A stretch of DNA of 64,000 nt. Origin: Actinomadura mexicana (lineage in GTDB: Bacteria > Actinomycetota > Actinomycetes > Streptosporangiales > Streptosporangiaceae). How positions within the stretch are numbered: position 1 is the first letter of the stretch; each line of letters opens with the position of its first letter. This document shows, in pieces, positions 1 through 64,000 of the stretch. Below the pieces are notes generated by a model. It did not search any database. It worked only from the letters and a program-made list of their open reading frames with translations, and was not told where the DNA came from. Location: NCBI RefSeq assembly GCF_900188105.1, contig NZ_FZNP01000025.1, positions 1 to 64,000 on the forward strand, written 5' to 3'. The position numbers and the translations under genes are program-made.

Positions 1-16
1 AGGATCAAACTCTCCA
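1..16 (-). rRNA. 16S rRNA, 5' end only (runs off the window)
   Basis: Read on the minus strand, the first bases are the conserved start of bacterial 16S rRNA (TGGAGAGTTTGATCCT, the site of the universal 27F primer). The rest of the gene lies outside the window. The sequence stops inside this repeat-prone gene, as short-read contigs often do. The exact mature 5' end is not determined; the assignment rests on this conserved stretch plus the leader and promoters behind it. Confidence 0.9.
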
Positions 17-204
17 TCAAGGCCACACGACCAGCCAGGGGGCGAACCCCAGCCGGCCAAACCTCAGGAAACAATCCCAGCATCACCATCCCCCCGAAAA
101 GGGGACAGCATTGCCTCAAAGAAATCCCCACCACCCCACAAAAGCGAGATGGCACGGGGCGACCCGGCCTTAAAGACCGAGCCGATAAAGGCACTGGCTT
201 TTAA

Positions 205-225
205 CACGCTGTTGAGTTCTCAAGA
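205..225 (-). promoter_or_regulatory. boxA-like antitermination element in the rRNA leader
   Basis: On the minus strand this reads TTGAGAACTCAACAGCGTG, the motif found in actinobacterial rRNA leaders between promoter and 16S. It is thought to load the Nus antitermination complex. The leader (about 17-284) is otherwise non-coding. Confidence 0.75.
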
Positions 226-284
226 AACAGACACCCACCGTGCCGGATCCGCTTTCGCGTTTCCCGCCCCGGGGCTACTCTCTT

Positions 285-312
285 ACTTTATCAGGTCCGC
301 CCGGACTGTCAA
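285..312 (-). promoter_or_regulatory. rRNA operon promoter, proximal
   Basis: On the minus strand a perfect -35 TTGACA (307-312) is followed after 16 bases by TAAAGT (285-290). It is directed toward the 16S gene. Both promoters of this pair share the bases CTGA just before the -10. Confidence 0.75.
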
Positions 313-376
313 TTCCGGGCTTTTCCGATACGCCATTCCGGTTCCGCTTGCGCGGTTCCTTCCCGGCGGTGGTGCT

Positions 377-404
377 ATTTCATCAGATCCGGGCCGATTG
401 TCAA
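377..404 (-). promoter_or_regulatory. rRNA operon promoter, distal
   Basis: A second minus-strand TTGACA (399-404) lies 16 bases before TGAAAT (377-382), 92 bp upstream of the proximal promoter and with the same spacing. Tandem promoters are usual for actinomycete rRNA operons. Nothing coding is seen between 405 and 680. Confidence 0.65.
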
Positions 405-680
405 AACCGAACCTTTCCGACCCACCACGGCACGGCAGGCACGGCGAGGCCGTGTCGGCTGGTTCGTAGGTGGTTTCCCCATGCTTCGGCCGGCCGCCAC
501 GTGGGCGTCCTGCATCCGTGAGGGGACGAGGGGTTAACCTACGCGGCCGGAGCGCCCGCGTCAAATCGGCGGCCCGGCAAGGTGCTCCTCTGCCAGGTTG
601 CGGCGTATTGGGGGAACCCGGCGTGTCCTGTCACCATCTACCTAAGTAGATCACCCAGCCCGAGCAGGAGAGGTACCAAC

Positions 681-971
681 ATGGCCTACCCACCCGCCCC
701 GCCGCCGCCCCCGACCTCCGGCGGCGGCTCTCCGCCCCCGAACCACCTCCCGTGGGCGATCGCGACCACGATCCTGTGCTGCCTGCCCGCCGGAGTCGTT
801 TCCATCGTCTACGCCGCCCAGGTCAACTCCAAGTGGTCCGCCGGCGACCAGGCCGGTGCGCTCAAGTCGTCCAATAACGCGAAGACCTGGGCGATCGTGT
901 CCGCGGTCCTCGGCGTGGTCGTCGGTGCCATCTACTTCGTCATCGCCATGATGGGGAACAGTGGCAGCTGA
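681..971 (+). CDS. CD225/dispanin family small membrane protein
   Basis: A 96-residue protein with a proline/glycine-rich cytoplasmic start (residues 1-25), a first hydrophobic segment containing CCLPAGVVSIVYAAQV (about 30-50), a short polar loop with KWSAGDQAGA, and a second hydrophobic segment near the end. This is the dispanin layout: two membrane segments with the conserved loop where many members carry a small-residue and lysine pattern. The ATG at 681 follows AGGAGAGG. It lies 3 bp before a DUF2752 gene, a frequent actinobacterial pairing, so the two probably form one transcript. Its molecular role is not known. Confidence 0.85.
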   Translation: MAYPPAPPPPPTSGGGSPPPNHLPWAIATTILCCLPAGVVSIVYAAQVNSKWSAGDQAGALKSSNNAKTWAIVSAVLGVVVGAIYFVIAMMGNSGS

Positions 972-974
972 CCG

Positions 975-1448
975 ATGACGAACGAGTCCCAGCCCGTCCC
1001 GCTCCCGCGGGACGGGCTGGTTCCGGAGGCACCGGACGGTGCTGAGCGGCCCCTCGCCGTCCGGTTGCTGCGGCCGGGCGGGGTGCTGATCCTCTGCGTC
1101 GCGGCCGTCCTGTACGTCGCCGCGGTCGACCCCAACGAGGCAGGGCACTATCCGACCTGCCCGTTCCTCGCTCTCACCGGGTTCCAGTGTCCGGGCTGCG
1201 GATCGATGCGCACCGTGCACGCGCTCGCCCACGGTCATCTCCAGGAAGCGTTCGGGCTGAACGTACTGACCGTCGCGATGCTCCCGGTTCTGGCGTTCTT
1301 CTGGCTCCGGTGGGCAAGAGCCCGCGCCCTGGATCGTCCGGTGAGGTCGAAGGTGGCGCACCCCGCACTGATCTGGGTCCTGTTCGGCACCATCCTTCTC
1401 TTCTGGCTGATCAGGAACCTGCCGGTCGGATCGGTTCTCGCCGCCTGA
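975..1448 (+). CDS. DUF2752 membrane protein
   Basis: 157 residues with about three hydrophobic segments (near 32-50, 90-110, 130-150). The central PTCPFLALTGFQCPGCGSMR stretch carries the cysteine pattern CP...CPGCG that defines DUF2752. The family is uncharacterised. It starts 3 bp after the dispanin gene and is most likely translated from the same message. The 230 bp after its stop hold no recognisable gene. Confidence 0.85.
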   Translation: MTNESQPVPLPRDGLVPEAPDGAERPLAVRLLRPGGVLILCVAAVLYVAAVDPNEAGHYPTCPFLALTGFQCPGCGSMRTVHALAHGHLQEAFGLNVLTVAMLPVLAFFWLRWARARALDRPVRSKVAHPALIWVLFGTILLFWLIRNLPVGSVLAA

Positions 1449-1677
1449 CCACGAACGGCCAAGGGCCGGGCGGCGCGACGTCCAAGCCCAACGCGGCGCG
1501 CCGCACAGGATGGACGGCAGGTGACCAACCCGCGACCGGCGGGCGGGCAGCTCGCTGAGCGGGCTCAACCCACTACTCGCCGAAGACCTGCTCCGTAGGG
1601 TCAGACAGGAAGGTCGCCAGGGTCGAACTGAGACGCGCGACGGGGGCAGAGCCGGTCATCGGACGCCGCGAAAGGCG

Positions 1678-2712
1678 TCATGAGGCGACTTCGGGGGCTT
1701 CGGGACGCCGGCGCGGTTGGCGTGCGCCTTGGCCGGGGCGATGCGGGCGCTCTCGGCGCCTTCCTGGGTGAGCTTGTAGTAGCGGTGACCGAAGCAGAAC
1801 AACGCGAGGTGGGTGCTCGCGTCTTCTACGAGGCCGGGTACGCGTTGATGCGTTCGGCTGCGCCTCGGTTGCCCGGCTCGCGGGCGCCGGAGGGCGCGTC
1901 AGGCGGGATCGGTGAAGGCGGGCGGGCGGGCGCTTGTCGAAGTAGGCGCGGACGGCCTCGACCTGGTTCGGGCTTCCGCGCAGGGCGCCGAGCGTCCGGG
2001 ACTCCTCCAGGAACTGGCCGGCCAGGTCGGTGTCGGCGGCGCGGTTGAGGAGGCGCTTGGCTCCGCGGACGGCGTCGGGGCTGTTGCCGGCGATCTCGCG
2101 GGCGAGCTCCGTCGCGGCGGCATGCGGGTCGTCGGCCGCGCGGGTGGCCAGCCCGATGCGGACGGCGTCCGCGCCGGAGATCGTGCGGCCGGTGAAGGTG
2201 AGCTCCTTCGCGACGTCCTCTCCGACGAGGCGTATCAGCGCCGCCGTGCCGGTCATGTCGGGTACCAGGCCCCAGCGGATCTCCAGCACCGACAGGCGCG
2301 CGTCCGGGGCGACGATCCGGATGTCGGCGCCGAGCGCGATCTGCAGCCCGCCGCCGAGGGCGTGCCCGTGGACGGCGGCGATGACGGGCTGCGGCAGTTC
2401 CCGCCACACGTGCACGGCCTGCTGCCCGAGGTTGGTGACGCGCCCCGGCTCGCGCGCGGTGATGTCGTCGGCGCGCCGCCCGGCGCCGGCACCGGCCATG
2501 GCGGCGAATCCGGCGAAGTCCAGGCCGGCGCAGAACGCGCGGCCCTCCCCCGACAGGACCACGGCCCGGACGGAGGCGTCCGCGGCGAGGGCGTCCCCGG
2601 TCCGGGCGAGCGCCTCGAACGTGGCGAGGTCGAGGGCGTTCAGCTTGTCGGGACGGTTGAGCCGCACGTCGGCGACCCCCTCGTGGACGTGCACGGTGAC
2701 GCGGTCGGTCAT
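1678..2712 (-). CDS. Enoyl-CoA hydratase/isomerase (crotonase) family protein, C-terminus altered by frameshift
   Basis: Crotonase fold enzyme acting on acyl-CoA. The core starts at MTDRVTVHVHEG (ATG 2712, preceded by GAGAGGGAC). The oxyanion-hole motifs are visible as RAFCAGLDFAGF and HGHALGGGLQIALGAD. Such enzymes are about 260-275 residues; this frame runs 344 because it reads past the expected end into arginine/proline-rich sequence. With one CGCC unit fewer at 1917-1932 the protein would end KRPPAFTDPA at 1899, the usual tail of the family. The extra 70 residues are therefore probably an artefact of slippage or of sequencing. Substrate cannot be assigned. Confidence 0.85.
   Translation of the reverse strand: MTDRVTVHVHEGVADVRLNRPDKLNALDLATFEALARTGDALAADASVRAVVLSGEGRAFCAGLDFAGFAAMAGAGAGRRADDITAREPGRVTNLGQQAVHVWRELPQPVIAAVHGHALGGGLQIALGADIRIVAPDARLSVLEIRWGLVPDMTGTAALIRLVGEDVAKELTFTGRTISGADAVRIGLATRAADDPHAAATELAREIAGNSPDAVRGAKRLLNRAADTDLAGQFLEESRTLGALRGSPNQVEAVRAYFDKRPPARLHRSRLTRPPAPASRATEAQPNASTRTRPRRRREHPPRVVLLRSPLLQAHPGRRRERPHRPGQGARQPRRRPEAPEVAS
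1917..1932 (-). repeat. Four tandem CGCC units at the crotonase 3' end
   Basis: GGCG is repeated four times on the plus strand (CGCC on the coding strand). Three units would keep the crotonase in the frame ending PPAFTDPA-stop at 1899; four units shift it and add about 70 residues. Confidence 0.8.
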
Positions 2713-2782
2713 GGCGGGGTCCCTCTCATCCTCGCGGTCGTCTCCGGGGGACGATTCCACGCGGCGCGCCGCAGGTCGAGGG

Positions 2783-3274
2783 TCAGGTCACGGGGACGAT
2801 CCGCGCCCCGGTGAGCCGGCCCCCGGCGATGTCCAGGAGGCCGAGGGTGCCGTGCGGCTGGCGGCGCCGGTCGGTCGGCGACCCGGGGTTGAAGATGCGG
2901 ACGCCGTCGCCGGTCTCGTCCAGCGGGATGTGCGAGTGCCCGAACACGACGAGGTCGGCGCCGGGGAACCAGCGCCGCATCCGGGCGGTGCGGCCCCGGG
3001 CCTGGCCGCTGTCGTGGACCATCGCGACGGCGAGGCCGTCCAGGTCGACTTCGAGGCGCTCGGGCGCGCCCCACTCGGCCACGTCCGGCCCGTCGTTGTT
3101 GCCGAGGACGGCGTGGACGGGCGCGTACTCGGCCAGCTCGTCCAGGACGTACGCGACGCACACGTCGCCGGCGTGCAGGATCACGTCGGCGTCCCGCAGG
3201 TGCTCGGCCACCCGCGGCGGGCACGACTTCCAGCGCCGGGGCGCGTGGGTGTCGGAGATGGCCACCGCTCTCAT
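2783..3274 (-). CDS. YfcE/MJ0936-type metallophosphoesterase
   Basis: A 163-residue single-domain calcineurin-like phosphoesterase. All the metal-binding motifs are present in order: SDTH (about residue 7), HAGDV (about 36), GNNDG (about 57), VHDSG (about 84) and GHSH (about 110). Members hydrolyse phosphodiesters such as bis-pNPP in vitro; the physiological substrate is generally unknown. MRAVAISDTH at 3274 is the natural start; an ATG at 3283 would add three residues. It is encoded 70 bp upstream of the crotonase on the same strand. The 317 bp between it and the next gene (3275-3591) show nothing recognisable. Confidence 0.88.
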   Translation of the reverse strand: MRAVAISDTHAPRRWKSCPPRVAEHLRDADVILHAGDVCVAYVLDELAEYAPVHAVLGNNDGPDVAEWGAPERLEVDLDGLAVAMVHDSGQARGRTARMRRWFPGADLVVFGHSHIPLDETGDGVRIFNPGSPTDRRRQPHGTLGLLDIAGGRLTGARIVPVT

Positions 3275-3591
3275 GTCTCCCATTGTCCCGTAGCGGCCGA
3301 CTCCGGCGCGCGGACCACCGCGCGAACGACGGGTGATTTTGCCACAACAGGGCTCGGACACGCGTGGGAAACAACTGTAAGCACGCAGTCATTACTGAGG
3401 ACTGAACTGCGGAGTTACGCTCGAATTCCTCGCGATCGTCCAGGAGGATTCGGCCGTACGCCCCCGGTCGTTCCTCCCGACACGGCGACCCAGCACCGCG
3501 AGGGCGCAGTGAGGGCGGCCGGGCCCGAGGAGGATGACCACTCCCTTGCACCGGCCCCGGACCCGGCCGCCTCTCCGCACGCCCTGCGGGG

Positions 3592-4299
3592 CTACGAGGT
3601 CAGGTAGAGCTTGCGGTCGAAGACCCCGGAGCCCGGCGTGGTCTCACCGCGGGCGATGGCGGAGCCGCTGCCGGTGCCGTTGGACGGGCAGAGGCCGCTG
3701 CTTCCCGACTGCCGCACGAGCGTGATGCCGTCGGCCTTGCCCTGCGCGTCGTCCTGGTTCGGCAGCGGGCGGTTCGGGTTGTCGCGGTTGTAGACGTCGA
3801 AGCGCAGACCGTCGGTGCTCCCCGTCCGGAATCCGTAGTAGCAGGTGACGGTGACGCCAAGGATCTTGCCCTCCATCTTGAAGCGGAGGCCGCCGTTGAT
3901 GGACAGGGTGCCGTCCCGGCCTCCAGATACCGGGTCATAGGCGACGTTCCCGCTCTTGTCGGGCATCTGGCCGAGGTCGAGGTCGGTGGCCGGGGAGCTG
4001 AGGCCGTTGGAGGTCCGGCACGCGCCGATCGACGCGGCGGTCAGCTCGCCCGCGCCGGAGGACTGGACGGTGCCCCGCAGTTGGGCGCCGTCGCAGGAAC
4101 CGGTCACCTTCACGCCCAGGTAGTTGACGGAGAACGCGAGCGCCCCGACGGTGGCGACCTGCCAGTTGCCGGAGTAGGGCGTTCCGGTGGCGGTCTCCTG
4201 GCGGATGGTGGTGGTGGCGGCCAACGCGGCGGGCGCCGTCAGGGCCAGCGCGGCGGAGGCGGCCGCCAGGGGCGCGGCCAGCCTGATGGGAGCTTTCAC
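3592..4299 (-). CDS. Secreted hypothetical protein
   Basis: 235 residues. The GTG at 4299 follows a strong GAGGAGG site and opens a classic Sec signal: VKAPIRLAAP, then an alanine/leucine core ending PAALA. The mature part is beta-rich in appearance, with several cysteines (TGSCDG, GACRTS, VTCYYGF, SGLCPS) likely to form disulphides outside the cell. No enzyme motif is seen. A longer frame begins at 4383, but it would put 28 non-signal residues before the signal peptide. Function unknown. Confidence 0.75.
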   Translation of the reverse strand: MKAPIRLAAPLAAASAALALTAPAALAATTTIRQETATGTPYSGNWQVATVGALAFSVNYLGVKVTGSCDGAQLRGTVQSSGAGELTAASIGACRTSNGLSSPATDLDLGQMPDKSGNVAYDPVSGGRDGTLSINGGLRFKMEGKILGVTVTCYYGFRTGSTDGLRFDVYNRDNPNRPLPNQDDAQGKADGITLVRQSGSSGLCPSNGTGSGSAIARGETTPGSGVFDRKLYLTS

Positions 4300-4529
4300 G
4301 GGGTTCCTCCTCGGGAAGAGGGATTTGATTTTTTCTACCCGAGTGGCTGTGAAAAGCAAGACCCCGTTCAGCCGAATATCCACAGTCTAGAGAATTCCGC
4401 TAAACGGGGGCGGCCGGACACTAAGCTGACCGTGATATCGACCGGAAATTTAAGCACTTCGTGCGCAGAGACGGGATGGCGCGCGGCCGGGACGGGAGCC
4501 GAGGACGGAACCGGCCGCGCGCCTGGCCG

Positions 4530-5336
4530 TCAGTGGAACACGGGCTTCATCGCGTACACGCGGTTCGGCTTGTTGTAGCCGAAGAAGACGCGGGTTCCGC
4601 GGCCGGCGGGCGCGACCGCCAGCCCCTCGCTCTCCCCGGTCAGCGGGATGTCGATCGCCTCCAGGATCTTCCCTGCCCGGTCCAGCACGGTGATGGTGTC
4701 GTTGGTGTAGTAGAGGACCTTGTCGCCGGCCATCTCCAGGCCCTGCGGGACGCCCTGGTAGCCGAGGCCGAAGGTCGAGCGGACGGTGCCGTCGAGGTCG
4801 GTGAACGCGAACACGAACGGGCCCTGGTCACCCGGTCCGGCGTGCACGAGCAGGCCGTCGCGCCGGTTGTCGACGGCGACCAGGCCGGAGTTGCCGAGCG
4901 AGCCGAAGTCGATGGTGCGCACGACCTCCGGCTCGCCGCTCCAGTCCACGACGTTGACCTTGGTGGGGTTGGTCCCGCCGCCGGTGGCGACGTAGAGGAG
5001 CCCGTCGCGGTCGCGGACGCTGATCTCGGCGGCGTGCCCGACGGCGAGCGGCGCGCTCTCCTTGAGGGTGGTGCCGTCGCGGTCGTACTCGCGGATGACG
5101 CCGTGGCCGCCGCCCACGTCGAAGCCGACGTAGAAGCGGCCGCGGCGGTAGGCGAGGCCCTGCATGTTGTCGGTGTGGGGGACGTTGAACAGCGGGTCGA
5201 AGGTGTAGGTGCGTCCGTCGGCCGCGGCGGGGCGGGCGCCGGCCAGGGCGGCGGCTCCGGCGAGCGTGGCGGCGCCCGCGAAGCCGAGGACTCTGCGGCG
5301 GGTGGGAGCAGCTTCGCCGAGTCCGGGTCCGTGCAT
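4530..5336 (-). CDS. Tat-exported beta-propeller protein
   Basis: 268 residues. The start MHGPGLGEAAPTRRRVLGF has the twin-arginine motif TRRRVLG followed by an alanine-rich hydrophobic core ending ARPAAA (about residue 38). The rest consists of repeated blades of the type 'LYVATGGG', 'GLLVHAG', 'VLYYTND' and 'RVFFGYN', consistent with a YVTN/lactonase-like propeller. The ATG at 5336 follows AAGGAGG. No catalytic assignment is possible. It is followed by about 150 bp with no gene and preceded by a C-rich leader. Confidence 0.75.
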   Translation of the reverse strand: MHGPGLGEAAPTRRRVLGFAGAATLAGAAALAGARPAAADGRTYTFDPLFNVPHTDNMQGLAYRRGRFYVGFDVGGGHGVIREYDRDGTTLKESAPLAVGHAAEISVRDRDGLLYVATGGGTNPTKVNVVDWSGEPEVVRTIDFGSLGNSGLVAVDNRRDGLLVHAGPGDQGPFVFAFTDLDGTVRSTFGLGYQGVPQGLEMAGDKVLYYTNDTITVLDRAGKILEAIDIPLTGESEGLAVAPAGRGTRVFFGYNKPNRVYAMKPVFH

Positions 5337-5342
5337 CGTGCC

Positions 5343-5381
5343 TCCTTGTGGTGGGGGTGGTGGGGGTGGTGGGGAGGAGGT
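5343..5381. repeat. G-rich tract with GGTGGGGGT repeats
   Basis: The plus strand carries GGTGGGGGTGGTGGGGGTGG followed by more G runs, between two minus-strand genes. The transcript would be C-rich immediately before the ribosome site of the propeller gene; the template strand could form a G-quadruplex. Confidence 0.7.
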
Positions 5382-6440
5382 TCAGGGGCGGGCCGGCCGG
5401 GGGGCCTCCAACACCTCAGGGTTCGCGCAGTGCAGCAGGGGCTCGCCGCGCAGGTGGCGGCCGACGTCGGCGGCGAGGATGCGGGCCGCGTTGGCGGCGG
5501 TCTGCTTGCTGGCCCCGGCCAGGTGCGGCGTGACGATGATGTTCGGGGTGGTCAGCAGCCGCGACCCGGCGGGGATCGGCTCCTCGGGGAAGACGTCGAA
5601 CGCGGCGGCGAACAGGTGCCCGGACTCGGCGGCGTCGCAGACGGCCTCGTAGTCCAGCAGCGATCCGCGCGCGCAGTTGACGATGATGGAGCCGGGCGGC
5701 ATCGCCGCGATCTGCGCGACGCCGATCATCCCCGTGGTCTGCGGCGTGGCACGGGCGTGCAGGGAGACGATCTGCGCGCGTGCCAGCAGCTCGTCGAGCG
5801 GGACGAGTGAGGCGATGCCGGACAGGTCGCCGAGGTCGTCCAGGTACGGGTCGTGGACGAGCACGCGGGCGCCGAGCGCGGCGAGCGCCCGGGCGACGCG
5901 GCGGCCCACGGCGCCGCAGCCGACGAGGCCGACGGTGCTGCCGTGGATCTCGATGCCGACGTCGTCGTAGCGGTAGTAGTCGCCGCGCCACTGCCCCGCC
6001 ATCAGGTCGACGTGCGTCTGCGGGATCCGCCGCACCGCCGCGAGGATCAGCCCGAGGGTGTGCTCGGCGGTGGCGCCGGCGTTGCGTCCGGGAGCGAAGC
6101 AGACGGCCACACCGTGCTCGGTCGCCGCCTCCAGGTTGGCGTTGACGGGCCCGCCGCGGCTGATCCCGAAGAGCCGCAGGTCCGGCGAGTCCTCCAGGAT
6201 CCGCCGGGTCAGCGGGGCCATCTGGGTGACGCAGACCTCGGCGCCGCGCAGCGCCCCGATGAGCTGCTCCTCGGTCCCGGACGCCTCGTCGACCTCGGCG
6301 ACGCGCCCGAACGGCTCCACCGGCCACGGCAGGGTGACCTCCGAGAACGCCAGGTCGCCGGGCGCCTCGGCGCGCAGAGCGTCGATGAACAGCTCGTTGC
6401 GGACGAAAAGGTCACCGGCCGCGAGCACGCGGGTAGTCAT
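5382..6440 (-). CDS. D-isomer-specific 2-hydroxyacid dehydrogenase
   Basis: 352 residues, NAD-dependent 2-hydroxyacid dehydrogenase of the phosphoglycerate/glyoxylate type. The Rossmann motif is GLVGCGAVGRRVA (about 169-181). The catalytic triad is present as Arg in NCARGSLLDYEA, Glu in VFPEEPIP and His in TPHLAGASK. Its ATG follows directly on the stop of the upstream phosphatase gene (TGA then ATG), so it is the last gene of the carbohydrate operon. It probably oxidises or reduces a sugar-derived hydroxy acid; the substrate is not evident. Confidence 0.88.
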   Translation of the reverse strand: MTTRVLAAGDLFVRNELFIDALRAEAPGDLAFSEVTLPWPVEPFGRVAEVDEASGTEEQLIGALRGAEVCVTQMAPLTRRILEDSPDLRLFGISRGGPVNANLEAATEHGVAVCFAPGRNAGATAEHTLGLILAAVRRIPQTHVDLMAGQWRGDYYRYDDVGIEIHGSTVGLVGCGAVGRRVARALAALGARVLVHDPYLDDLGDLSGIASLVPLDELLARAQIVSLHARATPQTTGMIGVAQIAAMPPGSIIVNCARGSLLDYEAVCDAAESGHLFAAAFDVFPEEPIPAGSRLLTTPNIIVTPHLAGASKQTAANAARILAADVGRHLRGEPLLHCANPEVLEAPRPARP

Positions 6441-7049
6441 TCATCGCTCCAGTGGGGTGTTGAACTCCAGGAGGGCGGCCTCGCCGTCCCGGAGCCGGAT
6501 CTCGGTCAGTGCGCAGTTGCCCAGCGACGGGAACCGCCGCCGGTAGTCCTTGAGCGGCACCCCCAGCAGCCGGCACAGCGCGAGCCGGATCGCCGTGGAG
6601 TGCGCGACGACCAGGACGCGGCCGCCCTGGTGCACGCGGGCGATGTCGTCCAGGCACGCGGTGAAGCGCCGGGCGGCGGCGGCCGGGTCCTCGCCGCCGG
6701 GCAGGTGGGCGGCGACGGGGTCGGCCAGGAACGCGCGCAGCTCCTCGGGGAACTTGCGTTCCATCTCCGCGCGGGTGAGCCCCTCGCCGTGCCCGAAGTC
6801 CAGCTCCCGGAGCCGTTCGTCGACGTGCAGCCGCGCGCCGATCGCCGCGGCGGACGGCGCCGCGGTCAGCCGGGACCGCGACAGGTCCGAGCACCACACC
6901 GCGTCGGGCCGGTCCGTGCCCGCCCACGCGGCCAGCGTGCGGGCCTGGTCCAGGCCGCGCGGGGTCAGCGCGACGTCGCTGATCCCCGCGTAGCGGTTGT
7001 CGGCGTGCCACTCGGTCTCCCCGTGCCGGACGAGGATGAGGCGCGTCAT
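6441..7049 (-). CDS. Histidine phosphatase (phosphoglycerate mutase-like)
   Basis: 202 residues. The phosphoacceptor motif LVRHGETEWH lies at residues 5-14, the second catalytic histidine in VVAHSTAIR (about 150), and the conserved acid in RELDFGHGEG. This is the cofactor-independent phosphatase branch that dephosphorylates small phosphate esters. The ATG at 7049 overlaps the stop of the FGGY kinase by 4 bp, so translation is coupled. A phosphatase beside two kinases suggests sugar-phosphate handling; the substrate is unknown. Confidence 0.88.
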   Translation of the reverse strand: MTRLILVRHGETEWHADNRYAGISDVALTPRGLDQARTLAAWAGTDRPDAVWCSDLSRSRLTAAPSAAAIGARLHVDERLRELDFGHGEGLTRAEMERKFPEELRAFLADPVAAHLPGGEDPAAAARRFTACLDDIARVHQGGRVLVVAHSTAIRLALCRLLGVPLKDYRRRFPSLGNCALTEIRLRDGEAALLEFNTPLER

Positions 7050-8521
7050 CGGGATGTCCTCTCGCGTGCGTGCGCGGCGGTCGCGGCGGGCAGCCACCCG
7101 CGCCGTTCGAGCTCACCGACCAGGCGCAGGTAGGGCGCGTCGAACACGCCGGCCCTCTCCGGACGCGGGTCGATCACCGCCTTGACGGCGACCATCCGCC
7201 CGGCGGTCTCGGCGACGTCGCGGCCCGGCGCGGCGGCGAGGACGGCGGCGCCGAGAGCGGGCTCGGCCTGCCGGGGCAGCACGACGGGGCGGCCGAGGAT
7301 GTCGGCGCGCAGCTGGCACCAGTACCGGCTGCGCGCGGCCCCGCCCGTCAGCGTCAGGTCACCGCCGGTGGGCGCGCCGAGCAGGTCGAGGTGGTCGAAG
7401 CAGAGCCGCTCCAGGTAGCCGACGCCCTGAAGGACGGCGGCGAAGTCGTCGGCCTCGTCGCCCGTCCCGTCCAGCCGGAACCCGCGGGCGTCCGGCGCGA
7501 GGAACGGGAACCGCTCCCCCGCCGGGACGAGCGGGTAGGCCAGCGCCGCCGCCGGCTCGCGCCGGGCGGCGCGCCGGTCCAGGTCGGCCAGGTCGCGGCC
7601 GGGGAAGTCCCGGGAGATCGCGCCGGCGCCGGTGCTGGAGGCGCCGCCGGGCAGCCACCGCCCGTCGGGGGCCTTGTGGGAGTAGACGACGCCGAACGGG
7701 TCCTGGACGAGGTCGTCGCTGACGCCCTTGAGGACGAGGGTCGTCCCGAGGACGGAGTTCCACGATCCGACGGTGAGGCGTCCCGTCCCGAGCTGCGCGG
7801 CGCACCCGTCGGTGGCGCCCGCGACGACGGCGGTCCCCTCGGGGAGGCCGGTCGCTTCGGCGGCCGCCGCGCAGACCGTCCCGAGCGGCGTGCCGGACCG
7901 TTCCAGCGGCGGGAGCAGATCGGCGGGGACGCCGAGCGCGTCGAGGACGTCCGCGGGCCATGCCTCGGCGATGAGGTCCGCTCCGGTCTTGAGCGCGTTG
8001 CTGAGGTCCGCGGCCACCGCGTGCCCGGTCAACCGCCTGTTGACGAAGTCGGCCTGGTGGGCGAGGCGGGCGCCCTCGCGCGGGTGGTGCTCCAGGAGCC
8101 ACAGCAGTTTCGGCAGGGCCCAGGCGGGCTGCATGCGCTGGTAGCCGAGGCTGCGCCACACCTCGCCGCCGGCCTCGTCGACCCGCTGGACGTGCCCGGC
8201 CGCGCGGGTGTCGTCGTACATGAGCGCCGGGGTGAGCGGCCGCCCGCCGTCGTCGGTGAGCAGGATCGTCCCGGACGTGGCGTCGACGGCGACGGCCTGC
8301 ACCGCCTGCGCCGGGACGTCGCGCAGCGCCTCCCGGCAGGCGGCGCCCACCGCCGTCCACCAGTCCTCGGGGTCCTGCTCGTGCCGGGGGCCGTCCCGCC
8401 GCCCGGTCAGCGCCCGGCTGCCGGCCCCGGCCACGTCCCCCGACGCGGTGACGGCCAGCGCGCGCACGCTCTGCGTCCCGAGGTCGATCCCGACCCACAC
8501 CTCCTCGTTCTGGTCGGTCAC
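7046..8521 (-). CDS. FGGY-family carbohydrate kinase, D-ribulokinase-like
   Basis: 491 residues, ATP-dependent sugar kinase with the actin-like fold. The N-terminal phosphate loop is GIDLGTQSVRALAV, the substrate region has VDATSGTILL and ALMYDDTRA, and the adenosine motif is LTGGAARSRYW. The DATSGT and MYDDTRA signatures resemble D-ribulose kinases. It overlaps the next kinase upstream by 4 bp (ATGA), and the phosphatase downstream by another 4 bp. This compact coupling shows a single operon served by the ABC importer further upstream. Substrate assignment is tentative. Confidence 0.88.
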   Translation of the reverse strand: MTDQNEEVWVGIDLGTQSVRALAVTASGDVAGAGSRALTGRRDGPRHEQDPEDWWTAVGAACREALRDVPAQAVQAVAVDATSGTILLTDDGGRPLTPALMYDDTRAAGHVQRVDEAGGEVWRSLGYQRMQPAWALPKLLWLLEHHPREGARLAHQADFVNRRLTGHAVAADLSNALKTGADLIAEAWPADVLDALGVPADLLPPLERSGTPLGTVCAAAAEATGLPEGTAVVAGATDGCAAQLGTGRLTVGSWNSVLGTTLVLKGVSDDLVQDPFGVVYSHKAPDGRWLPGGASSTGAGAISRDFPGRDLADLDRRAARREPAAALAYPLVPAGERFPFLAPDARGFRLDGTGDEADDFAAVLQGVGYLERLCFDHLDLLGAPTGGDLTLTGGAARSRYWCQLRADILGRPVVLPRQAEPALGAAVLAAAPGRDVAETAGRMVAVKAVIDPRPERAGVFDAPYLRLVGELERRGWLPAATAAHARERTSR

Positions 8522-10029
8522 CGGGCGCCGCCGTCCTGGCCGGTGCGGGCACGTGCCGCCGCGAGGGTCGGCCAGGCGGGCGCCGTGGCCGTGCGGATCG
8601 CCAAGAAGTCCTCATAGGCCTGGGCGTAGTGGGCGGCCCGGCCGGGGTCGGGCGCGTAGGCGTCGCCCGGACGGACATGCGCGTCGGCGGCCTCGCGGGC
8701 GCCGGCGGCCCGCCCGGTGGCCAGGAGGCCGGCGATGAACGCGCCGCGCGCGCCGGCCTCGCTGTCGGCCGACCGGACGACCGGGACGCCCGTCACGTCG
8801 GCCAGCATGCCCAGCCAGACGGGGCTGGCCGAGCCGCCGCCGCTGACCCGCAGCTCGGTGGGGCGGGTCCCGGCCGCCATCAGGCAGTCGCGCACGACCA
8901 GGCTCAGCCCTTCCAGGACGGCGCGGGCGAGGTGCTCGCGCTCGTGGTGGACGGTGAGGCCGTGGAACGCGCCGCGCGCCCGCGGGTCAAGGAACGGCGC
9001 GCGTTCGCCGGCCGGCGACAGGTACGGCAGGAAGACCAGGCCGTCGGCGCCCGGCGCCGCCCGCGCCGCCAGCTCGGCGAGCGCCGCGGGCGCGGCGAAA
9101 CCGAGCACGCGGCACGCCCAGTCGACGACCTGGCCGCCCGCGAGCGTCGGGAAGGCCCGCAGGTAGCGGCCCGGCAGGCCCATCGCGACCGTGAGGCCGG
9201 ACGGGTCGCCGCTCAGGCGCGGGCCGTCCACGACCGTCTCCGTGCACAGCGTCGTGCCGAGGATCGTGCAGGCCTGGCCGGTGTCGACCGCGCCGACGCC
9301 GATCGCGGTGGACGCGATGTCGTAGGGGGCGAGGACGACCGGCAGCCCCTCCGGCAGCCCCAGCTCGTCCGCCGCGTCCCGGGTCAGGGGGGCGGTGCGC
9401 CGGTCGTCGCCGCGCAGGTCGGGCAGGAGCCGCCGCGCCCATTCCATGTCGTAGGCGCGGAGCAGGTCGTCCGAGAAGCGGAGCGCGGCGATGTCCAGGA
9501 AGGGCGCGGACGCGTCCGAGCCGTCCACCGCGATCTGCCCGGTGAGGCGGGAGAAGATCCAGCCGCCGCAGGTGAGCGACGCCGCCGACCGGGCGACCCG
9601 GTCGGGGTCGTGCTCGCGCAGCCAGGTGAGGATCGCGTTCGGCAGGCCCGCGAAGTGCAGCGACCCGTTGACGCGGAACGCCCGCTCCAGCACGCCGGAG
9701 GCCGCCCAGCGCTCGACGGCCGGGGCGGCGCGGCCGTCGTTCCACAGGATCGCCGGGCCGGTGGGGGCGCCGTCGCCGTCCACCAGCCAGCAGCCGTCGC
9801 CCTGCGCGGTGAGGGCCAGGAAGTCGACGTCGCCGCCGACCTGCGCGAGCACCTCCCGGACCGCGTCGGCGACGGCCCGCCACACCGCGCCCATGTCCTG
9901 CTCGGCATGCCCCGGCGCGGGCCGGGCCACCTCGGTGGGCCGCCGGGCGACGGCCAGTTCGGCGCCGTCCCCGGCGTACCCCACCGCCTTGATCATCGTG
10001 GTGCCCGCGTCGACGCAGACGACCGTCAT
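8518..10029 (-). CDS. FGGY-family carbohydrate kinase, polyol kinase-like
   Basis: 503 residues from ATG 10029 (after GGGGGAG). It opens CVDAGTTMIKAVGY, has the substrate-site motif LTAQGDGCWLVD and LWNDGRAA, and the ATP motif LRVSGGGSASPVW. The AQGDG signature recalls erythritol-type kinases rather than xylulokinase. It clearly differs from the adjacent kinase, so two phosphorylation steps or two substrates are likely. Forty-six bp separate it from the permease gene. The longer frame to 10065 lacks a ribosome site. Confidence 0.87.
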   Translation of the reverse strand: MTVVCVDAGTTMIKAVGYAGDGAELAVARRPTEVARPAPGHAEQDMGAVWRAVADAVREVLAQVGGDVDFLALTAQGDGCWLVDGDGAPTGPAILWNDGRAAPAVERWAASGVLERAFRVNGSLHFAGLPNAILTWLREHDPDRVARSAASLTCGGWIFSRLTGQIAVDGSDASAPFLDIAALRFSDDLLRAYDMEWARRLLPDLRGDDRRTAPLTRDAADELGLPEGLPVVLAPYDIASTAIGVGAVDTGQACTILGTTLCTETVVDGPRLSGDPSGLTVAMGLPGRYLRAFPTLAGGQVVDWACRVLGFAAPAALAELAARAAPGADGLVFLPYLSPAGERAPFLDPRARGAFHGLTVHHEREHLARAVLEGLSLVVRDCLMAAGTRPTELRVSGGGSASPVWLGMLADVTGVPVVRSADSEAGARGAFIAGLLATGRAAGAREAADAHVRPGDAYAPDPGRAAHYAQAYEDFLAIRTATAPAWPTLAAARARTGQDGGAR

Positions 10030-10075
10030 CGGCTCCCCCGTCCGTTGCGTAGTGGTCCCATCCAACCCGTGCCGG

Positions 10076-11320
10076 TCAGGCGCGGCCGTGCGAGGCGCGC
10101 GAGCGGCGGGCGACCGAGTCCAGCGCCACGGCGAGCAGCAGCACCGCGCCGGTGACCATGAAGCGGTAGGACGAGTCGAGGTTCAGCAGCGTCAGCCCGC
10201 TGGAGATCGACTGGATGACCAGGATGCCGAGCAGCGCCGCGAACGCGTTGCCGCGCCCGCCGAACAGGCTCGTCCCGCCGATGACGGCCGCCGCGATCGC
10301 GTTCAGGTTGACGTCGCCGCCGCCGCTGCTCTGGTTGGACGCCGCCAGGCGCGCCGCGGCGAGGATGCCGCCGATCGCGGCGAGCGTGGTGCACATGACG
10401 AACGCCGAGGCGTAGACGGTCTTGACGTTGATGCCGGCGCGCCGGGCCGCCTCGACGTTGCCGCCGACCGCGTACACGGACTTGCCGTACTTGGTCCGGG
10501 AGAGGACGTAGTGCGTGGCGAGCACGAGCGCCAGGAACAGCACGAACATCCAGCCGACGCCGCGGTCCCGGTTGAGGTACCAGACCGCGACGACGAGGCC
10601 GGCCAGCAGGGCGGCGCTGCGCAGGACGAGCGTGCGCTCCGTCGTCGCGGGCAGGCCCGCCTTGCGGCGCTGCGCCGCACGGTTGTGGCCCGTCAGGTAC
10701 AGCCCGCCCGCGCCCGCGGCGGCCAGCGCGTACGCCAGCCACGGCGGGAGGAAGTCGAGCTGGGCGAACGTCACCAGCCGCGAGTCGAACGGCAGGTTGA
10801 TCGAGCCCTTGGGCCCGAGGACCCACAGCTGCAGGCCGAGCCAGCCGAGCAGCCCGGACAGGGTGATCACGAAGCTGGGCACGCCGAGCCGGTTGAACAC
10901 CTTCGCGTAGAACCAGCCGAGCGCGACGGCCAGCGCCACCGCCGCGACGATCGCCAGCCAGGACGGCCAGCCGTGGTCGACGAACAGCACCGCGACCACG
11001 GCGGCGCTGAGCCCGCTCACCGACCCCACCGACAGGTCGATCTGCCCGACCAGCAGCATGAACACCACGCCGAGCGCGATCACGCCGACCGGCACGCACT
11101 CCAGCGCCAGGTTGACCAGGTTCGCGCTGGACAGGAAGACCGGATTGAGGATCTGCATCACGGTCCAGATCACGATCAGCCCGCCGACCACCGGCGCGAC
11201 GCCGAGGTCGCCGCCCCGGACCCGGTCGGCGGCCGCCGCCAGCATGGCGCGCACCCCCCGGTTCCCGGGCTCGCCCGGCAGACCGGTCTTGGTCTCCGGG
11301 GGCGCCATGAGGTCACTCAT
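10076..11320 (-). CDS. Sugar ABC transporter permease (XylH/RbsC type)
   Basis: 414 residues with about ten membrane segments, BPD_transp_2 family. Conserved features include VGQIDLSVGSVSG, the GRNRFA-like region seen as YVLSRTKYGKSVYAVGGN, and AAVIGGTSLFGGRGN. It has a soluble insertion around residues 190-225 and a charged N-terminal 25 residues. It forms the membrane channel of a CUT2 importer with the ATPase, whose gene end it overlaps by 8 bp, and the binding protein. Confidence 0.9.
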   Translation of the reverse strand: MSDLMAPPETKTGLPGEPGNRGVRAMLAAAADRVRGGDLGVAPVVGGLIVIWTVMQILNPVFLSSANLVNLALECVPVGVIALGVVFMLLVGQIDLSVGSVSGLSAAVVAVLFVDHGWPSWLAIVAAVALAVALGWFYAKVFNRLGVPSFVITLSGLLGWLGLQLWVLGPKGSINLPFDSRLVTFAQLDFLPPWLAYALAAAGAGGLYLTGHNRAAQRRKAGLPATTERTLVLRSAALLAGLVVAVWYLNRDRGVGWMFVLFLALVLATHYVLSRTKYGKSVYAVGGNVEAARRAGINVKTVYASAFVMCTTLAAIGGILAAARLAASNQSSGGGDVNLNAIAAAVIGGTSLFGGRGNAFAALLGILVIQSISSGLTLLNLDSSYRFMVTGAVLLLAVALDSVARRSRASHGRA

Positions 11321-12251
11321 CGCCCGCTCCCTTCCTCAGGCCGCCCGGTGCGACCCGCTCGGGCCGATCGCCGTCCGGCTCGTCCGCGCCGCCGGCGGCG
11401 TCCCGCGCCTGCGCGGTCTCGGTCTTCCCGCCGGCCCCGGCGGGGGCGTCCTCCGCTCCGGGACGGAGCTTGCCGGCGCGGCGGCTCACCACGTTGTCGG
11501 TCGCGCCGGTGATGGCGGCGACCAGTTCCTCGGCGGAGGTCGTCCGCGCGTCGAACACGCCGTTGTTGCGGCCGAGGCGCAGCACCGCGACGGTGTCGGC
11601 GACGGCCCGCACGTCGGCCATGTTGTGGCTGATCATGAGGACGCCGTGGCCGCGCTCCCTGAGCCGCTCGATCAGGTTGAGCACCTCGGCGGTCTGGGCC
11701 ACGCCGAGCGCGGCGGTCGGCTCGTCCAGGATGATGACCTTCGGGTCGCCGAGCAGCGACCGGGCGATCGCCACCGTCTGCCGCTGGCCGCCCGACAGCG
11801 CCGCGACCGGGACCGCCACCGAGGGGATCTTCGCCGAGAGCTGGGTGAGCAGTTCGCGGGAGCGGACCTCCATCGCGACGTCGTCCAGGCGCAGCGCCCG
11901 CAGCTCGCGGCCGAGGAACAGGTTCTCGATCACGTTGAGGTTCTCGCAGAGGGCGAGGTCCTGGAAGACGGTCGCGATGCCGAGCTGCTGCGCCGCGGCC
12001 GGGGTGGGGATGCTCACCTCCCGCGACTCGAAGGCGATGGTCCCCGCGTCCGGGGCGTGCACGCCGGACAGGACCTTCACCAGGGTGGACTTGCCGGCGC
12101 CGTTGTCGCCGACGAGGGCGACGACCTCGCCCGCGGCGACGTCCAGGTCGACGCCGGTGAGCGCGGCGACCGCGCCGAACGACTTGCTGACGCCGCGCAG
12201 CGACAGCAGCGGGCCCGCCGCGCCGGCGGCCGGGGTGGGCGTTGGTGACAT
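11313..12251 (-). CDS. Sugar ABC transporter ATP-binding protein
   Basis: 312 residues, a single ATPase domain: Walker A GDNGAGKST (about 47-55), Q-loop in TVFQDLAL, signature LSGGQRQ, Walker B VIILDEPTAAL, and switch histidine in MISHNM. CUT2 importers often have a double-length RbsA; this one is the half-length form. The last 60 residues are a low-complexity charged tail (GAGGKTETAQARDAAGG) with no match. The stop overlaps the permease start. Confidence 0.9.
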   Translation of the reverse strand: MSPTPTPAAGAAGPLLSLRGVSKSFGAVAALTGVDLDVAAGEVVALVGDNGAGKSTLVKVLSGVHAPDAGTIAFESREVSIPTPAAAQQLGIATVFQDLALCENLNVIENLFLGRELRALRLDDVAMEVRSRELLTQLSAKIPSVAVPVAALSGGQRQTVAIARSLLGDPKVIILDEPTAALGVAQTAEVLNLIERLRERGHGVLMISHNMADVRAVADTVAVLRLGRNNGVFDARTTSAEELVAAITGATDNVVSRRAGKLRPGAEDAPAGAGGKTETAQARDAAGGADEPDGDRPERVAPGGLRKGAGDE

Positions 12252-12270
12252 GACGAACCTCGGGAGATCG

Positions 12271-13347
12271 CTACTTGAGGCCGAGCTTGGCGCAGGCGGC
12301 CGCGTACTCGGCGGTGCAGACCTTGTCGGTCTTGAGGGCGCCGTCCGGGCCGAGCAGGACCTTGCCGATGTTGTCCTGGGTGACGACGGTCGGGGTGAAC
12401 AGCTCCGACGGCGTGCCGAACAGCGTCGTGTTGCCCTTCGGCGTCTCGCCCTGGACGAACGCGTGGGCCGCGTTGGCGGCGGCCTCCGCGACGATCTTGA
12501 TCGGCTTGGAGATCGTGTTGTACTGGTCGCCGGCGATGATCCGCTGCGCGGCGGCGAGCTCGGCGTCGTTGCCGGTCACCGGCGGGACGTCGGTGCCGGC
12601 GGCCTTGAACGCGGCGACGGCGGCGCCGCCGGTGCCGTCGTTCGCGGCGACGACGCCCGCGATCTGGCCGCGGAACTTGCTGATCTGGCCGGTGACCCAC
12701 TGCTGGGCCTTGGCGGGCTCCCAGCCGGGCGTGTCGTACTCGGCGAGCAGCTTGAAGCCGCTCGGGTCGACCGAGCTGTGGATGCCCTTCTTGATCAGGT
12801 TCGCGGCGGCGTCCGTCGGCGAGCCGTTGACCTCCAGGATGCCGCCCTCGGCCTTCTCCTGCTTGAGGTGGTCGACCAGCGACTGGCCGATCATCGCGCC
12901 GATCTTCTCGTTGTCGAACGAGACGTAGTAGTCGGCCTTGGCCGCCGGGATGGGGCGGTCGTAGGCGATCACCTTCACGCTCCGGGACTGCGCCATCCGG
13001 ACGATCGACGCCGCCGCGGCCGAGTCGACCGGGTCGATCACGATGGCCTTGACGCCCTGGGCGAGCACCGAGCTGGCCTGCTGCTGCTGCTTGGAGGCGT
13101 CAGCGCCGGCGTTCTGGTAGAGCACCGTGCAGCCGCCGCACAGCTGCTTCATCTTGGCTTTGAACAGCGGGGCGTCGTAGAGCTCGTAGCGGGTCGAGGC
13201 GATGTCGGGCATGAGGAACGCGATCTTGGCGTTCTTCGCGTCGCCGCCATCGGACCCCGCGCTCTTGGAGGAGCACGCCGCGGCGGGGGCGAGCGCCGCG
13301 AGCGCCGCGGCGGCCGCGGCGACCGTCCTGAGAGAGGGCTTCTTCAC
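12271..13347 (-). CDS. Sugar ABC transporter substrate-binding lipoprotein
   Basis: 358 residues. A lipoprotein signal (MKKPSLRTVAAAA, lipobox LAPAAAC with Cys25) anchors it outside the membrane. The mature part is a periplasmic-binding-protein-like fold of the RbsB/XylF group (IAFLMPDIASTRYELYD, VIDPVDSAAAASIV, GVVAANDGTGGAAVAAF). It is the first gene of the carbohydrate operon, 19 bp before the ATPase. It captures the sugar or polyol imported for the two kinases; the ligand is not inferable. Confidence 0.9.
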   Translation of the reverse strand: MKKPSLRTVAAAAAALAALAPAAACSSKSAGSDGGDAKNAKIAFLMPDIASTRYELYDAPLFKAKMKQLCGGCTVLYQNAGADASKQQQQASSVLAQGVKAIVIDPVDSAAAASIVRMAQSRSVKVIAYDRPIPAAKADYYVSFDNEKIGAMIGQSLVDHLKQEKAEGGILEVNGSPTDAAANLIKKGIHSSVDPSGFKLLAEYDTPGWEPAKAQQWVTGQISKFRGQIAGVVAANDGTGGAAVAAFKAAGTDVPPVTGNDAELAAAQRIIAGDQYNTISKPIKIVAEAAANAAHAFVQGETPKGNTTLFGTPSELFTPTVVTQDNIGKVLLGPDGALKTDKVCTAEYAAACAKLGLK

Positions 13348-13435
13348 AGAGTTCTCCTCGTGGGTACGCCCGTGAAGGGGGCGATTGAGCCGATGCGGCG
13401 TCCGCTCGACCGGGATCGGCGGCCACCGCGGGGAG

Positions 13436-13600
13436 AACGTAACATCCTTAACGTTAGAAGTGTCAATACATGGGCGTTAACTAACACGGGTGATCGTGAA
13501 CATGATCGTTCGGAGAACCCGAAAAGCCTGGTCACAGCTCAGCATCGATCCTGCGAGGGCACTAGGCACCCGCGGGTCAGGCGATGTTAGTTGTAACGTC
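13436..13600 (-). promoter_or_regulatory. Operon promoter with repeated TTAAC-type operators
   Basis: On the minus strand, TTGACA (13461-13466) is a good -35 for the binding-protein gene. TAACGTTA (13449-13456) lies between it and the -10 region, and TGTTAGTTAAC (minus strand, 13476-13486) lies just upstream. A related TGTTAGTTGTAAC is found in opposite orientation at 13585-13597. A GTTAACA plus TGTTAA pair also precedes the DeoR gene. The likely binder is that DeoR protein. Confidence 0.55.
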
Positions 13601-13616
13601 CGTGCTCACACGGAGG

Positions 13617-14408
13617 TCAGCGGCGCGGGCGCACGGCGACGTCGTAGTCGACCTTGTGCTTCGCCAGCTCGGCCAGCGCCTCCGGCGCCGTCCCGTCGTC
13701 CACGACCACCCGCTCGAAGTCGCTCAGCGGCGCTACCCGGTGCAGCGCGGTGCGACCCAGCTTCGTGTGGTCCACCAGCAGGACGTTGCGGACGGCGCTG
13801 CGCAGCATGGCCCGTTTGACGACCACGACCCGCTGCTCCTGGTGGCCGGCGTTGCCCGCCGACACCGCCGAGGTCGACACGAAGCACAGGTCGACCTGCA
13901 GGGACTCGATCATCTCGACGCACGAGACGCCCATGAACGAGTTGTGCAGCGGATCGTAGTCGCCGCCGAGCGCGATCAGCCGGATGCCCTGCACCGGGGC
14001 CAGCAGGTTCAGGCCGTCCAGGAAGTTGGTGACGATCGTCAGCGGGCCGAGCCCGGGGAGCCGGCGGGCGAGGGCGAGGGCCGTCGTCGAGTCGTCGAGC
14101 ATGATCGCCATGCCGGGCTCGACCAGCTCCACCGCCCTTGCGGCGACGGCCTCCTTCTCCTCGCGCATCGTCTTGGCCCGGTAGGCGACGCTGCTCTCGA
14201 AGACCCCGGACCGCTGCGCGGTGACCCCGCCGCGGTACTTGCGCACGATGCCCTGGCGCTCCAGCTCGTCCAGGTCGCGGTGGATCGTCATGAGGCTGAC
14301 CCCGAAACGCTCGGCGAGCTCGGCGGCCGTCCCCGATCCCGCGGCGAGCACCGCCTCGGCGATCGCGTCCTGCCGCTGCGCGGGCCCCCGCCGCTGCCGG
14401 TCGCTCAT
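13617..14408 (-). CDS. DeoR/GlpR family transcriptional regulator
   Basis: 263 residues from ATG 14408 (after GGAGGAG). The N-terminal winged helix contains AELAERFGVSLMTIHRDLDELERQG, in two parts the DeoR recognition helix, followed by the DeoRC sugar-phosphate sensor domain (MLDDSTTALALARRL, VTNFLDGLN, ALGGDYDP). DeoR proteins repress sugar operons until a phosphorylated intermediate binds. It lies just upstream of the ABC/kinase operon on the same strand and is very likely its regulator. Confidence 0.9.
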   Translation of the reverse strand: MSDRQRRGPAQRQDAIAEAVLAAGSGTAAELAERFGVSLMTIHRDLDELERQGIVRKYRGGVTAQRSGVFESSVAYRAKTMREEKEAVAARAVELVEPGMAIMLDDSTTALALARRLPGLGPLTIVTNFLDGLNLLAPVQGIRLIALGGDYDPLHNSFMGVSCVEMIESLQVDLCFVSTSAVSAGNAGHQEQRVVVVKRAMLRSAVRNVLLVDHTKLGRTALHRVAPLSDFERVVVDDGTAPEALAELAKHKVDYDVAVRPRR

Positions 14409-14442
14409 AGCCCCGCTCCTCCGTCCGGACGCCAGGCCAGAA

Positions 14443-14462
14443 GTTAACACCAGGAATGTTAA
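14443..14462 (-). promoter_or_regulatory. Candidate DeoR autoregulatory site
   Basis: GTTAACA and TGTTAA occur 7 bp apart immediately upstream of the DeoR gene. They are the same elements seen in the ABC operon promoter, suggesting autoregulation. Confidence 0.4.
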
Positions 14463-14479
14463 GAGCTCAACTCACCCGG

Positions 14480-14872
14480 TCACCGGTCGTCGGCCCCGGT
14501 CGTCGGCAGGCCCGCCGCGCGCCATGCCTGGAACCCGCCCACGACGTCGGTCGCGCGGGTCAGCCCGAGGTCGTGCAGGGACGCGGCGGCGAGGCTGGAG
14601 GTGTAGCCCTCCGAGCAGAACACGATGACGCGCAGGTCGTGCCCGGTTGCCTGGGGCAGCCGAGCGTCCGAGGCCGGGTCGAGGCGCCATTCCAGAACGT
14701 TGCGCTCCACGATCAGCGCGTCCGGGATCTCGCCCTCCGCCGCGCGCTGGGCGGCCGGGCGGATGTCGACCAGCAGCGCCCCGTCGCTCATCTCGGCGTG
14801 GGCCTGGTCGGGGTGGACGCGCGCGAGCCGGTCGCGCGCCGCGGCGAGGATGTCATCGATAGTGCGTGCCAT
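14480..14872 (-). CDS. Rhodanese-like sulfurtransferase domain protein
   Basis: 130 residues, one rhodanese domain. LLVDIRPAAQR (about 33) is the CH2A region, and the active-site loop is VFCSEGYTSS with the catalytic Cys (about 86). The C-terminus has VVGGFQAWRAAG, the typical last helix. Single-domain rhodaneses transfer sulfane sulfur. The gene stands alone between the DeoR regulator and a Gfo/Idh/MocA oxidoreductase on the same strand. Confidence 0.88.
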   Translation of the reverse strand: MARTIDDILAAARDRLARVHPDQAHAEMSDGALLVDIRPAAQRAAEGEIPDALIVERNVLEWRLDPASDARLPQATGHDLRVIVFCSEGYTSSLAAASLHDLGLTRATDVVGGFQAWRAAGLPTTGADDR

Positions 14873-14893
14873 GGACCAAGCATGGCAGGCGGA

Positions 14894-15766
14894 TCAGGCC
14901 AGCTGCGCCTCGGCCGAGGCGAGCACCTCCTGGATCCGCAGGCCGTGGGCGGCGTCCAGCGGCGGGCCCGTCCCGCTCCGGACGGCGGCGGCGAACTCGG
15001 CCACCATCGTGGCGAACGCGTCGTCGCCGAGCTGCGACCAGTCGAGCCGCGCGTGGCCGCCCCGCCCGTACACCTCGACGTGGGCGGGCGGGAGCTCCCC
15101 CATGCCCGCCATCGACACCGACGCCTGGCTGATCGCGCCGCCCTCGTGCTCCAGCGTCAGCCCCAGCCAGCCGAGGGGGTCGCCGTGCGCGCGCACGCCG
15201 GCGACCCGGCCGAGTGCGGCGTCCAACAGGTCGACGATGTGGGGGCCGAGGTCGAGCAGCGCCCCCTTCTCCAGCCGCCACGGGGTGGCGAAGGGGCCCC
15301 CGCTCAGCACGGACGAGACGAACGAGCCGTAGCCGCCGAACGGCTCCAGCCCCCGCGCCCGGTCGAGGAAGCCGCGGGCGGCGCGCGAGTAGCGCAGCGT
15401 GAGGACCATCTGGGAGACGACGCCCGCCTCCGCGACGGCGCCCGCGAGGCGGCGGGCCCCGTCCAGGTCCATGGCGAGGGGCTTCTCCAGCAGGACGGCC
15501 TTGCCCGCCCGGGCGGCCCGGGCGGCGAGGTCGGCCTGCACGTCCGGCGGGACGGAGAACGCCACGGCCTCGCAGGCGTCGAACAGCTCCTCGATCCGCT
15601 CGAACGAGGGCGCGCCGTGCTCGCCCGCCAGCGCGGCGGACGCCTCGGGCCGCCGCGCCCACACGCCCGCGAGCCGCGTGTGCGGGCCCGCCGCCAGCGC
15701 CGGCGCGTGCACCATCCCCGCCCAGGGTCCCGCCCCGACCAGCCCCACCGCCACGGAATCGCTCAT
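14894..15766 (-). CDS. Gfo/Idh/MocA family oxidoreductase
   Basis: 290 residues. The N-terminal NAD(P)-binding motif is GLVGAGPWAGMVH (8-20), and the diagnostic EKP motif is in VLLEKPLAMD (about 92-101). The C-terminal substrate domain has the GALLDLGPHIVDLL helix typical of the family. Members oxidise sugars, inositols or similar. Proximity to the carbohydrate operon makes a sugar substrate plausible, but a 580-bp interval with regulator and rhodanese separates them. Confidence 0.85.
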   Translation of the reverse strand: MSDSVAVGLVGAGPWAGMVHAPALAAGPHTRLAGVWARRPEASAALAGEHGAPSFERIEELFDACEAVAFSVPPDVQADLAARAARAGKAVLLEKPLAMDLDGARRLAGAVAEAGVVSQMVLTLRYSRAARGFLDRARGLEPFGGYGSFVSSVLSGGPFATPWRLEKGALLDLGPHIVDLLDAALGRVAGVRAHGDPLGWLGLTLEHEGGAISQASVSMAGMGELPPAHVEVYGRGGHARLDWSQLGDDAFATMVAEFAAAVRSGTGPPLDAAHGLRIQEVLASAEAQLA

Positions 15767-15827
15767 GGGACAAACTTAGACGATCTACCATCTTCCCCGG
15801 CGCGCCCAGCCAGCGGGGCGGCGGGCG

Positions 15828-16217
15828 TCAGCCGAGCTGGACGCCGAAGAACAGCGCCAGGAGCGCGCCCAGGGCCCCAAGGGCGCCCCAGGCGGCGAGG
15901 CCGGCCTTGGACGTGGCGCGGGTGTGCAGCAACGCGGCCACGCCGGACAGCAGGACGAACACCAGCTTCACCTCCAGGGTGCGCTGGGCGGCGCCTCCCA
16001 GGTCGTCCGCGACGATGTTCCAGACGCCGGTGAGGACGAGGACGGCGAACGCGGGCCAGGCGATCGTGTTGAACCGGCGCGCGGCGGCCTTGGTGACGCC
16101 CTCGTAGCCGCGCAGCGCGGGCACGAGCGCGCCGAGGGTGATCTGCCCGCCGACCCAGATTGTCGCGGCGAGCACGTGCAGGAAGATCCGCACGTCGGCG
16201 GTGGTGACGGCGAGCAC
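15828..16217 (-). CDS. CopD-like / DUF2269-type integral membrane protein
   Basis: 129 residues with four hydrophobic segments. It includes FLHVLAATIWVGGQI (His and Trp pattern of the CopD family), FNTIAWPAFAVLVLTGVWN and VKLVFVLLSGVAALLHT. These are typical of small CopD-domain proteins that may bind heme or copper in the membrane. The GTG at 16217 follows GGAGG; a longer frame to 16304 has no ribosome site and a proline-rich start. Function unproven. Confidence 0.7.
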   Translation of the reverse strand: MLAVTTADVRIFLHVLAATIWVGGQITLGALVPALRGYEGVTKAAARRFNTIAWPAFAVLVLTGVWNIVADDLGGAAQRTLEVKLVFVLLSGVAALLHTRATSKAGLAAWGALGALGALLALFFGVQLG

Positions 16218-16319
16218 GAGGGGCCTCCGAGGACGTACCGGGCGAGTGGTGGGACGGGTCGGCCCCGGAACGTTACCGCCCGCCCCGGCGGCGTCCGGCG
16301 GCACCCCGGTCGGGGGGTC

Positions 16320-17167
16320 TCAGGAGGCCCGCTCCCATCCCCGGCGGGGGGTGTACATGCCGAGCTGCTCGTCGCGGCTGCGGTAGACGATGTAGGGGCG
16401 GGTCAGGTAGCCGACGGGCGCGGTGAGCATGTGGACCAGCCGGGTGAACGGCCAGATGCCGAACAGCACGAGCGCGCTGATCGCGTGGAGCTGGAACAGG
16501 ATCGGCACACCGGTCATCAGGTCGGGGTCGGGCTGCAGGTAGAAGATCGACCGGAACCAGGGCGAAACCGTCTCCCGGTAGTCGTAGCCGTCGCCGACGA
16601 TGTTCGCGACGACGGTCGCGGACAGGCCGAGCAGGATGGTCAGCGCCAGGACGGCGTACATGAGCTTGTCGTTGCGGGTGGTGGCGGAGAACACCGGTCC
16701 GACCGTGCGGCGCCGGTAGACCAGGATCGCCAGCCCGGCCAGGGTGCAGAAGCCGGCGACGGTGCCGAGCACCACGGCGACGACGTGGTACATGTCCTCG
16801 GTCACGCCGGCGGCCTCGGTCCAGCGGTCGGGGATCAGCAGCCCGCCGACGTGGCCGCCCATCCCGGCGCCGAAGATCCCGACCGCCAGCCCGCGCCGCC
16901 GGGGCGGGAACCAGGCGTTGACGAAGGGGACTCCGACCGCGAACGTCGCGCCGGCGATGCCGAGGAAGAACCCGCCCGCGAGCAGCGACGCCAGCGAAGA
17001 GTGCCCGGCCAGGCCCAGGTAGAGGACGGGCACGATGGTGAACAGCGAGACCGCGGGGAACATCGCCCGGCCGCCGAACGGTCGGTCAGCGCGCCGACGG
17101 GGATGCGCCCCAGCGAGCTCAGCAGCGCCCATGCCCAGAAGTTCACCGCGAACCCGAGCGTGGCCAC
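16320..17167 (-). pseudogene. narK-narI fusion remnant of a nitrate respiration operon
   Basis: The minus strand begins (GTG 17167) with VATLGFAVNFWAWALLS, the N-terminus of the NarK nitrate/nitrite transporter, then jumps to SLGRIPVGALTDR; the 30 or so residues usually between these are missing. A single lost base near 17070 then shifts the frame into FGGRAMFPAVSLFTIVP and onward to GIFGAGMGG. At about 16850-16857 the frame passes directly into HVGGLLIPDRWTEA, the middle of NarI, the cytochrome b subunit of nitrate reductase, and continues to its normal C-terminus (RLVHMLTAPVGYLTRPYIV). The rest of narK, all of narG, narH and narJ, and the start of narI are gone. Three of NarI's four heme histidines seem to remain. 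An open frame from ATG 17063 encodes the chimera but has no ribosome site. Confidence 0.85.
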
Positions 17168-17441
17168 CGGCCAGCATGACCATCGGCCGCCCGCCGCCCG
17201 GCCCGGTCTCCGCGGGGCCCGCTGCCGCCGTCCGACGTGTCCCAGTCACCGTGCCTCTGCCTCCGCCGGCCCGATTTCGGTGGGCCTTCCCTGTGCGTGT
17301 TGCGAAAAACCATGATCGGTTTCCGTCCGCACCACCCTCGTGGCCCTCGGTGACGCGTGGTAGGGACCTTGGTCCCGCCCAAAGGCCCCGCGAGGGTGCG
17401 GGCCGCCCGGCGACCGGCGTCCCGCGCCATGACCTACCGTT

Positions 17442-20300
17442 GTGACCGTGACCGACCATCGTGAGCACGGAGAGCTGGTGGAGGCGCTGCGGGCGGCCGG
17501 GGTCAGCGGGGTGGACGACTCGGCGCTCGCGCGGTCCCTGTACTCCTCGGACGCCTCCCTGTACCGGGTGCCGCCGCGGGTCGTGGTGACGCCCCGTGAG
17601 GCGGGCGAGCTGCCGGTCGTCCTCGCGGTGTGCCGGGACGCCGGGGTGCCGCTCACCATGCGGGGCGCCGGGACGTCCATCGCGGGGAACGCAGTCGGGC
17701 CCGGGGTCGTCGTCGACGTGAGCCGGCACCTCGACCGGGTCCTGGAGATCGACCCGGAGGCGGGGACGGCGCTGGTGGAGCCCGGCATCGTGCAGGCGCG
17801 CCTGCACCGGGCGGCGGCGGAGCACGGGCTGCGGTTCGGGCCGGATCCGTCCACCCGGACGCGCGCCACGCTCGGCGGGATGATCGGCAACAACGCGTGC
17901 GGGTCGCGGGCGCTCGGGTACGGGCGCACGAGCGACAACGTGCTCGGCCTCGACGTCGTCACCGGATCCGGGGAGCGGCTGCGGCTCGGCGACGTGCCGG
18001 GGGCCCACCCCGGCAGCGTCCTGCTGGAACGGCTGCGGGGGCTGGTCGGCGAGCACCTGGCCCTCGTGCGGACGGAGTTCGGGCGGTTCGGCCGGCAGGT
18101 CTCCGGTTACTCGCTGGAGCACCTCCTGCCGGAGAGGGGCTTCGACGTCGCCCGCGCGCTGGTGGGAAGCGAGGGGACGCTCGCACTGACGCTCGCGGCC
18201 CGGGTGCGGATGGTCCGGGAGCCCGCGCACCGGGCGCTCGTGGTGCTCGGGTACGGGTCGATGGCCGAGGCCGCCGACGCCGTCCCGGCGATCCTGCCGC
18301 ACGGCCCGGTCGCGTGCGAGGGGCTGGACTCGCGGATCGTGAACGTCGTGCGGGAGCGGCGGGGCGCCGGCGCGGTGCCGCCGCTGCCGTCCGGGTCCGG
18401 ATGGCTGCTGGTGGAACTGGCCGGATCCGAGCCCGGGGCGCTGCGTTCCACGGCGCGCGAGATCGCCGCAGCGTCCGGCTGCGCCGACTCGGCGCTCGTG
18501 GAGGACATGGCGCTGGCCGACGCGCTGTGGCGGATCCGCGAGGACGGCTCCGGGCTCGTCGCGCGCACGCCCGCCGGCGAGCAGGCCCACGCCGGGTGGG
18601 AGGACGCGGCCGTCCCGCCCGAGCGGCTCGGCGCTTACCTGCGGGAGTTCGAGACGCTGCTGGCCGGTTACGACCTGTTCGGCGTCCCGTACGGGCATTT
18701 CGGCGACGGGTGCATCCACGTCCGGATCGACTTCCCGTTCGGGCGGACCGGCGGGACGCGCGTCTTCCGGGAATTCCTGAACGAGGCGGCCGCGCTGGCG
18801 GCCCGGCACGGCGGCACCATGTCCGGCGAGCACGGGGACGGGAGGGCCCGCAGCGAGCTGCTGCCGCACATGTACTCGGCCGGGGCGCTGGCGCTGTGCT
18901 CGGCCGTCAAGGACGTCTTCGATCCGGACGATGTACTCAATCCCGGCATCATCGTCCGCCCGGCGGCCGTGGACGCCGACCTGCGCGCCGTGCAGACGAT
19001 CCCGCTGAACCGGGGACTCGGTCTCGCCTACCGGGACGACCGCGGCGACCTGTCCCGGGCCGTGCACCGCTGCACCGGCGTGGGAAAGTGCCGCGCCGAC
19101 AACACCGGGGCGGGCGGCGTGATGTGCCCGTCCTACCTGGCGACCCGGGAGGAGAAGGACTCCACGCGCGGACGGGCCCGCGTCCTTCAGGAGGTCGTCA
19201 GCGGGAAGCTCGGCCCGGACGGCTGGCGGTCCGAGGCCCTGCACGACGTGCTCGACCTGTGCCTGGCCTGCAAGGGCTGCGCGTCCGACTGCCCGACCGG
19301 CGTCGACATGGCCTCCTACAAGGCGGAGGCGCTGCACCAGCGGTACCGGGGGCGGATCCGGCCGCGCTCCCACTACGCGCTCGGCCGGCTCCCGCGCTGG
19401 ACCCGGCTCGCCGCCAGGGCGCCCGCGGCGATCAAGGCGGTCAACGCGGCGATGCGGTCGCGCGCGCTGAAGCCGCTGCTCGCCTGGGGCGCGGGCATCG
19501 ACCGGCGGCGGACGCTCCCCGCGCTCGCGCCCGTGACGTTCCGGCGCTGGTTCGCCTCCCACCGCAGCCCGGCGGGCCGCAACGGCGACGTCGTGCTGTT
19601 CGTGGACAGCTTCACCGACGCGTTCTCCCCGGAGGTGGGCCGGGCGACCGTGCGGGTGCTGGAGCACGCCGGCTACCGCGTCACGGTGACCGAGCGCCCC
19701 GTGTGCTGCGGGATCACGTGGATCTCCACCGGGCAGCTGGACGGGGCGCGGGCGCAGGCGCGCCGCACCGTCCGCGCGCTGCTCCCCCACGTCCGGCGCG
19801 GCGCCAGGGTCGTCGGCATGGAGCCGTCGTGCACCGGGGTGCTGCGGTCCGACGCCGAGGAGCTGCTGAGGGGCGTGGACGCGGCAGCCGCCCGCGAGGT
19901 CGCCGCCGCGACCCGCACCCTGGCCGAGCTGCTCGCCGAGACGCCGGACTGGACGCCGCCCGACCTGTCCGGCGTCACCGGGATCGCGCAGCCGCACTGC
20001 CACCACCACGCCGTCATGGGCTGGGCGAAGGACGCCGACCTGCTGCGGAAGGCGGGCGCGGGCGTCGAGCGGCTCGGCGACTGCTGCGGGCTGGCCGGCA
20101 ACTTCGGCGTCGAGAGGGGCCACCACGAGGTGTCGGTCGCCGTCGCCGAGCAGCGGCTGCTCCCGGCCGTCCGCGCGGCCGGGGAGGACGCCGTGGTCCT
20201 GGCCGACGGGTTCAGCTGCCGCACGCAGCTGCGCGAGCTGGCGCACCGCGACGGCGAGCACCTCGCCCAGCTCCTGGCCCGCCGCCTGCCGGAGCGCTGA
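17442..20300 (+). CDS. Fused FAD-linked oxidase / 4Fe-4S protein (GlcD-GlcF type)
   Basis: 952 residues. The N-terminal half is a PCMH FAD-binding domain (MRGAGTSIAGNAVGPG, about 70-85; GNNACGSRALGYGRTSDN) with the FAD-oxidase C domain containing GTMSGEHGDGRARSELLP. The C-terminal half has two ferredoxin motifs, beginning CTGVGKC and CLACKGCASDCP, then two CCG heterodisulfide-reductase-type motifs (RPVCCGITW, GDCCGLAGNFG). Such fusions oxidise D-2-hydroxyacids such as glycolate or lactate and pass electrons to the membrane pool. Start is GTG 17442 or 17448; neither has a clear ribosome site. The substrate is not established. Confidence 0.88.
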   Translation: MTVTDHREHGELVEALRAAGVSGVDDSALARSLYSSDASLYRVPPRVVVTPREAGELPVVLAVCRDAGVPLTMRGAGTSIAGNAVGPGVVVDVSRHLDRVLEIDPEAGTALVEPGIVQARLHRAAAEHGLRFGPDPSTRTRATLGGMIGNNACGSRALGYGRTSDNVLGLDVVTGSGERLRLGDVPGAHPGSVLLERLRGLVGEHLALVRTEFGRFGRQVSGYSLEHLLPERGFDVARALVGSEGTLALTLAARVRMVREPAHRALVVLGYGSMAEAADAVPAILPHGPVACEGLDSRIVNVVRERRGAGAVPPLPSGSGWLLVELAGSEPGALRSTAREIAAASGCADSALVEDMALADALWRIREDGSGLVARTPAGEQAHAGWEDAAVPPERLGAYLREFETLLAGYDLFGVPYGHFGDGCIHVRIDFPFGRTGGTRVFREFLNEAAALAARHGGTMSGEHGDGRARSELLPHMYSAGALALCSAVKDVFDPDDVLNPGIIVRPAAVDADLRAVQTIPLNRGLGLAYRDDRGDLSRAVHRCTGVGKCRADNTGAGGVMCPSYLATREEKDSTRGRARVLQEVVSGKLGPDGWRSEALHDVLDLCLACKGCASDCPTGVDMASYKAEALHQRYRGRIRPRSHYALGRLPRWTRLAARAPAAIKAVNAAMRSRALKPLLAWGAGIDRRRTLPALAPVTFRRWFASHRSPAGRNGDVVLFVDSFTDAFSPEVGRATVRVLEHAGYRVTVTERPVCCGITWISTGQLDGARAQARRTVRALLPHVRRGARVVGMEPSCTGVLRSDAEELLRGVDAAAAREVAAATRTLAELLAETPDWTPPDLSGVTGIAQPHCHHHAVMGWAKDADLLRKAGAGVERLGDCCGLAGNFGVERGHHEVSVAVAEQRLLPAVRAAGEDAVVLADGFSCRTQLRELAHRDGEHLAQLLARRLPER

Positions 20301-20313
20301 CCGCCCGGCGCGG

Positions 20314-21060
20314 CTAACCGCCCAGCGTGCGCGAGAGGGTGAGCGCAGCGGTGTGGACCGCGGGGGCCACCGCGGCGAGCCGCATCCGGGCCGCCCAGCC
20401 CGAGACCGACAGCGCGCCGAGGACCAGGCCCTCCGGGCCGAGGACGGGACTGGCGGCGCAGACGATCCCGCGGCCGGACTCCTCCCGGTCGTAGGCGACG
20501 CCCTCGCGCCTGATCGTCTCCAGCTCCCGGGCGAGCAGCCCCGGCGCGGTCACGCTGCGCTCGCTGGCCTTGACCAGGTCCGACTCCAGCACACCCCTGG
20601 CCACCTCCGGCGGGGAGAACGCGAGGATCGCCTTGCCCACCCCGGTCACGTGCGCGGGCAGCCGCCCGCCCACCTGAGACGGCAGCCGCGGCCCGCCTGG
20701 GGAGCCGAGGATCTCCACGTAGACGACCTCGCCGCCCTCCAGCACCGCGAGGTGGACGGTCTGCCGGGTGGCCTCCCGCAGGTCCGACATGTACGGGACG
20801 GCGGCGTCCCGCAGCACCCGCTGGCGCGGGACCCGCTGCCCGATCTCGAACAGCCGCAGCCCGAGCCGCACCCGCGGGCCCCTGCGCTCCAGCAGTCCGG
20901 CGTCCACCAGGTCGAGGGCGATGCGGTGCGCGGTCGACTTCGGCAGGCCGCTGCGGCGGGCCAGCTCGGCGGCGCCCAGGCCGTCGTCCTCCGGACGGAA
21001 CGCCGACAGCACCGCGACGACGCGGCGCAGGAAGCTCTCCTCGGACGGGACGGGCGGCAT
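20314..21060 (-). CDS. IclR family transcriptional regulator
   Basis: 248 residues from ATG 21060. The N-terminal winged helix is in LGAAELARRSGLPKSTAHRI, and the C-terminal effector domain has VHLAVLEGGEVVYVE, THVTGVGKA-like HVTGVGKAILAF, and GIVCAASPVLG. IclR proteins of this kind often control aromatic or short-chain acid catabolism. It is divergent from the hydratase-dehydrogenase-aldolase operon, with 94 bp between starts, and probably regulates it. Confidence 0.88.
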   Translation of the reverse strand: MPPVPSEESFLRRVVAVLSAFRPEDDGLGAAELARRSGLPKSTAHRIALDLVDAGLLERRGPRVRLGLRLFEIGQRVPRQRVLRDAAVPYMSDLREATRQTVHLAVLEGGEVVYVEILGSPGGPRLPSQVGGRLPAHVTGVGKAILAFSPPEVARGVLESDLVKASERSVTAPGLLARELETIRREGVAYDREESGRGIVCAASPVLGPEGLVLGALSVSGWAARMRLAAVAPAVHTAALTLSRTLGG

Positions 21061-21069
21061 GAAAGAAGT

Positions 21070-21086
21070 GTCCCACCACGCGGGAC
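21070..21086. promoter_or_regulatory. Inverted repeat in the IclR/hydratase intergenic region
   Basis: GTCCC-N7-GGGAC lies between the divergent IclR gene and the catabolic operon. It is a short but symmetric candidate operator; binding is inference. Confidence 0.35.
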
Positions 21087-21154
21087 GTCCGCATTGCCCG
21101 CGGGGGTCGCAGCGGGAGAGGCTCGCCCTGCCCACACGAACGAAAGGACGGCCC

Positions 21155-21952
21155 ATGGACCCGGGTTCCGTGGAGAAGGCCGCGGCCGCGCTGCTCGACG
21201 CGTACGCCACCGGCACTCCCATCTCGCCGCTGACCAAGGACCATCCGGACATGTCGGTGGCCGACGCCTACGCGGTCCAGCTCGCCCAGGTCGAGGCCTG
21301 GACGGCCGCCGGCGCGCGGATCAAGGGCCGTAAGGTCGGCCTGACCTCGGCCGCGATGCAGCGCCAGATGGGCGTGGACCAGCCGGACTTCGGCGTGCTG
21401 CTGGACACGATGTTCCTGCCGGAGAGCGCCCCGATCGACGCCGGCCGGTTCCTGCAGCCCCGGATCGAGCCGGAGGTCGCGTTCGTGCTGGGGCGCCCGC
21501 TGGCCGGTCCCGGGGCCACGACGGCGGACGCGGTCGCGGCCGTCGAGTACGTGCTGCCCGCGCTGGAGGTGATCGACTCCCGCATCGCGGACTGGAAGAT
21601 CACCCTCCCGGACACGATCGCGGACAACGCCTCCAGCGGCGGCGTCGTGCTCGGCACCCGCCCGGTCCGGCTGGGCGACCACGACCTGTCGCTGATGGGC
21701 TGCCTGCTGCGCCGCGACGGCGACCTGATCGACACCGGCGCGGGCGGCGCGGTCCTCGGGTCGCCGATCAACGCGCTGGTCTGGCTGGCCAACGTCCTCG
21801 GCGAGCGCGGCGTGAGCCTGGAGGCCGGGCACGTGGTACTGCCCGGCTCGATCACCGCGGCCGTGCCGGTCGCGCCCGGGCAGACACTGACGGCGACGTT
21901 CGCCGGGATCGGTTCGGTGACCGCCCGGTTCGGAGAGGAGGAGCTCACATGA
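21155..21952 (+). CDS. 2-hydroxypenta-2,4-dienoate (2-keto-4-pentenoate) hydratase
   Basis: 265 residues, FAH-fold hydratase that adds water to 2-hydroxypentadienoate to give 4-hydroxy-2-oxovalerate. Characteristic stretches are [32 protein letters not shown] (metal-binding glutamates), [11 protein letters not shown] and [11 protein letters not shown]. The ATG follows AAAGGAC. A closely related 4-oxalocrotonate decarboxylase is the alternative, but the two next genes are the exact downstream enzymes, which favours the hydratase. Overlaps the next gene by 4 bp. Confidence 0.88.
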
Positions 21953-22899
21953 GCGAAGCGGACCGGGGGGCGCGAGGGGGCGCCCCCTCGCAGGGAACGG
22001 GCGGGGGCAGGCTGACGGCGGCGATCGTCGGGCCGGGCAACATCGGCACCGACCTGCTTGTCAAGCTCCAGCGCAGCGAACTGGTCGACGTCCACTCGAT
22101 GGTCGGGGTGGTCCCGGAGTCCGACGGCCTGGAGCGCGCCCGCAGGATGGGCGTCGAGGCGTCGGCAGAGGGCGTGGACTGGCTGCTGAAGCAGCCCACA
22201 CTGCCCGACCTCGTGTTCGAGGCGACGTCGGCGAAGGCGCACCTGGCCAACGCGCCCCGCTACGAGGAGGCGGGGATCACGGCGATCGACCTGACGCCGG
22301 CCGCGACGGGCCCCCTGGTGTGCCCGCCGGTGAACCTGGACTCGCTGTCGGACGTCCCCAACCTCAACATGATCACCTGCGGCGGGCAGGCGACGATCCC
22401 GATCGTGCACGCGGTGTCGTCGGTGGTGCCCGTGCCGTACGCCGAGATCGTCGCGTCGATCGCGTCCCGCTCGGCCGGGCCCGGCACCCGCGCGAACATC
22501 GACGAGTTCACCGAGACCACGGCCCGCGCGATCGAGCAGGTCGGCGGGGCCGGGCGGGGCAAGGCGATCATCATCCTGAACCCGGTGGACCCGCCGATGA
22601 TCATGCGGGACACGGTGTTCTGCGCGATCCCGTCCGACGCCGACACCGGGGCCATCTCGGAGTCGATCGAGAAAATGGTCGCGGAGGTCGCCGCCTACGT
22701 CCCCGGCTACACGCTGCGGGTCGAGCCGCAGTTCGACGAGCCCCGCGACATCTGGAACGGGATGGCCCGCGTCGCGGTGTTCCTGGAGGTCCGCGGCAAC
22801 GGCGACCACCTGCCGCCGTGGGCCGGCAACCTCGACATCATGACCGCGGCCGCCGCCCGGGTGGGCGAGCAGCTGGCGCGCAGGAAGGCCTCCGCATGA
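21949..22899 (+). CDS. Acetaldehyde dehydrogenase (acylating)
   Basis: 316 residues. It converts acetaldehyde, or propanal in steroid pathways, plus CoA and NAD to acyl-CoA, receiving the aldehyde by channelling from the aldolase. The NAD motif is [12 protein letters not shown] (about 25-36) after an unusual 22-residue glycine-rich N-terminal extension. The catalytic cysteine is in [11 protein letters not shown]. The C-terminal [13 protein letters not shown] is typical of MhpF/HsaG enzymes. The gene overlaps both neighbours by 4 bp. Confidence 0.93.
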
Positions 22900-23927
22900 G
22901 CGACACCGGCGAGAAGATCCGGATCACCGACTCCACGCTGCGGGACGGCAGCCACGCGATGGCGCACCGCTTCACCGAGGAGCAGGTCCGCGGCGTCGTG
23001 CACGCCCTGGACGCCGCCGGGGTCGAGGTCATCGAGGTCACCCACGGCGACGGCCTCGGCGGGTCGTCCTTCAACTACGGCTTCTCGCTGGAGGACGACG
23101 TCAAGCTCGTCGCCGCCGCCGTGGACGAGGCCGCCCGGGCCAAGATCGCCGTCCTGCTGCTGCCGGGCCTCGGCACGGTCAACGACCTGAAGATGGCGCA
23201 CGACGCGGGCGCGTCCGTCGCCCGGGTCGCGACGCACTGCACCGAGGCGGACGTGTCGCTGCAGCACTTCGCCGCCGCCCGCGACCTCGGCATGGAGACC
23301 GTCGGGTTCCTCATGCTGTCGCACCGGGTGGGCCCGGAGGAGCTGGCGCGGCAGGCCCGGATCATGGTGGACGGCGGCGCGCAGTGCGTCTACGTCGTCG
23401 ACTCCGCCGGCGCCCTCGTCCTCGGCGAGGCGCAGGAGCGGGTCGGCGCGCTGGTCAAGGAGATCGGGCACGAGGCGCAGGTCGGCTTCCACGGCCACCA
23501 GAACCTCTCCCTCGGCGTCGCCAACTCCGTCCTGGCGCAGCAGAACGGCGCCCGGCAGATCGACGGCGCGCTGTGCGCGCTCGGCGCAGGGGCGGGCAAC
23601 TCCCCCACCGAGGTGCTGGTCGCGACGTTCGAACGGCTCGGCGTCCCGACGGGCGTGGACGTGCAGGGCGCGCTGGCGGCGGCCGACGACGTGGTGAAGC
23701 CGTTCCTGCACCGGCTGCCGTTCGCCGACCGCGGCGCGATCACGCAGGGGTACGCCGGCGTGTACTCCAGCTTCCTGCTGCACGCCGAGCGGGCCGCCGA
23801 GCGCTACGGCGTCCCGGCGCACGAGATCCTGCAGAAGGTCGGCGAGGCCGGCTACGTGGGCGGCCAGGAGGACATGATCATCGACGTGGCGCTCCAGCTC
23901 GCCGCCGAGCGCGACCGCGCGTCATAG
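22896..23927 (+). CDS. 4-hydroxy-2-oxovalerate aldolase
   Basis: 343 residues. Class II pyruvate aldolase that splits 4-hydroxy-2-oxoacids into pyruvate and an aldehyde. The metal and substrate residues are in [13 protein letters not shown] (Arg-Asp), and the metal histidines in [16 protein letters not shown]. The C-terminal DmpG-communication domain ([18 protein letters not shown]) contacts the acylating dehydrogenase. It completes the lower meta-cleavage trio. The last 6 bp overlap the opposing HAD gene. Confidence 0.94.
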
Positions 23928-24581
23928 CGCCAGCGGGCTGCGGTCCAGATCGTCCAGGAGGGCGCGGGGGTCGTCGTAGACGGCCGCCGCGCCCGCCTCC
24001 GCCAGCTCGGCGCGGCTCCAGCCGCCGGTGAGGACGCACACGCACGGCATCCCCGCACGCCGGGCGGCCTCGACGTCCCAGCGGGTGTCGCCGACGAACA
24101 CGGCCCGGGCGGCGGGCACCGCGGCGCGTTCCAGGGCGAGCCGGACGAGGTCGGGCGCCGGCTTGGTCGCCTCCACCTCCGAGCCGGAGGTGGCCTCGTC
24201 GATCGCGTCGTCGGCGTCCAGCGCCGCGCGCAGCGCCTTCAGCTCGGCGGTGGCGGCCGAGCTGGCGAGCACGACGCGGCTCCCGCGCCCGGAGCAGGCC
24301 CGCAGCAGGTCGGCGGCGCCGTCGAAGGCCTGGAGCCGCGACCAGTACTGGGCGTACAGGGCCGTGTGCGCGGTGCGGATCCCGTCGTCGGCGTCCCGGT
24401 CCCGGTCGTCCGGGAGCAGGTGGTCCAGCAGCTTGTCCGCGCCCATGCCGACCGCCCGGTGCACGTCCGCCATGGGGACGGTGTGCCCGTGCTGGAGGAA
24501 CGCCTGCCACCAGGTGGCGGCGTGCAGATAGTTGGTGTCGACCAATGTGCCGTCGACGTCGAAGAGCACCGCATCGATCAT
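23922..24581 (-). CDS. HAD-superfamily hydrolase (phosphatase)
   Basis: 219 residues. All four HAD motifs are present: DVDGTLVDT (8-16), VLASSA (about 104), the lysine in TKPAPD (about 139) and GDTRWDVEAARRAG (about 163). The cap lies between motifs I and II, so it belongs to subfamily I, phosphoglycolate phosphatase or beta-phosphoglucomutase-like. It faces the aldolase gene and overlaps its end, so the two are convergent rather than functionally linked. Confidence 0.88.
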   Translation of the reverse strand: MIDAVLFDVDGTLVDTNYLHAATWWQAFLQHGHTVPMADVHRAVGMGADKLLDHLLPDDRDRDADDGIRTAHTALYAQYWSRLQAFDGAADLLRACSGRGSRVVLASSAATAELKALRAALDADDAIDEATSGSEVEATKPAPDLVRLALERAAVPAARAVFVGDTRWDVEAARRAGMPCVCVLTGGWSRAELAEAGAAAVYDDPRALLDDLDRSPLAL

Positions 24582-24674
24582 GCCCCGGCCCTACCCCGTC
24601 CGTCTCCGGGGAATCGGGGACCCGCGCCGATCTCGATCGGTTGCACGGTGCAAGCGTTGGGATAGCGTGGCGTG

Positions 24675-25265
24675 ATGACCCACGAGGAGCCCCGCGCGTC
24701 GACCCCCCGCGGCCTGGCACGCCGGGAGCAGCTCCTGGGGATCGGTCTCGACCTGCTCGCCGAGGGCGGCTGGGCCGCGCTCACGGCCCGGGCCGTCGCG
24801 GACCGGGCCCGGATCCGGCCGGGGCTCCTCCACCACTACTTCAACGGGCTGCCGGGGCTGCACGTGGCCGTCGCGCAGCGGGCCAGCGAGTCGATCGTCG
24901 AGCCGGTGGTGGACGCGCTGGTCGCCGCTCCGGACACGGCGGCCGCCCTGCGGGCGCTGCGCGAGCGCGTCCTGGACATGCTCGCCGGCGAGCGCAACCT
25001 CAGGCTCGCCGCCGAACTGCTGGTCCGGGCGCTGCGCGACCCGCGGATGGGCGCCGAGCGGCGGGACTGGTCGCGGGACGTGCGGGCGCGCGTCGCCGCG
25101 CGGCTGGAGCACCTGCGCCCCGGCTGGCCCGCCGAGCGCCGCGAGGGCACCGCCATGCTCTTCACCGCGGTGCTGGACGGCCTGATGCTCCAGCTGATCC
25201 TCGACCCCGACCTGCCGGCCGACCCCGCCCTGCACGCGACCGAGGCCCTGGCCCAGGATCCCTGA
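24675..25265 (+). CDS. TetR family transcriptional regulator
   Basis: 196 residues. The N-terminal helix-turn-helix is LTARAVADRARIRPGLLHHYF (residues about 36-56), a clear TetR DNA-binding domain; the C-terminal ligand domain is helical and not diagnostic. The ATG at 24675 overlaps a preceding GTG. It diverges from the HAD phosphatase gene by 93 bp. Target genes are not apparent. Confidence 0.85.
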   Translation: MTHEEPRASTPRGLARREQLLGIGLDLLAEGGWAALTARAVADRARIRPGLLHHYFNGLPGLHVAVAQRASESIVEPVVDALVAAPDTAAALRALRERVLDMLAGERNLRLAAELLVRALRDPRMGAERRDWSRDVRARVAARLEHLRPGWPAERREGTAMLFTAVLDGLMLQLILDPDLPADPALHATEALAQDP

Positions 25266-25272
25266 GCGGCGC

Positions 25273-26124
25273 TCAGCCCGGGCGCGCGGGGACGATCGCG
25301 ACGGCGCGGCGGGCATGCCGGAGCACCGCCGTGCTGGTCGAGCCCAGCGGGGCGATGCCGGCGCCCCGATCGCCCAGCACCAGCAGCCCGGCGTCGTCCG
25401 CGGCGCCGTACAGCGCCTCCAGGGGGCGCTCCAGCAGCAGGGACACCCGGATGTCGAGGTCCGGGTACCGCCGGCGCCACGGCGCCACGGCCGCTTCCAG
25501 CTCCGCGGCGCGCGTCTTCTCCAGCAGCTCCCTGTCGTGGAACAGCGCCAGTTCTTCCGCGTCGACCGCGGCGGGCTCCCAGCACGCGTACAGAACGCGC
25601 AGTTCCCACCGGCGCAGCGCCGCCTCTGCCGCGGCGAAGCCCAGCGCCGGATCGCACCACGTCGTCCCGTCGGCGCCCGCCACGACCCGGCGGGGGCCCG
25701 TCCCGTCCTTGACGACGATCACCGGGCGGGAGGCGCCCGCCGCCAGCTCCAGCACCTCCGCGCCCTCGTCCAGCCGCTCGGGGGCCCCGACTACCATCAG
25801 CTCCGCCTCGCCGGACTCGCGCAGCAGCGCGCCGCGGGCCGGGCCGCGGACCAGGCGGCCGCGCACCGCGCCGGTCGCCCCCAGCTCGCGTGCGCGCCGC
25901 GTGCCGCGCTCCAGCAGGTTCTCCCCGACCCGCCGCATGGTCGCCTCCCCGCTGGGATCCTCGTGCCCCTCCGGGTAGGGCCAGTGCCAGCAGTGGCACA
26001 TCACCAGGCCGAGGTCGCGCAGCCGGGCCTCCTCGATCGCCCAGTGCAGCGCCGTGTCGTTCTCCGCCGTCCCGTCGTAGCCGAACAGGACGTGCCCTTG
26101 CTCGTCGCTCTCCACGCCCTTCAT
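25273..26124 (-). CDS. Tandem universal stress protein (UspA)
   Basis: 283 residues with two Usp domains. The first starts GHVLFGYDGTAENDTALHWA; the second starts VVAGADGTTWCDPALGFAA and ends GDRGAGIAPLGSTSTAVLRHA, an ATP-binding pattern of the G-x2-G-x9-G(S/T) type. The start at 26124 follows AAGGAGGGC. Tandem Usp proteins are common in actinomycetes and are often induced by hypoxia or nutrient stress; regulation here cannot be seen. Confidence 0.85.
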   Translation of the reverse strand: MKGVESDEQGHVLFGYDGTAENDTALHWAIEEARLRDLGLVMCHCWHWPYPEGHEDPSGEATMRRVGENLLERGTRRARELGATGAVRGRLVRGPARGALLRESGEAELMVVGAPERLDEGAEVLELAAGASRPVIVVKDGTGPRRVVAGADGTTWCDPALGFAAAEAALRRWELRVLYACWEPAAVDAEELALFHDRELLEKTRAAELEAAVAPWRRRYPDLDIRVSLLLERPLEALYGAADDAGLLVLGDRGAGIAPLGSTSTAVLRHARRAVAIVPARPG

Positions 26125-26231
26125 GTGCCTGCCCTCCTTCTGCCAGTCTGCGCGCTTCGCCCGCACACCAGAAGAGGCGCGTGCGCGACCGCTTCCCGGA
26201 GCGATTAATGTCACGGACGAAGGAGGAGGCC

Positions 26232-26786
26232 ATGAGAAGGCTAGGACGGGTCCGCCGCCGTTTCGGCTTCGACCGCAACGATCTGCGACGCTGCGTCGAC
26301 CGCCGCCAGTGGACGGTCGGCGTCGCCGCCGCGGTGCTGTTCACGGTGCTCGCCCCGCCCGCGTCCGTGCTGCTGGCCGTCGACGCCTACCGCAGCGGCG
26401 TCCGGGCCGAGCACCGCAACGTCCACCGGGCCGTGGCGCAGGTAGTCCACACCGACTCCCAGGGCGGCGCGGGCGTGCGGCACACCTACGCCGAGCTGGC
26501 CTGGACGTCCCTCGACGGCCGGCCGCGGACCACCGTCGTCCCGGCCGACAAGTCCGTCAGGCCGGGCATGGAGCAGCGCATCTGGGTGGACGCGGCGGGC
26601 AATCCGGTCCAGCACCCTCAGACCCGCACCGCCACCCTGGCCACCACCGCCGTGGCCGCGGCAGCGGCCGCCGTCGCCGTGGGGGTCCCCCTCCTGGCCG
26701 CCTACCTCCTCGTCCGCCGCCGCTGCGACCGCCACCGCGACGCCCTCTGGGACGAGAGCTGGACCAGCCTGGCCCAGCACGCCTGA
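26232..26786 (+). CDS. Rv1733c-like membrane protein
   Basis: 184 residues with an arginine-rich N-terminus, a first membrane segment at about 33-58 (VGVAAAVLFTVLAPPASVLL), an extracytoplasmic domain of about 95 residues, and a second segment near 140-162. This is the layout of the Rv1733c family found in the dormancy regulon of mycobacteria. The ATG follows AGGAGGAGGCC. It is divergent from the Usp gene, an association also known in dormancy-related loci. Function unknown. Confidence 0.75.
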   Translation: MRRLGRVRRRFGFDRNDLRRCVDRRQWTVGVAAAVLFTVLAPPASVLLAVDAYRSGVRAEHRNVHRAVAQVVHTDSQGGAGVRHTYAELAWTSLDGRPRTTVVPADKSVRPGMEQRIWVDAAGNPVQHPQTRTATLATTAVAAAAAAVAVGVPLLAAYLLVRRRCDRHRDALWDESWTSLAQHA

Positions 26787-26804
26787 TCGTCTCCCCAGGC
26801 CGCC

Positions 26805-26999
26805 CCCGTTCCGAGCCTCGGCCCGGTCGTCGTCGTGGGCGGGACGGCCCTGTCGCAGGTGTGGCTGTTCATCGTCGCGCCCCTGGTGGGGGCCGTGGTG
26901 GCGGCGGCGCTGCACGGCTTCGCCGGGCCGCCGGAGAAGGAGACCCCGCTCCCGCCCCTGGAGGAGGAGGCCCCCCAGCTCCATGGGGGGCAGCCCGGC
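26805..26999 (+). pseudogene. Aquaporin (MIP family) C-terminal fragment
   Basis: The frame reads SLGPVVVVGGTALSQVWLF followed by IVAPLVGAVVAAALHGF. This is the last loop and sixth membrane helix of an aquaporin; the motif before it would be NPAR-SLGPA, of which only SLGP remains. No start, no first NPA box and no other membrane helices are present upstream, where the Rv1733c-like gene ends 18 bp earlier. It runs without a stop into the opposing argG end. A truncated relic. Confidence 0.65.
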
Positions 27000-27009
27000 C
27001 GGGCGCGGC

Positions 27010-29157
<2,148 letters not shown>

Positions 29158-29358
29158 ATGGAGTCGGTTCGGCAAACAGGCGTTCACCGCCAAAGCAGCC
29201 TGAGGTACGCCGAACCCCGCGCTCGCGGGGCGGCGGGGACGGAAAACTCGGGCGACCCGAAAGCGAAGTGTTTTCTAACGGCGCCGAGAGCTTTCCATCT
29301 GTTGGGCTCCGCGCTCTTCCAAAAGTCGACCCGGTCACGGGAGGATTGGGGAAGGTAA
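29158..29358 (+). CDS. Possible small protein, unrecognised
   Basis: 66 codons starting MESVRQTGVHRQSS after GGAGGGAAACGAG, a good ribosome site. Codon use is not strongly actinobacterial (several A/T-ending codons), and no domain is recognised. It lies 37 bp before a two-gene cassette on the same strand. It could be chance. Confidence 0.25.
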   Translation: MESVRQTGVHRQSSLRYAEPRARGAAGTENSGDPKAKCFLTAPRAFHLLGSALFQKSTRSREDWGR

Positions 29359-29395
29359 CGGAGAGCAACCACACCAACGGAAGCTTGAACTGATC

Positions 29396-29653
29396 ATGGA
29401 CACGCCCGTCAACCCCGCTGACCAGGCGTTAGCCCGACTCCGCGAGGACTTCCAAGGCCACCGAATCTGGCGCGCCACGCGCTACGACGGGAGGCTCGGC
29501 GACTGGGTCGCCACCCTGCACGACCCAAAGGCCGGCATTGACCCGACCGTTATATGCAACACCGCCGATGAGCTCCGCAGGGCGCTCACCAACGAGCTCA
29601 GCCGTGCGGCCTGCCGTCCGACGCCCGACGCCCGTAAGTGGGTGCGCCGGTAA
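29396..29653 (+). CDS. Small hypothetical protein
   Basis: 85 residues, MDTPVNPADQALARLREDF..., with a compact sequence containing IWRATRYDGRLGDWVATL. No known domain is evident. Its stop overlaps the start of the next gene (TAATG), so the two are translationally coupled. Such short proteins occur in actinomycete accessory cassettes; no function can be proposed. Confidence 0.6.
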   Translation: MDTPVNPADQALARLREDFQGHRIWRATRYDGRLGDWVATLHDPKAGIDPTVICNTADELRRALTNELSRAACRPTPDARKWVRR

Positions 29654-30219
29654 TGGGGTGGATCGAACCGAAGAATCTGCAAGCCGAGGCCTCAACTTCC
29701 TCCATTACAGGCCATCTTGACCGACTTGCACACGAGCTCATCCGGGAGGGCTGGAAGGCCGTACCGCGCTACGACGGGCCCCTCCCGCTCCTGCGCGTCT
29801 TCGACCCGGCCGTCCCGGGGCTCGGGGAGAGCGTCACGCTCGCCCCGGGATCGACGTCCGACGCGTGGTGGTACCGGTCGAGCACCGGCGAGGATCTGGC
29901 CCCGCACACGAGCCCGGCCCGCGCGGCCGAGCGGATCACCCGGATCCTCACCCCCTACGTGGCGGCCGCGCTCGCCGCCCGGGCGCGCCGTCCGGTGAGG
30001 GACGGCACCGCGCTCCGGATCCCGCCGCCCGGCCCCGACACGCCCCACACGGAAACGATCGCCTACCTGCGTGCCCGCTTCGGTGTCCTGTGCTGGTGGG
30101 GCACCCACACCAAGGAGTGGTGGGCCCTCATCCCCTGCGCCGCGCAGTGGAGGCTCGTCAACGCGCCCGCTTCGGAGACCCTCGCCCAGGCCATCCTCGA
30201 CGTCCACGCGCACAGCTAG
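29653..30219 (+). CDS. Hypothetical protein, coupled to the preceding small protein
   Basis: 188 residues starting MGWIEPKNLQAEA. The middle resembles the upstream partner in style (GWKAVPRYDGPLPLLRVFDP against WRATRYDGRLGDWVATLHDP), suggesting a shared small domain. The C-terminal part is tryptophan-rich: FGVLCWWGTHTKEWWALIP. No signal peptide or membrane segment. Function unknown. Confidence 0.65.
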   Translation: MGWIEPKNLQAEASTSSITGHLDRLAHELIREGWKAVPRYDGPLPLLRVFDPAVPGLGESVTLAPGSTSDAWWYRSSTGEDLAPHTSPARAAERITRILTPYVAAALAARARRPVRDGTALRIPPPGPDTPHTETIAYLRARFGVLCWWGTHTKEWWALIPCAAQWRLVNAPASETLAQAILDVHAHS

Positions 30220-30228
30220 ATTCCGGCA

Positions 30229-30253
30229 GCCGGGGAGGCCGCTCCTCCCCGGC
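30229..30253. terminator. Hairpin terminator between convergent genes
   Basis: A perfect 10-bp stem GCCGGGGAGG / CCTCCCCGGC with a five-base loop sits between the end of the plus-strand cassette (30219) and the end of the ligase gene (30261). It probably ends transcription from both sides. Confidence 0.65.
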
Positions 30254-30260
30254 GCCGGGT

Positions 30261-31787
30261 TCAGTCCGGCGTGGAGTGGTCGCGGTCCCTGAGAAGGGCT
30301 TTGTGGATCTTGCCTACGGGGGTCAGCGGGACGTCCGGCGTGATGACGAACTGGCGGGGGACCTTGTAGTCGGCCAGGCGGTCGCGGCAGTAGGCGGTCA
30401 GTTCGTCGGCGGTGGGCGGTTCGCCGACCTGGCGCGGGACGACGTAGAAGCGGCCGACCTCGCCGAGGATCGTGTCCGGGACGCCGATCCCGGCGGCCAT
30501 CGCGACCTTCGGGTGCGCGGTCAGGACGTTCTCGATCTCGACCGGGTAGACGTTGAAGCCGCCCTGGATGTACATCTCCTTCTTGCGGCCGCGAAGGACC
30601 AGGTGCCCGTCGGGCTCCGAGGCGACCATGTCCCCGGTGGCGAGCCAGCCCTCCGGCAGGAAGACCTCGGCGGTCTCGTCCGGCATGTCCCAGTAGCCGG
30701 CGGCGACGCAGGCGCCGCGGATCTGCAGTTCGCCGGTCTCCCCCGGCGGCAGGACGGTCCCGTCGGCCGCCGCCACGCGCGCCTCGAAGTCGCCGATGAT
30801 CGCGCCGAGGGTCCGGGAGACCGTCTCGGGGTCGTCGCCCATCGGCGACAGCACGCAGGCGCCCGAGGTTTCGGACAGGCCGTAGAGGCCGTGGAGAGGC
30901 GCTCCGGGGAAGCCGCGCCGAATCGCGTCGGCGAGCGCGGGCTCCACGTTGGAGCCGCCCGCCATGCACAGCCGGACGGACGAGACGTCGTGCTCGGCGA
31001 AGTCTGGGCGGCCGAGCATCAGCACGTACATCGTGGGGACGGCGCCGAGGAACGTCACCCGGTGGCGTTCGACGGCGTGCAGCGCGGCGTCCGGGGAGAA
31101 CGCGGGCAGCAGCGCGACCGAGCCGCCGCTGACCAGGGCGGCCATGATGGTGCAGGTGATGCCGCCGACGTGGTTGAACGGGAGGTGGCCGAGCAGGACG
31201 TCCTCGCCGGTCATCCCGAAGTGGTCGGCCTGGGCCGAGGCCGAGGCCAGGATGCTCCGGTGGGTGATGACGGCGCCCTTGGGGCGTCCCGTGGTGCCCG
31301 ACGTGTAGAGGATCATCAGCGGGTCGTCCGGATCCACCGCGGCGCGGGCCGCGGCGAGGGACGGCGGGGCCGGGGTCGAGGCCAGGGCGTCGAAGCCCGC
31401 GCCGAAGTGCACGGCGGGAGTGCCGGACGACTCGAAGTACGCGGCGAAGTCGAAGTCGGGCACGGCGTCGACGCCGACGACCAGCCGGGCGCCGCTCTGG
31501 CCGAGCATGTAGGACAGCTCCCGCTCCCGGTAGCGGACGTTGAGCGGGACCACCACGGCGCCGATCCGGGCCGCGCCGAAGAACACCGCGAGCCACTGCG
31601 GGGTGTTGAATCCGAGCAGGCCGATCCGGTCGCCCTTCCCGACCCCGCGGGCCAGCAGGCCCGCCGCGACCCGGTCGGCCAGCTCGTCGAACCCGCTGAA
31701 CGTGATGGTGTCGTCGCCGTCGTACAGGAACGCCCCGCCCCGCGTCACCGCGGCCTCGAGCGCCCCTCCGACCGTCACTGCCCGCAT
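30261..31787 (-). CDS. Fatty acyl/aryl-CoA ligase (AMP-dependent)
   Basis: 508 residues, ANL superfamily. The P-loop-like motif is ILYTSGTTGRPKGAVITH (about 155-172), the A5 region is YGLSETSGACV, the A7 motif is LATGDMV and the catalytic lysine of A10 is in PLTPVGKIHKALLRD at the end. It adenylates a carboxylic acid and forms the CoA thioester; the acid is unknown. The start at 31787 is the first methionine consistent with domain boundaries. It lies 55 bp from a methyltransferase gene on the same strand. Confidence 0.9.
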   Translation of the reverse strand: MRAVTVGGALEAAVTRGGAFLYDGDDTITFSGFDELADRVAAGLLARGVGKGDRIGLLGFNTPQWLAVFFGAARIGAVVVPLNVRYRERELSYMLGQSGARLVVGVDAVPDFDFAAYFESSGTPAVHFGAGFDALASTPAPPSLAAARAAVDPDDPLMILYTSGTTGRPKGAVITHRSILASASAQADHFGMTGEDVLLGHLPFNHVGGITCTIMAALVSGGSVALLPAFSPDAALHAVERHRVTFLGAVPTMYVLMLGRPDFAEHDVSSVRLCMAGGSNVEPALADAIRRGFPGAPLHGLYGLSETSGACVLSPMGDDPETVSRTLGAIIGDFEARVAAADGTVLPPGETGELQIRGACVAAGYWDMPDETAEVFLPEGWLATGDMVASEPDGHLVLRGRKKEMYIQGGFNVYPVEIENVLTAHPKVAMAAGIGVPDTILGEVGRFYVVPRQVGEPPTADELTAYCRDRLADYKVPRQFVITPDVPLTPVGKIHKALLRDRDHSTPD

Positions 31788-31842
31788 GTCGCCTTCCCTC
31801 GTCCCGGTGGCATTCGTCAGGGAGCGGTCGTGCACGCACACC

Positions 31843-32646
31843 TCAGAGCTTGCGGCCGACTCCCGCGTAGAACCAGATCGGCAGGGCCTCCTCAAGGGCG
31901 ACCGGGTGCTCCGGCCGCCACAGCGGCGCCCACACCACGCCCGGGTCGACCAGCTCGAAGTCGCCGAACAGGCCCGTCACCTGGTCGAGGGTGCGCGGCG
32001 TGCCGGGCGCGTTCGTCCTCTTGTAGACCTCCACGACCTTCGCCACGATGTCGGGCACGCCGTCGGCGGAGGCGTGGGTGATCGCCATGTGGCTGCCGGG
32101 GGCGAGCGCGTCGCGCAGCTCGGCCATGACGCCGGACGGGTCGTCCTCGTCCGGAATGAAGTGCAGGGTGGCGATCGTCAGCAGCGCGACCGGCTTGCCG
32201 AAGTCCAGCAGCCGGGTGATCTCGGGGTGCTCCAGGATCTCGCGGGGGCGGCGGATGTCGGCCTGGACCATCCGGGTGCCGGGCGAGTCGGCGAGGATCG
32301 CCCGTCCGTGCGCGACGACCTGGCCGTCGTAGTCGACGTAGGCGACGCGCGCGGCGGGGTTCACCGCCTGGGCGATCTGGTGGACGTTCTGCTGGGTGGG
32401 CAGCCCGGTGCCGATGTCGAGGAACTGGTCGATGCCCTGCTCGGCCATGTACCGGACGGCGCGGCCCATGAACGCCCGGTTCTCCTTGATCAGGCTGATC
32501 AGGGTGGGGTCGGCGGTCTTGGCCTCCTCGGCGCGGAGGCGGTCGGCCTCGTAGTGGTCCTTGCCGCCGAGGTAGTAGTCGTACATGCGAGCGATGTTCG
32601 GCACGCTCGGGTCGAATCCGCCTGGCCGAAGCCCCTCGCCTGCCAC
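31843..32646 (-). CDS. SAM-dependent methyltransferase, PF04672 (DUF574) family
   Basis: 267 residues. The family-specific N-terminal signature is FDPSVPNIARMYDYYLGGKD, the SAM loop is FLDIGTGLPT, and the acidic residue binding ribose is in VAYVDYDGQVV. The C-terminus LWRPEHP...VGRKL is also conserved. The GTG at 32646 follows GGGAGGCAC; an ATG at 32679 is a weaker alternative. These proteins are numerous in actinomycetes, sometimes in natural-product loci; substrates are mostly unknown. A second copy lies divergently. Confidence 0.87.
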   Translation of the reverse strand: MAGEGLRPGGFDPSVPNIARMYDYYLGGKDHYEADRLRAEEAKTADPTLISLIKENRAFMGRAVRYMAEQGIDQFLDIGTGLPTQQNVHQIAQAVNPAARVAYVDYDGQVVAHGRAILADSPGTRMVQADIRRPREILEHPEITRLLDFGKPVALLTIATLHFIPDEDDPSGVMAELRDALAPGSHMAITHASADGVPDIVAKVVEVYKRTNAPGTPRTLDQVTGLFGDFELVDPGVVWAPLWRPEHPVALEEALPIWFYAGVGRKL

Positions 32647-32928
32647 CGTGCCTCCCTGCCGGCCGCCCGCGCTGATCATCTTCACACCCACTCTACGGCT
32701 GCGACCACCCCGCCGGGACCGGTCCACGAGAACGACCGATCACGATTCGGTCCGGCGGCCGGACCCCGTCCGGGCGGTCCGGACGGTGCCCCGCCGCCGG
32801 CCGATGACGTCGTCAGGGCCGGGGTGCCTACCTTGAGTACGTCGGGCGTACCGGAAAGTAGCGTGCCATACTGGGCGATTCCCGGCCGCCGTGCGTCACC
32901 GCTCGGATGTCAGCTGATTGGAGAAGCC

Positions 32929-33750
32929 ATGCCCTTCCCCCCGGGGCACGAGCCGCAGGCCTTCGATCCGGCCGCGCCCAACGAGAGCCGGATGCACGAC
33001 TACTTCCTCGGCGGCAAGGACAATTACGCCGCGGATCGGCAGGCGGCGCTCCAGGCGATCGAACTGGCGCCGGAACTGCCGGTCCTGGCACGCGAGGGGC
33101 GCAAGTTCCTGGACCGCGTCGTGCGGTTCCTCGCCGCCGCGGGGATACGCCAGTTCCTCGACATCGGGACCGGCCTGCCCACCCGGGGAAGCGTGCACCA
33201 GATCGCCCAGGCGGTGGCGCCGGACTGCCGGGTCGTCTATGTGGACAACGATCCCGTGGTGCGCGTCCACGCGCAGGCACTACTGGGAAAGAATCCCAAC
33301 ACCACGGTCGTCGAGGCCGACATGCGGGATGCCGAAGGGATCGCGCGCGACCCCGACCTGCGCCGCCTGATCGACCTCGACCAGCCGACGGCGCTGCTGT
33401 TCTTCCACGTGCTCTACACCATTCCCGACGACGAGGAAGTGGCGGGGAGCGTCCGGCGGCTGAGCGATCGGATGGCGCCGGGCAGCCATATCGCGATCTC
33501 GCATCCGGTCAGCGACCTGTGCCCGGAGGTCACCGCCAGGCTCGCCTTCCTCTACCAGCAGGAGACCCACGCGATCCGCGGCACGCCGCGCTCGAACGTC
33601 CGGACCAGGGCCGAGGTGGAGGGGCTCTTCTCCGGCTGGGACCTGATCGACCCCGGCGTCGTCTACCTCCCCCTGTGGCGTCCCGAGCACGAGACCATCG
33701 AGTCGTCCAGGCCGATCTGGAGCGTCGGGGGCGTCGGGCGCAAGTCCTGA
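32929..33750 (+). CDS. SAM-dependent methyltransferase, PF04672 family, second copy
   Basis: 273 residues, starts MPFPPGHEPQAFDPAAPNES. It has the same architecture as the neighbour: RMHDYFLGGKDNYAADR, FLDIGTGLPTRGSVHQIAQA, VVYVDNDPVV, and a closing LWRPEHE...VGGVGRKS. The two are clearly paralogous but well diverged, which argues against recent duplication. The ATG follows TGGAGAAGCC. 282 bp of non-coding sequence separate the divergent starts. Confidence 0.87.
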   Translation: MPFPPGHEPQAFDPAAPNESRMHDYFLGGKDNYAADRQAALQAIELAPELPVLAREGRKFLDRVVRFLAAAGIRQFLDIGTGLPTRGSVHQIAQAVAPDCRVVYVDNDPVVRVHAQALLGKNPNTTVVEADMRDAEGIARDPDLRRLIDLDQPTALLFFHVLYTIPDDEEVAGSVRRLSDRMAPGSHIAISHPVSDLCPEVTARLAFLYQQETHAIRGTPRSNVRTRAEVEGLFSGWDLIDPGVVYLPLWRPEHETIESSRPIWSVGGVGRKS

Positions 33751-33757
33751 GCGGCCG

Positions 33758-34095
33758 TCACCCCACCGGAGTGCCGTAGACGCTCACCTCCGTGAGGTGG
33801 AAGGTGAGGTTGGCGGTGTTGCCGGAACCGACCACCCGGATGTAGCGGGCCTCGGTGGTCGTGGTGTCGCCCGCGTCGGCTGCGGGGCGTGGCCCGCTCC
33901 GAGCACGGCCACCGTCCGCCGGTCGCGTCCGGTCGCCGCGCGGGCGGCGGCGGGCAGCACGGTCACCGCGCCGGCCGCCGCCGTGCCGTACAGGACGTGG
34001 CGCCGTGTGAGCCCGCCCGGGCCGCGCGGCGGTGCGGCCGGGCCGGACGTCGTGTGGTGCGCGCGCCGACCGGCGTGCGCGTGTGGACTGGTCAT
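33758..34095 (-). pseudogene. Discoidin (F5/8 type C) secreted protein, reduced to its two ends
   Basis: From ATG 34095 the frame gives a Tat-like signal (LTRRHVLYGTAAAGAVTVLP, then AAARA). It then passes into arginine/proline-rich nonsense, while another frame carries TEARYIRVVGSGNTANLTFH and ends EVSVYGTPVG at 33758. That is the last strand region of a discoidin-type carbohydrate-binding domain. The middle of the gene is missing and the frames disagree, so it cannot make the original product. Confidence 0.7.
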
Positions 34096-34147
34096 GGTCG
34101 CCGTCTCCTCGGGGTGGGTGAGCGTGCGGGCGGGCACGGGCGGCGCG

Positions 34148-34935
34148 TCAGGACTGCGGGAGCCATGCGCGCAGGGTGCGGATGTGCTCGATCAGGCCCA
34201 ACGAGCCGGGGACGGTGCGCCCGAGCGACTCGGGCAGCGCGAGCAGGCCGGCGTCGAGGATGAACGGGTCCACCACGTCCCGTCGCCCTTCACCACGCCG
34301 CCGAGCAGGGTGGCCGTCCCGTCGGGCTCGTGGGAGACGCCCCACTCCCAGCCGGAATAGCGCTGGTCGACGACGCTGAACCGGCCCCAGTCGTGGTCGT
34401 GGTACCCGCGCCACCCGTCCACGCTGATGCGCGAGGACGCGCCGGGCGAACGGAGCCAGCCGCGGACCCGGCTCGTCGCGACGGGCGCGCTCCAGTACAT
34501 CGTCTGGTCGCCGTCGTAGCGGATCGGCCCCCGGCGACGCCGGGGAGCGTGTGGTCGAACCAGATGTCGGCCCTGGCGAACGTCCCGTGCCAGCGCAGGT
34601 GGTAGACGCCGCGCCGGCGGTCCCAGACCAGGCTCCCGGCGCTGCTCTCGACGGCGGGACCGTCCGCCGCGGTCACCCGCGCGGTCGGCTCCGGCAGGAC
34701 GATCTTTGCCCCGCTCTCCGGGTACCAGAAGATCAGCGCGGTGGGGACGGGCGCGGTGAACAGCATCGCGATGAAGGTGCGGCGCGACGTCGGTGCGGGG
34801 GATCCAGGAGCCCGGGCCGGCCGCGGGCGCCGGTTCCGGCGGGGCGGCCGCGGCCGGGCGGGCGGTTAACGGGACGAGTGCGGTGGTCGCGAGCGCCAGA
34901 GCGGCGGCGGCGCGGCGGACGGTGGAGCGGATCAC
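34148..34935 (-). pseudogene. Secreted CrtC/AttH-like lipocalin protein with three frameshifts
   Basis: GTG 34935 after GAGGAGG opens a signal peptide (AAAALALATTALVPLTARPA) leading to WIPRTDVAP. The sequence then continues in a second frame (LFTAPVPTALIFWYPESGAK), returns to the first near 34530 (PIRYDGDQTMYWSAPVATS, GYHDHDWGRFSVVDQRYSG) and moves to a third near 34280 (PFILDAGLLALPESLG). The GYHDHDWG motif is typical of the hydroxyneurosporene-synthase/AttH lipocalin family. Joined, the frames give one full-length protein, so only small indels separate it from an intact gene. Confidence 0.65.
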
Positions 34936-34945
34936 GTTGAGCCTC

Positions 34946-35466
34946 CTCGGCTGAGCCCCCGTGACGTCCGGCCCTCGGCTGGTCGTGCGTGGAAACCGAG
35001 TCTGACGATCTCCGCGCACTGCCACCACGACGAGGGCGCGGGAGACGAGCGGATCGCGCGCACCCTCGCCCGGACGATCTGGCTCACGGTCTACGGTGCG
35101 ATCCCCGCCCCGCCCCGCCCCGACCGGCGCCCGGCAAACCGATAGCGCTCGGAACGCCGGACGGGAGCGGGCCCGGCGCGGCCCTGCCCACGTGGCGGGG
35201 CTTCCGCACGCCCGGCCCGCCGTCCGCTCGCCGGAGTACTTGCTAAGAATTCATATAGCGAATTGCTTCGGAATGCGCCCGGTCAGGGGAGGCGACTTTC
35301 CAGCGCCGGTGCCAGTGGATTGGCCCTGGAGCCAGGCCGGCCGCCGCCGTGCGAATATGCGCCACCCGTTCGGCCGCCGGACCATTGAGCCCGGACGATA
35401 ACGCACGCTACGCTCGGCAGCGGGGGCATTTCTATAGCCGCTCGGTGCGGGCGGAGGGGTGGTCAC
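34946..35466. other. Intergenic region with a candidate promoter for the FAD-protein gene
   Basis: No gene is seen. TTGAGC (35385-35390) and TACGCT (35409-35414) with an 18-bp spacer form a plausible promoter ending about 53 bp before the GTG at 35467. An A/T-rich patch lies at 35240-35275. Confidence 0.35.
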
Positions 35467-37323
35467 GTGGGCTTTCCAGGACCCCGAAGGGTCGTCATCG
35501 TCGGAGCAGGCTTAGCCGGAACCGCCACCGCCATACGCCTCATGCAGTTCGCCCGGGAACCATTACAAGTGGTGCTGATAGAGCGGCGGCCCGAATACCG
35601 CAGTGCGGGCGTGGCCTATCACCGTTCGGGCAACCACTGGCACCACGTCTTCAATATCCAGGCCGGCCGCATGTCGATGTTCCGGGAGGACGTCGACGAT
35701 TTCGTGGACTGGGCGAACACCGAGGCCGACCGGACCGGCTGGCCCGAGGGGTGGAGCGGTTTCACCTTCACCGAGTCCGGTCCGGCGCCCCGCCGGCTCT
35801 ACGCCGACTACCTGCGCACCCGCCTCGACGAAGCCGCGCGCGAGGCGTCGGACGGCGTGGAGTTGCTCGAAGCCGACGGCGAGGCGGTCGACATCACGAT
35901 CGGCGCCGGCCGCGCGGACGTCGTCGTGGAGCGGCACTCCTCGCCGCCCTCCGGCACCGGGCCGGACCTGATGACGATCGAGGCCGACCACGTCGTCCTC
36001 GCGACGGGGCTGGAGGAACGGGAGCTCCCGTTCGCGGCCGGCGTCGCGGACCACCCCGGCTTCGTCCGGCACCCCTACTCCGAGCGGGGAGTCCAGCGGA
36101 TCCTCGGCCTCCGGCAGGACGCCGAGGTCGCCATCATCGGCACGCTGCTGAGCGCGTACGACTCGGCCTCACTCCTGCTGCGGCACGGCCACACCGGGAG
36201 GATCCACATGATCTCGCGGTCCGGGCTGACGCTGCGCACCTATCCCTCCGACCACCGGCACCACGTCCTCGACCTGCCGGCTCCACGGCTGCACTCCGAC
36301 GGCTACGAGGGCTGCGACGAGCTCGTCCGGCTCTTCAGGGACGAGTGGGAACGGGCGCGTACCTTCGTCGCCCAGCGGCATTCCGGCGTGGCGCCCGCGG
36401 TCGTGAGCGAGCGCATCGCCAAGTCCTGGGAGCCCAGCCTGCCCGAGGTCCTCGCCCGGATCCCCTCGGCCGACCTCCGCGCGCTCCTCGACAGGTACGG
36501 GAGCCTGCTGGCCACGCTGCGCGTGAGCGCCGTCCCCTACATCACCGAGTTCGTCGACGCCGCGATGGCGGAGGGCGGGCCGATCGTCCTCACCACCGGC
36601 GCCGTCGGCGGGATCACCGCCACCGAGGCCGGCCGGCTGCGGGTGGCGGTGTCCGGGCCCGCGCCGGCGCGGACGATCGAGGCGGACCTCGTGATCTCCA
36701 ACTTCGGGCGGGAGACCGACTACGAGCGGGTCGGTTCGGCGCTATGGCGGAACCTGCTGCGCAGGGGGATCGCCGCGCGGCACCGGCGGACCGGGCGCGG
36801 CGTCGAGGTGGACGGCCACGGCTTCCTGCTCGGACCGGCCGGCGTGCGCACCGCTCCGATCACCGTGGTCGGCTGCCCCCGGGAGGGTGACGAGATCACC
36901 CGGTACGGCCGGATGGGCGCGTTCACCTTCAACCTCGCCGCCATCAAGAACCACTCGGTCGGCGTCGCCGCGACGGTGCTGCGCCACCTCGAATCCTGCT
37001 ACGACGAACCGACCGAAACCGGGTCGAAGGCCGTGGCCCACGGAGGGGACGACGAGGTGCGCGAGGCGTTCGCCCGCGCGGTACGGCTCGACGTGCACCG
37101 GATGGCCACCCGGCGTCGGCGCGACCGCCGGGTCCTGGCGGCCCGGCTCGAGGACGGCCTGAAAGCCCTCCTGGCCGCCGTGATCGCCGGCGGCGAGGCC
37201 CCCGTGCCGGACGGCGCGCTGCGCTCCGTCGTGAACGCGGCCGCCACGACGAGTCTCAACGACCTGTCCGTCACGCCACGGGATCTCCGCTCGCTGCTCG
37301 AACTCGACGAGGCACCGGAATAG
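35467..37323 (+). CDS. FAD/NAD(P)-binding oxidoreductase (PF13454-like)
   Basis: 618 residues. The N-terminal dinucleotide fold is VVIVGAGLAGTATAIRLM (9-26). Residues 58-73 (HWHHVFNIQAGRMSMF) and ADHVVLATGLEERELP (about 176) match the family of large FAD-binding proteins related to L-ornithine/lysine N-hydroxylase-like and HI0933-type oxidoreductases. A second nucleotide fold is suggested by AEVAIIGTLLSAYDSA (about 219). The last 100 residues are helical and arginine-rich with no assignment. GTG 35467 follows GGAGGGG. It precedes an unusual Enzyme I-like gene by 161 bp, and the two may form one pathway. Confidence 0.75.
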   Translation: MGFPGPRRVVIVGAGLAGTATAIRLMQFAREPLQVVLIERRPEYRSAGVAYHRSGNHWHHVFNIQAGRMSMFREDVDDFVDWANTEADRTGWPEGWSGFTFTESGPAPRRLYADYLRTRLDEAAREASDGVELLEADGEAVDITIGAGRADVVVERHSSPPSGTGPDLMTIEADHVVLATGLEERELPFAAGVADHPGFVRHPYSERGVQRILGLRQDAEVAIIGTLLSAYDSASLLLRHGHTGRIHMISRSGLTLRTYPSDHRHHVLDLPAPRLHSDGYEGCDELVRLFRDEWERARTFVAQRHSGVAPAVVSERIAKSWEPSLPEVLARIPSADLRALLDRYGSLLATLRVSAVPYITEFVDAAMAEGGPIVLTTGAVGGITATEAGRLRVAVSGPAPARTIEADLVISNFGRETDYERVGSALWRNLLRRGIAARHRRTGRGVEVDGHGFLLGPAGVRTAPITVVGCPREGDEITRYGRMGAFTFNLAAIKNHSVGVAATVLRHLESCYDEPTETGSKAVAHGGDDEVREAFARAVRLDVHRMATRRRRDRRVLAARLEDGLKALLAAVIAGGEAPVPDGALRSVVNAAATTSLNDLSVTPRDLRSLLELDEAPE

Positions 37324-37484
37324 GGATAGCCGGAAAGCCATACCGGCATTCGGGAGGGTGCGTTTCTTCGTCCACGGCTGTCACTCTCTATCCATGCTCC
37401 GCCCGGGACAGGCCTGACCGCGGATCGCCTTCGAACGCGGCGGGCCCGCATCGCCAACCGGGACCGGCGAGAGAGAGGACGTCC

Positions 37485-38702
37485 GTGAGCCCTCGCGAAA
37501 TTCCAGGGGTCGTGCTCGTCGATTCGCACGAGCGATCCGTTCAAGGACCCTGCAATCTCAGCAGAGAACCAGTCGACGGCACCATTCTGGTCGTCGATGC
37601 GCTCGGCCCCGAACTCTACGACGCCATCGTCGCCTGTTCCGCCGTCATCTGCGCGAAAGGCGGCCGCACCGGCCACATGCAGTCCCTTTGCCGCTCGCGT
37701 GGAATCCCCGTGCTGCGCGTCGCCCCGTCCGAACTGGACGCGCTCGCCGGCGAGGCCACGGTCCTGCTCGACCGCGCGTCGGTCGTCCTCGGCGATGCCG
37801 CACCGGCGGCGCCCGCCCCGCGGTGCCCGGACGCCGCCTTCGGCGACGTCGAGTCGATCTGCGTGGTCGTCACCGACACCGCTGACATCCGGGCGACCAA
37901 CGCTCTCGCACCGCGCGTCGAGCACGCCGACTCGTTCTTCATCCGCGAGGAGTTCCTCTGCTTCTCCGCCGCCCTGAGCCCGATCGACTCGCTGCGCGCG
38001 GGAGTCCGCGAGGCGGAGCGCTACGGCGCCGCCGTGGCGTCGCGGCTGTGCCCGATGGTGCGCGAACTCCTCCCCGGCCAGCGCCTGATCATGAGGCTCC
38101 TCGACCTGCGCTCCGACGACGCCGCCAAGATCACGTCGGGTGACCACGTGGACGACGAGCCGAACCCCGAACTCGGCCGGCACGGCGCCCGGTGGCTGCT
38201 GGGGGAGCGCCGCTACCCGCACGCCTTCCGGGCGCTGCGCCGCCACCTGCGGGACCGGCTGGGCACGGACGCGGACCGGGTGCGCTTCGCCGTTCCGTTC
38301 ATCAACGACTGCGACGAGTACGTCCGGCTGCGGCGTTTCCTCGGCCTCGGGGACGGGACGCCGCTCGCCGTCTTCGTCGAGACGCCGGCCGCCGTGCACT
38401 CGGCGGCCGACTTCTGCGCCTCCGGGGCCGGCGAGCTGTTCGTCGGCACCAAGGACCTGATCCAGTTCTATCTCGCCGCCGACCGCGGCAACCACCTGGT
38501 CTCCTCGGTCTACCAGACGCGGCATCCGGCGGTCCTGGCCGCGCTGCGCCAGGCCGTCGAGTCCGGCCGCGGCGCCGGGGTCCCGGTCCACGTGTTCGCG
38601 CTGGGCGCCGACCTGGACCACTACGCCCGGCACATTCCGGTGCGGCGGCTCATGATGTGCGCCGCCGAGTTGCGTCACCTCGCCGAGAGGTCGGCGGCCT
38701 AG
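37485..38702 (+). CDS. Enzyme I/PEP-synthase-like protein lacking HPr domain and catalytic Cys
   Basis: 405 residues. Residues about 20-85 form the swivelling phosphohistidine domain: CAKGGRTGHMQSLCRSRGIP keeps the GG-x-T-x-H signature with His. Residues about 125-400 follow the PEP-binding barrel of PTS Enzyme I: FFIREEFLCF (for YRTEFLFM), NPELGRHGARW, VFVETPAAV and ELFVGTKDLIQFYLAADRGN. There is no HPr-binding domain and no ATP-grasp domain. Where Enzyme I has the catalytic MCGE, this protein has HVFALGADLD, so the proton-donating cysteine is gone, and GGDK has become RSDD. It may be a redirected phosphotransferase or a binding protein. GTG 37485 follows AGAGAGAGGAC. Confidence 0.75.
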   Translation: MSPREIPGVVLVDSHERSVQGPCNLSREPVDGTILVVDALGPELYDAIVACSAVICAKGGRTGHMQSLCRSRGIPVLRVAPSELDALAGEATVLLDRASVVLGDAAPAAPAPRCPDAAFGDVESICVVVTDTADIRATNALAPRVEHADSFFIREEFLCFSAALSPIDSLRAGVREAERYGAAVASRLCPMVRELLPGQRLIMRLLDLRSDDAAKITSGDHVDDEPNPELGRHGARWLLGERRYPHAFRALRRHLRDRLGTDADRVRFAVPFINDCDEYVRLRRFLGLGDGTPLAVFVETPAAVHSAADFCASGAGELFVGTKDLIQFYLAADRGNHLVSSVYQTRHPAVLAALRQAVESGRGAGVPVHVFALGADLDHYARHIPVRRLMMCAAELRHLAERSAA

Positions 38703-39046
38703 CGCGCCACCCCGGCGCCGCCGAAGGCGATCTCGTTGCCGTCCGGGTCGCGGAAGACCACCTTGGTCACGCCGTCGCCGTACTCCTCGCGTCCCGCCGG
38801 CGGGATCCCCCGCCGGGCGGCCCCCGCGACCCGGTCGCCGAGATCGTCGACGAACGCGAGCACCAGGGCGTTCCCCGCCCGCTCCGGATCCTGCACGATG
38901 TAGACGTACCGATGCTCGGCCGCCTCCCACACGGCCTCGGTGTCGTTGGGCAGGAACGACGGCTTCGCGCCGAAGAAGCGCTCGTACCACTGGAGCGCCT
39001 CCGCGTAGTCGGTGACGGGGATGCCGGCGAAGAGATCGAGTGACAT
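38699..39046 (-). CDS. VOC/glyoxalase family protein
   Basis: 115 residues, a two-module VOC fold. It opens LFAGIPVTDYAEALQWYERFFG and ends VVFRDPDGNEIAFGG, the conserved metal-side glutamate being in GNEI. It could be a glyoxalase-like, dioxygenase-like or antibiotic-binding protein; nothing more specific is visible. Its stop overlaps the end of the Enzyme I-like gene by 4 bp (convergent). Confidence 0.8.
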   Translation of the reverse strand: MSLDLFAGIPVTDYAEALQWYERFFGAKPSFLPNDTEAVWEAAEHRYVYIVQDPERAGNALVLAFVDDLGDRVAGAARRGIPPAGREEYGDGVTKVVFRDPDGNEIAFGGAGVAR

Positions 39047-39184
39047 GGCGTTCCTCGGGCGTCGCGGATGCTTCGCAGGTGATGACCGCGGCGGTGCCGC
39101 GAACTCATCGGCGCCCGCGCTCCGACTTCGGCGGGCCGGCGGGACCGGCGCCCGGCCGGTGACCGGGCGCCGATCCCTTCCATG

Positions 39185-39949
39185 TCAGGCCGGCGAGGTC
39201 CCCGCCCGGCCGAGATGGCGGGCGAAGAACCGGACCGCGCTGTCGGCCTCGAACCTCGGCAGGTCCTTGTGGGCGCCCGTGTTGGCGTGCAACGTCTTCT
39301 CCTTCGAGGCGAAGGCGTCGAACAGCGCGAGGCCGGACTCGCGCGGGATGAGCTCGTCGTCCCACTGGAGCAGGAACTCGATCGGCACGGTGATCCGCTC
39401 GGCGGTCTCGACCAGGGACTCCAGCCAGAAGAGCCCGAGGACCGCCGCGCTGATCCTCGGTTCGGCCGCCACCAGCGGCACCCCGATCGCGCTGCCCAGG
39501 CTCAGGCCGAGATAGCCGACCGGCCCGCCGGCGCCGATCTCCGGTAGTTCCTGGAGCGCGTCCAGGGTCGCCCGCCATTCCGGGACGGCGCGCTCCGCCA
39601 GGTGGGCGTTGTAGCGGCCGACGATCGGGCCGACCGGCTCGTCCGCCGACATCGCCCGCCGCATCGCGGCGATCTCGCGCTCGTCGCGGGCGGTGCGCGG
39701 CCGGCCGCCGTGCCCGGGCGCGTCGATGGCCGCGACGGCGAAGCCGCACCCGGTCACGATGCGGTGTGCGCGTCCGGCCATGGCGGGCGCCTTCCCGTGC
39801 TGACCGCCGCCGTGGCCCATCAGCACCAGGGGCAGGCGATCGGTGCCGGACGCGGGCGTCCAGAGGGCGCCGGTGATCTCGCCCAGGGTGAAGTCGCGTT
39901 CGAGGACCCCGTCCGACGAGGTCTCGGCGGTGAAACGGAGGGAATGCAT
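39185..39949 (-). CDS. Alpha/beta hydrolase (dienelactone hydrolase-like)
   Basis: 254 residues. The oxyanion strand is PLVLMGHGGGQHGK, the nucleophile elbow GYLGLSLGSAIG (Ser, about 147), the acid in LQWDDELIP and the histidine in NTGAHKDLPRFE. The sequence AAIDAPGHGGRP is typical of peptidase/esterase S9-related hydrolases. It is preceded by a 19-codon leader ORF and a strong hairpin, so its expression may be controlled by attenuation. Substrate unknown. Confidence 0.82.
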   Translation of the reverse strand: MHSLRFTAETSSDGVLERDFTLGEITGALWTPASGTDRLPLVLMGHGGGQHGKAPAMAGRAHRIVTGCGFAVAAIDAPGHGGRPRTARDEREIAAMRRAMSADEPVGPIVGRYNAHLAERAVPEWRATLDALQELPEIGAGGPVGYLGLSLGSAIGVPLVAAEPRISAAVLGLFWLESLVETAERITVPIEFLLQWDDELIPRESGLALFDAFASKEKTLHANTGAHKDLPRFEADSAVRFFARHLGRAGTSPA

Positions 39950-39962
39950 GGCTGTCGCCTTT

Positions 39963-39990
39963 CGGGAGTGCCGGTGTCGAGGCGCTCCCG
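39963..39990 (-). promoter_or_regulatory. Hairpin between leader ORF and hydrolase gene
   Basis: CGGGAGCGCC and GGCACTCCCG form a 10-bp stem with one mismatch and an 8-base loop, ending just before the hydrolase ribosome site (GAAAGG) at about 39960. It could act as a terminator or mask translation initiation. Confidence 0.5.
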
Positions 39991-39997
39991 GCGACGA

Positions 39998-40057
39998 CTA
40001 CATCGGTCGCACGGCCGTGACGGGATCGGAGAGCACCCACGTCTGTACAGCGTTCAT
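39998..40057 (-). CDS. 19-residue leader peptide candidate
   Basis: ATG 40057 follows a near-ideal ribosome site, GGAGGAGGTGAGACCC, and encodes MNAVQTWVLSDPVTAVRPM before a TAG at 39998-40000. It lies 48 bp upstream of the alpha/beta hydrolase start, with a hairpin in between. It has no run of one amino acid codon, so what would be sensed is not obvious. I do not recognise the peptide. Confidence 0.5.
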   Translation of the reverse strand: MNAVQTWVLSDPVTAVRPM

Positions 40058-40229
40058 GGGTCTCACCTCCTCCAGCGGCGTCGCGGCCCGGGAAAGCTAC
40101 CACCCGGCGCGTCGCCCCTCCACCTCTTTTTCCGCCGCCCTCGGCGTCGGCGCCGTCCGGCCGGTCGGGCAGACTGGCCGTGCGGACCCGCCGCGACCTG
40201 GTCGCGAAGCCTCTCGGAAAGGGATCTTG

Positions 40230-41462
40230 ATGCGCGTCGTCTCCCAGGAGGATCTGGCACGGGTGCTGGGCGGGCTGCCGGGCCGGCCCCGGATCGTGGC
40301 CGGCGGCAACTTCGCCGCCCCTCGACGGGCCCTGCGGATCCTGGACGCCGCGGTCGGCGGGTACCGCCTGTTCATGCTCAACGCCCAGGCCGGGATGCCG
40401 GACCGCGAAGGGGTCGATCTCGAGACGCCCTTCGTCGGCGCCGGGATGCGCGGCCGCGCGAACCTGCGCTACTTCCCGTCGCGGCTGTCGCTGGTGCCGA
40501 ACCTGCTGAAGGAGTCGCTGCCGCCGGACGTGGTGATCGTGCAGACCTCCCCGCCGGTCGGCGGGACGGTGTCGCTCGGCATCGAGGTCAACATCCTGCC
40601 CGCGGCCATCGAGGCGGTCCGCGCGCGCGGCGGCCTGGTCGTCGCGCAGATCAACCCCCACATGCCCTACACGTTCGGCGACGCCGTCCTGGCGACCGAC
40701 GAGATCGACCTGGCGATCGAGGACGACGAACCGCTCGCCACCCCCGTCCCCCGGCCGCCCGGCGAGGTCGCCCACGAGATCGGCGAGCGGGTGGCCCGGC
40801 TCGTCCCGCAGGACGCCACCCTGCAGCTCGGCATCGGCGCCATACCGGACGCCGTGCTCTCCTCGCTCCTCGACCGGCGGGGGCTGCGCGTCTGGTCGGA
40901 GATGTTCAGCGACGGGGTGCTGGCGCTGGAGAAGGCGGGCGCGCTCGACGCCGGGACCCCGATCACCGCCTCCTTCGCCTTCGGGAGCCCGGAGCTGTAC
41001 GCCTGGGCCGACCGCAACGACCGGATCCGGATGCTGCGCACCGAGAAGACCAACGACCCGAGCCTGATCGCCCGCCGGCCCCGGATGGTCTCGGTGAACT
41101 CCGCGCTCCAGGTCGACCTGTTCGCCCAGGCCAACGCCAGCCGCGTCCGCGGGGTGATCTACTCCGGATTCGGCGGGCAGACCGACTTCGTCGTCGGCGC
41201 GCTGCACTCCCCCGGCGGGCACGCCGTCATCGCCCTGCCGTCCTGGCATCCGCGCGCGGACGTCTCGACCGTCATCCCGCGCCTCGCCGGCCCGGTCACC
41301 TCGTTCCAGCACAGCTACATCGTCAGCGAGCGGGGCGCCGCCACCGTCTGGGGGAACGACGCCGCCTCCCAGGCGCAGCAGATCATCGACAACGTCGCCC
41401 ACCCCTCCGCCCGCGACGAGCTGCGCGAGCAGGGCCGGGAGCTCGGCTTCCCGCTGCGCTGA
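40230..41462 (+). CDS. Acetyl-CoA hydrolase/CoA-transferase family protein
   Basis: 410 residues. It belongs to the class I CoA-transferase group that includes 4-hydroxybutyrate and succinate:acetate CoA-transferases. Landmarks are DVVIVQTSPPVGGTVSLG, AQINPHMPYTFGD, LQLGIGAIPDAVL, SEMFSDGVL (with the likely catalytic glutamate) and SGFGGQTDFVVGA. The ATG follows AAAGGGA; an upstream extension lacks a ribosome site. It moves CoA between carboxylic acids in the cytoplasm. Acyl partners are unknown. It precedes lcp by 200 bp but has its own initiation region. Confidence 0.85.
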   Translation: MRVVSQEDLARVLGGLPGRPRIVAGGNFAAPRRALRILDAAVGGYRLFMLNAQAGMPDREGVDLETPFVGAGMRGRANLRYFPSRLSLVPNLLKESLPPDVVIVQTSPPVGGTVSLGIEVNILPAAIEAVRARGGLVVAQINPHMPYTFGDAVLATDEIDLAIEDDEPLATPVPRPPGEVAHEIGERVARLVPQDATLQLGIGAIPDAVLSSLLDRRGLRVWSEMFSDGVLALEKAGALDAGTPITASFAFGSPELYAWADRNDRIRMLRTEKTNDPSLIARRPRMVSVNSALQVDLFAQANASRVRGVIYSGFGGQTDFVVGALHSPGGHAVIALPSWHPRADVSTVIPRLAGPVTSFQHSYIVSERGAATVWGNDAASQAQQIIDNVAHPSARDELREQGRELGFPLR

Positions 41463-41550
41463 CCCGCAGGTCGGCCCCCCACCGGACGCGGTCCGCGCCG
41501 CCCTCCGTCGCACCCCTCCTTCAACGCGCCGTCACGAACGCGTGGACGCC

Positions 41551-41581
41551 TATTGGCACAGCGCCAATAAGGGTCTAGTGT
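41551..41581 (+). promoter_or_regulatory. lcp promoter with overlapping inverted-repeat operator
   Basis: TATTGGC-N5-GCCAATA spans 41551-41569. TTGGCA (41553-41558) serves as -35 and TAGTGT (41576-41581) as -10 with a 17-bp spacer. A protein on the repeat would block RNA polymerase. Almost the same sequence stands in front of the truncated-hemoglobin gene. Confidence 0.7.
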
Positions 41582-41660
41582 TCCGGTCAGCTCAGGAAAC
41601 CCGGGAGTGTCCGACATCGCGAGCGGCAGGGCGCCCCCGGCCGCCAGGAGGAGCGAAGGC

Positions 41661-42902
41661 ATGGACAGACCCAGCAGACGCAACGTGTTGATGACCGGGG
41701 GCGCGCTCGGAGCGCTCGGCGCCCTCAGCGTCGCCTCGCCCGCGCAGGCGTCCTCACTGTGGACGTGGTCGCCCGAGGGCTCGGTGGCGGGCGCGGGCAA
41801 GGGCGCCGACCCGCGGTGGGTGTGGGACCCGGAGGCCGACGCGCTGGTCGCCTCGCTGATCGACCGGGGCGACGTCCCCAGGGTCAACGAGCTGCTGCGC
41901 ACGTGGGCCAAGAACGGCCAGCCGCTGCCGGACGGGCTGCCGGCGGATCTGCGCGACTTCATGGAACGTGCCCGCCGGCTGCCGGCGTGGGCCGACCAGG
42001 GCAAGCTGGCCACCGCGTTCGAGTTCAACGAGAAGCGGGGCCTCTACCTCGGCGTCACCTACGGCTTCGCCAGCGGGATGATGAGCACGGCGATCCCCAA
42101 GGAGGCGCGCGCGGTCTACTACTCCAAGGGCGGCGCGGACATGAGGGACCGCATCACCAAGACCGCCAAGCTCGGCTACGACATCGGCACCGAGAAGGCG
42201 TTCGAGCCCGACGGCGAGATGATCGTGACCTGCGTCAAGACGCGGCTGGTGCACGCCGCCGTGCGCCACCTGCTGCCGAAGTCCCCGTACTGGACCAAGG
42301 CGGCCGACGAGAAGATCCCGATCAGCCAGGCGGACATGATGGTCACCTGGCACAGCCTGCCCACGACCGTCATGCAGAATCTGGTCAGGTGGAAGGTTCC
42401 GATCCCGGACGCCGAGTCCGAGGCGTTCCTGCTGTCCTGGCAGCTCGCCGGGCACATGCTCGGCATCCGGGACGAGTACATCCCGAAGTCGTGGGACGAG
42501 GCGAACTCCCAGGCCGGGCAGGTGCTGACCCCGGTGCTCGCGCCGACCCCCGAGGGCGTCAAGCTGGCCGACATCCTGCTCAACCTCGGCTCCACGATCG
42601 ACGGCGGGATCCTGACCAAGCCCATCCTCGGCTCGCTCACCCGCTTCATGCTCGGCAACGAGATCGCCGGATGGCTGAAGATCCCGCGCGACCCGTTGTG
42701 GGACCCGCTCATCCAGACCCTCTGGCCGCCCTTCGTCGCCGTCCGCGAAGGCCTCCTCGACCTCACCAAGGCGCCGAAGGAGCTGCGGCAGCTCTACTGG
42801 GCCTTCGACGAGATCCTCCGCCAGGGCGCGCTGCTCTACCTGTCCGGATTCAAGACGCCGATCAGCATCGAGATCCCGCAGACCAACAACCCGCACTACT
42901 GA
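41661..42902 (+). CDS. lcp: Latex-clearing protein (rubber oxygenase Lcp), Tat-exported
   Basis: 413 residues. Lcp is a secreted heme b dioxygenase that cleaves poly(cis-1,4-isoprene). The twin-arginine start SRRNVLMTGGALGALG leads to a cleavable signal ending AQA. The DUF2236 core matches Lcp closely: KEARAVYYSKGGADMRDR (the base glutamate, E148 in strain K30), RITKTAKLGYD (R164, K167, T168) and TRLVHAAVRHLLP (axial heme histidine, H198). The position of K30 H184 appears to be Asp here (EPDGEM). ATG 41661 follows GGAGGAG. No lcp-type regulator gene is adjacent. Confidence 0.9.
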   Translation: MDRPSRRNVLMTGGALGALGALSVASPAQASSLWTWSPEGSVAGAGKGADPRWVWDPEADALVASLIDRGDVPRVNELLRTWAKNGQPLPDGLPADLRDFMERARRLPAWADQGKLATAFEFNEKRGLYLGVTYGFASGMMSTAIPKEARAVYYSKGGADMRDRITKTAKLGYDIGTEKAFEPDGEMIVTCVKTRLVHAAVRHLLPKSPYWTKAADEKIPISQADMMVTWHSLPTTVMQNLVRWKVPIPDAESEAFLLSWQLAGHMLGIRDEYIPKSWDEANSQAGQVLTPVLAPTPEGVKLADILLNLGSTIDGGILTKPILGSLTRFMLGNEIAGWLKIPRDPLWDPLIQTLWPPFVAVREGLLDLTKAPKELRQLYWAFDEILRQGALLYLSGFKTPISIEIPQTNNPHY

Positions 42903-43155
42903 TCCGGGACGCCCGGACCGCACTCGGGGACCGGGCGCGCCGCGGTGACGCCGGGCTCGGAACCGACCAGGTCCCGAGCCCGGCCCGTTCGGCCGGCACG
43001 GGCCGCGGGGCCAGGTCGCGGGCGAGGTCGTGGGCGGCCTCGCCCATGGCGACCCGATCGGCCCGGCCGAGCGGCTCCGCGTCCTTCGGCGCGGGCCGGG
43101 TCCGGGCCGCCCGCAAAGCAGCCGCGACCGCCGCGGCCTCCGGCGGTGTTTCGGC

Positions 43156-44094
43156 TCAGGCCCCCTGGCGGGATTTGTGGTCCCATCGCGCCGGGTCGGC
43201 CTCCAGCGCGGCACGGTCCCAGCCTCCGGGATCGGCCGCCGCCTCGTAGGTGCCCTGCAGGAACTCCAGGAGGGCCCGGTCGGGATCGGGGTCTTCCCGC
43301 ACCGCTTCGTACGGAAGCAGGAACTGGCCGTTCTCCCTGCTGTAGAAGGCGCCGGACGGGCCCACCGGACGTTCGGCGAACCCGGCGGGCTCGGGATATG
43401 CGTAGGCGTAGAAGGCCCCCTCCTCGCCGCCTCCCGGCCAGAACCCGCAGCTGCTGAGCTCCCGCGAGTACCCCTCGACCATCACCCAGTCGCCGCAGTT
43501 CGGGGCGCCCCCCGGGTGCTCGGGCGCGTCCCGCCCGGAGAAGCGCGTGCAGGCGAGGTCCATGGCGCCCCAGAAGAAGTGCACGGGGCTGACCTTGCCG
43601 ATGTAGCGGGACCGGAACTCCCCCAGCACCCGCGCGGCCTGGAGCAGTTGGCGCCAGAACAGGTGCGCCGCCTCGGGATCGTACGAGGCGTGCTGGTCGT
43701 CCTCCTCGAACGGGATCGCCGGGTCGACCTCGTTCGGGCGCGCCTGGATGTGCGTCTCGATCCCCAGCTCGTGCAAGGCGGCCATCGTCCGGGCGTAGAA
43801 CCGCGACACCGGCATGGGCGCGAGCTCGAACTCCCGGAGGCTGCCGTCCGAGGTGCGCAACCGCAGCCGGTGGTCGACGAAGTCGAACTCGATGTCGAAC
43901 GCGCCCCCGCCGTACGGGATCGCGGACGTGGTCAGCCCGCGGGGGCTGACGTACAGCGTCACGTTCCACCAGTGGTTCACCAGCGGTGCGTGAGCCAGCC
44001 GCACCTTGCCGACGATCTGCGTCCACATGTGCAGCGTGTCGCGCGTCCGCGTCCAGTCGGCGACGCGCAGCCGTGGCCATGCCTGTCGTTCCAC
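43156..44094 (-). CDS. DUF5996 family protein
   Basis: 312 residues. The family signature is strong near the N-terminus: TRDTLHMWTQIVGKVRLAHA, then LVNHWWNVTLYVSPRGLTTS and FDIEFDFVDHRLRLRTSDG. Later stretches SPVHFFWGAMDLACTRFSGR and AFYAYAYPEPAGF are also typical. The many Trp/His residues recall a catalytic or binding pocket, but no function is established. The 250 bp between this gene and lcp contain no recognised gene, though the minus strand there looks weakly coding. Confidence 0.85.
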   Translation of the reverse strand: MERQAWPRLRVADWTRTRDTLHMWTQIVGKVRLAHAPLVNHWWNVTLYVSPRGLTTSAIPYGGGAFDIEFDFVDHRLRLRTSDGSLREFELAPMPVSRFYARTMAALHELGIETHIQARPNEVDPAIPFEEDDQHASYDPEAAHLFWRQLLQAARVLGEFRSRYIGKVSPVHFFWGAMDLACTRFSGRDAPEHPGGAPNCGDWVMVEGYSRELSSCGFWPGGGEEGAFYAYAYPEPAGFAERPVGPSGAFYSRENGQFLLPYEAVREDPDPDRALLEFLQGTYEAAADPGGWDRAALEADPARWDHKSRQGA

Positions 44095-44212
44095 CAGAGC
44101 CCCCTTCCAGCCGGAACATCCGGGTCATGCCCCGGATCCGGGCTCCGCAACAGTGGGGGCCAAGGCATTCCGCTTGAGGCTTCGGCAGGGTCGTGGGGGT
44201 GGCCGCGGAGCG

Positions 44213-46708
44213 TCAGTCCGGTCGGGCGCCCGGATCGAGGTCCCGCCGGATGGCCTGCCCGGCCGCGCGGTGCTCGGCGGCCGCCACCGGGTCGGTGCCG
44301 TCGAGCACGGCGGCGATCCCCTCGCGGGCCAGCGCCTCGGCGTACCGGTACCCCAGCTTCGGGGCCAGTTCCAGCGCCTGCCGGTGCAGCCGCAGGGCCT
44401 CCTCCGGCAGGCCCGCCAGCCGGCACGTCTCGGCATGGCCGTAGAGGAAGTGGATCTTCCAGTGCTCCTCGAACAGCTCGTCCAGCAGGGCGAAGGCCCG
44501 GTGGTGCGCGGCCAGCGCCTCCTCGTACCGGCCCGCCTGCCGCAGGGCGACGCCCAGGCAGTTCAGGCACCAGGCCTCGTTGTGCCGGTGCCCGTCCTCG
44601 CGGGCCAGCGCGAGCGCCTGCTCCAGATGCCTCATCGCCTCGCCGGGCTCCTCGGCGGCGATGGCGACGCCGAGGGTGATCCGGGCCGTCAGCGCGGGAG
44701 GCCAGGCGGGGTCGGCGTGCGGGATCTCCAGCACGGTGCGGGCGAGCCGCGCCGCCTCCTCGCGGTGCCCCAGTTGCAGCGTCGCCCACGCCTCGTACGC
44801 GGTCGCGTGGGCCGTGCCCGTCGGGCAGCCGGCGTGCTCGAACAGCCTGCCCGCCCGCCGGAAGAGGTCGAGCGGCTCCTCGACACGGCCCTCGTCCCAC
44901 TTCAGGTAGCCCCGGCGCATGGTCAGCTCGGCCTCGGTCCTGACGTTCCCGGCCCGGGACACCAGCGGCTCCGCCGCCTCGTACGCGGCGTCGGCCTCCG
45001 CCATCCGTCCCGCGTTGTAGCGGGCGAAGCCGAGGTCGCTGTGCGCCTCGGCCAGTCGCAGCGGATCGTCCAGGCGCCGCGCGGCGACCAGCGAGTGCTC
45101 GAACAGGACGTTCAGGTGCGTCGTGCCGCAGCGCCGCGCGAAGAAGGCCCGCATGTGGCGGGGCAGCTCGCACACGTGCGCGTCGGCTCCGGCGGCGACC
45201 GCCGCCTCGAAGACGGCCATCAGGTTGGTGTACTCGGTGGCGAACCAGAGGAGCGCCGCGTGCTTGCCGGTGAACTCCGGCAGGTCGGCCGGCGGCCGGC
45301 CCGCGGAGACCTCCGAGCCGGGGGGCAGGTACGACACCACGGCGTCCGCGGCGGCCGCCGCGTGCACGTAGTAGTCGAGGACCCGGCCGAGCGCCCGCTC
45401 CCGCTCGGCGGGCGGGTCCTGCTCGCCGGCGGCCCGGCGCGCGTGCTGGCGCACCAGGTCGTGCAGCCGGTAGCGGCCGGCCGCCGGCTGCTGGACGAGG
45501 TGCGCGTCGAGAAGGTCCTCCAGCATCGCCCGGGCGTCGCGCAGCGGCACGTCCGCGAGTGCCGCCGCCACGTGCTCGTCGAAGGTCGATCCGGGCACCA
45601 GGCCCAGCAGCCGGAAGAAGCGGCGCCGCTCCCGGTCCAGCTGCCGCACGGACATCGCGAACGCCGTGTCGAACTCCGTGGCGCCCTCGGCCATCCGCTC
45701 GACGAGGATGCCCACGGTCCAGCCCGGGCGGTGCCGCAGCCGCGCCGCCGCCAGGCGCAGCGCCAGCGGCAGGTGGCCGCACCGCCGCAGCACCTCGGCG
45801 GCGGCCTCCGGCTCGCGGGCCAGCCGGCCGTCGGATCCGCCCGGGTCGCCGCTGGCGCGGGCCAGCAGCTCGGCGCCCTCCCGCGGCGTCAGCACGTCCA
45901 GCGACACCGGGGGCACCTCCTCCAGGCCCAGCAGCCGGTTGCGGCTGGTGACCAGCGCGACGGACGGGCCGGCGCCGGGGAGCAGCGGGCGGACCTGGTC
46001 GGCGTCCACGGCGTTGTCGAGGACCACGACGGCCCGCCGGTGCGCCAGTTCCGACCGCCAGCAGGCGGCCAGCGGCTCGATGCCGCCCTCCTGCGGGATC
46101 TTCTCCGACGGCACGTCCAGTGCGGCGAGCAGGGTCCGCAGCGCGGGGTCGGGGTCGAGCGGTTCCCGCCCGGCGGTGAAGCCGTGCAGGTCGACGTAGA
46201 GCTGGGCGTCGGGGAAGTCGGCGGCCAGTCGGTGCGCGGCGTGCACCGCCAGGCAGGTCTTGCCGACGCCCGCCATGCCGTCCAGGGCGACCACACGGCC
46301 GTCCTCCACCGCGGCGAGCACGGCCGCGAGCTCGTTCTCGCGTCCGGTGAAGTCCGGGACGTCGCGCGGCAGGTCGTTGCGGGGCGGGCGCGGGACGCCG
46401 GCGGGAGGCGCCGGGGGCTGGACCTGGCGGCTGGTCTTCGGCGGCGCGGGCAGCGGGCTGGAGGCCCGCTCCCAGAAGGGGCGCAGCGGGCGGGGGTCGC
46501 GCTTGAGGAGCCGGCAGAGCGCGATCACCGCCGTCCAGGGCGGCACCGTCTGGCCGCTGAGGTAGCGCGACAGCGACGACGAGCTGAGCCCGGCGTCCCG
46601 CGCGAGGGCCCGGACGCCGCGTCCGGACAGCTCCTGCAGCATGCGCAGCCGGGCCGCGAGCTCGTCCTGCGGGTCGGCCTTCTGCGCCCGATGCTGTTGC
46701 ACGACCAC
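44213..46708 (-). CDS. HTH / NB-ARC / TPR transcriptional regulator (AfsR-like STAND protein)
   Basis: 831 residues from GTG 46708 (after GGGAGGCAGG). Order: a helix-turn-helix (about 15-70, VRALARDAGLSSSSLSRYLSG), a proline-rich linker, then an NB-ARC ATPase with Walker A ALDGMAGVGKTCLAVHAAH, Walker B AVVVLDN and the CGHLPLALRLAA (GxP) motif. About ten TPR-like repeats follow (AEAHSDLGFARYNAGRMAEA, NEAWCLNCLGVALRQAGRYE). Such STAND proteins switch on ligand and ATP binding and often control specialised metabolism. A much longer reading frame extending to 47365 is antisense to the next gene and is not used. Confidence 0.85.
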   Translation of the reverse strand: MVVQQHRAQKADPQDELAARLRMLQELSGRGVRALARDAGLSSSSLSRYLSGQTVPPWTAVIALCRLLKRDPRPLRPFWERASSPLPAPPKTSRQVQPPAPPAGVPRPPRNDLPRDVPDFTGRENELAAVLAAVEDGRVVALDGMAGVGKTCLAVHAAHRLAADFPDAQLYVDLHGFTAGREPLDPDPALRTLLAALDVPSEKIPQEGGIEPLAACWRSELAHRRAVVVLDNAVDADQVRPLLPGAGPSVALVTSRNRLLGLEEVPPVSLDVLTPREGAELLARASGDPGGSDGRLAREPEAAAEVLRRCGHLPLALRLAAARLRHRPGWTVGILVERMAEGATEFDTAFAMSVRQLDRERRRFFRLLGLVPGSTFDEHVAAALADVPLRDARAMLEDLLDAHLVQQPAAGRYRLHDLVRQHARRAAGEQDPPAERERALGRVLDYYVHAAAAADAVVSYLPPGSEVSAGRPPADLPEFTGKHAALLWFATEYTNLMAVFEAAVAAGADAHVCELPRHMRAFFARRCGTTHLNVLFEHSLVAARRLDDPLRLAEAHSDLGFARYNAGRMAEADAAYEAAEPLVSRAGNVRTEAELTMRRGYLKWDEGRVEEPLDLFRRAGRLFEHAGCPTGTAHATAYEAWATLQLGHREEAARLARTVLEIPHADPAWPPALTARITLGVAIAAEEPGEAMRHLEQALALAREDGHRHNEAWCLNCLGVALRQAGRYEEALAAHHRAFALLDELFEEHWKIHFLYGHAETCRLAGLPEEALRLHRQALELAPKLGYRYAEALAREGIAAVLDGTDPVAAAEHRAAGQAIRRDLDPGARPD

Positions 46709-46885
46709 CGTTCCCCTGCCTCCCGTCCCACCGCGGCCGGACTCCTGCCGGGTGCGTCGCCGCTGCTCAAGGCCGTTGCACCTGTCCCACGGTGTCCCAC
46801 CGACGTCGTCATCGTAGGCCGCTGCGGCTGTGATGGGGTCATGCCCCCCGAGGGAAGGGGGCGCGACCGCAGAGGAGAAGCGCAG

Positions 46886-47341
46886 ATGCAGTCTCGTATG
46901 AAGAACCCCGCCATGGTCCTGTCCGGCGCGATGCAGCCCATCCAGGAGATCTTCAAGGCCGTGCACTCCGGCGGCGTCTCGGCGGAGATCCTGGAGCTGG
47001 TGCACCTGCGGGTCAGCCAGATCAACGGCTGCAGCGCCTGCGTGGACGCCGGCGCCAAGACGGCGCGCAAGGCCGGGGTGACCGACGAGCGGCTGGCCAC
47101 CGTCGCCGCCTGGAGGGAGGCCCCGTACTTCACCGAGGAGGAGCGCGCGGCGCTGGCGCTGGCGGAGGCCGCGACCCGGCTGGCCGACCGCGCCGACGCC
47201 GTGGGCGACGACGTCTGGGACACCGCCGCCACCTACTTCGACGAGAAGCAGCTGGCCGCGATCGTCCTGATGATCGGCGTCACCAACATGTTCAACCGGC
47301 TCAACGCCACGACCCGGCAGATCGCCGGCGCGTGGGGCTGA
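46886..47341 (+). CDS. Carboxymuconolactone decarboxylase/AhpD-like protein
   Basis: 151 residues, all-helical AhpD-like fold. The redox pair is in QINGCSACVDAGAKTARKAG. In typical family members the motif is CxxC-x3-His; here the residue four after the second Cys is Gly, so the proton-relay histidine is missing. MIGVTNMFNRLNATTRQIAG at the end is usual. It could act as a peroxidase partner or a CMD-type enzyme; the lost His makes peroxidase activity doubtful. It diverges from the NB-ARC gene, 178 bp away. Confidence 0.82.
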   Translation: MQSRMKNPAMVLSGAMQPIQEIFKAVHSGGVSAEILELVHLRVSQINGCSACVDAGAKTARKAGVTDERLATVAAWREAPYFTEEERAALALAEAATRLADRADAVGDDVWDTAATYFDEKQLAAIVLMIGVTNMFNRLNATTRQIAGAWG

Positions 47342-47388
47342 GCTGCCCGTCCAGGAACGACTCACTCGCTGACCAGGAGGACTCCGCC

Positions 47389-47865
47389 ATGAACGACACG
47401 AAGAAGGCCACCGAGGGCACCGCCGCGGCCGGTGCGAAGTTCGACGGCTTCACCGACGAGGAACGGGCCGCGATGAAGGAGCACGCCCAGGAGCTGAAGA
47501 AGGCCGCGCGCCGCAGCCCGGGCAAGGCCACAGCCGACGGGGAGAGCGACGTCCTCTCCAAGATCGCCGAGATGGAGGAGTCCGACCGCGCCATCGCCGA
47601 GCGGGTGCACGAGATCGTCCGGACCGCCGCGCCGGACCTCGCGCCGCGGCTCTGGTACGGCCAGCCCGCCTACGCCAAGGACGGCAAGGTGCTCTGCTTC
47701 TTCCAGGCCAGGACGAAGTTCAAGACGAGGTACGCGACCCTCGGTTTCAGTGACGTGGCCGCCCTCGACCACGGCGCCATGTGGCCGACCTCCTTCGCCC
47801 TGCCGGAGCTGACCGCCGAGGGCGAGGCGCGGATCGCCGCCCTGGTGAAGCGGGCCGCGAGCTGA
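47389..47865 (+). CDS. DUF1801 family protein
   Basis: 158 residues. A lysine-rich, low-complexity N-terminus of about 55 residues precedes a compact domain: APDLAPRLWYGQPAYAKDGK, VLCFFQARTKFKTRYATLGF and ALDHGAMWPTSFAL. This is typical of the DUF1801/YdhG-like group, related to frataxin-like folds. ATG 47389 follows CCAGGAGG and lies 47 bp behind the AhpD-like gene, so they are likely co-transcribed. Function unknown. Confidence 0.8.
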   Translation: MNDTKKATEGTAAAGAKFDGFTDEERAAMKEHAQELKKAARRSPGKATADGESDVLSKIAEMEESDRAIAERVHEIVRTAAPDLAPRLWYGQPAYAKDGKVLCFFQARTKFKTRYATLGFSDVAALDHGAMWPTSFALPELTAEGEARIAALVKRAAS

Positions 47866-47897
47866 GCGCCCCGGACGCGGCGGGCGGCGCCCCCGCC

Positions 47898-48053
47898 CGC
47901 CGCACGGGCAACGCCCTGCTCGACCGCGTCGTCGCCGACCTGCTCGCGGCCGAGGACCGGCTCATCGGCCACCTCGGCCCCGACCGCCGCGAGCAGCTCG
48001 CCGGACTGCTGCGCGAACTGCTCGCCGGGCTCGGCGGCCCGAGCCCGGCGGGG
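47898..48053 (+). pseudogene. MarR-family regulator, C-terminal fragment
   Basis: In the third frame after the DUF1801 gene the sequence reads TGNALLDRVVADLLAAEDRL followed by GPDRREQLAGLLRELLAGLG. This is the last helical dimerisation segment of a MarR repressor. The DNA-binding part is absent; the sequence before it is the 3' end of the DUF1801 gene in another frame. It seems to be a left-over after deletion. Confidence 0.55.
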
Positions 48054-48083
48054 CAGGTCGGCGACTGTCCGGGCCCTGCGGTG

Positions 48084-50273
48084 TCAGGCGCTCGTGAGGA
48101 TGACGAGTTCCCTGGTCGCCCGGGTCATCGCGACATAGCGGTCGACCGCCCCTTCGATGCCCTCACCGAACCCGTCCGGGTCGATGAGCACGACGAGGTC
48201 GAACTCCAGCCCCTTCGCCAGCTCAGGGGTCAGCGACCGGACGCGGGGCCTCCCCCGGAACGCGGGGTCGCCGATGACGCAGGCGACCCCGTCGTCGTGC
48301 GCGGCGAGCCAGGCGTCGAGGACCCGGTCCAGGTCCGCGACCGGTCCGTGGACGACGGGAACGCCGGTGCCGCGGATCGAGGTCGGCACGTTGGCGTCCG
48401 GGAGCGCGGCCCGGATGACCGGCTCGGCCTCCGCCATGATCTCCTCCGGCGTCCGGTAGTTGACGCTGAGGGACGCCAGAGCGATCCGGTCGAGCCCGAC
48501 CCGTTCGAGCCGTTCCCGCCAGGACTCGGTGAACCCGTGCCTGGCCTGCGCGCGGTCCCCGACGATCGTGAAGCTCCGGGACGGGCAGCGCAGCAGCAGC
48601 ATCTGCCACTGCGCGTCGGTCAGCTCCTGCGCCTCGTCCACGACGACGTGCGCGAACGGGCCGGCGAGCAGGTCGGGGTCGGTGCCGGTCAGCGCGCTCT
48701 CGTCGACGAGGGCGTCATGGAAGTCCTCGCCGCGCAGCATCGTCACCAGCCCCGTCCCGTACTCGTCGTCGGCCACCTCGATGAGGTCGTCCACGACCCT
48801 TTCCATGCGCTCGCGCTCGGCGGCGACGGCGGCCCTGCGCCGGCGCCTGCGCAGCGACGCCTCCGGATCGCCGAGGCGCTGCCGCGCCGCGTCCAGGAGC
48901 GGCAGGTCCGACACCGTCCAGGCCTGGGCGTCCTCGCGCTGCAGCTTGCGGATCTCGTCCCTGCCGAGCCAGGGAGCGCACAGCCGCAGGTAGGCGGGCA
49001 CCGACCACAGGTCCCCGACGAGGTCGGCCGCCTCGATCAGCGGCCACGCCCGGTTGAAGGCGGCGCGCAGCTCCCGGTCCTGCCGAAGAGACCTTCGGAG
49101 CAGGTCGGGCGACACCGCGCCCTCGTGATCGTCCCCGCCCCCGCGCTTGCCCGCTCCCTCGTGCTTGTCCGCGAGGATCGTGACCAGCTCCTCCCAGATC
49201 TGGTCGCGCGCCTCGTTGTGCGGCGTGCCGGGCTCCGGCGCCTGGAACGCCTCGGCCCAGTCGGCGGGGCTCAGCCAGACGTCGGACCAGTGGGTACTGA
49301 CCTCCATCCCCTCGGTGGGCGGGTTCTCGTAGAACCTGACGGCCTTCTCGATCGCCTTCACCAGGTCCGCGGACGACTTGAGCCGGGCCACCTCCGGGTC
49401 GGACTCGACCGCCGCCCCGGCCCCCTCGGCGACGAGGTCGCGCAGGGTGCAGATCTGCACGCCCTCCTCCCCGAGGCTGGGGAGCACGTCGGACACGTAG
49501 GCCAGGTAGGGCTGGTGCGGGCCGACGAACAGCACGCCGCCCCGGTGGTGGCCCAGGCGGGGGTCGGAGTAGAGGAGGTAGGCGGAGCGGTGCAGGGCGA
49601 CGACCGTCTTGCCCGTCCCCGGGCCGCCGTCGACGACCAGGGCGCCGCGGGACCCCGCGCGGATGATCGCGTCCTGGTCGGCCTGGATGGTGCCGAGCAC
49701 GTCGCGCATCCGGTCGGACCGGTTGCTCCCGAGGCTCGCGATGAACGCGGACTGGTCGTCCAGCGCCGCGTGCCCGGCGAACCCGTCCGCGGTGAACACC
49801 TCGTCCCAGTAGTCGCTGATCCGGCCGCGGGTCCAGCGGTACCTGCGGCGGCTCGCCAGCCCCATCGGGTTGGCGTGGGTCGCCCCGAAGAACGGTTCGG
49901 CCGCGGGCGAGCGCCAGTCGAGCAGCAGCCGGCGGCCCGTGCTGTCGGTGAGACCGAGCCGTCCGACGTACACGGGCTCGGAGCCGTCCGCGCCGGCCAT
50001 GTGCCCGAGGCAGAGGTCCAGGCCGAAGCGGCGCAGCGTGCGCAGGCGGGCGGTCAGCCGGTGGATCTCCATGTCCCGGTCCATCGCCCCCTGGCCGATC
50101 CCGCCGGGCGCCCTGCGCTCGGCTTCGAGGCGGTCGGACAGGTCGGAGATCGTCTGGTCGAGGGTCTCCGCGATGGCCGCGAAATGCCGCTCGTCGCGCT
50201 CGATCAGCGCCGGGTCGGCCTTGGGGGACAGACGCTCGGGGAGGTCGAACACGCTGGCGGTCAAAGGGTTCAC
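48084..50273 (-). CDS. helR: RNA polymerase recycling motor ATPase HelR
   Basis: 729 residues, UvrD/Rep-like superfamily 1 helicase related to HelD. It displaces RNA polymerase from stalled complexes and protects it from rifamycins. Start GTG 50273 (VNPLTASVFDLPERLSPKAD). The ATPase motifs are VDGGPGTGKTVVALHRSAYL (Walker A, about 231), VVVDEAQELTD (motif II), VGDRAQARHGF and YVAMTRATREL (motif VI) at the C-terminus. The N-terminal coiled coil (about 20-75, ERDERHFAAIAETLDQT) inserts into the polymerase. A rifamycin-associated-element-like inverted repeat lies 160 bp upstream. Confidence 0.9.
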   Translation of the reverse strand: MNPLTASVFDLPERLSPKADPALIERDERHFAAIAETLDQTISDLSDRLEAERRAPGGIGQGAMDRDMEIHRLTARLRTLRRFGLDLCLGHMAGADGSEPVYVGRLGLTDSTGRRLLLDWRSPAAEPFFGATHANPMGLASRRRYRWTRGRISDYWDEVFTADGFAGHAALDDQSAFIASLGSNRSDRMRDVLGTIQADQDAIIRAGSRGALVVDGGPGTGKTVVALHRSAYLLYSDPRLGHHRGGVLFVGPHQPYLAYVSDVLPSLGEEGVQICTLRDLVAEGAGAAVESDPEVARLKSSADLVKAIEKAVRFYENPPTEGMEVSTHWSDVWLSPADWAEAFQAPEPGTPHNEARDQIWEELVTILADKHEGAGKRGGGDDHEGAVSPDLLRRSLRQDRELRAAFNRAWPLIEAADLVGDLWSVPAYLRLCAPWLGRDEIRKLQREDAQAWTVSDLPLLDAARQRLGDPEASLRRRRRRAAVAAERERMERVVDDLIEVADDEYGTGLVTMLRGEDFHDALVDESALTGTDPDLLAGPFAHVVVDEAQELTDAQWQMLLLRCPSRSFTIVGDRAQARHGFTESWRERLERVGLDRIALASLSVNYRTPEEIMAEAEPVIRAALPDANVPTSIRGTGVPVVHGPVADLDRVLDAWLAAHDDGVACVIGDPAFRGRPRVRSLTPELAKGLEFDLVVLIDPDGFGEGIEGAVDRYVAMTRATRELVILTSA

Positions 50274-50430
50274 GTATCGGCTCCGGCTCGTGATCGCTGT
50301 TCGTGGTTCCGGCGAGTCCCCGCGAGTGCCCGGGAGCCCGCAGGCGGACCGCCGTCCCCGTGCGACTCGCACGGCGACCACGCCCCCCTGCACTGCGCCC
50401 CCGGTTCCGCAGGTTCTGGCCTCGGCCGAC

Positions 50431-50470
50431 GATTCTGCGGCACGACCCGGGTCTTGCCGCAAGCCCCCCG
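50431..50470. promoter_or_regulatory. Rifamycin-associated-element-like inverted repeat
   Basis: TGCGGCA (50436-50442) and TGCCGCA (50455-50461) flank the palindrome GACCCGGGTC. On the minus strand GGGGCTTGCGGCAAG precedes it. This resembles the RAE repeat described upstream of rifamycin-inactivating genes and helR; the match is from memory. Confidence 0.65.
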
Positions 50471-50855
50471 GTGCGCTATACGTTGAGAGTGGCGGAGAGA
50501 GTCTGCGTTCTCGTGCCCTCCGCCGCCCCTCCCCCGCACGTCCGCAGCCGCCCTCTCAGACCATGTACCTGTCGGGACGGTGGTAGGGACCGGCCGCTCC
50601 CGCTCGCTGAGCCACGGGCCCCGATGATGCCGGACAGGACGAATATCGACTCCGACATCGTCCTGTAGAAGTGCGTGCCCGTGCCCCGACGGGGCTCGGC
50701 TCCCAGGTCCCACCCGGTAGAGCCCGTACTGGCCGCCCGTTGATTCGTACGTGACGGCGCGGGCTGTGACGTACACCACCGAGCGGGCCCGCTCCGGACG
50801 ACGGAAGAGGCGAGCGCGGTCGTTAGAGCCGGGTGTGGCCGGGTAGCCGTATGCG
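50471..50855. other. Non-coding region with a 9-bp inverted repeat
   Basis: No gene is seen. A perfect repeat ACAGGACGA-N15-TCGTCCTGT occupies 50634-50666. It may be an operator or an RNA hairpin. Confidence 0.4.
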
Positions 50856-51065
50856 GTGGCCGGAGGAGCCGGTGACTCATTCGACACCGAGGGGGCGGAG
50901 TTGACCACGCCGGAGGAGAACGCTCCGAAGACCGAGGACACCGATCAGGCCGAGCCCGACCGCAAGCGCGAGCCGCGACCTGACGTGCGCACCGAACTGG
51001 GCGCCGAGCTCGAGGACAAGATGGCGGAGAAGGGGCTGTCGCGGGACGACTTCTCCGAGTCCTGA
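50856..51065 (+). CDS. Small acidic/basic hypothetical protein
   Basis: 69 residues, highly charged and probably disordered: TTPEENAPKTEDTDQAEPDR, then a helical tail LGAELEDKMAEKGLSRDDFS. The frame opens at GTG 50856; a TTG at 50901 preceded by GAGGGGGCGGAG is an alternative start giving 54 residues. No domain recognised. Confidence 0.5.
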   Translation: MAGGAGDSFDTEGAELTTPEENAPKTEDTDQAEPDRKREPRPDVRTELGAELEDKMAEKGLSRDDFSES

Positions 51066-51177
51066 GGCGGTCCGGAGCCGGGAACGCGAGTCGTCCACGC
51101 GACCGGGTGTCACCGGGGAGAGCGTCGGAGAACGTCCGCGGGGGACGACGGTACGGGTGAGAGGCGAGGAGGACTGC

Positions 51178-51576
51178 GTGATCGACAAGTTGTACGAGCG
51201 GTGGCTGCTGGAGATGTGGGCCGGGGACTTCGGGCTCGCCCGCGAGCTGGTCGCACCGGACTTCGTCGGGCACTGGCCGGGGCAGGAGGTGCACGGGGCC
51301 GAAGAGCTGATCGACATCCTGCGGCAGGGGCACGCGCCCTTCGAGGGCGTCACGGTGACGCTGGACGTGGGCCCGATCGTGGACGGGGACCAGGTCGCCG
51401 CCCGGTGGACGTTCAGCGGGCGTTACAAGGGCGGCATGCCTGGAGCGACCGTCCCGGAGGGTACGGACGTGTCGTTCAGCGGCCACGACGTCCTGCGCGC
51501 CGAAGACGGCCGGTTCGCGGAGTACTGGGTGATCTCCGATACCGAGTCCCTCGCCCGTGAACTCGGCATGGAGTGA
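51178..51576 (+). CDS. SnoaL-like/ester cyclase family protein
   Basis: 132 residues with an NTF2-like fold. It has ELVAPDFVGHWPGQEVHGAE, ARWTFSGRYKGG and FAEYWVISDTESLARELG, the order seen in SnoaL-type polyketide cyclases and related ester cyclases. The GTG at 51178 follows GAGGAGG; an upstream GTG at 51157 is less likely. Most single-gene members are of unknown function. Confidence 0.8.
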   Translation: MIDKLYERWLLEMWAGDFGLARELVAPDFVGHWPGQEVHGAEELIDILRQGHAPFEGVTVTLDVGPIVDGDQVAARWTFSGRYKGGMPGATVPEGTDVSFSGHDVLRAEDGRFAEYWVISDTESLARELGME

Positions 51577-51600
51577 TTCGCCGACCACTCCCCCAGAACG

Positions 51601-52107
51601 CTACTCGGGCAAGGGCTGAAGGGTCAGGTCGCAGAGGCGGCAGCCCAGCATGCCCTGGTAAATGCCGTGCTTCGGGCAGCGGTCCAGGAATTCGGGAGGC
51701 GGCGGGTCGCTCCATTCGGGACGCGTCGCCGGAGTCCTCACGGCGACGGGAGCGGGCCATCCGTCCACCATCGCGCGGTAGCGGCGCAGGTAGTCGAGGG
51801 CGAAGGGAGGGGCGTAGGAGAGAAGGTCCCAGCCGTGTCGCGTGATCGCCAGGTCGATCACGCGCAGCAGGAACTCCTTTTCAGCCGGCCAGTTCGCCGT
51901 CCACGGCAGGCAGTTCAGATCGAACCCGTCCGTACCGCGGCCGACGCGCTGCCCGTCGGCGAACAGCAGCACGAGATTGCTCTCCCAGGCGGACCCGGCC
52001 AGGGCGCATCCGGCCAGGGTGAGCACATCGAAGAAGACGTCGGTCCCGCCGTTGGACAGGTACAGGTCTCCCCCAGACGTTCCCAGAGCTGCGAAGGTGT
52101 TGCCCAC
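51601..52107 (-). CDS. Hypothetical protein
   Basis: 168 residues. The N-terminal half has GTDVFFDVLTLAGCALAGSA; near the end is a Cys/His cluster, LDRCPKHGIYQGMLGCRLCD, that could bind zinc. No signal peptide. The gene starts 6 bp after the stop of the MMPL transporter gene, so it is probably the second gene of that transcript. No function can be proposed. Confidence 0.65.
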   Translation of the reverse strand: MGNTFAALGTSGGDLYLSNGGTDVFFDVLTLAGCALAGSAWESNLVLLFADGQRVGRGTDGFDLNCLPWTANWPAEKEFLLRVIDLAITRHGWDLLSYAPPFALDYLRRYRAMVDGWPAPVAVRTPATRPEWSDPPPPEFLDRCPKHGIYQGMLGCRLCDLTLQPLPE

Positions 52108-52113
52108 GCCTCG

Positions 52114-54237
52114 TCACCTGTCTCTCGGGGTCGAATGGAGGTTCTCGGCTGTTCCGGTGTCCCGCGGTCGGTGGGGGAAGCGGGTGGGCCACCACACCGT
52201 GGGGCCGATCACCCGGACGAGAGCCGGGACCAGCAGAGACCGGACCACCAGCGTGTCCAGCAGCACGCCGAACGCGACGATGAAGGCGATCTGCGCCAGG
52301 AACGACAGCGGGATGACGACCAGGGCGGCGAACGTGGCGGCCAGGACCACCCCCGCCGACGTGATGACGCCACCGGTCGCCGTCAGGCCGCGGAGCACGC
52401 CCTCCCGTACGCCTGAGCGCCGCGTCTCCTCCCGGACCCGCGACATGAGAAAGATATTGTAGTCGACGCCGAGCGCCACCAGGAATACGAAACCGTAGAG
52501 CGGCACCGAGGCGTCCAGGCCGGTGAAGCCGAACAGATGGCGGAAAACCAGGGCCGCGACACCGAGCGTGGCGACGTAGTTCAGCGCGACGGTCGCGATG
52601 AGCAGGACGGGCAGCGGCAGGGAGCGCAGGAGCAGCACGAGGATGACCAGGATGATCGCCAGGACGACCGGGATGATGACGGTACGGTCGTGGGCGGCGG
52701 TCTTCTGGGTGTCGTACTGCTGGGCCGTGTAGCCGCCGACCAGCGCGTCCGCCCCGGGGACGCCGTGCACGGCGGCGCGCAGGCGCTTGAGGGCGGCCTT
52801 CGCGGCGTCGCTGTCGGCGGCCGCCTCCAGTGTCGCGTCGATCCGGACCCGCCCGTCCACGACCTTCGGCGGCCCGCCGGGGCGGCCGGACGCGCCGACG
52901 GGCACGGCGTCCGCGACGCCCTCCGTGCGGGCGGCGGCATCAGTCACGGCCCTGGCCTGCGCCGCGTCGGCGATGATGATCGCCGGCTGGCCGGAACCGC
53001 CGGGGAAGTGCTCCGAGAGCGTCCGCTGCGCGGCGACCGAGGGCGCGTCGTCGATGAACGTCTCGTCCAGCGGGACGCCATGGGCGCGCAGCCCCGGGGC
53101 GAACGCGGCGCAGGCGATGAGGGCGATGCCCGTTCCGGCGACGACCCGGCGCGGGTGCAGGTCGACCAGGCGGGCGACGCGGGCCCACAGGCCCCTTCCC
53201 CCGTGCGCGCCGTCCGCCGGGTGCTTGGGTTTCGCGGGCCAGAACGCGACCCGCCCGAGCACGACGAGGACCGCCGGGAGGAACGTCAGCGCGCTGAGGA
53301 CGGCGCAGGCGATGCCGATCGCGCCGACCGGCCCGAGGGCCCGGTTGTTGGTGAGGTTGCTGAGCAGCAGCGCGAGCAGGCCGAGCGCGACGGTGGCGCC
53401 GCTGGCGACGATCGCGCCGAACGATCCGCGCACCGCCGCCCATCCGGCGGTGAAGCGGTCCCGGCCCGCCGCCGTCTCCTCCCGGAAGCGTGCCGCCAGC
53501 AGCAGCGCGTAGTCGGTGGCGGCGCCGATGACCAGGATCGACAGGATGCCCTGGACCTGGCCGTCGACCCGGACCACATCGTTCTTGGCCAGCGCGTAGA
53601 CCATCGCGCACGCCAGGCCCAGCGCGAACACCGCCCCAAGGATGATCACCAGCGGGAGCAGCACGCTGCGGTACACCAGCAGCAGGATGACCAGGACGGC
53701 GAGGAGCGCGACGCCCAGCAGCAGCCCGTCGATCCCGGCGAAGGCGTCCGAGAGGTCGGCCTGGGTGGCGGCCGGCCCGCTGATCTGCGCCTTCGTCCCG
53801 GGGACGGTCCCGGCCGCCGCACGGACCCGGTCCAGCACGGTCGGCAGTTCGTCGCCGAGGTCGGGTCTGAGCGGGACGACGCCCTCAAGCGCCCGGCCGT
53901 CGTCCGAGCGCAGGGCCGGCGACGGTGTCCCGAGCGTACCGGGCGCGCCCCGCAGCCCGGCGAGCGCGCGGGTCGCCGCGTCCTGCTGGGCGCCCGAGAC
54001 CCGGCCGCTCACCGTCCACACGACGATGGCGGGCACGGTCTCCTTCTCGGCGAAGGCCTGCTGTGCCTGCAGGACCTGGGTGGACTCGGCACTGCGCGGC
54101 AGGAAGGCCGCCTGGTCGTTGGTGGAGACATCACCGAGCTTCCCGGCATAGGGGCCGAAGGCGCCGCCGACGGCCAGCCAGACCAGGAGCAGCACTGCCG
54201 GGATCGCCCAGCGGAGCGGGCGCGGCGGTATTCGCAT
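52114..54237 (-). CDS. MMPL/RND family transporter
   Basis: 707 residues. Twelve membrane segments in the RND layout: one N-terminal helix, a periplasmic domain (about 35-165), five helices, a second periplasmic domain (about 370-500) and five helices. Signatures are FLPRSAESTQVLQAQQAFAE, GAATDYALLLAARFREET and its C-terminal twin GVDYNIFLMSRVREETRR. MMPL proteins export lipids or drugs using the proton gradient. ATG 54237 follows GGGAGGAACC. It diverges from a MarR gene that presumably represses it. Confidence 0.9.
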   Translation of the reverse strand: MRIPPRPLRWAIPAVLLLVWLAVGGAFGPYAGKLGDVSTNDQAAFLPRSAESTQVLQAQQAFAEKETVPAIVVWTVSGRVSGAQQDAATRALAGLRGAPGTLGTPSPALRSDDGRALEGVVPLRPDLGDELPTVLDRVRAAAGTVPGTKAQISGPAATQADLSDAFAGIDGLLLGVALLAVLVILLLVYRSVLLPLVIILGAVFALGLACAMVYALAKNDVVRVDGQVQGILSILVIGAATDYALLLAARFREETAAGRDRFTAGWAAVRGSFGAIVASGATVALGLLALLLSNLTNNRALGPVGAIGIACAVLSALTFLPAVLVVLGRVAFWPAKPKHPADGAHGGRGLWARVARLVDLHPRRVVAGTGIALIACAAFAPGLRAHGVPLDETFIDDAPSVAAQRTLSEHFPGGSGQPAIIIADAAQARAVTDAAARTEGVADAVPVGASGRPGGPPKVVDGRVRIDATLEAAADSDAAKAALKRLRAAVHGVPGADALVGGYTAQQYDTQKTAAHDRTVIIPVVLAIILVILVLLLRSLPLPVLLIATVALNYVATLGVAALVFRHLFGFTGLDASVPLYGFVFLVALGVDYNIFLMSRVREETRRSGVREGVLRGLTATGGVITSAGVVLAATFAALVVIPLSFLAQIAFIVAFGVLLDTLVVRSLLVPALVRVIGPTVWWPTRFPHRPRDTGTAENLHSTPRDR

Positions 54238-54286
54238 CGGTTCCTCCCAGCGAGTTCGACCTGCCGCGGCCATACCCCCGAATACC

Positions 54287-54314
54287 TCAATCATTAACTA
54301 TCTCAATGATTGAG
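54287..54314. promoter_or_regulatory. Candidate MarR operator between MMPL and MarR genes
   Basis: The palindrome CTCAATGATTGAG (54302-54314) and a related CTCAATCATTAA about 15 bp before it lie in the 97-bp divergent promoter region. A TAATCT sequence following it may be the marR -10. Confidence 0.6.
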
Positions 54315-54333
54315 TTACTGTAATCTGATCGGC

Positions 54334-54828
54334 ATGGCCGAGGGAGCGGAGGAGACGCGGCGCCCCGCCGGCCTCCGCTCGTTCGCCGTCGAGCTGCGCC
54401 GGTTGAACGCCGAGTTCAACCGGATAGCGCACGCGTTCGCCCACGCCAGCGGCCTGCACCCGACCGACGTCCAGGCCCTGGTCGCGATCATGGACGCACG
54501 GCGGCGCACCCCCGACCGGCCGATGACCCCGGGCCGGCTGCGCGAGGAACTGAACGTCACCTCCGGCGCGGTCACCGCCTGCCTCGACCGCCTCGAACGC
54601 CTCGGCCACATCTCCCGGGCGCGCGACCCGGCCGACCGGCGGGTCGTCCATCTGCGGTACGAGCCGTCCGCCATGACCATGGCCCGCGAGTACTTCCGCC
54701 CGCTGTCGGAGAGCACCGAAGCGGCGCGGGGCGGGTTCAGCGAGGATGAACTGAGCATCATCCTGCGCTTCCTTCGCGCGATGAACGAGGAGCTGTCAAA
54801 CCTGCGCGCCCGCGGTCCGGACCGCTAG
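54334..54828 (+). CDS. MarR family transcriptional regulator
   Basis: 164 residues. The winged helix spans about 40-115: LHPTDVQALVAIMDA, LREELNVTSGAVTACLDRLE and RARDPADRRVVHLR, with the beta-wing Asp-Arg-Arg typical of the family. It is divergent from the MMPL transporter and shares its promoter region, where palindromic sites occur. It probably represses both genes until a ligand binds. The ATG at 54334 sits close behind the operator. Confidence 0.88.
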   Translation: MAEGAEETRRPAGLRSFAVELRRLNAEFNRIAHAFAHASGLHPTDVQALVAIMDARRRTPDRPMTPGRLREELNVTSGAVTACLDRLERLGHISRARDPADRRVVHLRYEPSAMTMAREYFRPLSESTEAARGGFSEDELSIILRFLRAMNEELSNLRARGPDR

Positions 54829-55241
54829 GGCCGCGGCGCGTTCTCGGCGGGACCGAGCAGGTCCCAGCGGTTTCCGGCGAGATCGAGGAAGACGGCGACG
54901 CGTCCGTAGGGTTCGGAGCGGGGCGGGGTGACGAACTCGACGCCCGCGGCCGTCATGCGTTCGCGGGCGGCGTCGAAGTCCTCCACGCGCAGGAAGAACC
55001 CCACGCGCCCGGCGACCTGGTTCCCGACCACGGCCGCCTGGTGCGGACCGTCCGCGCGGGCGAGCAGGATGCCCGTCAGGGCCGCCGGCGGCCGGACGAC
55101 CACCCACCGCTTGGGACGGCCGTCGTTGGTGAGCGAAGACGAGTCCTCGACGAGGTCGAACCCGAGAGCGCCGGTGAAGAACTCGATGGCGTCGTCGTAG
55201 TCGTCCACGACGATCGTGATGAGATCAAGTCGCACCATCAT
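54825..55241 (-). CDS. VOC family protein
   Basis: 138 residues. It opens VRLDLITIVVDDYDDAIEFF and ends VAVFLDLAGNRWDLLGP. The VOC metal ligands are partly degenerate (GNRWD in place of GNxxE), so it may not bind metal as in glyoxalase. Start is at either of two adjacent ATG codons. Its end overlaps the marR stop by 4 bp (convergent). Confidence 0.8.
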   Translation of the reverse strand: MMVRLDLITIVVDDYDDAIEFFTGALGFDLVEDSSSLTNDGRPKRWVVVRPPAALTGILLARADGPHQAAVVGNQVAGRVGFFLRVEDFDAARERMTAAGVEFVTPPRSEPYGRVAVFLDLAGNRWDLLGPAENAPRP

Positions 55242-55288
55242 GAGGGTACGGCGCGGTCGCCCGGGCGGTCGGGCGGCCAGGGAACGGA

Positions 55289-55440
55289 ATGGACAGGACA
55301 GAGGGCAGCCGTACTGCCGTGCTCGTCTGCCAGGCGCGGGCCGTGGTCCACGGCCGGCCGGCCCCCGACCGGTTCGCCGATCCCACCGCGTCGGCGCTGC
55401 TCCGCCCCGACGAGCTCGTCGCGGTGGAGCAGGCCGTCAG
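55289..55440 (+). pseudogene. Leucine-carboxyl-type methyltransferase, N-terminal fragment
   Basis: MDRTEGSRTAVLVCQARAVV and RFADPTASALLRPDELVAVE match the start of the actinobacterial class I SAM-dependent methyltransferases of the PPM1/LCM group. About 50 residues are present; the frame is then interrupted at about 55440 by the end of the opposing ZIP gene. The SAM-binding domain is absent. A deletion junction near 55440 is likely. Confidence 0.6.
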
Positions 55441-56186
55441 GCGTGGGACAGGGCGAACGCCGCCAGGAACCCCACGACCGTGATCAAGCCGGTGAGCAGG
55501 TGGGCGTCCTCGTATGCCTCGGGGATCATCGTGTCGGCGATCATGGTGAGGATGGCGCCGCCGGCCAGCGCGGTGATGCCGGCCAGGACGTCGGCGGAGG
55601 CGTCGCCGAGCACCGTGTAACCCATGACCGCCGCCAGAGCGCTGATCAACGCGATGCCGCCCCACAGCCCGAAGACGTAGCCGCGGGCGCGTCCCGCCCG
55701 GCGCATCCCCGAGGCGCTGGAGAGACCTTCGGGCACGTTGCTGATGAACACCGCGACCACGGTGACCAGGCTGACCGCGCCGCCGCCCAGAAGGCTCGTG
55801 CCGATCACGATGGACTCGGGCACGCCGTCCAGCAGGGCGCCCAGCGCGATCGCGCCGCCCGATCCGGGCTGCTGCTCCTCCGACGGCTGCTGCCCGCCCG
55901 AGCGCTTGCGGTGCCGCGCGCCCCTCCAGGCCAGCACGGCGTTGGCGCCGGCGTAGAGCACCGCACCGGTCACCGCGCCGATCGCCGTCGGGGCCAGCCC
56001 GCCCTTCTCATGCGCCTCGGCGATCAGGTCGAACGACACCGCCGACAGCAGGACACCGCTGCCGAAGGCCATCACGCTCGCCACAATCCGGGCGGGGACC
56101 GGCACGAGGAACCCGACCAGGGCCCCCATCACCAGCGCCGACCCGGCCAACAGGCCCCACCCTCCGGCCTGCAACGCTCCCAGCAC
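55437..56186 (-). CDS. ZIP family metal transporter
   Basis: 249 residues with about eight membrane helices. The ZIP metal-site helices are visible as ALLDGVPESIVIGTSLL and FISNVPEGLSSASGMR, with the conserved His replaced in the first (DGVPES) as in GufA-like bacterial members. A charged cytoplasmic loop (RGARHRKRSGGQQPSEEQQP) lies between helices 3 and 4. It probably imports or exports zinc or another divalent metal. Confidence 0.85.
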   Translation of the reverse strand: MLGALQAGGWGLLAGSALVMGALVGFLVPVPARIVASVMAFGSGVLLSAVSFDLIAEAHEKGGLAPTAIGAVTGAVLYAGANAVLAWRGARHRKRSGGQQPSEEQQPGSGGAIALGALLDGVPESIVIGTSLLGGGAVSLVTVVAVFISNVPEGLSSASGMRRAGRARGYVFGLWGGIALISALAAVMGYTVLGDASADVLAGITALAGGAILTMIADTMIPEAYEDAHLLTGLITVVGFLAAFALSHA

Positions 56187-56322
56187 GGCTCTCCCTTCCG
56201 ACCACGACCCTCAGGCGGACGCCGCCCGTGAACGCCGTCCAACGCGCCGCTGTGGCTACCCGCCGGGCTCGCCCGAAACGTTCCGGAGCTCAGACCCGTT
56301 TGACGGCGCCGGCCTGGGCAGG

Positions 56323-56799
56323 TCACCCGTAGGCGTATTCGTCGACGTCCAGTTCGGCTCCTGCCCTCCGGAGGAACTCCAGCGTCCGCGCGTCCAGGTG
56401 CCAGCCCAGCATCTGGTGCTGACCGGCGAGCTTCTCCAGGCCCTCGACGGGGCTGGTCAGGTCTTCCTCCTCGCCCTGCGGGCCCTCGAACACCCGGACC
56501 ACCTGCAGCGTGCCGGCGTGGATCCCTGCGTCCGCGCGGTCGAGCTCTGCGACCAGGGCGCCGATGGTCCCGGCGTGCTCGAACAGCCTGTCCACGATCC
56601 GGGTGATCTGCTCGTCCACGGTGAGGTGCGGCTTCCGGCAGACGACCCGCCAGACGTGCCTGGCCGGACGGGGCGGGTGCGCGTCGCGGCTGCCGCGCAC
56701 GACCGTCTCGTCCGGATCGATGCCCAACCGCGCCGTGATCTCGTCCGCTGACATCTGCCTCGATCTCACGGCGAAGTAGGCGTACTGGGAGATCCGCAC
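56323..56799 (-). CDS. DUF4279 family protein
   Basis: 158 residues. It begins MRISQYAYFAVRSRQMSADE and ITARLGIDPDETVVRGSRD, the characteristic start of DUF4279 (TYAYFAI...ITARLGIEPD). The rest contains LTVDEQITRIVDRL and a C-terminal acidic tail VDEYAYG. Members are small soluble proteins sometimes seen as immunity or toxin-associated proteins. Nothing here supports that. Confidence 0.8.
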   Translation of the reverse strand: MRISQYAYFAVRSRQMSADEITARLGIDPDETVVRGSRDAHPPRPARHVWRVVCRKPHLTVDEQITRIVDRLFEHAGTIGALVAELDRADAGIHAGTLQVVRVFEGPQGEEEDLTSPVEGLEKLAGQHQMLGWHLDARTLEFLRRAGAELDVDEYAYG

Positions 56800-56829
56800 G
56801 CGGGTACCCTAGCCGCTGCGACGGCCCTG

Positions 56830-56995
56830 CTCGTCCGGGACGAGGGCGGACCGCCGCGAATCCCTCCAAACCGCGGGCGAAGAGGGTGAAGGCCTCCTCG
56901 GCGGCTGTGATCACCTGGGGGCCGTAGTCCGACGGTGAGCCGCCGTCCAGCGCGGCGCGGCGGAACGCGCTGACGGCGGCGCGGGAACAGGGCCC
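56830..56995 (-). other. Weakly coding stretch, possible gene remnant
   Basis: One minus-strand frame reads AFRRAALDGGSPSDYGPQVI and TAAEEAFTLFARGLEGF without a proper start and with normal high-GC codon use. I do not recognise it. Confidence 0.25.
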
Positions 56996-57018
56996 GGCGC
57001 GCTAGTAGGGTCGGCCGC

Positions 57019-57702
57019 ATGCCCGCTCGTACCCCCGCCTCCCCGGTGAGAGAACCCAAGCCGCCGCAGATCCCCCGCAGGCTCACGCCTGCCGGGAAGG
57101 TCGAGCGGCACATCCGGCACGACGGGAAGTACCTGTCGCTGGAGTACGGCGCCGACAGCCTGTCCATGGACGACCCGGACGGCGTCGAGGACGTCGAGTT
57201 CGAGCGCTGCCGGTTCACCCGGACTGCCTTCTCCGGGCTGGTCCTGCACCGGGCCGGGTTCGCGGACTGCGCGTTCGGCGACGCGGACCTGGCGAACCTG
57301 CGGGCGTTCAACTCGCGGATGTTCAACGTGCAGATCATGAACGCGCGGATGACGGGGATGCAGCTCGCCGAGAGCGGGCTGCGGGACGCGCTGTTCGAGG
57401 GATGCCGCGCCGACCTCACCGGCTTCAGGTTCGCGCACCTGCGTGACGTGGTGTTCCGCGACTGCAACCTGACCGAGGCGACGTTCCAGTCCGTCGAGAT
57501 GACCGGCGTCCGCTTCGAGAACTGCCGGCTCGGCGGCGCCCAGTTCTCCGGGGCCAGGATGCAGGCGGTCCGGTTCCGCGGCTGCGACCTGCGCGGCGTC
57601 GCCGGCCTCGACTCCTTCCAGGGCGCGATCGTCGCGAGCGCCGACGCGATGGGCCTCCTGGACGCGTTCGCCGCGGAACTCGGCATCACCATCGAAGACT
57701 GA
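57019..57702 (+). CDS. Pentapeptide repeat protein
   Basis: 227 residues. From about residue 58 the A(D/N)LxF pattern is repeated: FERCRFTRTAFSGLVLHRAG, FADCAFGDADLANL, FRDCNLTEATF and RFRGCDLRGV. This gives about eight coils of the right-handed quadrilateral helix. The first 40 residues are basic and proline-rich. Some family members protect DNA gyrase; this one lacks any diagnostic feature. Confidence 0.87.
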   Translation: MPARTPASPVREPKPPQIPRRLTPAGKVERHIRHDGKYLSLEYGADSLSMDDPDGVEDVEFERCRFTRTAFSGLVLHRAGFADCAFGDADLANLRAFNSRMFNVQIMNARMTGMQLAESGLRDALFEGCRADLTGFRFAHLRDVVFRDCNLTEATFQSVEMTGVRFENCRLGGAQFSGARMQAVRFRGCDLRGVAGLDSFQGAIVASADAMGLLDAFAAELGITIED

Positions 57703-57706
57703 CCGC

Positions 57707-57729
57707 CCCGCCGGAAGGTCCCCGGCGGG
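57707..57729 (+). terminator. Hairpin after the pentapeptide gene
   Basis: CCCGCCGG and CCGGCGGG form a perfect 8-bp stem with a 7-base loop just behind the stop codon. Confidence 0.5.
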
Positions 57730-57795
57730 CGGATCGGCGCGACCTCGGTGCGTCGCACGAGCTCCACGGGGAAGACACCTCCCAGGGGGAGCGTC

Positions 57796-58185
57796 ATGGG
57801 TTACGCGATCAGCGTCCGGCTGCACCGGCCGTACGGAGAGACCGTCGAGCAGGTGCGCGCGGTCCTGAAGGACCAGGGCTTCGGCGTGCTGACCGAGATC
57901 GACGTGCGGGCCACCCTGCGCGAGAAGCTGGGCGAGACGATGGAGGACTACCTCATCCTGGGAGCCTGCAACCCGCGGCTCGCGCACCGGGCACTCGGCG
58001 TCGACCTGCGGATCGGGCTGCTGCTGCCCTGCAACGTCGTGGTCCGCGCCGACGGGGACGACACCGTCGTGGAGGCTCTGGACCCGCAGGTCATGGTGTC
58101 GGTCAGCGACCGTCCCGACCTGGGGCCGGTCGCCGACGAGGCGGCGGAGCGGCTCGCCGCCGCGTTGAGGCGGCTGGACTCCTGA
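57796..58185 (+). CDS. DUF302 family protein
   Basis: 129 residues. The N-terminus GYAISVRLHRPYGETVEQVR and the motif LILGACNPRLAHRALGVDLR are diagnostic of DUF302, as is the ensuing LLPCNVVVR. ATG 57796 follows CAGGGGGAG. DUF302 proteins are small soluble proteins, often near stress or copper genes; function unresolved. Confidence 0.88.
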   Translation: MGYAISVRLHRPYGETVEQVRAVLKDQGFGVLTEIDVRATLREKLGETMEDYLILGACNPRLAHRALGVDLRIGLLLPCNVVVRADGDDTVVEALDPQVMVSVSDRPDLGPVADEAAERLAAALRRLDS

Positions 58186-58199
58186 GCCCGGCACCGCCC

Positions 58200-58943
58200 T
58201 CATCGGCCGGGGAACTCGATCTGCGCGGCCTCGTCGGCGGCGAGCAGGAAGTACCCGAGGAACGTCACGCCGTCCTCCTCGGCGTCGAAGCGCGCGATGC
58301 GGGCGCCCTCGGGCTCGTGGAACACGTCCCCGGGGCCGAGGACGGCCGCCGCTTCACCTTCGATCTGGTAGACGGCCGAACCGGTCTCGATGCTGCCGAA
58401 CACCGGTCCGTTGTGCACGTGCAATCCGGCTGCTCGACGGGGCGCGATGGTGATGCGGCGGACCTCGACCCGGTGCGTGCTGCGGGGTGGCGACAGCGGC
58501 TGGTCGAGCAGCACCGTGCGGGTGACCTGCGGGACGTCCTCCGCACGGCCACCGTGGTACTCCCGGTCGCTGACCGGCTCCCCCGCCTCGGCGGAAGAAC
58601 CGTCGTCCGGCATCGACTCGATGGCCAGATGCGTCATGGGGCGGTCGGCGGCAGCACCGTGCCAGTGCCACTCGCCGGGCGCGATGTGCACGATGTCGCC
58701 GGCCCGGATCGTCTCGACCGGCCCGCCACGGCGCTGCACACGCCCGGTGCCCTCGGTGACGACGAGCACCTGTCCGAGCGGATGCCGGTGCCATACGGTG
58801 CGGCTCCCGGGGGCGAAGCGGACACAGTCGCCCTGTGTCCGCGCCCCTCCCCCGGGTACGGCCACCGGCGCGATCCAGGCGTCACCGGTGAACCATGCAG
58901 ACGGGGCGGCGATGCCTCTCACAGGTCCAGGGGTTATCTGCAT
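58200..58943 (-). CDS. Bicupin domain protein
   Basis: 247 residues with two cupin barrels. The first has metal-type histidines: SRTVWHRHPLGQVLVVTEG, then PGEWHWHGA. The second has GLHVHNGPVFGSIETG and VFHEPEG. The first barrel resembles YhhW/carboxymuconolactone-neighbour cupins. It may bind a metal and act as a dioxygenase or isomerase. It is immediately downstream of a TetR gene on the same strand, 15 bp away, so the two are probably co-transcribed. Confidence 0.82.
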   Translation of the reverse strand: MQITPGPVRGIAAPSAWFTGDAWIAPVAVPGGGARTQGDCVRFAPGSRTVWHRHPLGQVLVVTEGTGRVQRRGGPVETIRAGDIVHIAPGEWHWHGAAADRPMTHLAIESMPDDGSSAEAGEPVSDREYHGGRAEDVPQVTRTVLLDQPLSPPRSTHRVEVRRITIAPRRAAGLHVHNGPVFGSIETGSAVYQIEGEAAAVLGPGDVFHEPEGARIARFDAEEDGVTFLGYFLLAADEAAQIEFPGR

Positions 58944-58958
58944 GCCGTTTCTCCGAAG

Positions 58959-59525
58959 TCAGCGGACGGTGCGCGCGTCGAGCAGCGCGAGGATTCCTTC
59001 GACCGCCTGGTCGAAGGGCTCCGGGGAGTCGGCGGCGCGGGCGAGGACGTAGCCGCCCTGAAGCGTGGCGACGATCGCGGCCGCCGTGGACGAGGGGTCC
59101 ACCGAGGACTCCAGTTCTCCGCGATCCACCCCTTCCCGCACCACCGCCGCGAGTCGGGCGCGCAGCCAGGCGAAGGTCTCCTCGACGGGTTCGCGCAGTG
59201 TGGGCGTGGCGATGACGTCGGGGTCCTGAGTCAGCCGACCGATCGGGCAGCCCCGCAGGACGTCCCGCTCCCGGTGCAGGTAAGAGGCGATGCGCTCGAC
59301 GGCCGCGCCCGGTCCGGACAGCTGCGCGTCGATGGCGGCCCGCATCTCCTCGGCCGTGCGGTCGATGGCCGCGCGAGCGAGTTCCTCCTTGCCCGCGAAG
59401 TGGTGGTACATGCTTCCCTGGCCGGCCTCGGCCCGCTGCTGGATCGTCTTAGGGCTGGTCCCCACGTACCCGCGCTCCCACAGCAGCTCCCGAGCACTCT
59501 CCACCAACCGCTCTCTCGCACTCAC
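58959..59525 (-). CDS. TetR family transcriptional regulator
   Basis: 188 residues. The DNA-binding helix-turn-helix is GTSPKTIQQRAEAGQGSMYHHF (about 22-43). The C-terminal domain (CPIGRLTQDPDVIATP) resembles the LmrA/YxaF-type regulators. The start is GTG 59525, or ATG 59540 which would make the message nearly leaderless. The palindrome TACCAATAGGTA at 59540-59551 overlaps the start region and is probably its own operator. The bicupin downstream is a likely target. Confidence 0.85.
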   Translation of the reverse strand: MSARERLVESARELLWERGYVGTSPKTIQQRAEAGQGSMYHHFAGKEELARAAIDRTAEEMRAAIDAQLSGPGAAVERIASYLHRERDVLRGCPIGRLTQDPDVIATPTLREPVEETFAWLRARLAAVVREGVDRGELESSVDPSSTAAAIVATLQGGYVLARAADSPEPFDQAVEGILALLDARTVR

Positions 59526-59539
59526 CCAACCAGTGTACA

Positions 59540-59551
59540 TACCAATAGGTA
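59540..59551. promoter_or_regulatory. TetR self-operator candidate
   Basis: TACC-AATA-GGTA, a symmetric site at the very start of the TetR gene. It resembles but is not the same as the TATTGGC repeat of lcp and the globin gene. Confidence 0.45.
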
Positions 59552-59556
59552 CAGCC

Positions 59557-59764
59557 GTGACGGTCGTCGTCGCCGCGCTCAGCGCGGGCGCCGCGGCGGG
59601 CACACCGACATCACGGCGACCGGGAGGCCTCGGCCGGCGGGAGGCCGGGGGGCCTCCCAGGTCTCCGGGTCGTTCGCGTGCTCCGCGAGCAAGAGAACGG
59701 CGCTGTCGCTCCCGGCGACCCGCGTCGTGGCCGACTGCTTCAGGCGGGCGTAAGCGTCTCTCAT
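59557..59764. pseudogene. Possible inverted gene remnant
   Basis: The plus strand from GTG 59557 reads TVVVAALSAGAAAG and then becomes meaningless. The minus strand from 59764 reads RDAYARLKQSATTRVAGSDS and LLLAEHANDPETWEAP. Together they look like consecutive parts of one small actinobacterial protein of unknown function (VVAALxAGAAAG...DAYARLK...AEHAxDPETWEAP). A segment of about 160 bp would thus have been inverted. Confidence 0.35.
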
Positions 59765-59821
59765 CGCCCGGGCGGACCGGCCCCAGCGGTCGCGGGGCGC
59801 TTCTTCGGGGGCGCATCGGCG

Positions 59822-60199
59822 TCATCCCGTGAAGTGGGCGCCGCGTTGGCCGGACACGATGTCTGCGGCCAGCGGCCTCAGAACGGCGGCGATCTCGGCG
59901 ATCGTCGCCGCTGGGACGCCCGCCGCGGCCAGCGAGGCCGTCAGGTGCTCGGCGACGCGGTCGAAGTGGGCGCGCTCGATCCCGAGGCCGAGGTGGACGT
60001 CCTTCATCGAGCCGCCCTGGTAGACCGCCGGGCCGCCGAGCGCCTGCGCGAAGAACTCGACCTGGCGGCCTTTCAGCTTGTTCAGCCGCGTGCCGACGAA
60101 GAAGGCGCTCAGTGCGTCGTCGGCGAGGATCCGCTCGTAGAGGCCGTCCACCACCGCCGCCAGGGCCTCTTCGCCGCCGATCGACTCGTAGATGCTCAT
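59822..60199 (-). CDS. Truncated hemoglobin (group I-like)
   Basis: 125 residues, 2-on-2 globin. It starts MSIYESIGGEEALAAVVDGL and has LSAFFVGTRLNKLKGRQVEF and GGSMKDVHLGLGIERAHFD, with the proximal heme histidine in DVHLGLGI. Group I truncated hemoglobins bind oxygen and can oxidise nitric oxide. ATG 60199 lies 44 bp after the predicted transcription start. The promoter (60250-60280) is almost the same as that of lcp. Confidence 0.88.
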   Translation of the reverse strand: MSIYESIGGEEALAAVVDGLYERILADDALSAFFVGTRLNKLKGRQVEFFAQALGGPAVYQGGSMKDVHLGLGIERAHFDRVAEHLTASLAAAGVPAATIAEIAAVLRPLAADIVSGQRGAHFTG

Positions 60200-60249
60200 T
60201 TCGTCCCCCTCGGGTCGAGTGACAAGAACACCCCCGTCTCCGCGCGACA

Positions 60250-60280
60250 ACCCTAGACGCTTATTGGCGCTCCGCCAATA
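60250..60280 (-). promoter_or_regulatory. Globin promoter with overlapping inverted-repeat operator
   Basis: On the minus strand TATTGGCG-GAG-CGCCAATA (60262-60280) overlaps the -35 TTGGCG (60273-60278); TAGGGT (60250-60255) follows after 17 bp. Around 28 of 32 bases match the lcp promoter. The site also lies 108 bp before the divergent MFS gene. Confidence 0.7.
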
Positions 60281-60388
60281 GTCGCCTTCTCTCGATGGCC
60301 ACTATGACGTCGTGAACCCGCCAGACCTGCGCTGGCGACCCCTGTTGAGTGGACGAGCCCGACCACTGCTTCTCCCAGGACGGAATCG

Positions 60389-61573
60389 ATGTCCTCAGTG
60401 ACCACTTCGGCCGAGACATCGGCCACGTCTTCGCCGTCGGCGGCGACCAACTGGCCGGCGGTCCTCTCGGTGATGATGGGGATCTTCGCGATCGTCACCA
60501 CCGAGATCCTGCCGATCGGGCTGCTGACGTCCATCGGCTCCAGCTTCACCGTCTCCGACGGGACGGCCGGGCTGATGATGACCATGCCCGGATACCTGGC
60601 GGCGGCCGCCGCGCCCACGGTCACCGTCGCGACGGCCCGGATCGACCGGCGGCTCATGCTGTGCGCCTGCATGTTCCTGCTGGCGTCGGCGAACTTCATC
60701 GCCGCCGCCGCCCCGGCGTACTGGGCGATGCTCGTCTCACGCGTCCTCGTCGGAGCGGTCATCGGCGGCTTCTGGTCGATCGGCGCGGGCCTGGCCGGCC
60801 GGCTGGTCCCGGCGCACTCGACGCGCCGGGCGACGGCGGTCATCTTCTCGGCCGTCCCGCTGGGATCGGTTCTCGGCGTGCCGCTGGGGACGCTGATCGG
60901 GGATCTCGCGGGGTGGCGGACCAGTTTCGCGGTGATGGGCCTGCTGTCGGTGGCGGTGCTCATCGCGCTCGCGGTGCTGCTCCCCCCGCTGCCCGCCGAG
61001 CGGGTCACCCGCCTGACCGCGCTCCGCGGCATGATGCGGAGCCTCGACACTCGGTACGCGCTCCTGGTGACCGTCCTGGTCGTCCTCGCGCACTTCGGCA
61101 CCTACACCTACGTGACGCCCTTCCTTGAACGGGTGACGCACGTGTCCCCAGGGATGATCACGGTGTTCCTGCTGACCTACGGCGTGGCGGGCGTCCTGGG
61201 CAACTTTCTCGCGGGCACGGCTCTGGCCCGCCATCCGCACGCCACCTTCGGCGTGGCCGGAGGTCTGATCGCCTTCGCCGCCCTGGCGCTTCCTCTCGCG
61301 GGGCGATGGGATCTGGGCGCCATCGCCTTGCTCGTCCTGTGGGGCGCCGGCTACGGCGCTGTTCCAGTCTGCTCGCAGACCTGGTTCGCCAGAGCGGCCC
61401 CGCACTCCCCGGAGGCGGCCTCCGTACTGTTCACGGCCTCGTTCCAGGCGACGCTGTCGACCGGCGCCCTGCTCGGCGGAGTCATCATGGACCGCACGTC
61501 CCCGTCGACGATCATGATGCTCGGCGGAGCCGCCGCGGTCGTCATGGTCATGACCGTGGTCAGCAGGGCCTGA
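60389..61573 (+). CDS. MFS transporter (DHA1 drug-export type)
   Basis: 394 residues with twelve membrane helices. Helix 2-3 region LMMTMPGYLAAAAAPTVTVA, helix 4 MLVSRVLVGAVIGGFWSIGA and the helix 5 motif SAVPLGSVLGVPLGTLIGD (antiporter motif C region) are those of the AraJ/YdhP/Cmx exporter group. The first 25 residues are serine/threonine-rich. It diverges from the truncated-hemoglobin gene and may share its operator. Exported substrate unknown. Confidence 0.87.
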   Translation: MSSVTTSAETSATSSPSAATNWPAVLSVMMGIFAIVTTEILPIGLLTSIGSSFTVSDGTAGLMMTMPGYLAAAAAPTVTVATARIDRRLMLCACMFLLASANFIAAAAPAYWAMLVSRVLVGAVIGGFWSIGAGLAGRLVPAHSTRRATAVIFSAVPLGSVLGVPLGTLIGDLAGWRTSFAVMGLLSVAVLIALAVLLPPLPAERVTRLTALRGMMRSLDTRYALLVTVLVVLAHFGTYTYVTPFLERVTHVSPGMITVFLLTYGVAGVLGNFLAGTALARHPHATFGVAGGLIAFAALALPLAGRWDLGAIALLVLWGAGYGAVPVCSQTWFARAAPHSPEAASVLFTASFQATLSTGALLGGVIMDRTSPSTIMMLGGAAAVVMVMTVVSRA

Positions 61574-61811
61574 GCGATCGGCTCAGGTCGGCGGGACCGG
61601 GGTGTCGCCGGTCAGTCAGCGATGGAGGGCGGAGAGAGGGACGCCGGCCCGCAGGCGGCGACCCGGCCAATGATCAGGGGTCGGGCAGGTCGGGTTCCGG
61701 GACGGCCGCCAAGTCGCCGGCATGCTCAGATACCGGAGCGACGACTCCGCGACCGGGTGCTGCGCAGCGTCCAGCGTCGACGCGGCGGGAGGTCGCGGCG
61801 ATCCGGGCGCG
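61574..61811. other. Intergenic region with a weak terminator
   Basis: TGAGC-GATCG-GCTCA (61571-61585) and GACCGG-N7-CCGGTC (61595-61613) directly after the MFS stop may form a terminator. No gene seen. Confidence 0.4.
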
Positions 61812-61895
61812 GTGCTGCGCGTGGAGGACGACGGGACCGGAATTCCCGAGAGTGGGCGGCACGATCTGCCGGGGCGCTCATCTGTCTCGGGAGGC
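61812..61895 (+). pseudogene. Possible histidine-kinase ATPase fragment
   Basis: The frame reads VLRVEDDGTGIPESGRHDLP followed by GRSSVSGG. This looks like the N/G1 box of a sensor kinase (VEDDGPGIP) but no dimerisation domain or G2 box is present. A short match; could be coincidental. Confidence 0.3.
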
Positions 61896-61990
61896 ATCGG
61901 GAAAAGGGGTTCCAACCATGACCGGAACCCCTTCCCAGAGAATGCGCGCCGGCACTGCGGCCGGTACACAGGATCTGACGCGGAGTCGGA

Positions 61991-62302
61991 TCAGGTCTCC
62001 CAGATGTAGCTGACCCGGACTCGCAGGTTGGTGTTCCATTCGATGTTCGCCCAGACCTGCACGCCCCCCTGGTACGGCCGGACGTTGTGGATGGTCATCC
62101 GGGCCGATCCGATGAAGGGGACGCCGGCGTTGTCGATCTCGACGATGGAGGCGACGACGCGCGTGCCGGCGGTGAACACGTTCGAGGTGGCGTTGAGGAT
62201 CACCTGGCCGTGCGCGACGAAGATCGCGGTGCCGGTGAAGACGGCGTCGGCGGAGCGCTCGGACGGGGACTCGACGCTCGACTGGATCATTTGGAGGTCC
62301 AT
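61991..62302 (-). CDS. Small beta-rich hypothetical protein
   Basis: 103 residues starting MDLQMIQSSVE (ATG 62302 after AAGGAAGGG). Nearly all of it is alternating hydrophobic/polar: AVFTGTAIFVAHGQVILNAT, VVASIVEIDNAGVPFIGSAR and VQVWANIEWNTNLRVRVSY, suggesting a beta-sandwich. No signal peptide. I recognise no family. It stands alone on the minus strand, flanked by about 400 bp of non-coding sequence on both sides. Confidence 0.6.
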   Translation of the reverse strand: MDLQMIQSSVESPSERSADAVFTGTAIFVAHGQVILNATSNVFTAGTRVVASIVEIDNAGVPFIGSARMTIHNVRPYQGGVQVWANIEWNTNLRVRVSYIWET

Positions 62303-62714
62303 GAGGCCCTTCCTTTCGGAGTGTAGGCACATTGTGCGCCCACTCCGCTACTCACGGTTATTCCTTCCAGGTCACAGTGCACTCGCGCCATCCAACGGAG
62401 CGGGCGAGCGAGGTGTGCGAGAAAGGCGCGTGAGCTGTTCGGAAAAGGATTTCCTCAACGGGCAGCCGGTGCTCCAGTGGCATGAGTTTCCGGTGTGGCA
62501 GTCGTTCCTGCCTTTACGGCCGGTGGTCACGGATTGCCGCGGCCGGCGTTCAGCGCGGAGCCGATGCAGAGTTCGTGGGGCGGGTGAGGCTGCTCCCTCT
62601 TCATCGCCTCCACCTCGACGACGGGGTCGCCGGTGACCACGCGTTCGGCGAGCAGGCGGGCCGGGTGGTGGGCCTGCGTCATTGGCACAGGGCGGGAGCG
62701 GACTCTTCGGAGGT
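62303..62714. other. Non-coding region
   Basis: No convincing gene. The end of a minus-strand frame (MTQAHHPARLLAERVV at 62684) has no ribosome site and is not called. Confidence 0.3.
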
Positions 62715-63452
62715 TCAGCCGCTCGTGGTCCACAGGTCTGGGCCGAAGACCTCGTGGTGAACGCGTTCGTCCGAGACCCCGGCGTCGGCGAGTCCACGCC
62801 GGATCTCGCGCATGAACGGGATCGGCCCGCACATGAAGACGCGGGCCTTGCGCGGCAGCGGCAGGCGGGTGACGTCGATCCGGCCGGGGCGGGCGTCCCG
62901 GTCCTCGTCCCCGCCGGTGTCCTCGTGCCAGGTCAGCTGCTGGAAGTCGGCCATCCTCGCGCCCGCCTCGGCGATCTGCCGCCGCAGCGCGTGGGTGCGG
63001 GCGCTCCGGTCGGCGTGCACGGCTAGGACTTGGCGGCCCGGCTGCTCGGCCGCCAGGTGGTCGATCATCGCGGCGACCGGGGTGATGCCGATCCCCGCAC
63101 TGATCAGGACGAGGGGGTCGCCGTCGTCCTCCATCACCACGTCGCCGAACGGCGGGACATCTCCACGACGTCGCCGACGGCGACGTTCTCGAACAGGAAC
63201 GTCGAGACGGCGCCGTCGGGGGCGGTGGCGCCGCCCCGCACGCGCCGCAGTGTGATCTGGACGGTGTCCCCGGTCGTCCGCGAGAGCGTGTACTGGCGGG
63301 GCTGGCGCAACCCGTCCGGCAGCGTGACCGCGACGGAGACGTACTGGCCCGGCCGGTGCGCGGACACCGTGCCTCCGTCGGCGTGGGCGAGGACGAGGGA
63401 GACGGTGTCCTCGGCCTCGTCCCGCCGCTCGGTGACGCGCCACGGCCGGGAC
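62715..63452 (-). pseudogene. Flavohemoprotein Hmp without globin domain, frameshifted
   Basis: Starting near 63452 one frame gives PWRVTERRDEAEDTVSLVLA and HRPGQYVSVAVTLPDGLRQP-RQYTLS, the FAD domain of Hmp. A frame change near 63155 leads to PPFGDVVMEDDGDPLVLISA, GIGITPVAAMIDHL and VFMCGPIPFMREIRRGL, the NAD domain, ending EVFGPDLWTTSG. The globin domain that should precede it (about 150 residues with the heme histidine) is missing. It cannot detoxify nitric oxide as an intact Hmp does. Confidence 0.78.
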
Positions 63453-63849
63453 GGAGCAGGACCGGTCCGGTCGGATCGGCCACCAGCTCACGCAGTCGCA
63501 CCTGGTTCAGCGAAGCCAGGAAGGCCTCCTGCGCCTCCCGCAGCGCCCCGCGCAGGCGGCAGCCGCCGCGCAGCGGGCAGGGCGGGCTTTCGCATTCGAC
63601 CGCTTCGCCGGGTCCTTCCAGCACCCGGACGATCTCGCCGACCGGGAGGTCGGTCACCCCGCCGGCGAGGACGACGCCGCCACCGCGGCCGCGGGTCGTA
63701 CTGACGAACCCGTCCCTGCGGAGCCGCTGGACGATCTTCGCCATGTGCTGCGGCGCGACTGCGGCGGTACCGCGGGTGAGCGTCCCCACAGTCACCGACG
63801 AAGCCGCCCCGGCTGTTTTCGGCCGGACCTGGGAGGCGGATTCGGGCAT
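63453..63849 (-). pseudogene. NsrR/Rrf2 family regulator, N-terminally damaged and joined to hmp
   Basis: The frame carries QHMAKIVQRLRRDGFVSTTR, GRGGGVVLAG and the Fe-S cluster cysteines in ECESPPCPLRGGCRLRGAL (three Cys), then ends ELVADPTGPVLL just before the Hmp reductase sequence. The first helices of the DNA-binding domain, normally MRLTxFTDxxLRVL, are replaced by unrelated sequence. NsrR senses nitric oxide and represses hmp, its usual neighbour. The stop codon and spacer before hmp are deleted. Confidence 0.72.
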
Positions 63850-63906
63850 CCGGAGCCGGGTAGGAGATCGGCGCGAGAGTCACGACGGGGGAAATCGTGA
63901 ATCAGG

Positions 63907-64000
63907 ATGAGCCTTCTCGGGATGGCCGTCGCGGTGGTGGCGGCCTGCCTCATCGGTCTGGGCTTCGTGGCGCAGCAGCACGCGGCCTTCCAGGAGCCGT
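63907..64000 (+). CDS. EamA/DMT-like transporter, N-terminal part
   Basis: 31 residues are in the window: MSLLGMAVAVVAACLIGLGF then VAQQHAAFQEP. This is the first membrane helix of small multidrug/EamA-like transporters (VxAxxxALxxVxQQxAA). The gene continues beyond the right edge. The ribosome site before ATG 63907 is weak. Confidence 0.55.
   Translation, partial: MSLLGMAVAVVAACLIGLGFVAQQHAAFQEP

Follow-up and report, generated by a model that had tools for sequence, protein, structure and literature searches.

An in-frame narK-narI fusion in Actinomadura, very probably the scar of a recently deleted narKGHJI operon

Introduction

NarX of Mycobacterium tuberculosis is a fused nitrate reductase that resembles the NarGHI subunits, coexists with intact narGHJI, and has no shown nitrate reductase activity (PMC7759655, PMC7816997). 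The gene order narKGHJI, found in Actinomadura relatives of the strain considered here, is the same as that named for Corynebacterium (PMC12343034).

The window analysed in this work covers contig C32 over its first 64 kb in a draft genome assembly (G000; 53 contigs, 8.79 Mb), which named relatives assign to the genus Actinomadura. The minus strand of the window carries, at positions 16320–17249, the first third of narK joined to the last 70% of narI. A first-pass annotation of the window had interpreted this locus as a nitrate respiration operon collapsed into a chimera. A literature search found no report of this narK-narI locus, and NarX is, to our knowledge, the nearest described case.

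Results

The sister species G061 carries a complete narK-narG-narH-narJ-narI operon at the orthologous place, which provided the comparison with a close relative that the first-pass annotation had proposed. In this genome and in those of four other relatives (G062, G005, G080, and G081), narK and narI share a strand and are separated by about 7.3 kb that include narG, and in all five genomes the neighbours of the operon are a CopD-like gene and a divergent FAD/Fe-S dehydrogenase gene. Both flanking genes are present in the window, where the gene of the CopD-like membrane protein (15828–16304, minus strand) is located downstream of the fusion, and the gene of the FAD/4Fe-4S dehydrogenase (YdiJ/GlcD-GlpC-like; 17442–20300, plus strand) is located upstream in divergent orientation. 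The DNA identity between G000 and G061 is about 96% on either side of the locus.

A blastn comparison of the window with G061 yielded three collinear pieces (10632–16857, 16854–17121, and 17109–22431) with 96.3–96.7% identity. Window position 16857 corresponds to L047:6218 and position 16854 to L047:13340, and the offsets define a deletion of 7125 bp relative to G061 and 7122 bp relative to G005. The lost stretch extends from inside narK through narG, narH, and narJ into narI. Its junction, previously placed near 16850, was positioned at 16854–16857 by alignment to the intact operon of G061 and the contexts in 16 intact relatives; it coincides with a 4-bp microhomology (GCCG on the plus strand, CGGC on the coding strand) common to narK and narI. 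The two genes are joined in frame, for which the chance is about 1 in 3.

The narI part (16320–16857, minus strand) comprises the last 178–179 codons and the native stop, with about 78 N-terminal residues gone, and its product shares 93.8% amino acid identity with NarI of G061. The proposed joining of the N-terminal third of NarK to the second half of NarI was thus correct as to the fusion, but the retained portion of NarI, 179 of about 257 residues (70%), is more than a half. The narK remnant (16854–17249, minus strand), delimited by alignment to G061 narK, begins with the native GTG at 17249 and ends at the junction. It carries three lesions of its own, all on the minus strand. The internal deletion of roughly 30 codons noticed earlier is an 84-bp (28-codon) deletion at 17109–17121, located between short imperfect repeats and recognised by the overlap of the blastn pieces obtained with G061 and with G005. 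The reported one-base shift was found as a one-base deletion at 17078/17079 in alignments to G005 and G061, but it is accompanied by a second indel, a one-base insertion at 17167–17171 seen in the alignment to relatives, which offsets the frame until the deletion restores it.

Since the two one-base indels, located to either side of the 84-bp deletion, cancel each other, the native GTG at 17249 opens a frame of 309 amino acids (16320–17249, minus strand). This frame departs from that of narK for about 30 codons near the N-terminus, then returns to it and continues through narI to the native narI stop. Therefore, ATG 17063, from which a chimera of 247 codons had been proposed, need not be the start, although that shorter frame is indeed open. 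The 247-codon frame matched the NCBIfam profile of NarI (TIGR00351) at residues 61–230 with 135.9 bits, above the cut-off of 105.55, and the Pfam NarI family with an E-value of 2.4e-62. Its match to the NCBIfam profile of NarK (TIGR00886; residues 5–116) was weak, at 54.6 bits far under the cut-off of 311.7, and covered only profile positions 73–187 of 368, so that the narK remnant does not represent a full 12-helix MFS protein. The openness of the frame is weak evidence in such G+C-rich DNA, since the opposite strand over the same stretch is also open for 463 amino acids.

Helix 1 and most of helix 2 of NarI are missing from the fused product, and helices 1–2 of NarK are deleted or out of frame. 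The alignment to chain C of the structure 1q16 starts at its residue 57. Of the haem-ligand histidines of NarI, which we take to be E. coli H56, H66, H187, and H205, the last three are kept in the fused frame (3/4), while the position of H56, found in the motif SPLFHFG in relatives, is occupied by narK sequence. The dN/dS of narI was 0.28–0.50 between the window and five close relatives versus 0.18–0.30 among those five, a rise too small to establish relaxed selection. Two synonymous and four non-synonymous narI changes, one of the latter made by the junction, are specific to the window, compared with six and none, respectively, for G061; these numbers are too few for significance. There is no sign of selection on the chimera. 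With these NarI and NarK helices, one haem ligand, and all partner subunits absent, the product is almost certainly non-functional, as far as can be predicted from its sequence.

In agreement with the first-pass annotation, which had listed narG, narH, and narJ as missing, a search of the G000 assembly revealed no NarG at 1e-50 (matches were confined to generic molybdopterin reductases and did not exceed 31 bits), a single NarH match of 57 bits, far under the cut-off of 524, and no match to NarJ. NarG is present in 51 of 65 members of the genus. The absence of nar genes elsewhere in G000 is not absolute, because this draft assembly contains at least one repeat gap, at rpoB. Only two contig-end stubs of rpoB were found, L199 (G000:C10:5-238) and L200 (G000:C52:170027-170260), each ending about 70 codons into the gene, which makes rpoB unusable as a tree marker. 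Two rpoB copies are present in each of G061, G062, G005, G080, and G081, and in G000 a duplicated rpoB looks to have dropped out of the draft assembly through repeat collapse.

Contig C52 encodes a NarK-family transporter of greater length, whose score of 291 bits is slightly short of the cut-off of 311.7. It adjoins a molybdopterin reductase of the assimilatory type, with a uroporphyrinogen-III-synthase-like frame next to it; these names were read from the sequences. Nitrate assimilation probably persists in the strain via this cluster.

A phylogenetic tree of 29 species was constructed from 580 codons of gyrB, extracted using tblastn. G000 is sister to the narG-positive G061 with a support of 99, and the pair is nested within narG-positive species; the loss is therefore placed on the terminal branch of G000, after the split from G061. 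The operon was lost independently in at least two other species, G029 and G082. In G029, a different narK-narI fusion with three deletions occupies L035:10240-10851 (G029:C1, about 778.2–778.9 kb): deletions of 94 bp and roughly 71 bp affect narK, and NarI is reduced to about its last 33 residues. The 94-bp deletion overlaps the stretch covered by the 84-bp deletion of the window. A single loss common to G000 and G029 was rejected, since G029 has narK bases that are gone in G000 and lacks narI bases that are kept there. G082 represents a third, nearly complete operon loss, with some 72 bp of narK left at L051:8720-8791 (G082:C1:372719-372793), in the gap that separates the dehydrogenase gene from the CopD-like gene; on the tree, it groups with the narG-positive G022 and G006 (supports of 94 and 100). 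Likewise without NarG, G015 is sister to the narG-positive G001.

Several further observations concern nar loci in other genomes. NarG was not matched in G077, where the contig carrying narI (G077:C208:10044-10574, also L059:12-539) ends beside the narI position of the window's junction; fragmentation of the assembly may be all that lies behind this, and G077 was left out of the loss count. At G027:C1:7461146-7461274 (L052), an isolated stretch matches the C-terminal end of NarI (63% over 43 residues) and may be what is left of a second nar operon; another, complete narG is present elsewhere in G027. In some other actinobacteria, narK and narI are near neighbours: at G042:C1:2947186-2948315, narK is located directly after narI on the same strand, and L121, L126, L127, and L130 are possible further cases of such proximity. 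This layout looks like a different operon order and not a fusion.

Discussion

The locus can be regarded with high confidence as the scar of a recently deleted narKGHJI respiratory nitrate reductase operon, and what doubt is left on the deletion concerns mostly misassembly. Counting against this reading are the in-frame junction, the frame that is open from the start of narK to the stop of narI, the slightness of the dN/dS rise, and the draft state of the assembly. The earlier reading of an operon collapsed by deletion, with the loss of Nar respiration, is borne out by sister species that retain the complete operon at this position and by the lack of NarG, NarH, and NarJ in the assembly; from these comparisons, the loss of Nar-type nitrate respiration in the strain is well supported. 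The large deletion probably arose, once G000 and G061 had split, through end-joining or slippage at the 4-bp microhomology. The fused frame has probably stayed open owing to the youth of the lesion and the G+C-rich DNA, and its product, if any, would be an inactive membrane fragment.

Since fusions of narK to narI occur in both G000 and G029, each with an 84–94-bp deletion of the same narK stretch, one could propose that such fusions are recurrent in Actinomadura owing either to a deletion hotspot or to selection for a membrane product, which we consider very improbable. It is also conceivable that narKGHJI is intact in the strain and that the assembler skipped 7.1 kb, as the genome is a draft of 53 contigs in which rpoB, duplicated in sister species, is absent save for the two stubs. 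However, narG is single-copy in the sisters and thus offers no long repeat to collapse, only 4 bp are common at the junction, which sits within a contig between syntenic flanks, narGHJ sequence occurs on no other contig, and three more narK lesions lie away from the junction. Judging from the assembly and the sequence comparison, misassembly is unlikely, with a very slight chance of being the explanation. That selection maintains a functional fused membrane protein, for example a haem-binding or transport-like one, is hardly credible, because the 309-amino-acid frame from the native start of narK, the three retained haem-ligand positions, and the second, independent fusion in G029 are outweighed by the out-of-frame codons near the N-terminus, the missing ligand at one haem site, the loss of all partner subunits, the unsuppressed non-synonymous changes, the near-complete decay in G082, and the short NarI remainder in G029, which makes a function common with the window's fusion impossible.

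The narK-narI scar is therefore an ordinary, recent gene loss and not a new gene. It provides a cleanly placed loss of anaerobic nitrate respiration, given that the operon is intact in a sister with about 96% identity and has disappeared independently from no fewer than two further lineages of the genus. The scar also serves as a warning for annotation, since a score above the curated NarI cut-off could lead to the fused frame being called a nitrate reductase subunit in a strain without that type of reductase.

Compared by description only, the chimera is like NarX in being a single frame assembled from pieces of a nar operon; it is set apart, likewise by description, by its make-up of a NarK head and a NarI tail and by the disappearance of all other nar genes. 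The remnant in G029 is similar in the loss of narG, the retained narK stub, and its fusion to the end of narI, but has different breakpoints, while G082 shares the narG loss and the narK stub but retains only about 72 bp of narK. With the narKGHJI operons of its Actinomadura relatives, the locus shares the location, the flanking genes, and, with the sister species, about 96% identity in the remnants, differing from them in the 7125 bp that are gone (the narK end, narGHJ, and the narI start) and in the further narK lesions. The case belongs to a familiar class, the deletion pseudogenes, and the intact operon of G061 documents it well.

Follow-up and report, generated by a model that had tools for sequence, protein, structure and literature searches.

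The window, the whole stretch of 64,000 nucleotides analysed here, comes from the 8.8-Mb genome of Actinomadura mexicana. It carries two intact open reading frames as neighbours on the forward strand, as an earlier note made from the sequence alone had claimed, encoding a flavoprotein and a truncated PEP-utilising protein (hereafter the PEP-like protein) (Table 1). Pfam recognised PF00391 and PF02896 alone in the PEP-like protein, the match to the latter covering residues 194–369, and showed neither an HPr-binding nor an ATP-grasp domain, which agrees with the earlier reading. No NCBIfam model reached its cut-off for either protein. The host genome has separate longer relatives (open frames of 608, 819 and 964 codons). 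A full-length Enzyme I and proteins of PPDK size are present in this host, and the 405-residue protein is therefore not a substitute for them. A gene for a SAM-dependent methyltransferase of the Methyltransf_19 family lies near the pair on the reverse strand (31843–32727), and a gene of the same family adjoins the pair in another locus, L102.

Table 1. Features of the gene pair, in positions of the window.
Feature	Position	Strand	Remarks
Flavoprotein gene, 618 aa	35467..37323	+	Intact ORF; PF13454 NAD_binding_9 (Pfam)
Second dinucleotide motif GTLLS of the flavoprotein, residues 225–229	36139..36153	+	
Intergenic spacer, 161 bp	37324..37484	+	
Truncated PEP-utilising protein gene, 405 aa	37485..38702	+	Intact ORF; swivel and PEP-type barrel only
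Phosphohistidine swivel domain PF00391, GGRTGH signature	37575..37772	+	Pfam, residues 31–96
His64 codon, predicted phosphohistidine	37674..37676	+	Invariant, 63/63
PEP-type TIM barrel PF02896	37848..38699	+	Retains R154, R204, E299, D324, R334
Lys323 codon in place of the conserved Asn of GTNDL	38451..38453	+	Invariant, 63/63
Phe371 codon at the catalytic Cys position	38595..38597	+	Phe/Tyr in 63/63

A neighbourhood survey had been set beforehand as the test that could refute the pairing; the genes remain neighbours elsewhere and no refutation arose. The PEP-like protein was present in 15 of the 60 Actinomadura genomes initially searched, and the flavoprotein was found in these same 15 and in three more genomes of the genus. 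When the 60 genomes were searched for both proteins, 15 had both and 45 had neither (hypergeometric p ~2e-14), a co-occurrence far beyond chance. In all 18 Actinomadura genomes with either gene, the window being the eighteenth, the pair is adjacent and its order unchanged. Neither protein has an orthologue in 394 further genomes sampled across the class, and the cassette is rare outside the genus. A species survey with a profile of the PEP-like protein, run on one genome per species over 84,980 species, produced 66 loci with PEP-like proteins 51–82% identical, in Actinomadura, Actinosynnema, Lentzea, Saccharothrix, Amycolatopsis, Actinophytocola, Planotetraspora, Microtetraspora, Micromonospora, Actinoplanes, Catenulispora, Streptomyces, Kitasatospora and others. 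Flavoprotein sequence adjoins the PEP-like gene in all 66 loci and the pair itself is present in about 60, with its order unchanged in every interpretable locus; contig ends truncate L091 and L110, and the flavoprotein of L120 is broken across frames. Locus L141 (Saccharothrix sp. ALI-22-I) holds the scrambled remnant of a second cassette, and the same genome has an intact copy (L132). All ten Streptomyces plasmids with one of the genes carry the other beside it.

The intergenic gap is 30 bp or less in 32 of the 62 measurable loci; in many of them the stop and start codons adjoin or the genes overlap by 4 bp, and the pair is often translationally coupled. Outside the window the gap ranges from a 4-bp overlap to ~300 bp, being wider in Actinomadura and its relatives, and in L090 two intervening genes extend it to 1663 bp. 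Distance matrices of the flavoprotein and the PEP-like protein correlate with r = 0.96 (0.83 and 0.92 within clades), which fits genes travelling together, yet common descent alone predicts such a correlation too. dN/dS against three close relatives is 0.24–0.44. The flanks change from one locus to the next while the pair stays constant, and the cassette thus behaves as a unit of two; all-against-all clustering of the flanking ORFs showed no third universal gene, and a fixed longer operon was rejected on this ground. Since the two genes always stay together across scattered soil actinobacteria, they almost certainly share one job. The suggestion in the earlier note of an undescribed two-protein pathway is therefore well supported by a strictly conserved pair in variable flanks, for which no characterised close homologue was found.

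The nearest solved relatives of the PEP-like protein in a sequence profile search were PEP synthases (PDB 8a8e, E 5e-23), followed by Enzyme I (E 6e-16). The AF2 model (mean pLDDT 86), compared with Enzyme I as the earlier note had advised, gave its best fold match to phosphorylated Enzyme I 2hwg (Z 29.1 over 363 residues, 3.7 Å), with PPDK next. This match covers both domains, so that the predicted arrangement resembles the form with the swivel histidine facing the barrel. Enzymes of the HpcH/citrate-lyase type match the barrel fold as well, but score lower (Z 15–16 vs 29 for Enzyme I).

Eight residues (H64, R154, R204, E299, D324, R334, K323 and H233) are invariant in 63/63 aligned orthologues, which all keep the phospho-His, the metal Glu and Asp, and three of the four PEP arginines; the phospho-His, metal ligands and anion-binding arginines persist in this way across ~50% identity. 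We take H64, R154, R204, E299, D324 and R334 to be the equivalents of H189, R296, R332, E431, D455 and R465 in Enzyme I, respectively, and the residues replaced to be R358 (by H233), N454 (by K323) and C502 (by Phe/Tyr371). The altered active site described in the earlier note is real as far as it went: FALG at the catalytic Cys position (Phe in 60 and Tyr in 3 of the 63 orthologues) and Lys for Asn in GTNDL are both correct and fixed throughout, but it missed a third change, the conserved Arg of NPxLGxR, which is His233 in all 63. RSDD, which it had listed as a replacement of GGDK, is indeed present, but PEP synthase is the nearer relative by sequence, and PEP synthases have KSNE or RSNE at this place; RSDD is therefore not simply a lost GGDK, and the difference is in part an artefact of the reference. 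Because each of the three replacements is fixed, the active site is one re-tuned under selection and not decayed; with PEP synthase also the closer relative in sequence, to call the protein a degenerate Enzyme I was misleading. The change of Cys to Phe/Tyr together with that of the phosphate-side Arg to His makes ordinary PEP turnover doubtful. With no Cys, protonation of enolpyruvate in the manner of Enzyme I is unlikely, and the phosphate donor becomes the weakest mechanistic step.

The model of the flavoprotein (pLDDT 78.5) predicts two dinucleotide-binding folds, a helical insert (~residues 280–370) and a helical C-terminus. The FAD motif GAGLxG is intact, with G13, G15 and G18 invariant in the orthologues. 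At the third residue of the second motif, 63/63 orthologues have Leu, Val, Ala or Met, whereas the other NAD_binding_9 proteins inspected have Gly (GTGLT or GLGLT), which puts classical NAD(P)H binding in doubt. No Cys is invariant in the flavoprotein, and in the window copy the column where Cys is most conserved is occupied by Arg; in the lack of a conserved cysteine pair, a disulfide reductase of the thioredoxin-reductase type was rejected. The best fold match is the FzmM/CreE-type aspartate N-hydroxylase 8cp2 (Foldseek E 2.5e-16; VIA Z 22.5 over 358 residues), with a small lead over bacillithiol and thioredoxin reductases, which come next at Z ~20–21 (20.8 vs 22.5). The A4 profile gave no sequence match of the flavoprotein to 8cp2 up to E 10, nor was 8cp2 ever matched when bridging was attempted through other NAD_binding_9 sequences. 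The family pfam13454 is the one assigned to CreE-like proteins as well (PMC12181624).

The most recurrent neighbours belong to the carboxymuconolactone-decarboxylase/AhpD-like (CMD) family, found within 3 kb of the pair in 21 of 65 loci against 4 matches in the outer flanks of the same loci, which hold almost double the DNA; since the CMD profile was trained on some of the counted genes, this near/far contrast within the sample is the fair comparison. Whole genomes carry 7–19 CMD genes. The CMD gene lies upstream in Streptomyces and downstream in Actinoplanes and some Streptomyces, and none is found within 3 kb of the pair in the window. An OsmC-family gene stands divergently upstream of the flavoprotein in four loci of Micromonospora, Actinoplanes and relatives (L106, L109, L116 and L130). 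The CMD and OsmC families are both tied to peroxide chemistry, and such neighbours would fit a flavoprotein that releases H2O2. In Planotetraspora (L090:8371-9587), the flavoprotein gene and the PEP-like gene are separated by a TetR and a CMD gene, and in L082 and L083 the same couple is found downstream of the pair. Another observation concerns a plasmid locus (L151, NZ_CP108984), where VlmB-like and flavin-reductase genes ~10 kb downstream of the pair suggest nearby N-oxidation chemistry.

Like PEP synthase and PPDK, its closest relatives by sequence, the PEP-like protein combines a swivel with a PEP barrel and keeps the phospho-His and the metal ligands E299 and D324, but it has no ATP-grasp domain and carries the Cys to Phe/Tyr, Asn to Lys and Arg to His changes. 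With PTS Enzyme I, on which its model superposes, it shares the swivel preceding the barrel and a GGRTxH phosphohistidine signature in that swivel; it differs in the absence of the helical HPr-binding domain, its swivel starting near residue 31, and in having Phe/Tyr371 and Lys323 at the equivalents of the catalytic Cys502 and of Asn454. The nearest precedent for the phosphotransfer half is offered by the two-component dikinases HpeHI, CreHI and PpsAB, in which a swivel histidine of the PEP-synthase type phosphorylates small molecules and the partner is a separate subunit (PMC12167813). Those systems are likewise split over two genes, but they rely on an ATP-grasp subunit as partner and on a substrate domain other than a PEP barrel, whereas here the barrel is retained and the constant neighbour is a PF13454 flavoprotein. 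The flavoprotein in turn resembles the L-aspartate N-hydroxylases FzmM/CreE (8cp2, 8cp5; PMC10404684) in length and in the succession of an FAD domain (GxGxxG), a second Rossmann domain and a helical insert, and pfam13454 is common to CreE-like proteins. With no sequence match to 8cp2 up to E 10, it differs from them in a replaced Gly in the NAD(P)H motif GxGxx and in a smaller helical insert.

The best explanation, which we favour tentatively and with confidence just short of even, is that the two genes form a mobile, self-contained two-enzyme cassette for a single undescribed small-molecule pathway that combines flavin oxidation with phosphotransfer through His64. The flavoprotein would oxidise a small, probably anionic or acidic metabolite with FAD. 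The PEP-like protein would be a phosphotransferase reduced to swivel and barrel, in which His64 shuttles phosphate between the re-tuned barrel site and an acceptor other than HPr or ATP. The acceptor would most likely be the substrate or product of the flavoprotein, so that both proteins would act on the same metabolite, and PEP or an analogue would be the presumed phosphate donor. The redirected phosphotransferase proposed in the earlier note is plausible in this respect: the phospho-His is invariant, as are most PEP and metal ligands, and the proton-donor Cys has been lost. The most novel version, possible but rather doubtful, has the flavoprotein and a stand-alone swivel-plus-barrel phosphotransferase act in sequence, in a new chemistry where a phosphohistidine, charged by PEP or by the host PTS, would activate an oxidised small molecule.

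The losses in the barrel could also be read as a turn towards lyase- or aldolase-like chemistry on an oxidised acid supplied by the flavoprotein, with no phosphotransfer and with the swivel acting as a lid. The proton-donor Cys is lost and Asn has become Lys, yet the E299/D324 metal pair and the anion-binding arginines are retained, and HpcH/citrate-lyase folds do match the barrel. We nevertheless consider this unlikely: a lid would have no need of the conserved His64 and GGRTGH loop, and the phosphotransfer form of Enzyme I fits the model far better than the lyases do. An assignment of the flavoprotein as an FzmM/CreE-type N-hydroxylase of aspartate or a similar acid, whose N-oxidised product the PEP-like protein would phosphorylate in N-O/N-N natural-product chemistry, draws on the top structural match with its nearly full-length alignment, on the shared pfam13454 and on the one plasmid locus with VlmB-like and flavin-reductase genes. 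It has a low probability in our estimate, given the small Z lead over the reductases, the missing sequence-level match to 8cp2 and the lost NAD(P)H glycine; no nitrosuccinate-lyase partner was noticed.

In a regulatory role, the PEP-like protein would report on the state of PEP or phosphate and the flavoprotein on oxidants, with the CMD and OsmC neighbours as effectors. The recurrence of CMD genes near the pair, the divergent OsmC genes, and the TetR-CMD couple between or behind the two genes would agree with such a redox or metabolite sensor, but Pfam finds an output domain in neither protein, regulator types vary between loci, and most loci, the window included, lack a CMD gene within 3 kb. 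The idea is improbable on this balance, and for the phospho-pyruvyl sensor of the earlier note no positive evidence emerged. That both proteins are pseudoenzymes without catalytic activity, retained for a structural purpose, is very improbable: each does lack one hallmark of its parent family, but a phospho-His, metal ligands, anion-binding arginines and an FAD motif that stay invariant at such sequence divergence argue for catalysis. A defence-system role was rejected, as PADLOC gave nothing beyond a weak match to the FAD motif, and so was a phage origin, for which phage-named records offered only weak Enzyme I-like matches (32% identity or less among the matches listed).

Each protein is a member of a known superfamily. 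The pair, the stand-alone swivel-plus-barrel architecture with these particular residues, and the flavoprotein as partner did not turn up in the searched family libraries, the PDB and the open literature; nor did that literature yield anything relevant on a PEP-utilising protein and a flavoprotein in one gene cluster. PEP-utilising enzymes are known from textbooks in two standard architectures, and the cassette keeps the phosphohistidine and the barrel while dropping both partner domains. Together with a constant flavoprotein partner that has an altered cofactor site, it points to an unrecognised phosphohistidine chemistry in actinobacterial metabolism. If the most novel version, with the two enzymes acting in sequence, is true, no PEP-barrel phosphotransferase that lacks both the ATP-grasp and the HPr-binding domain would, to our knowledge, have acted on a metabolite outside the PTS before this one. 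As only two genes are involved, direct expression and assay are possible.

Some loci set the pair among particular genes. On a plasmid of Streptomyces sp. NBC_00846 (L150, NZ_CP108847), it sits in the middle of an enediyne-type polyketide cluster with PKS, DUF1702, CRTAC1, SgcE6-like and SgcJ-like genes, and flanking families like these occur near the pair in L113, L117, L122, L126, L128 and L133. A short MetE-like (Meth_synt_2) gene recurs close upstream of the pair in L095, L096, L108, L140 and L145. On the linear plasmids of Streptomyces globisporus C-1027 and TFH56 (L145 and L152), the pair lies between two repeats of a P4-type primase and DUF6009, an arrangement that may bear on the mobility of the cassette.
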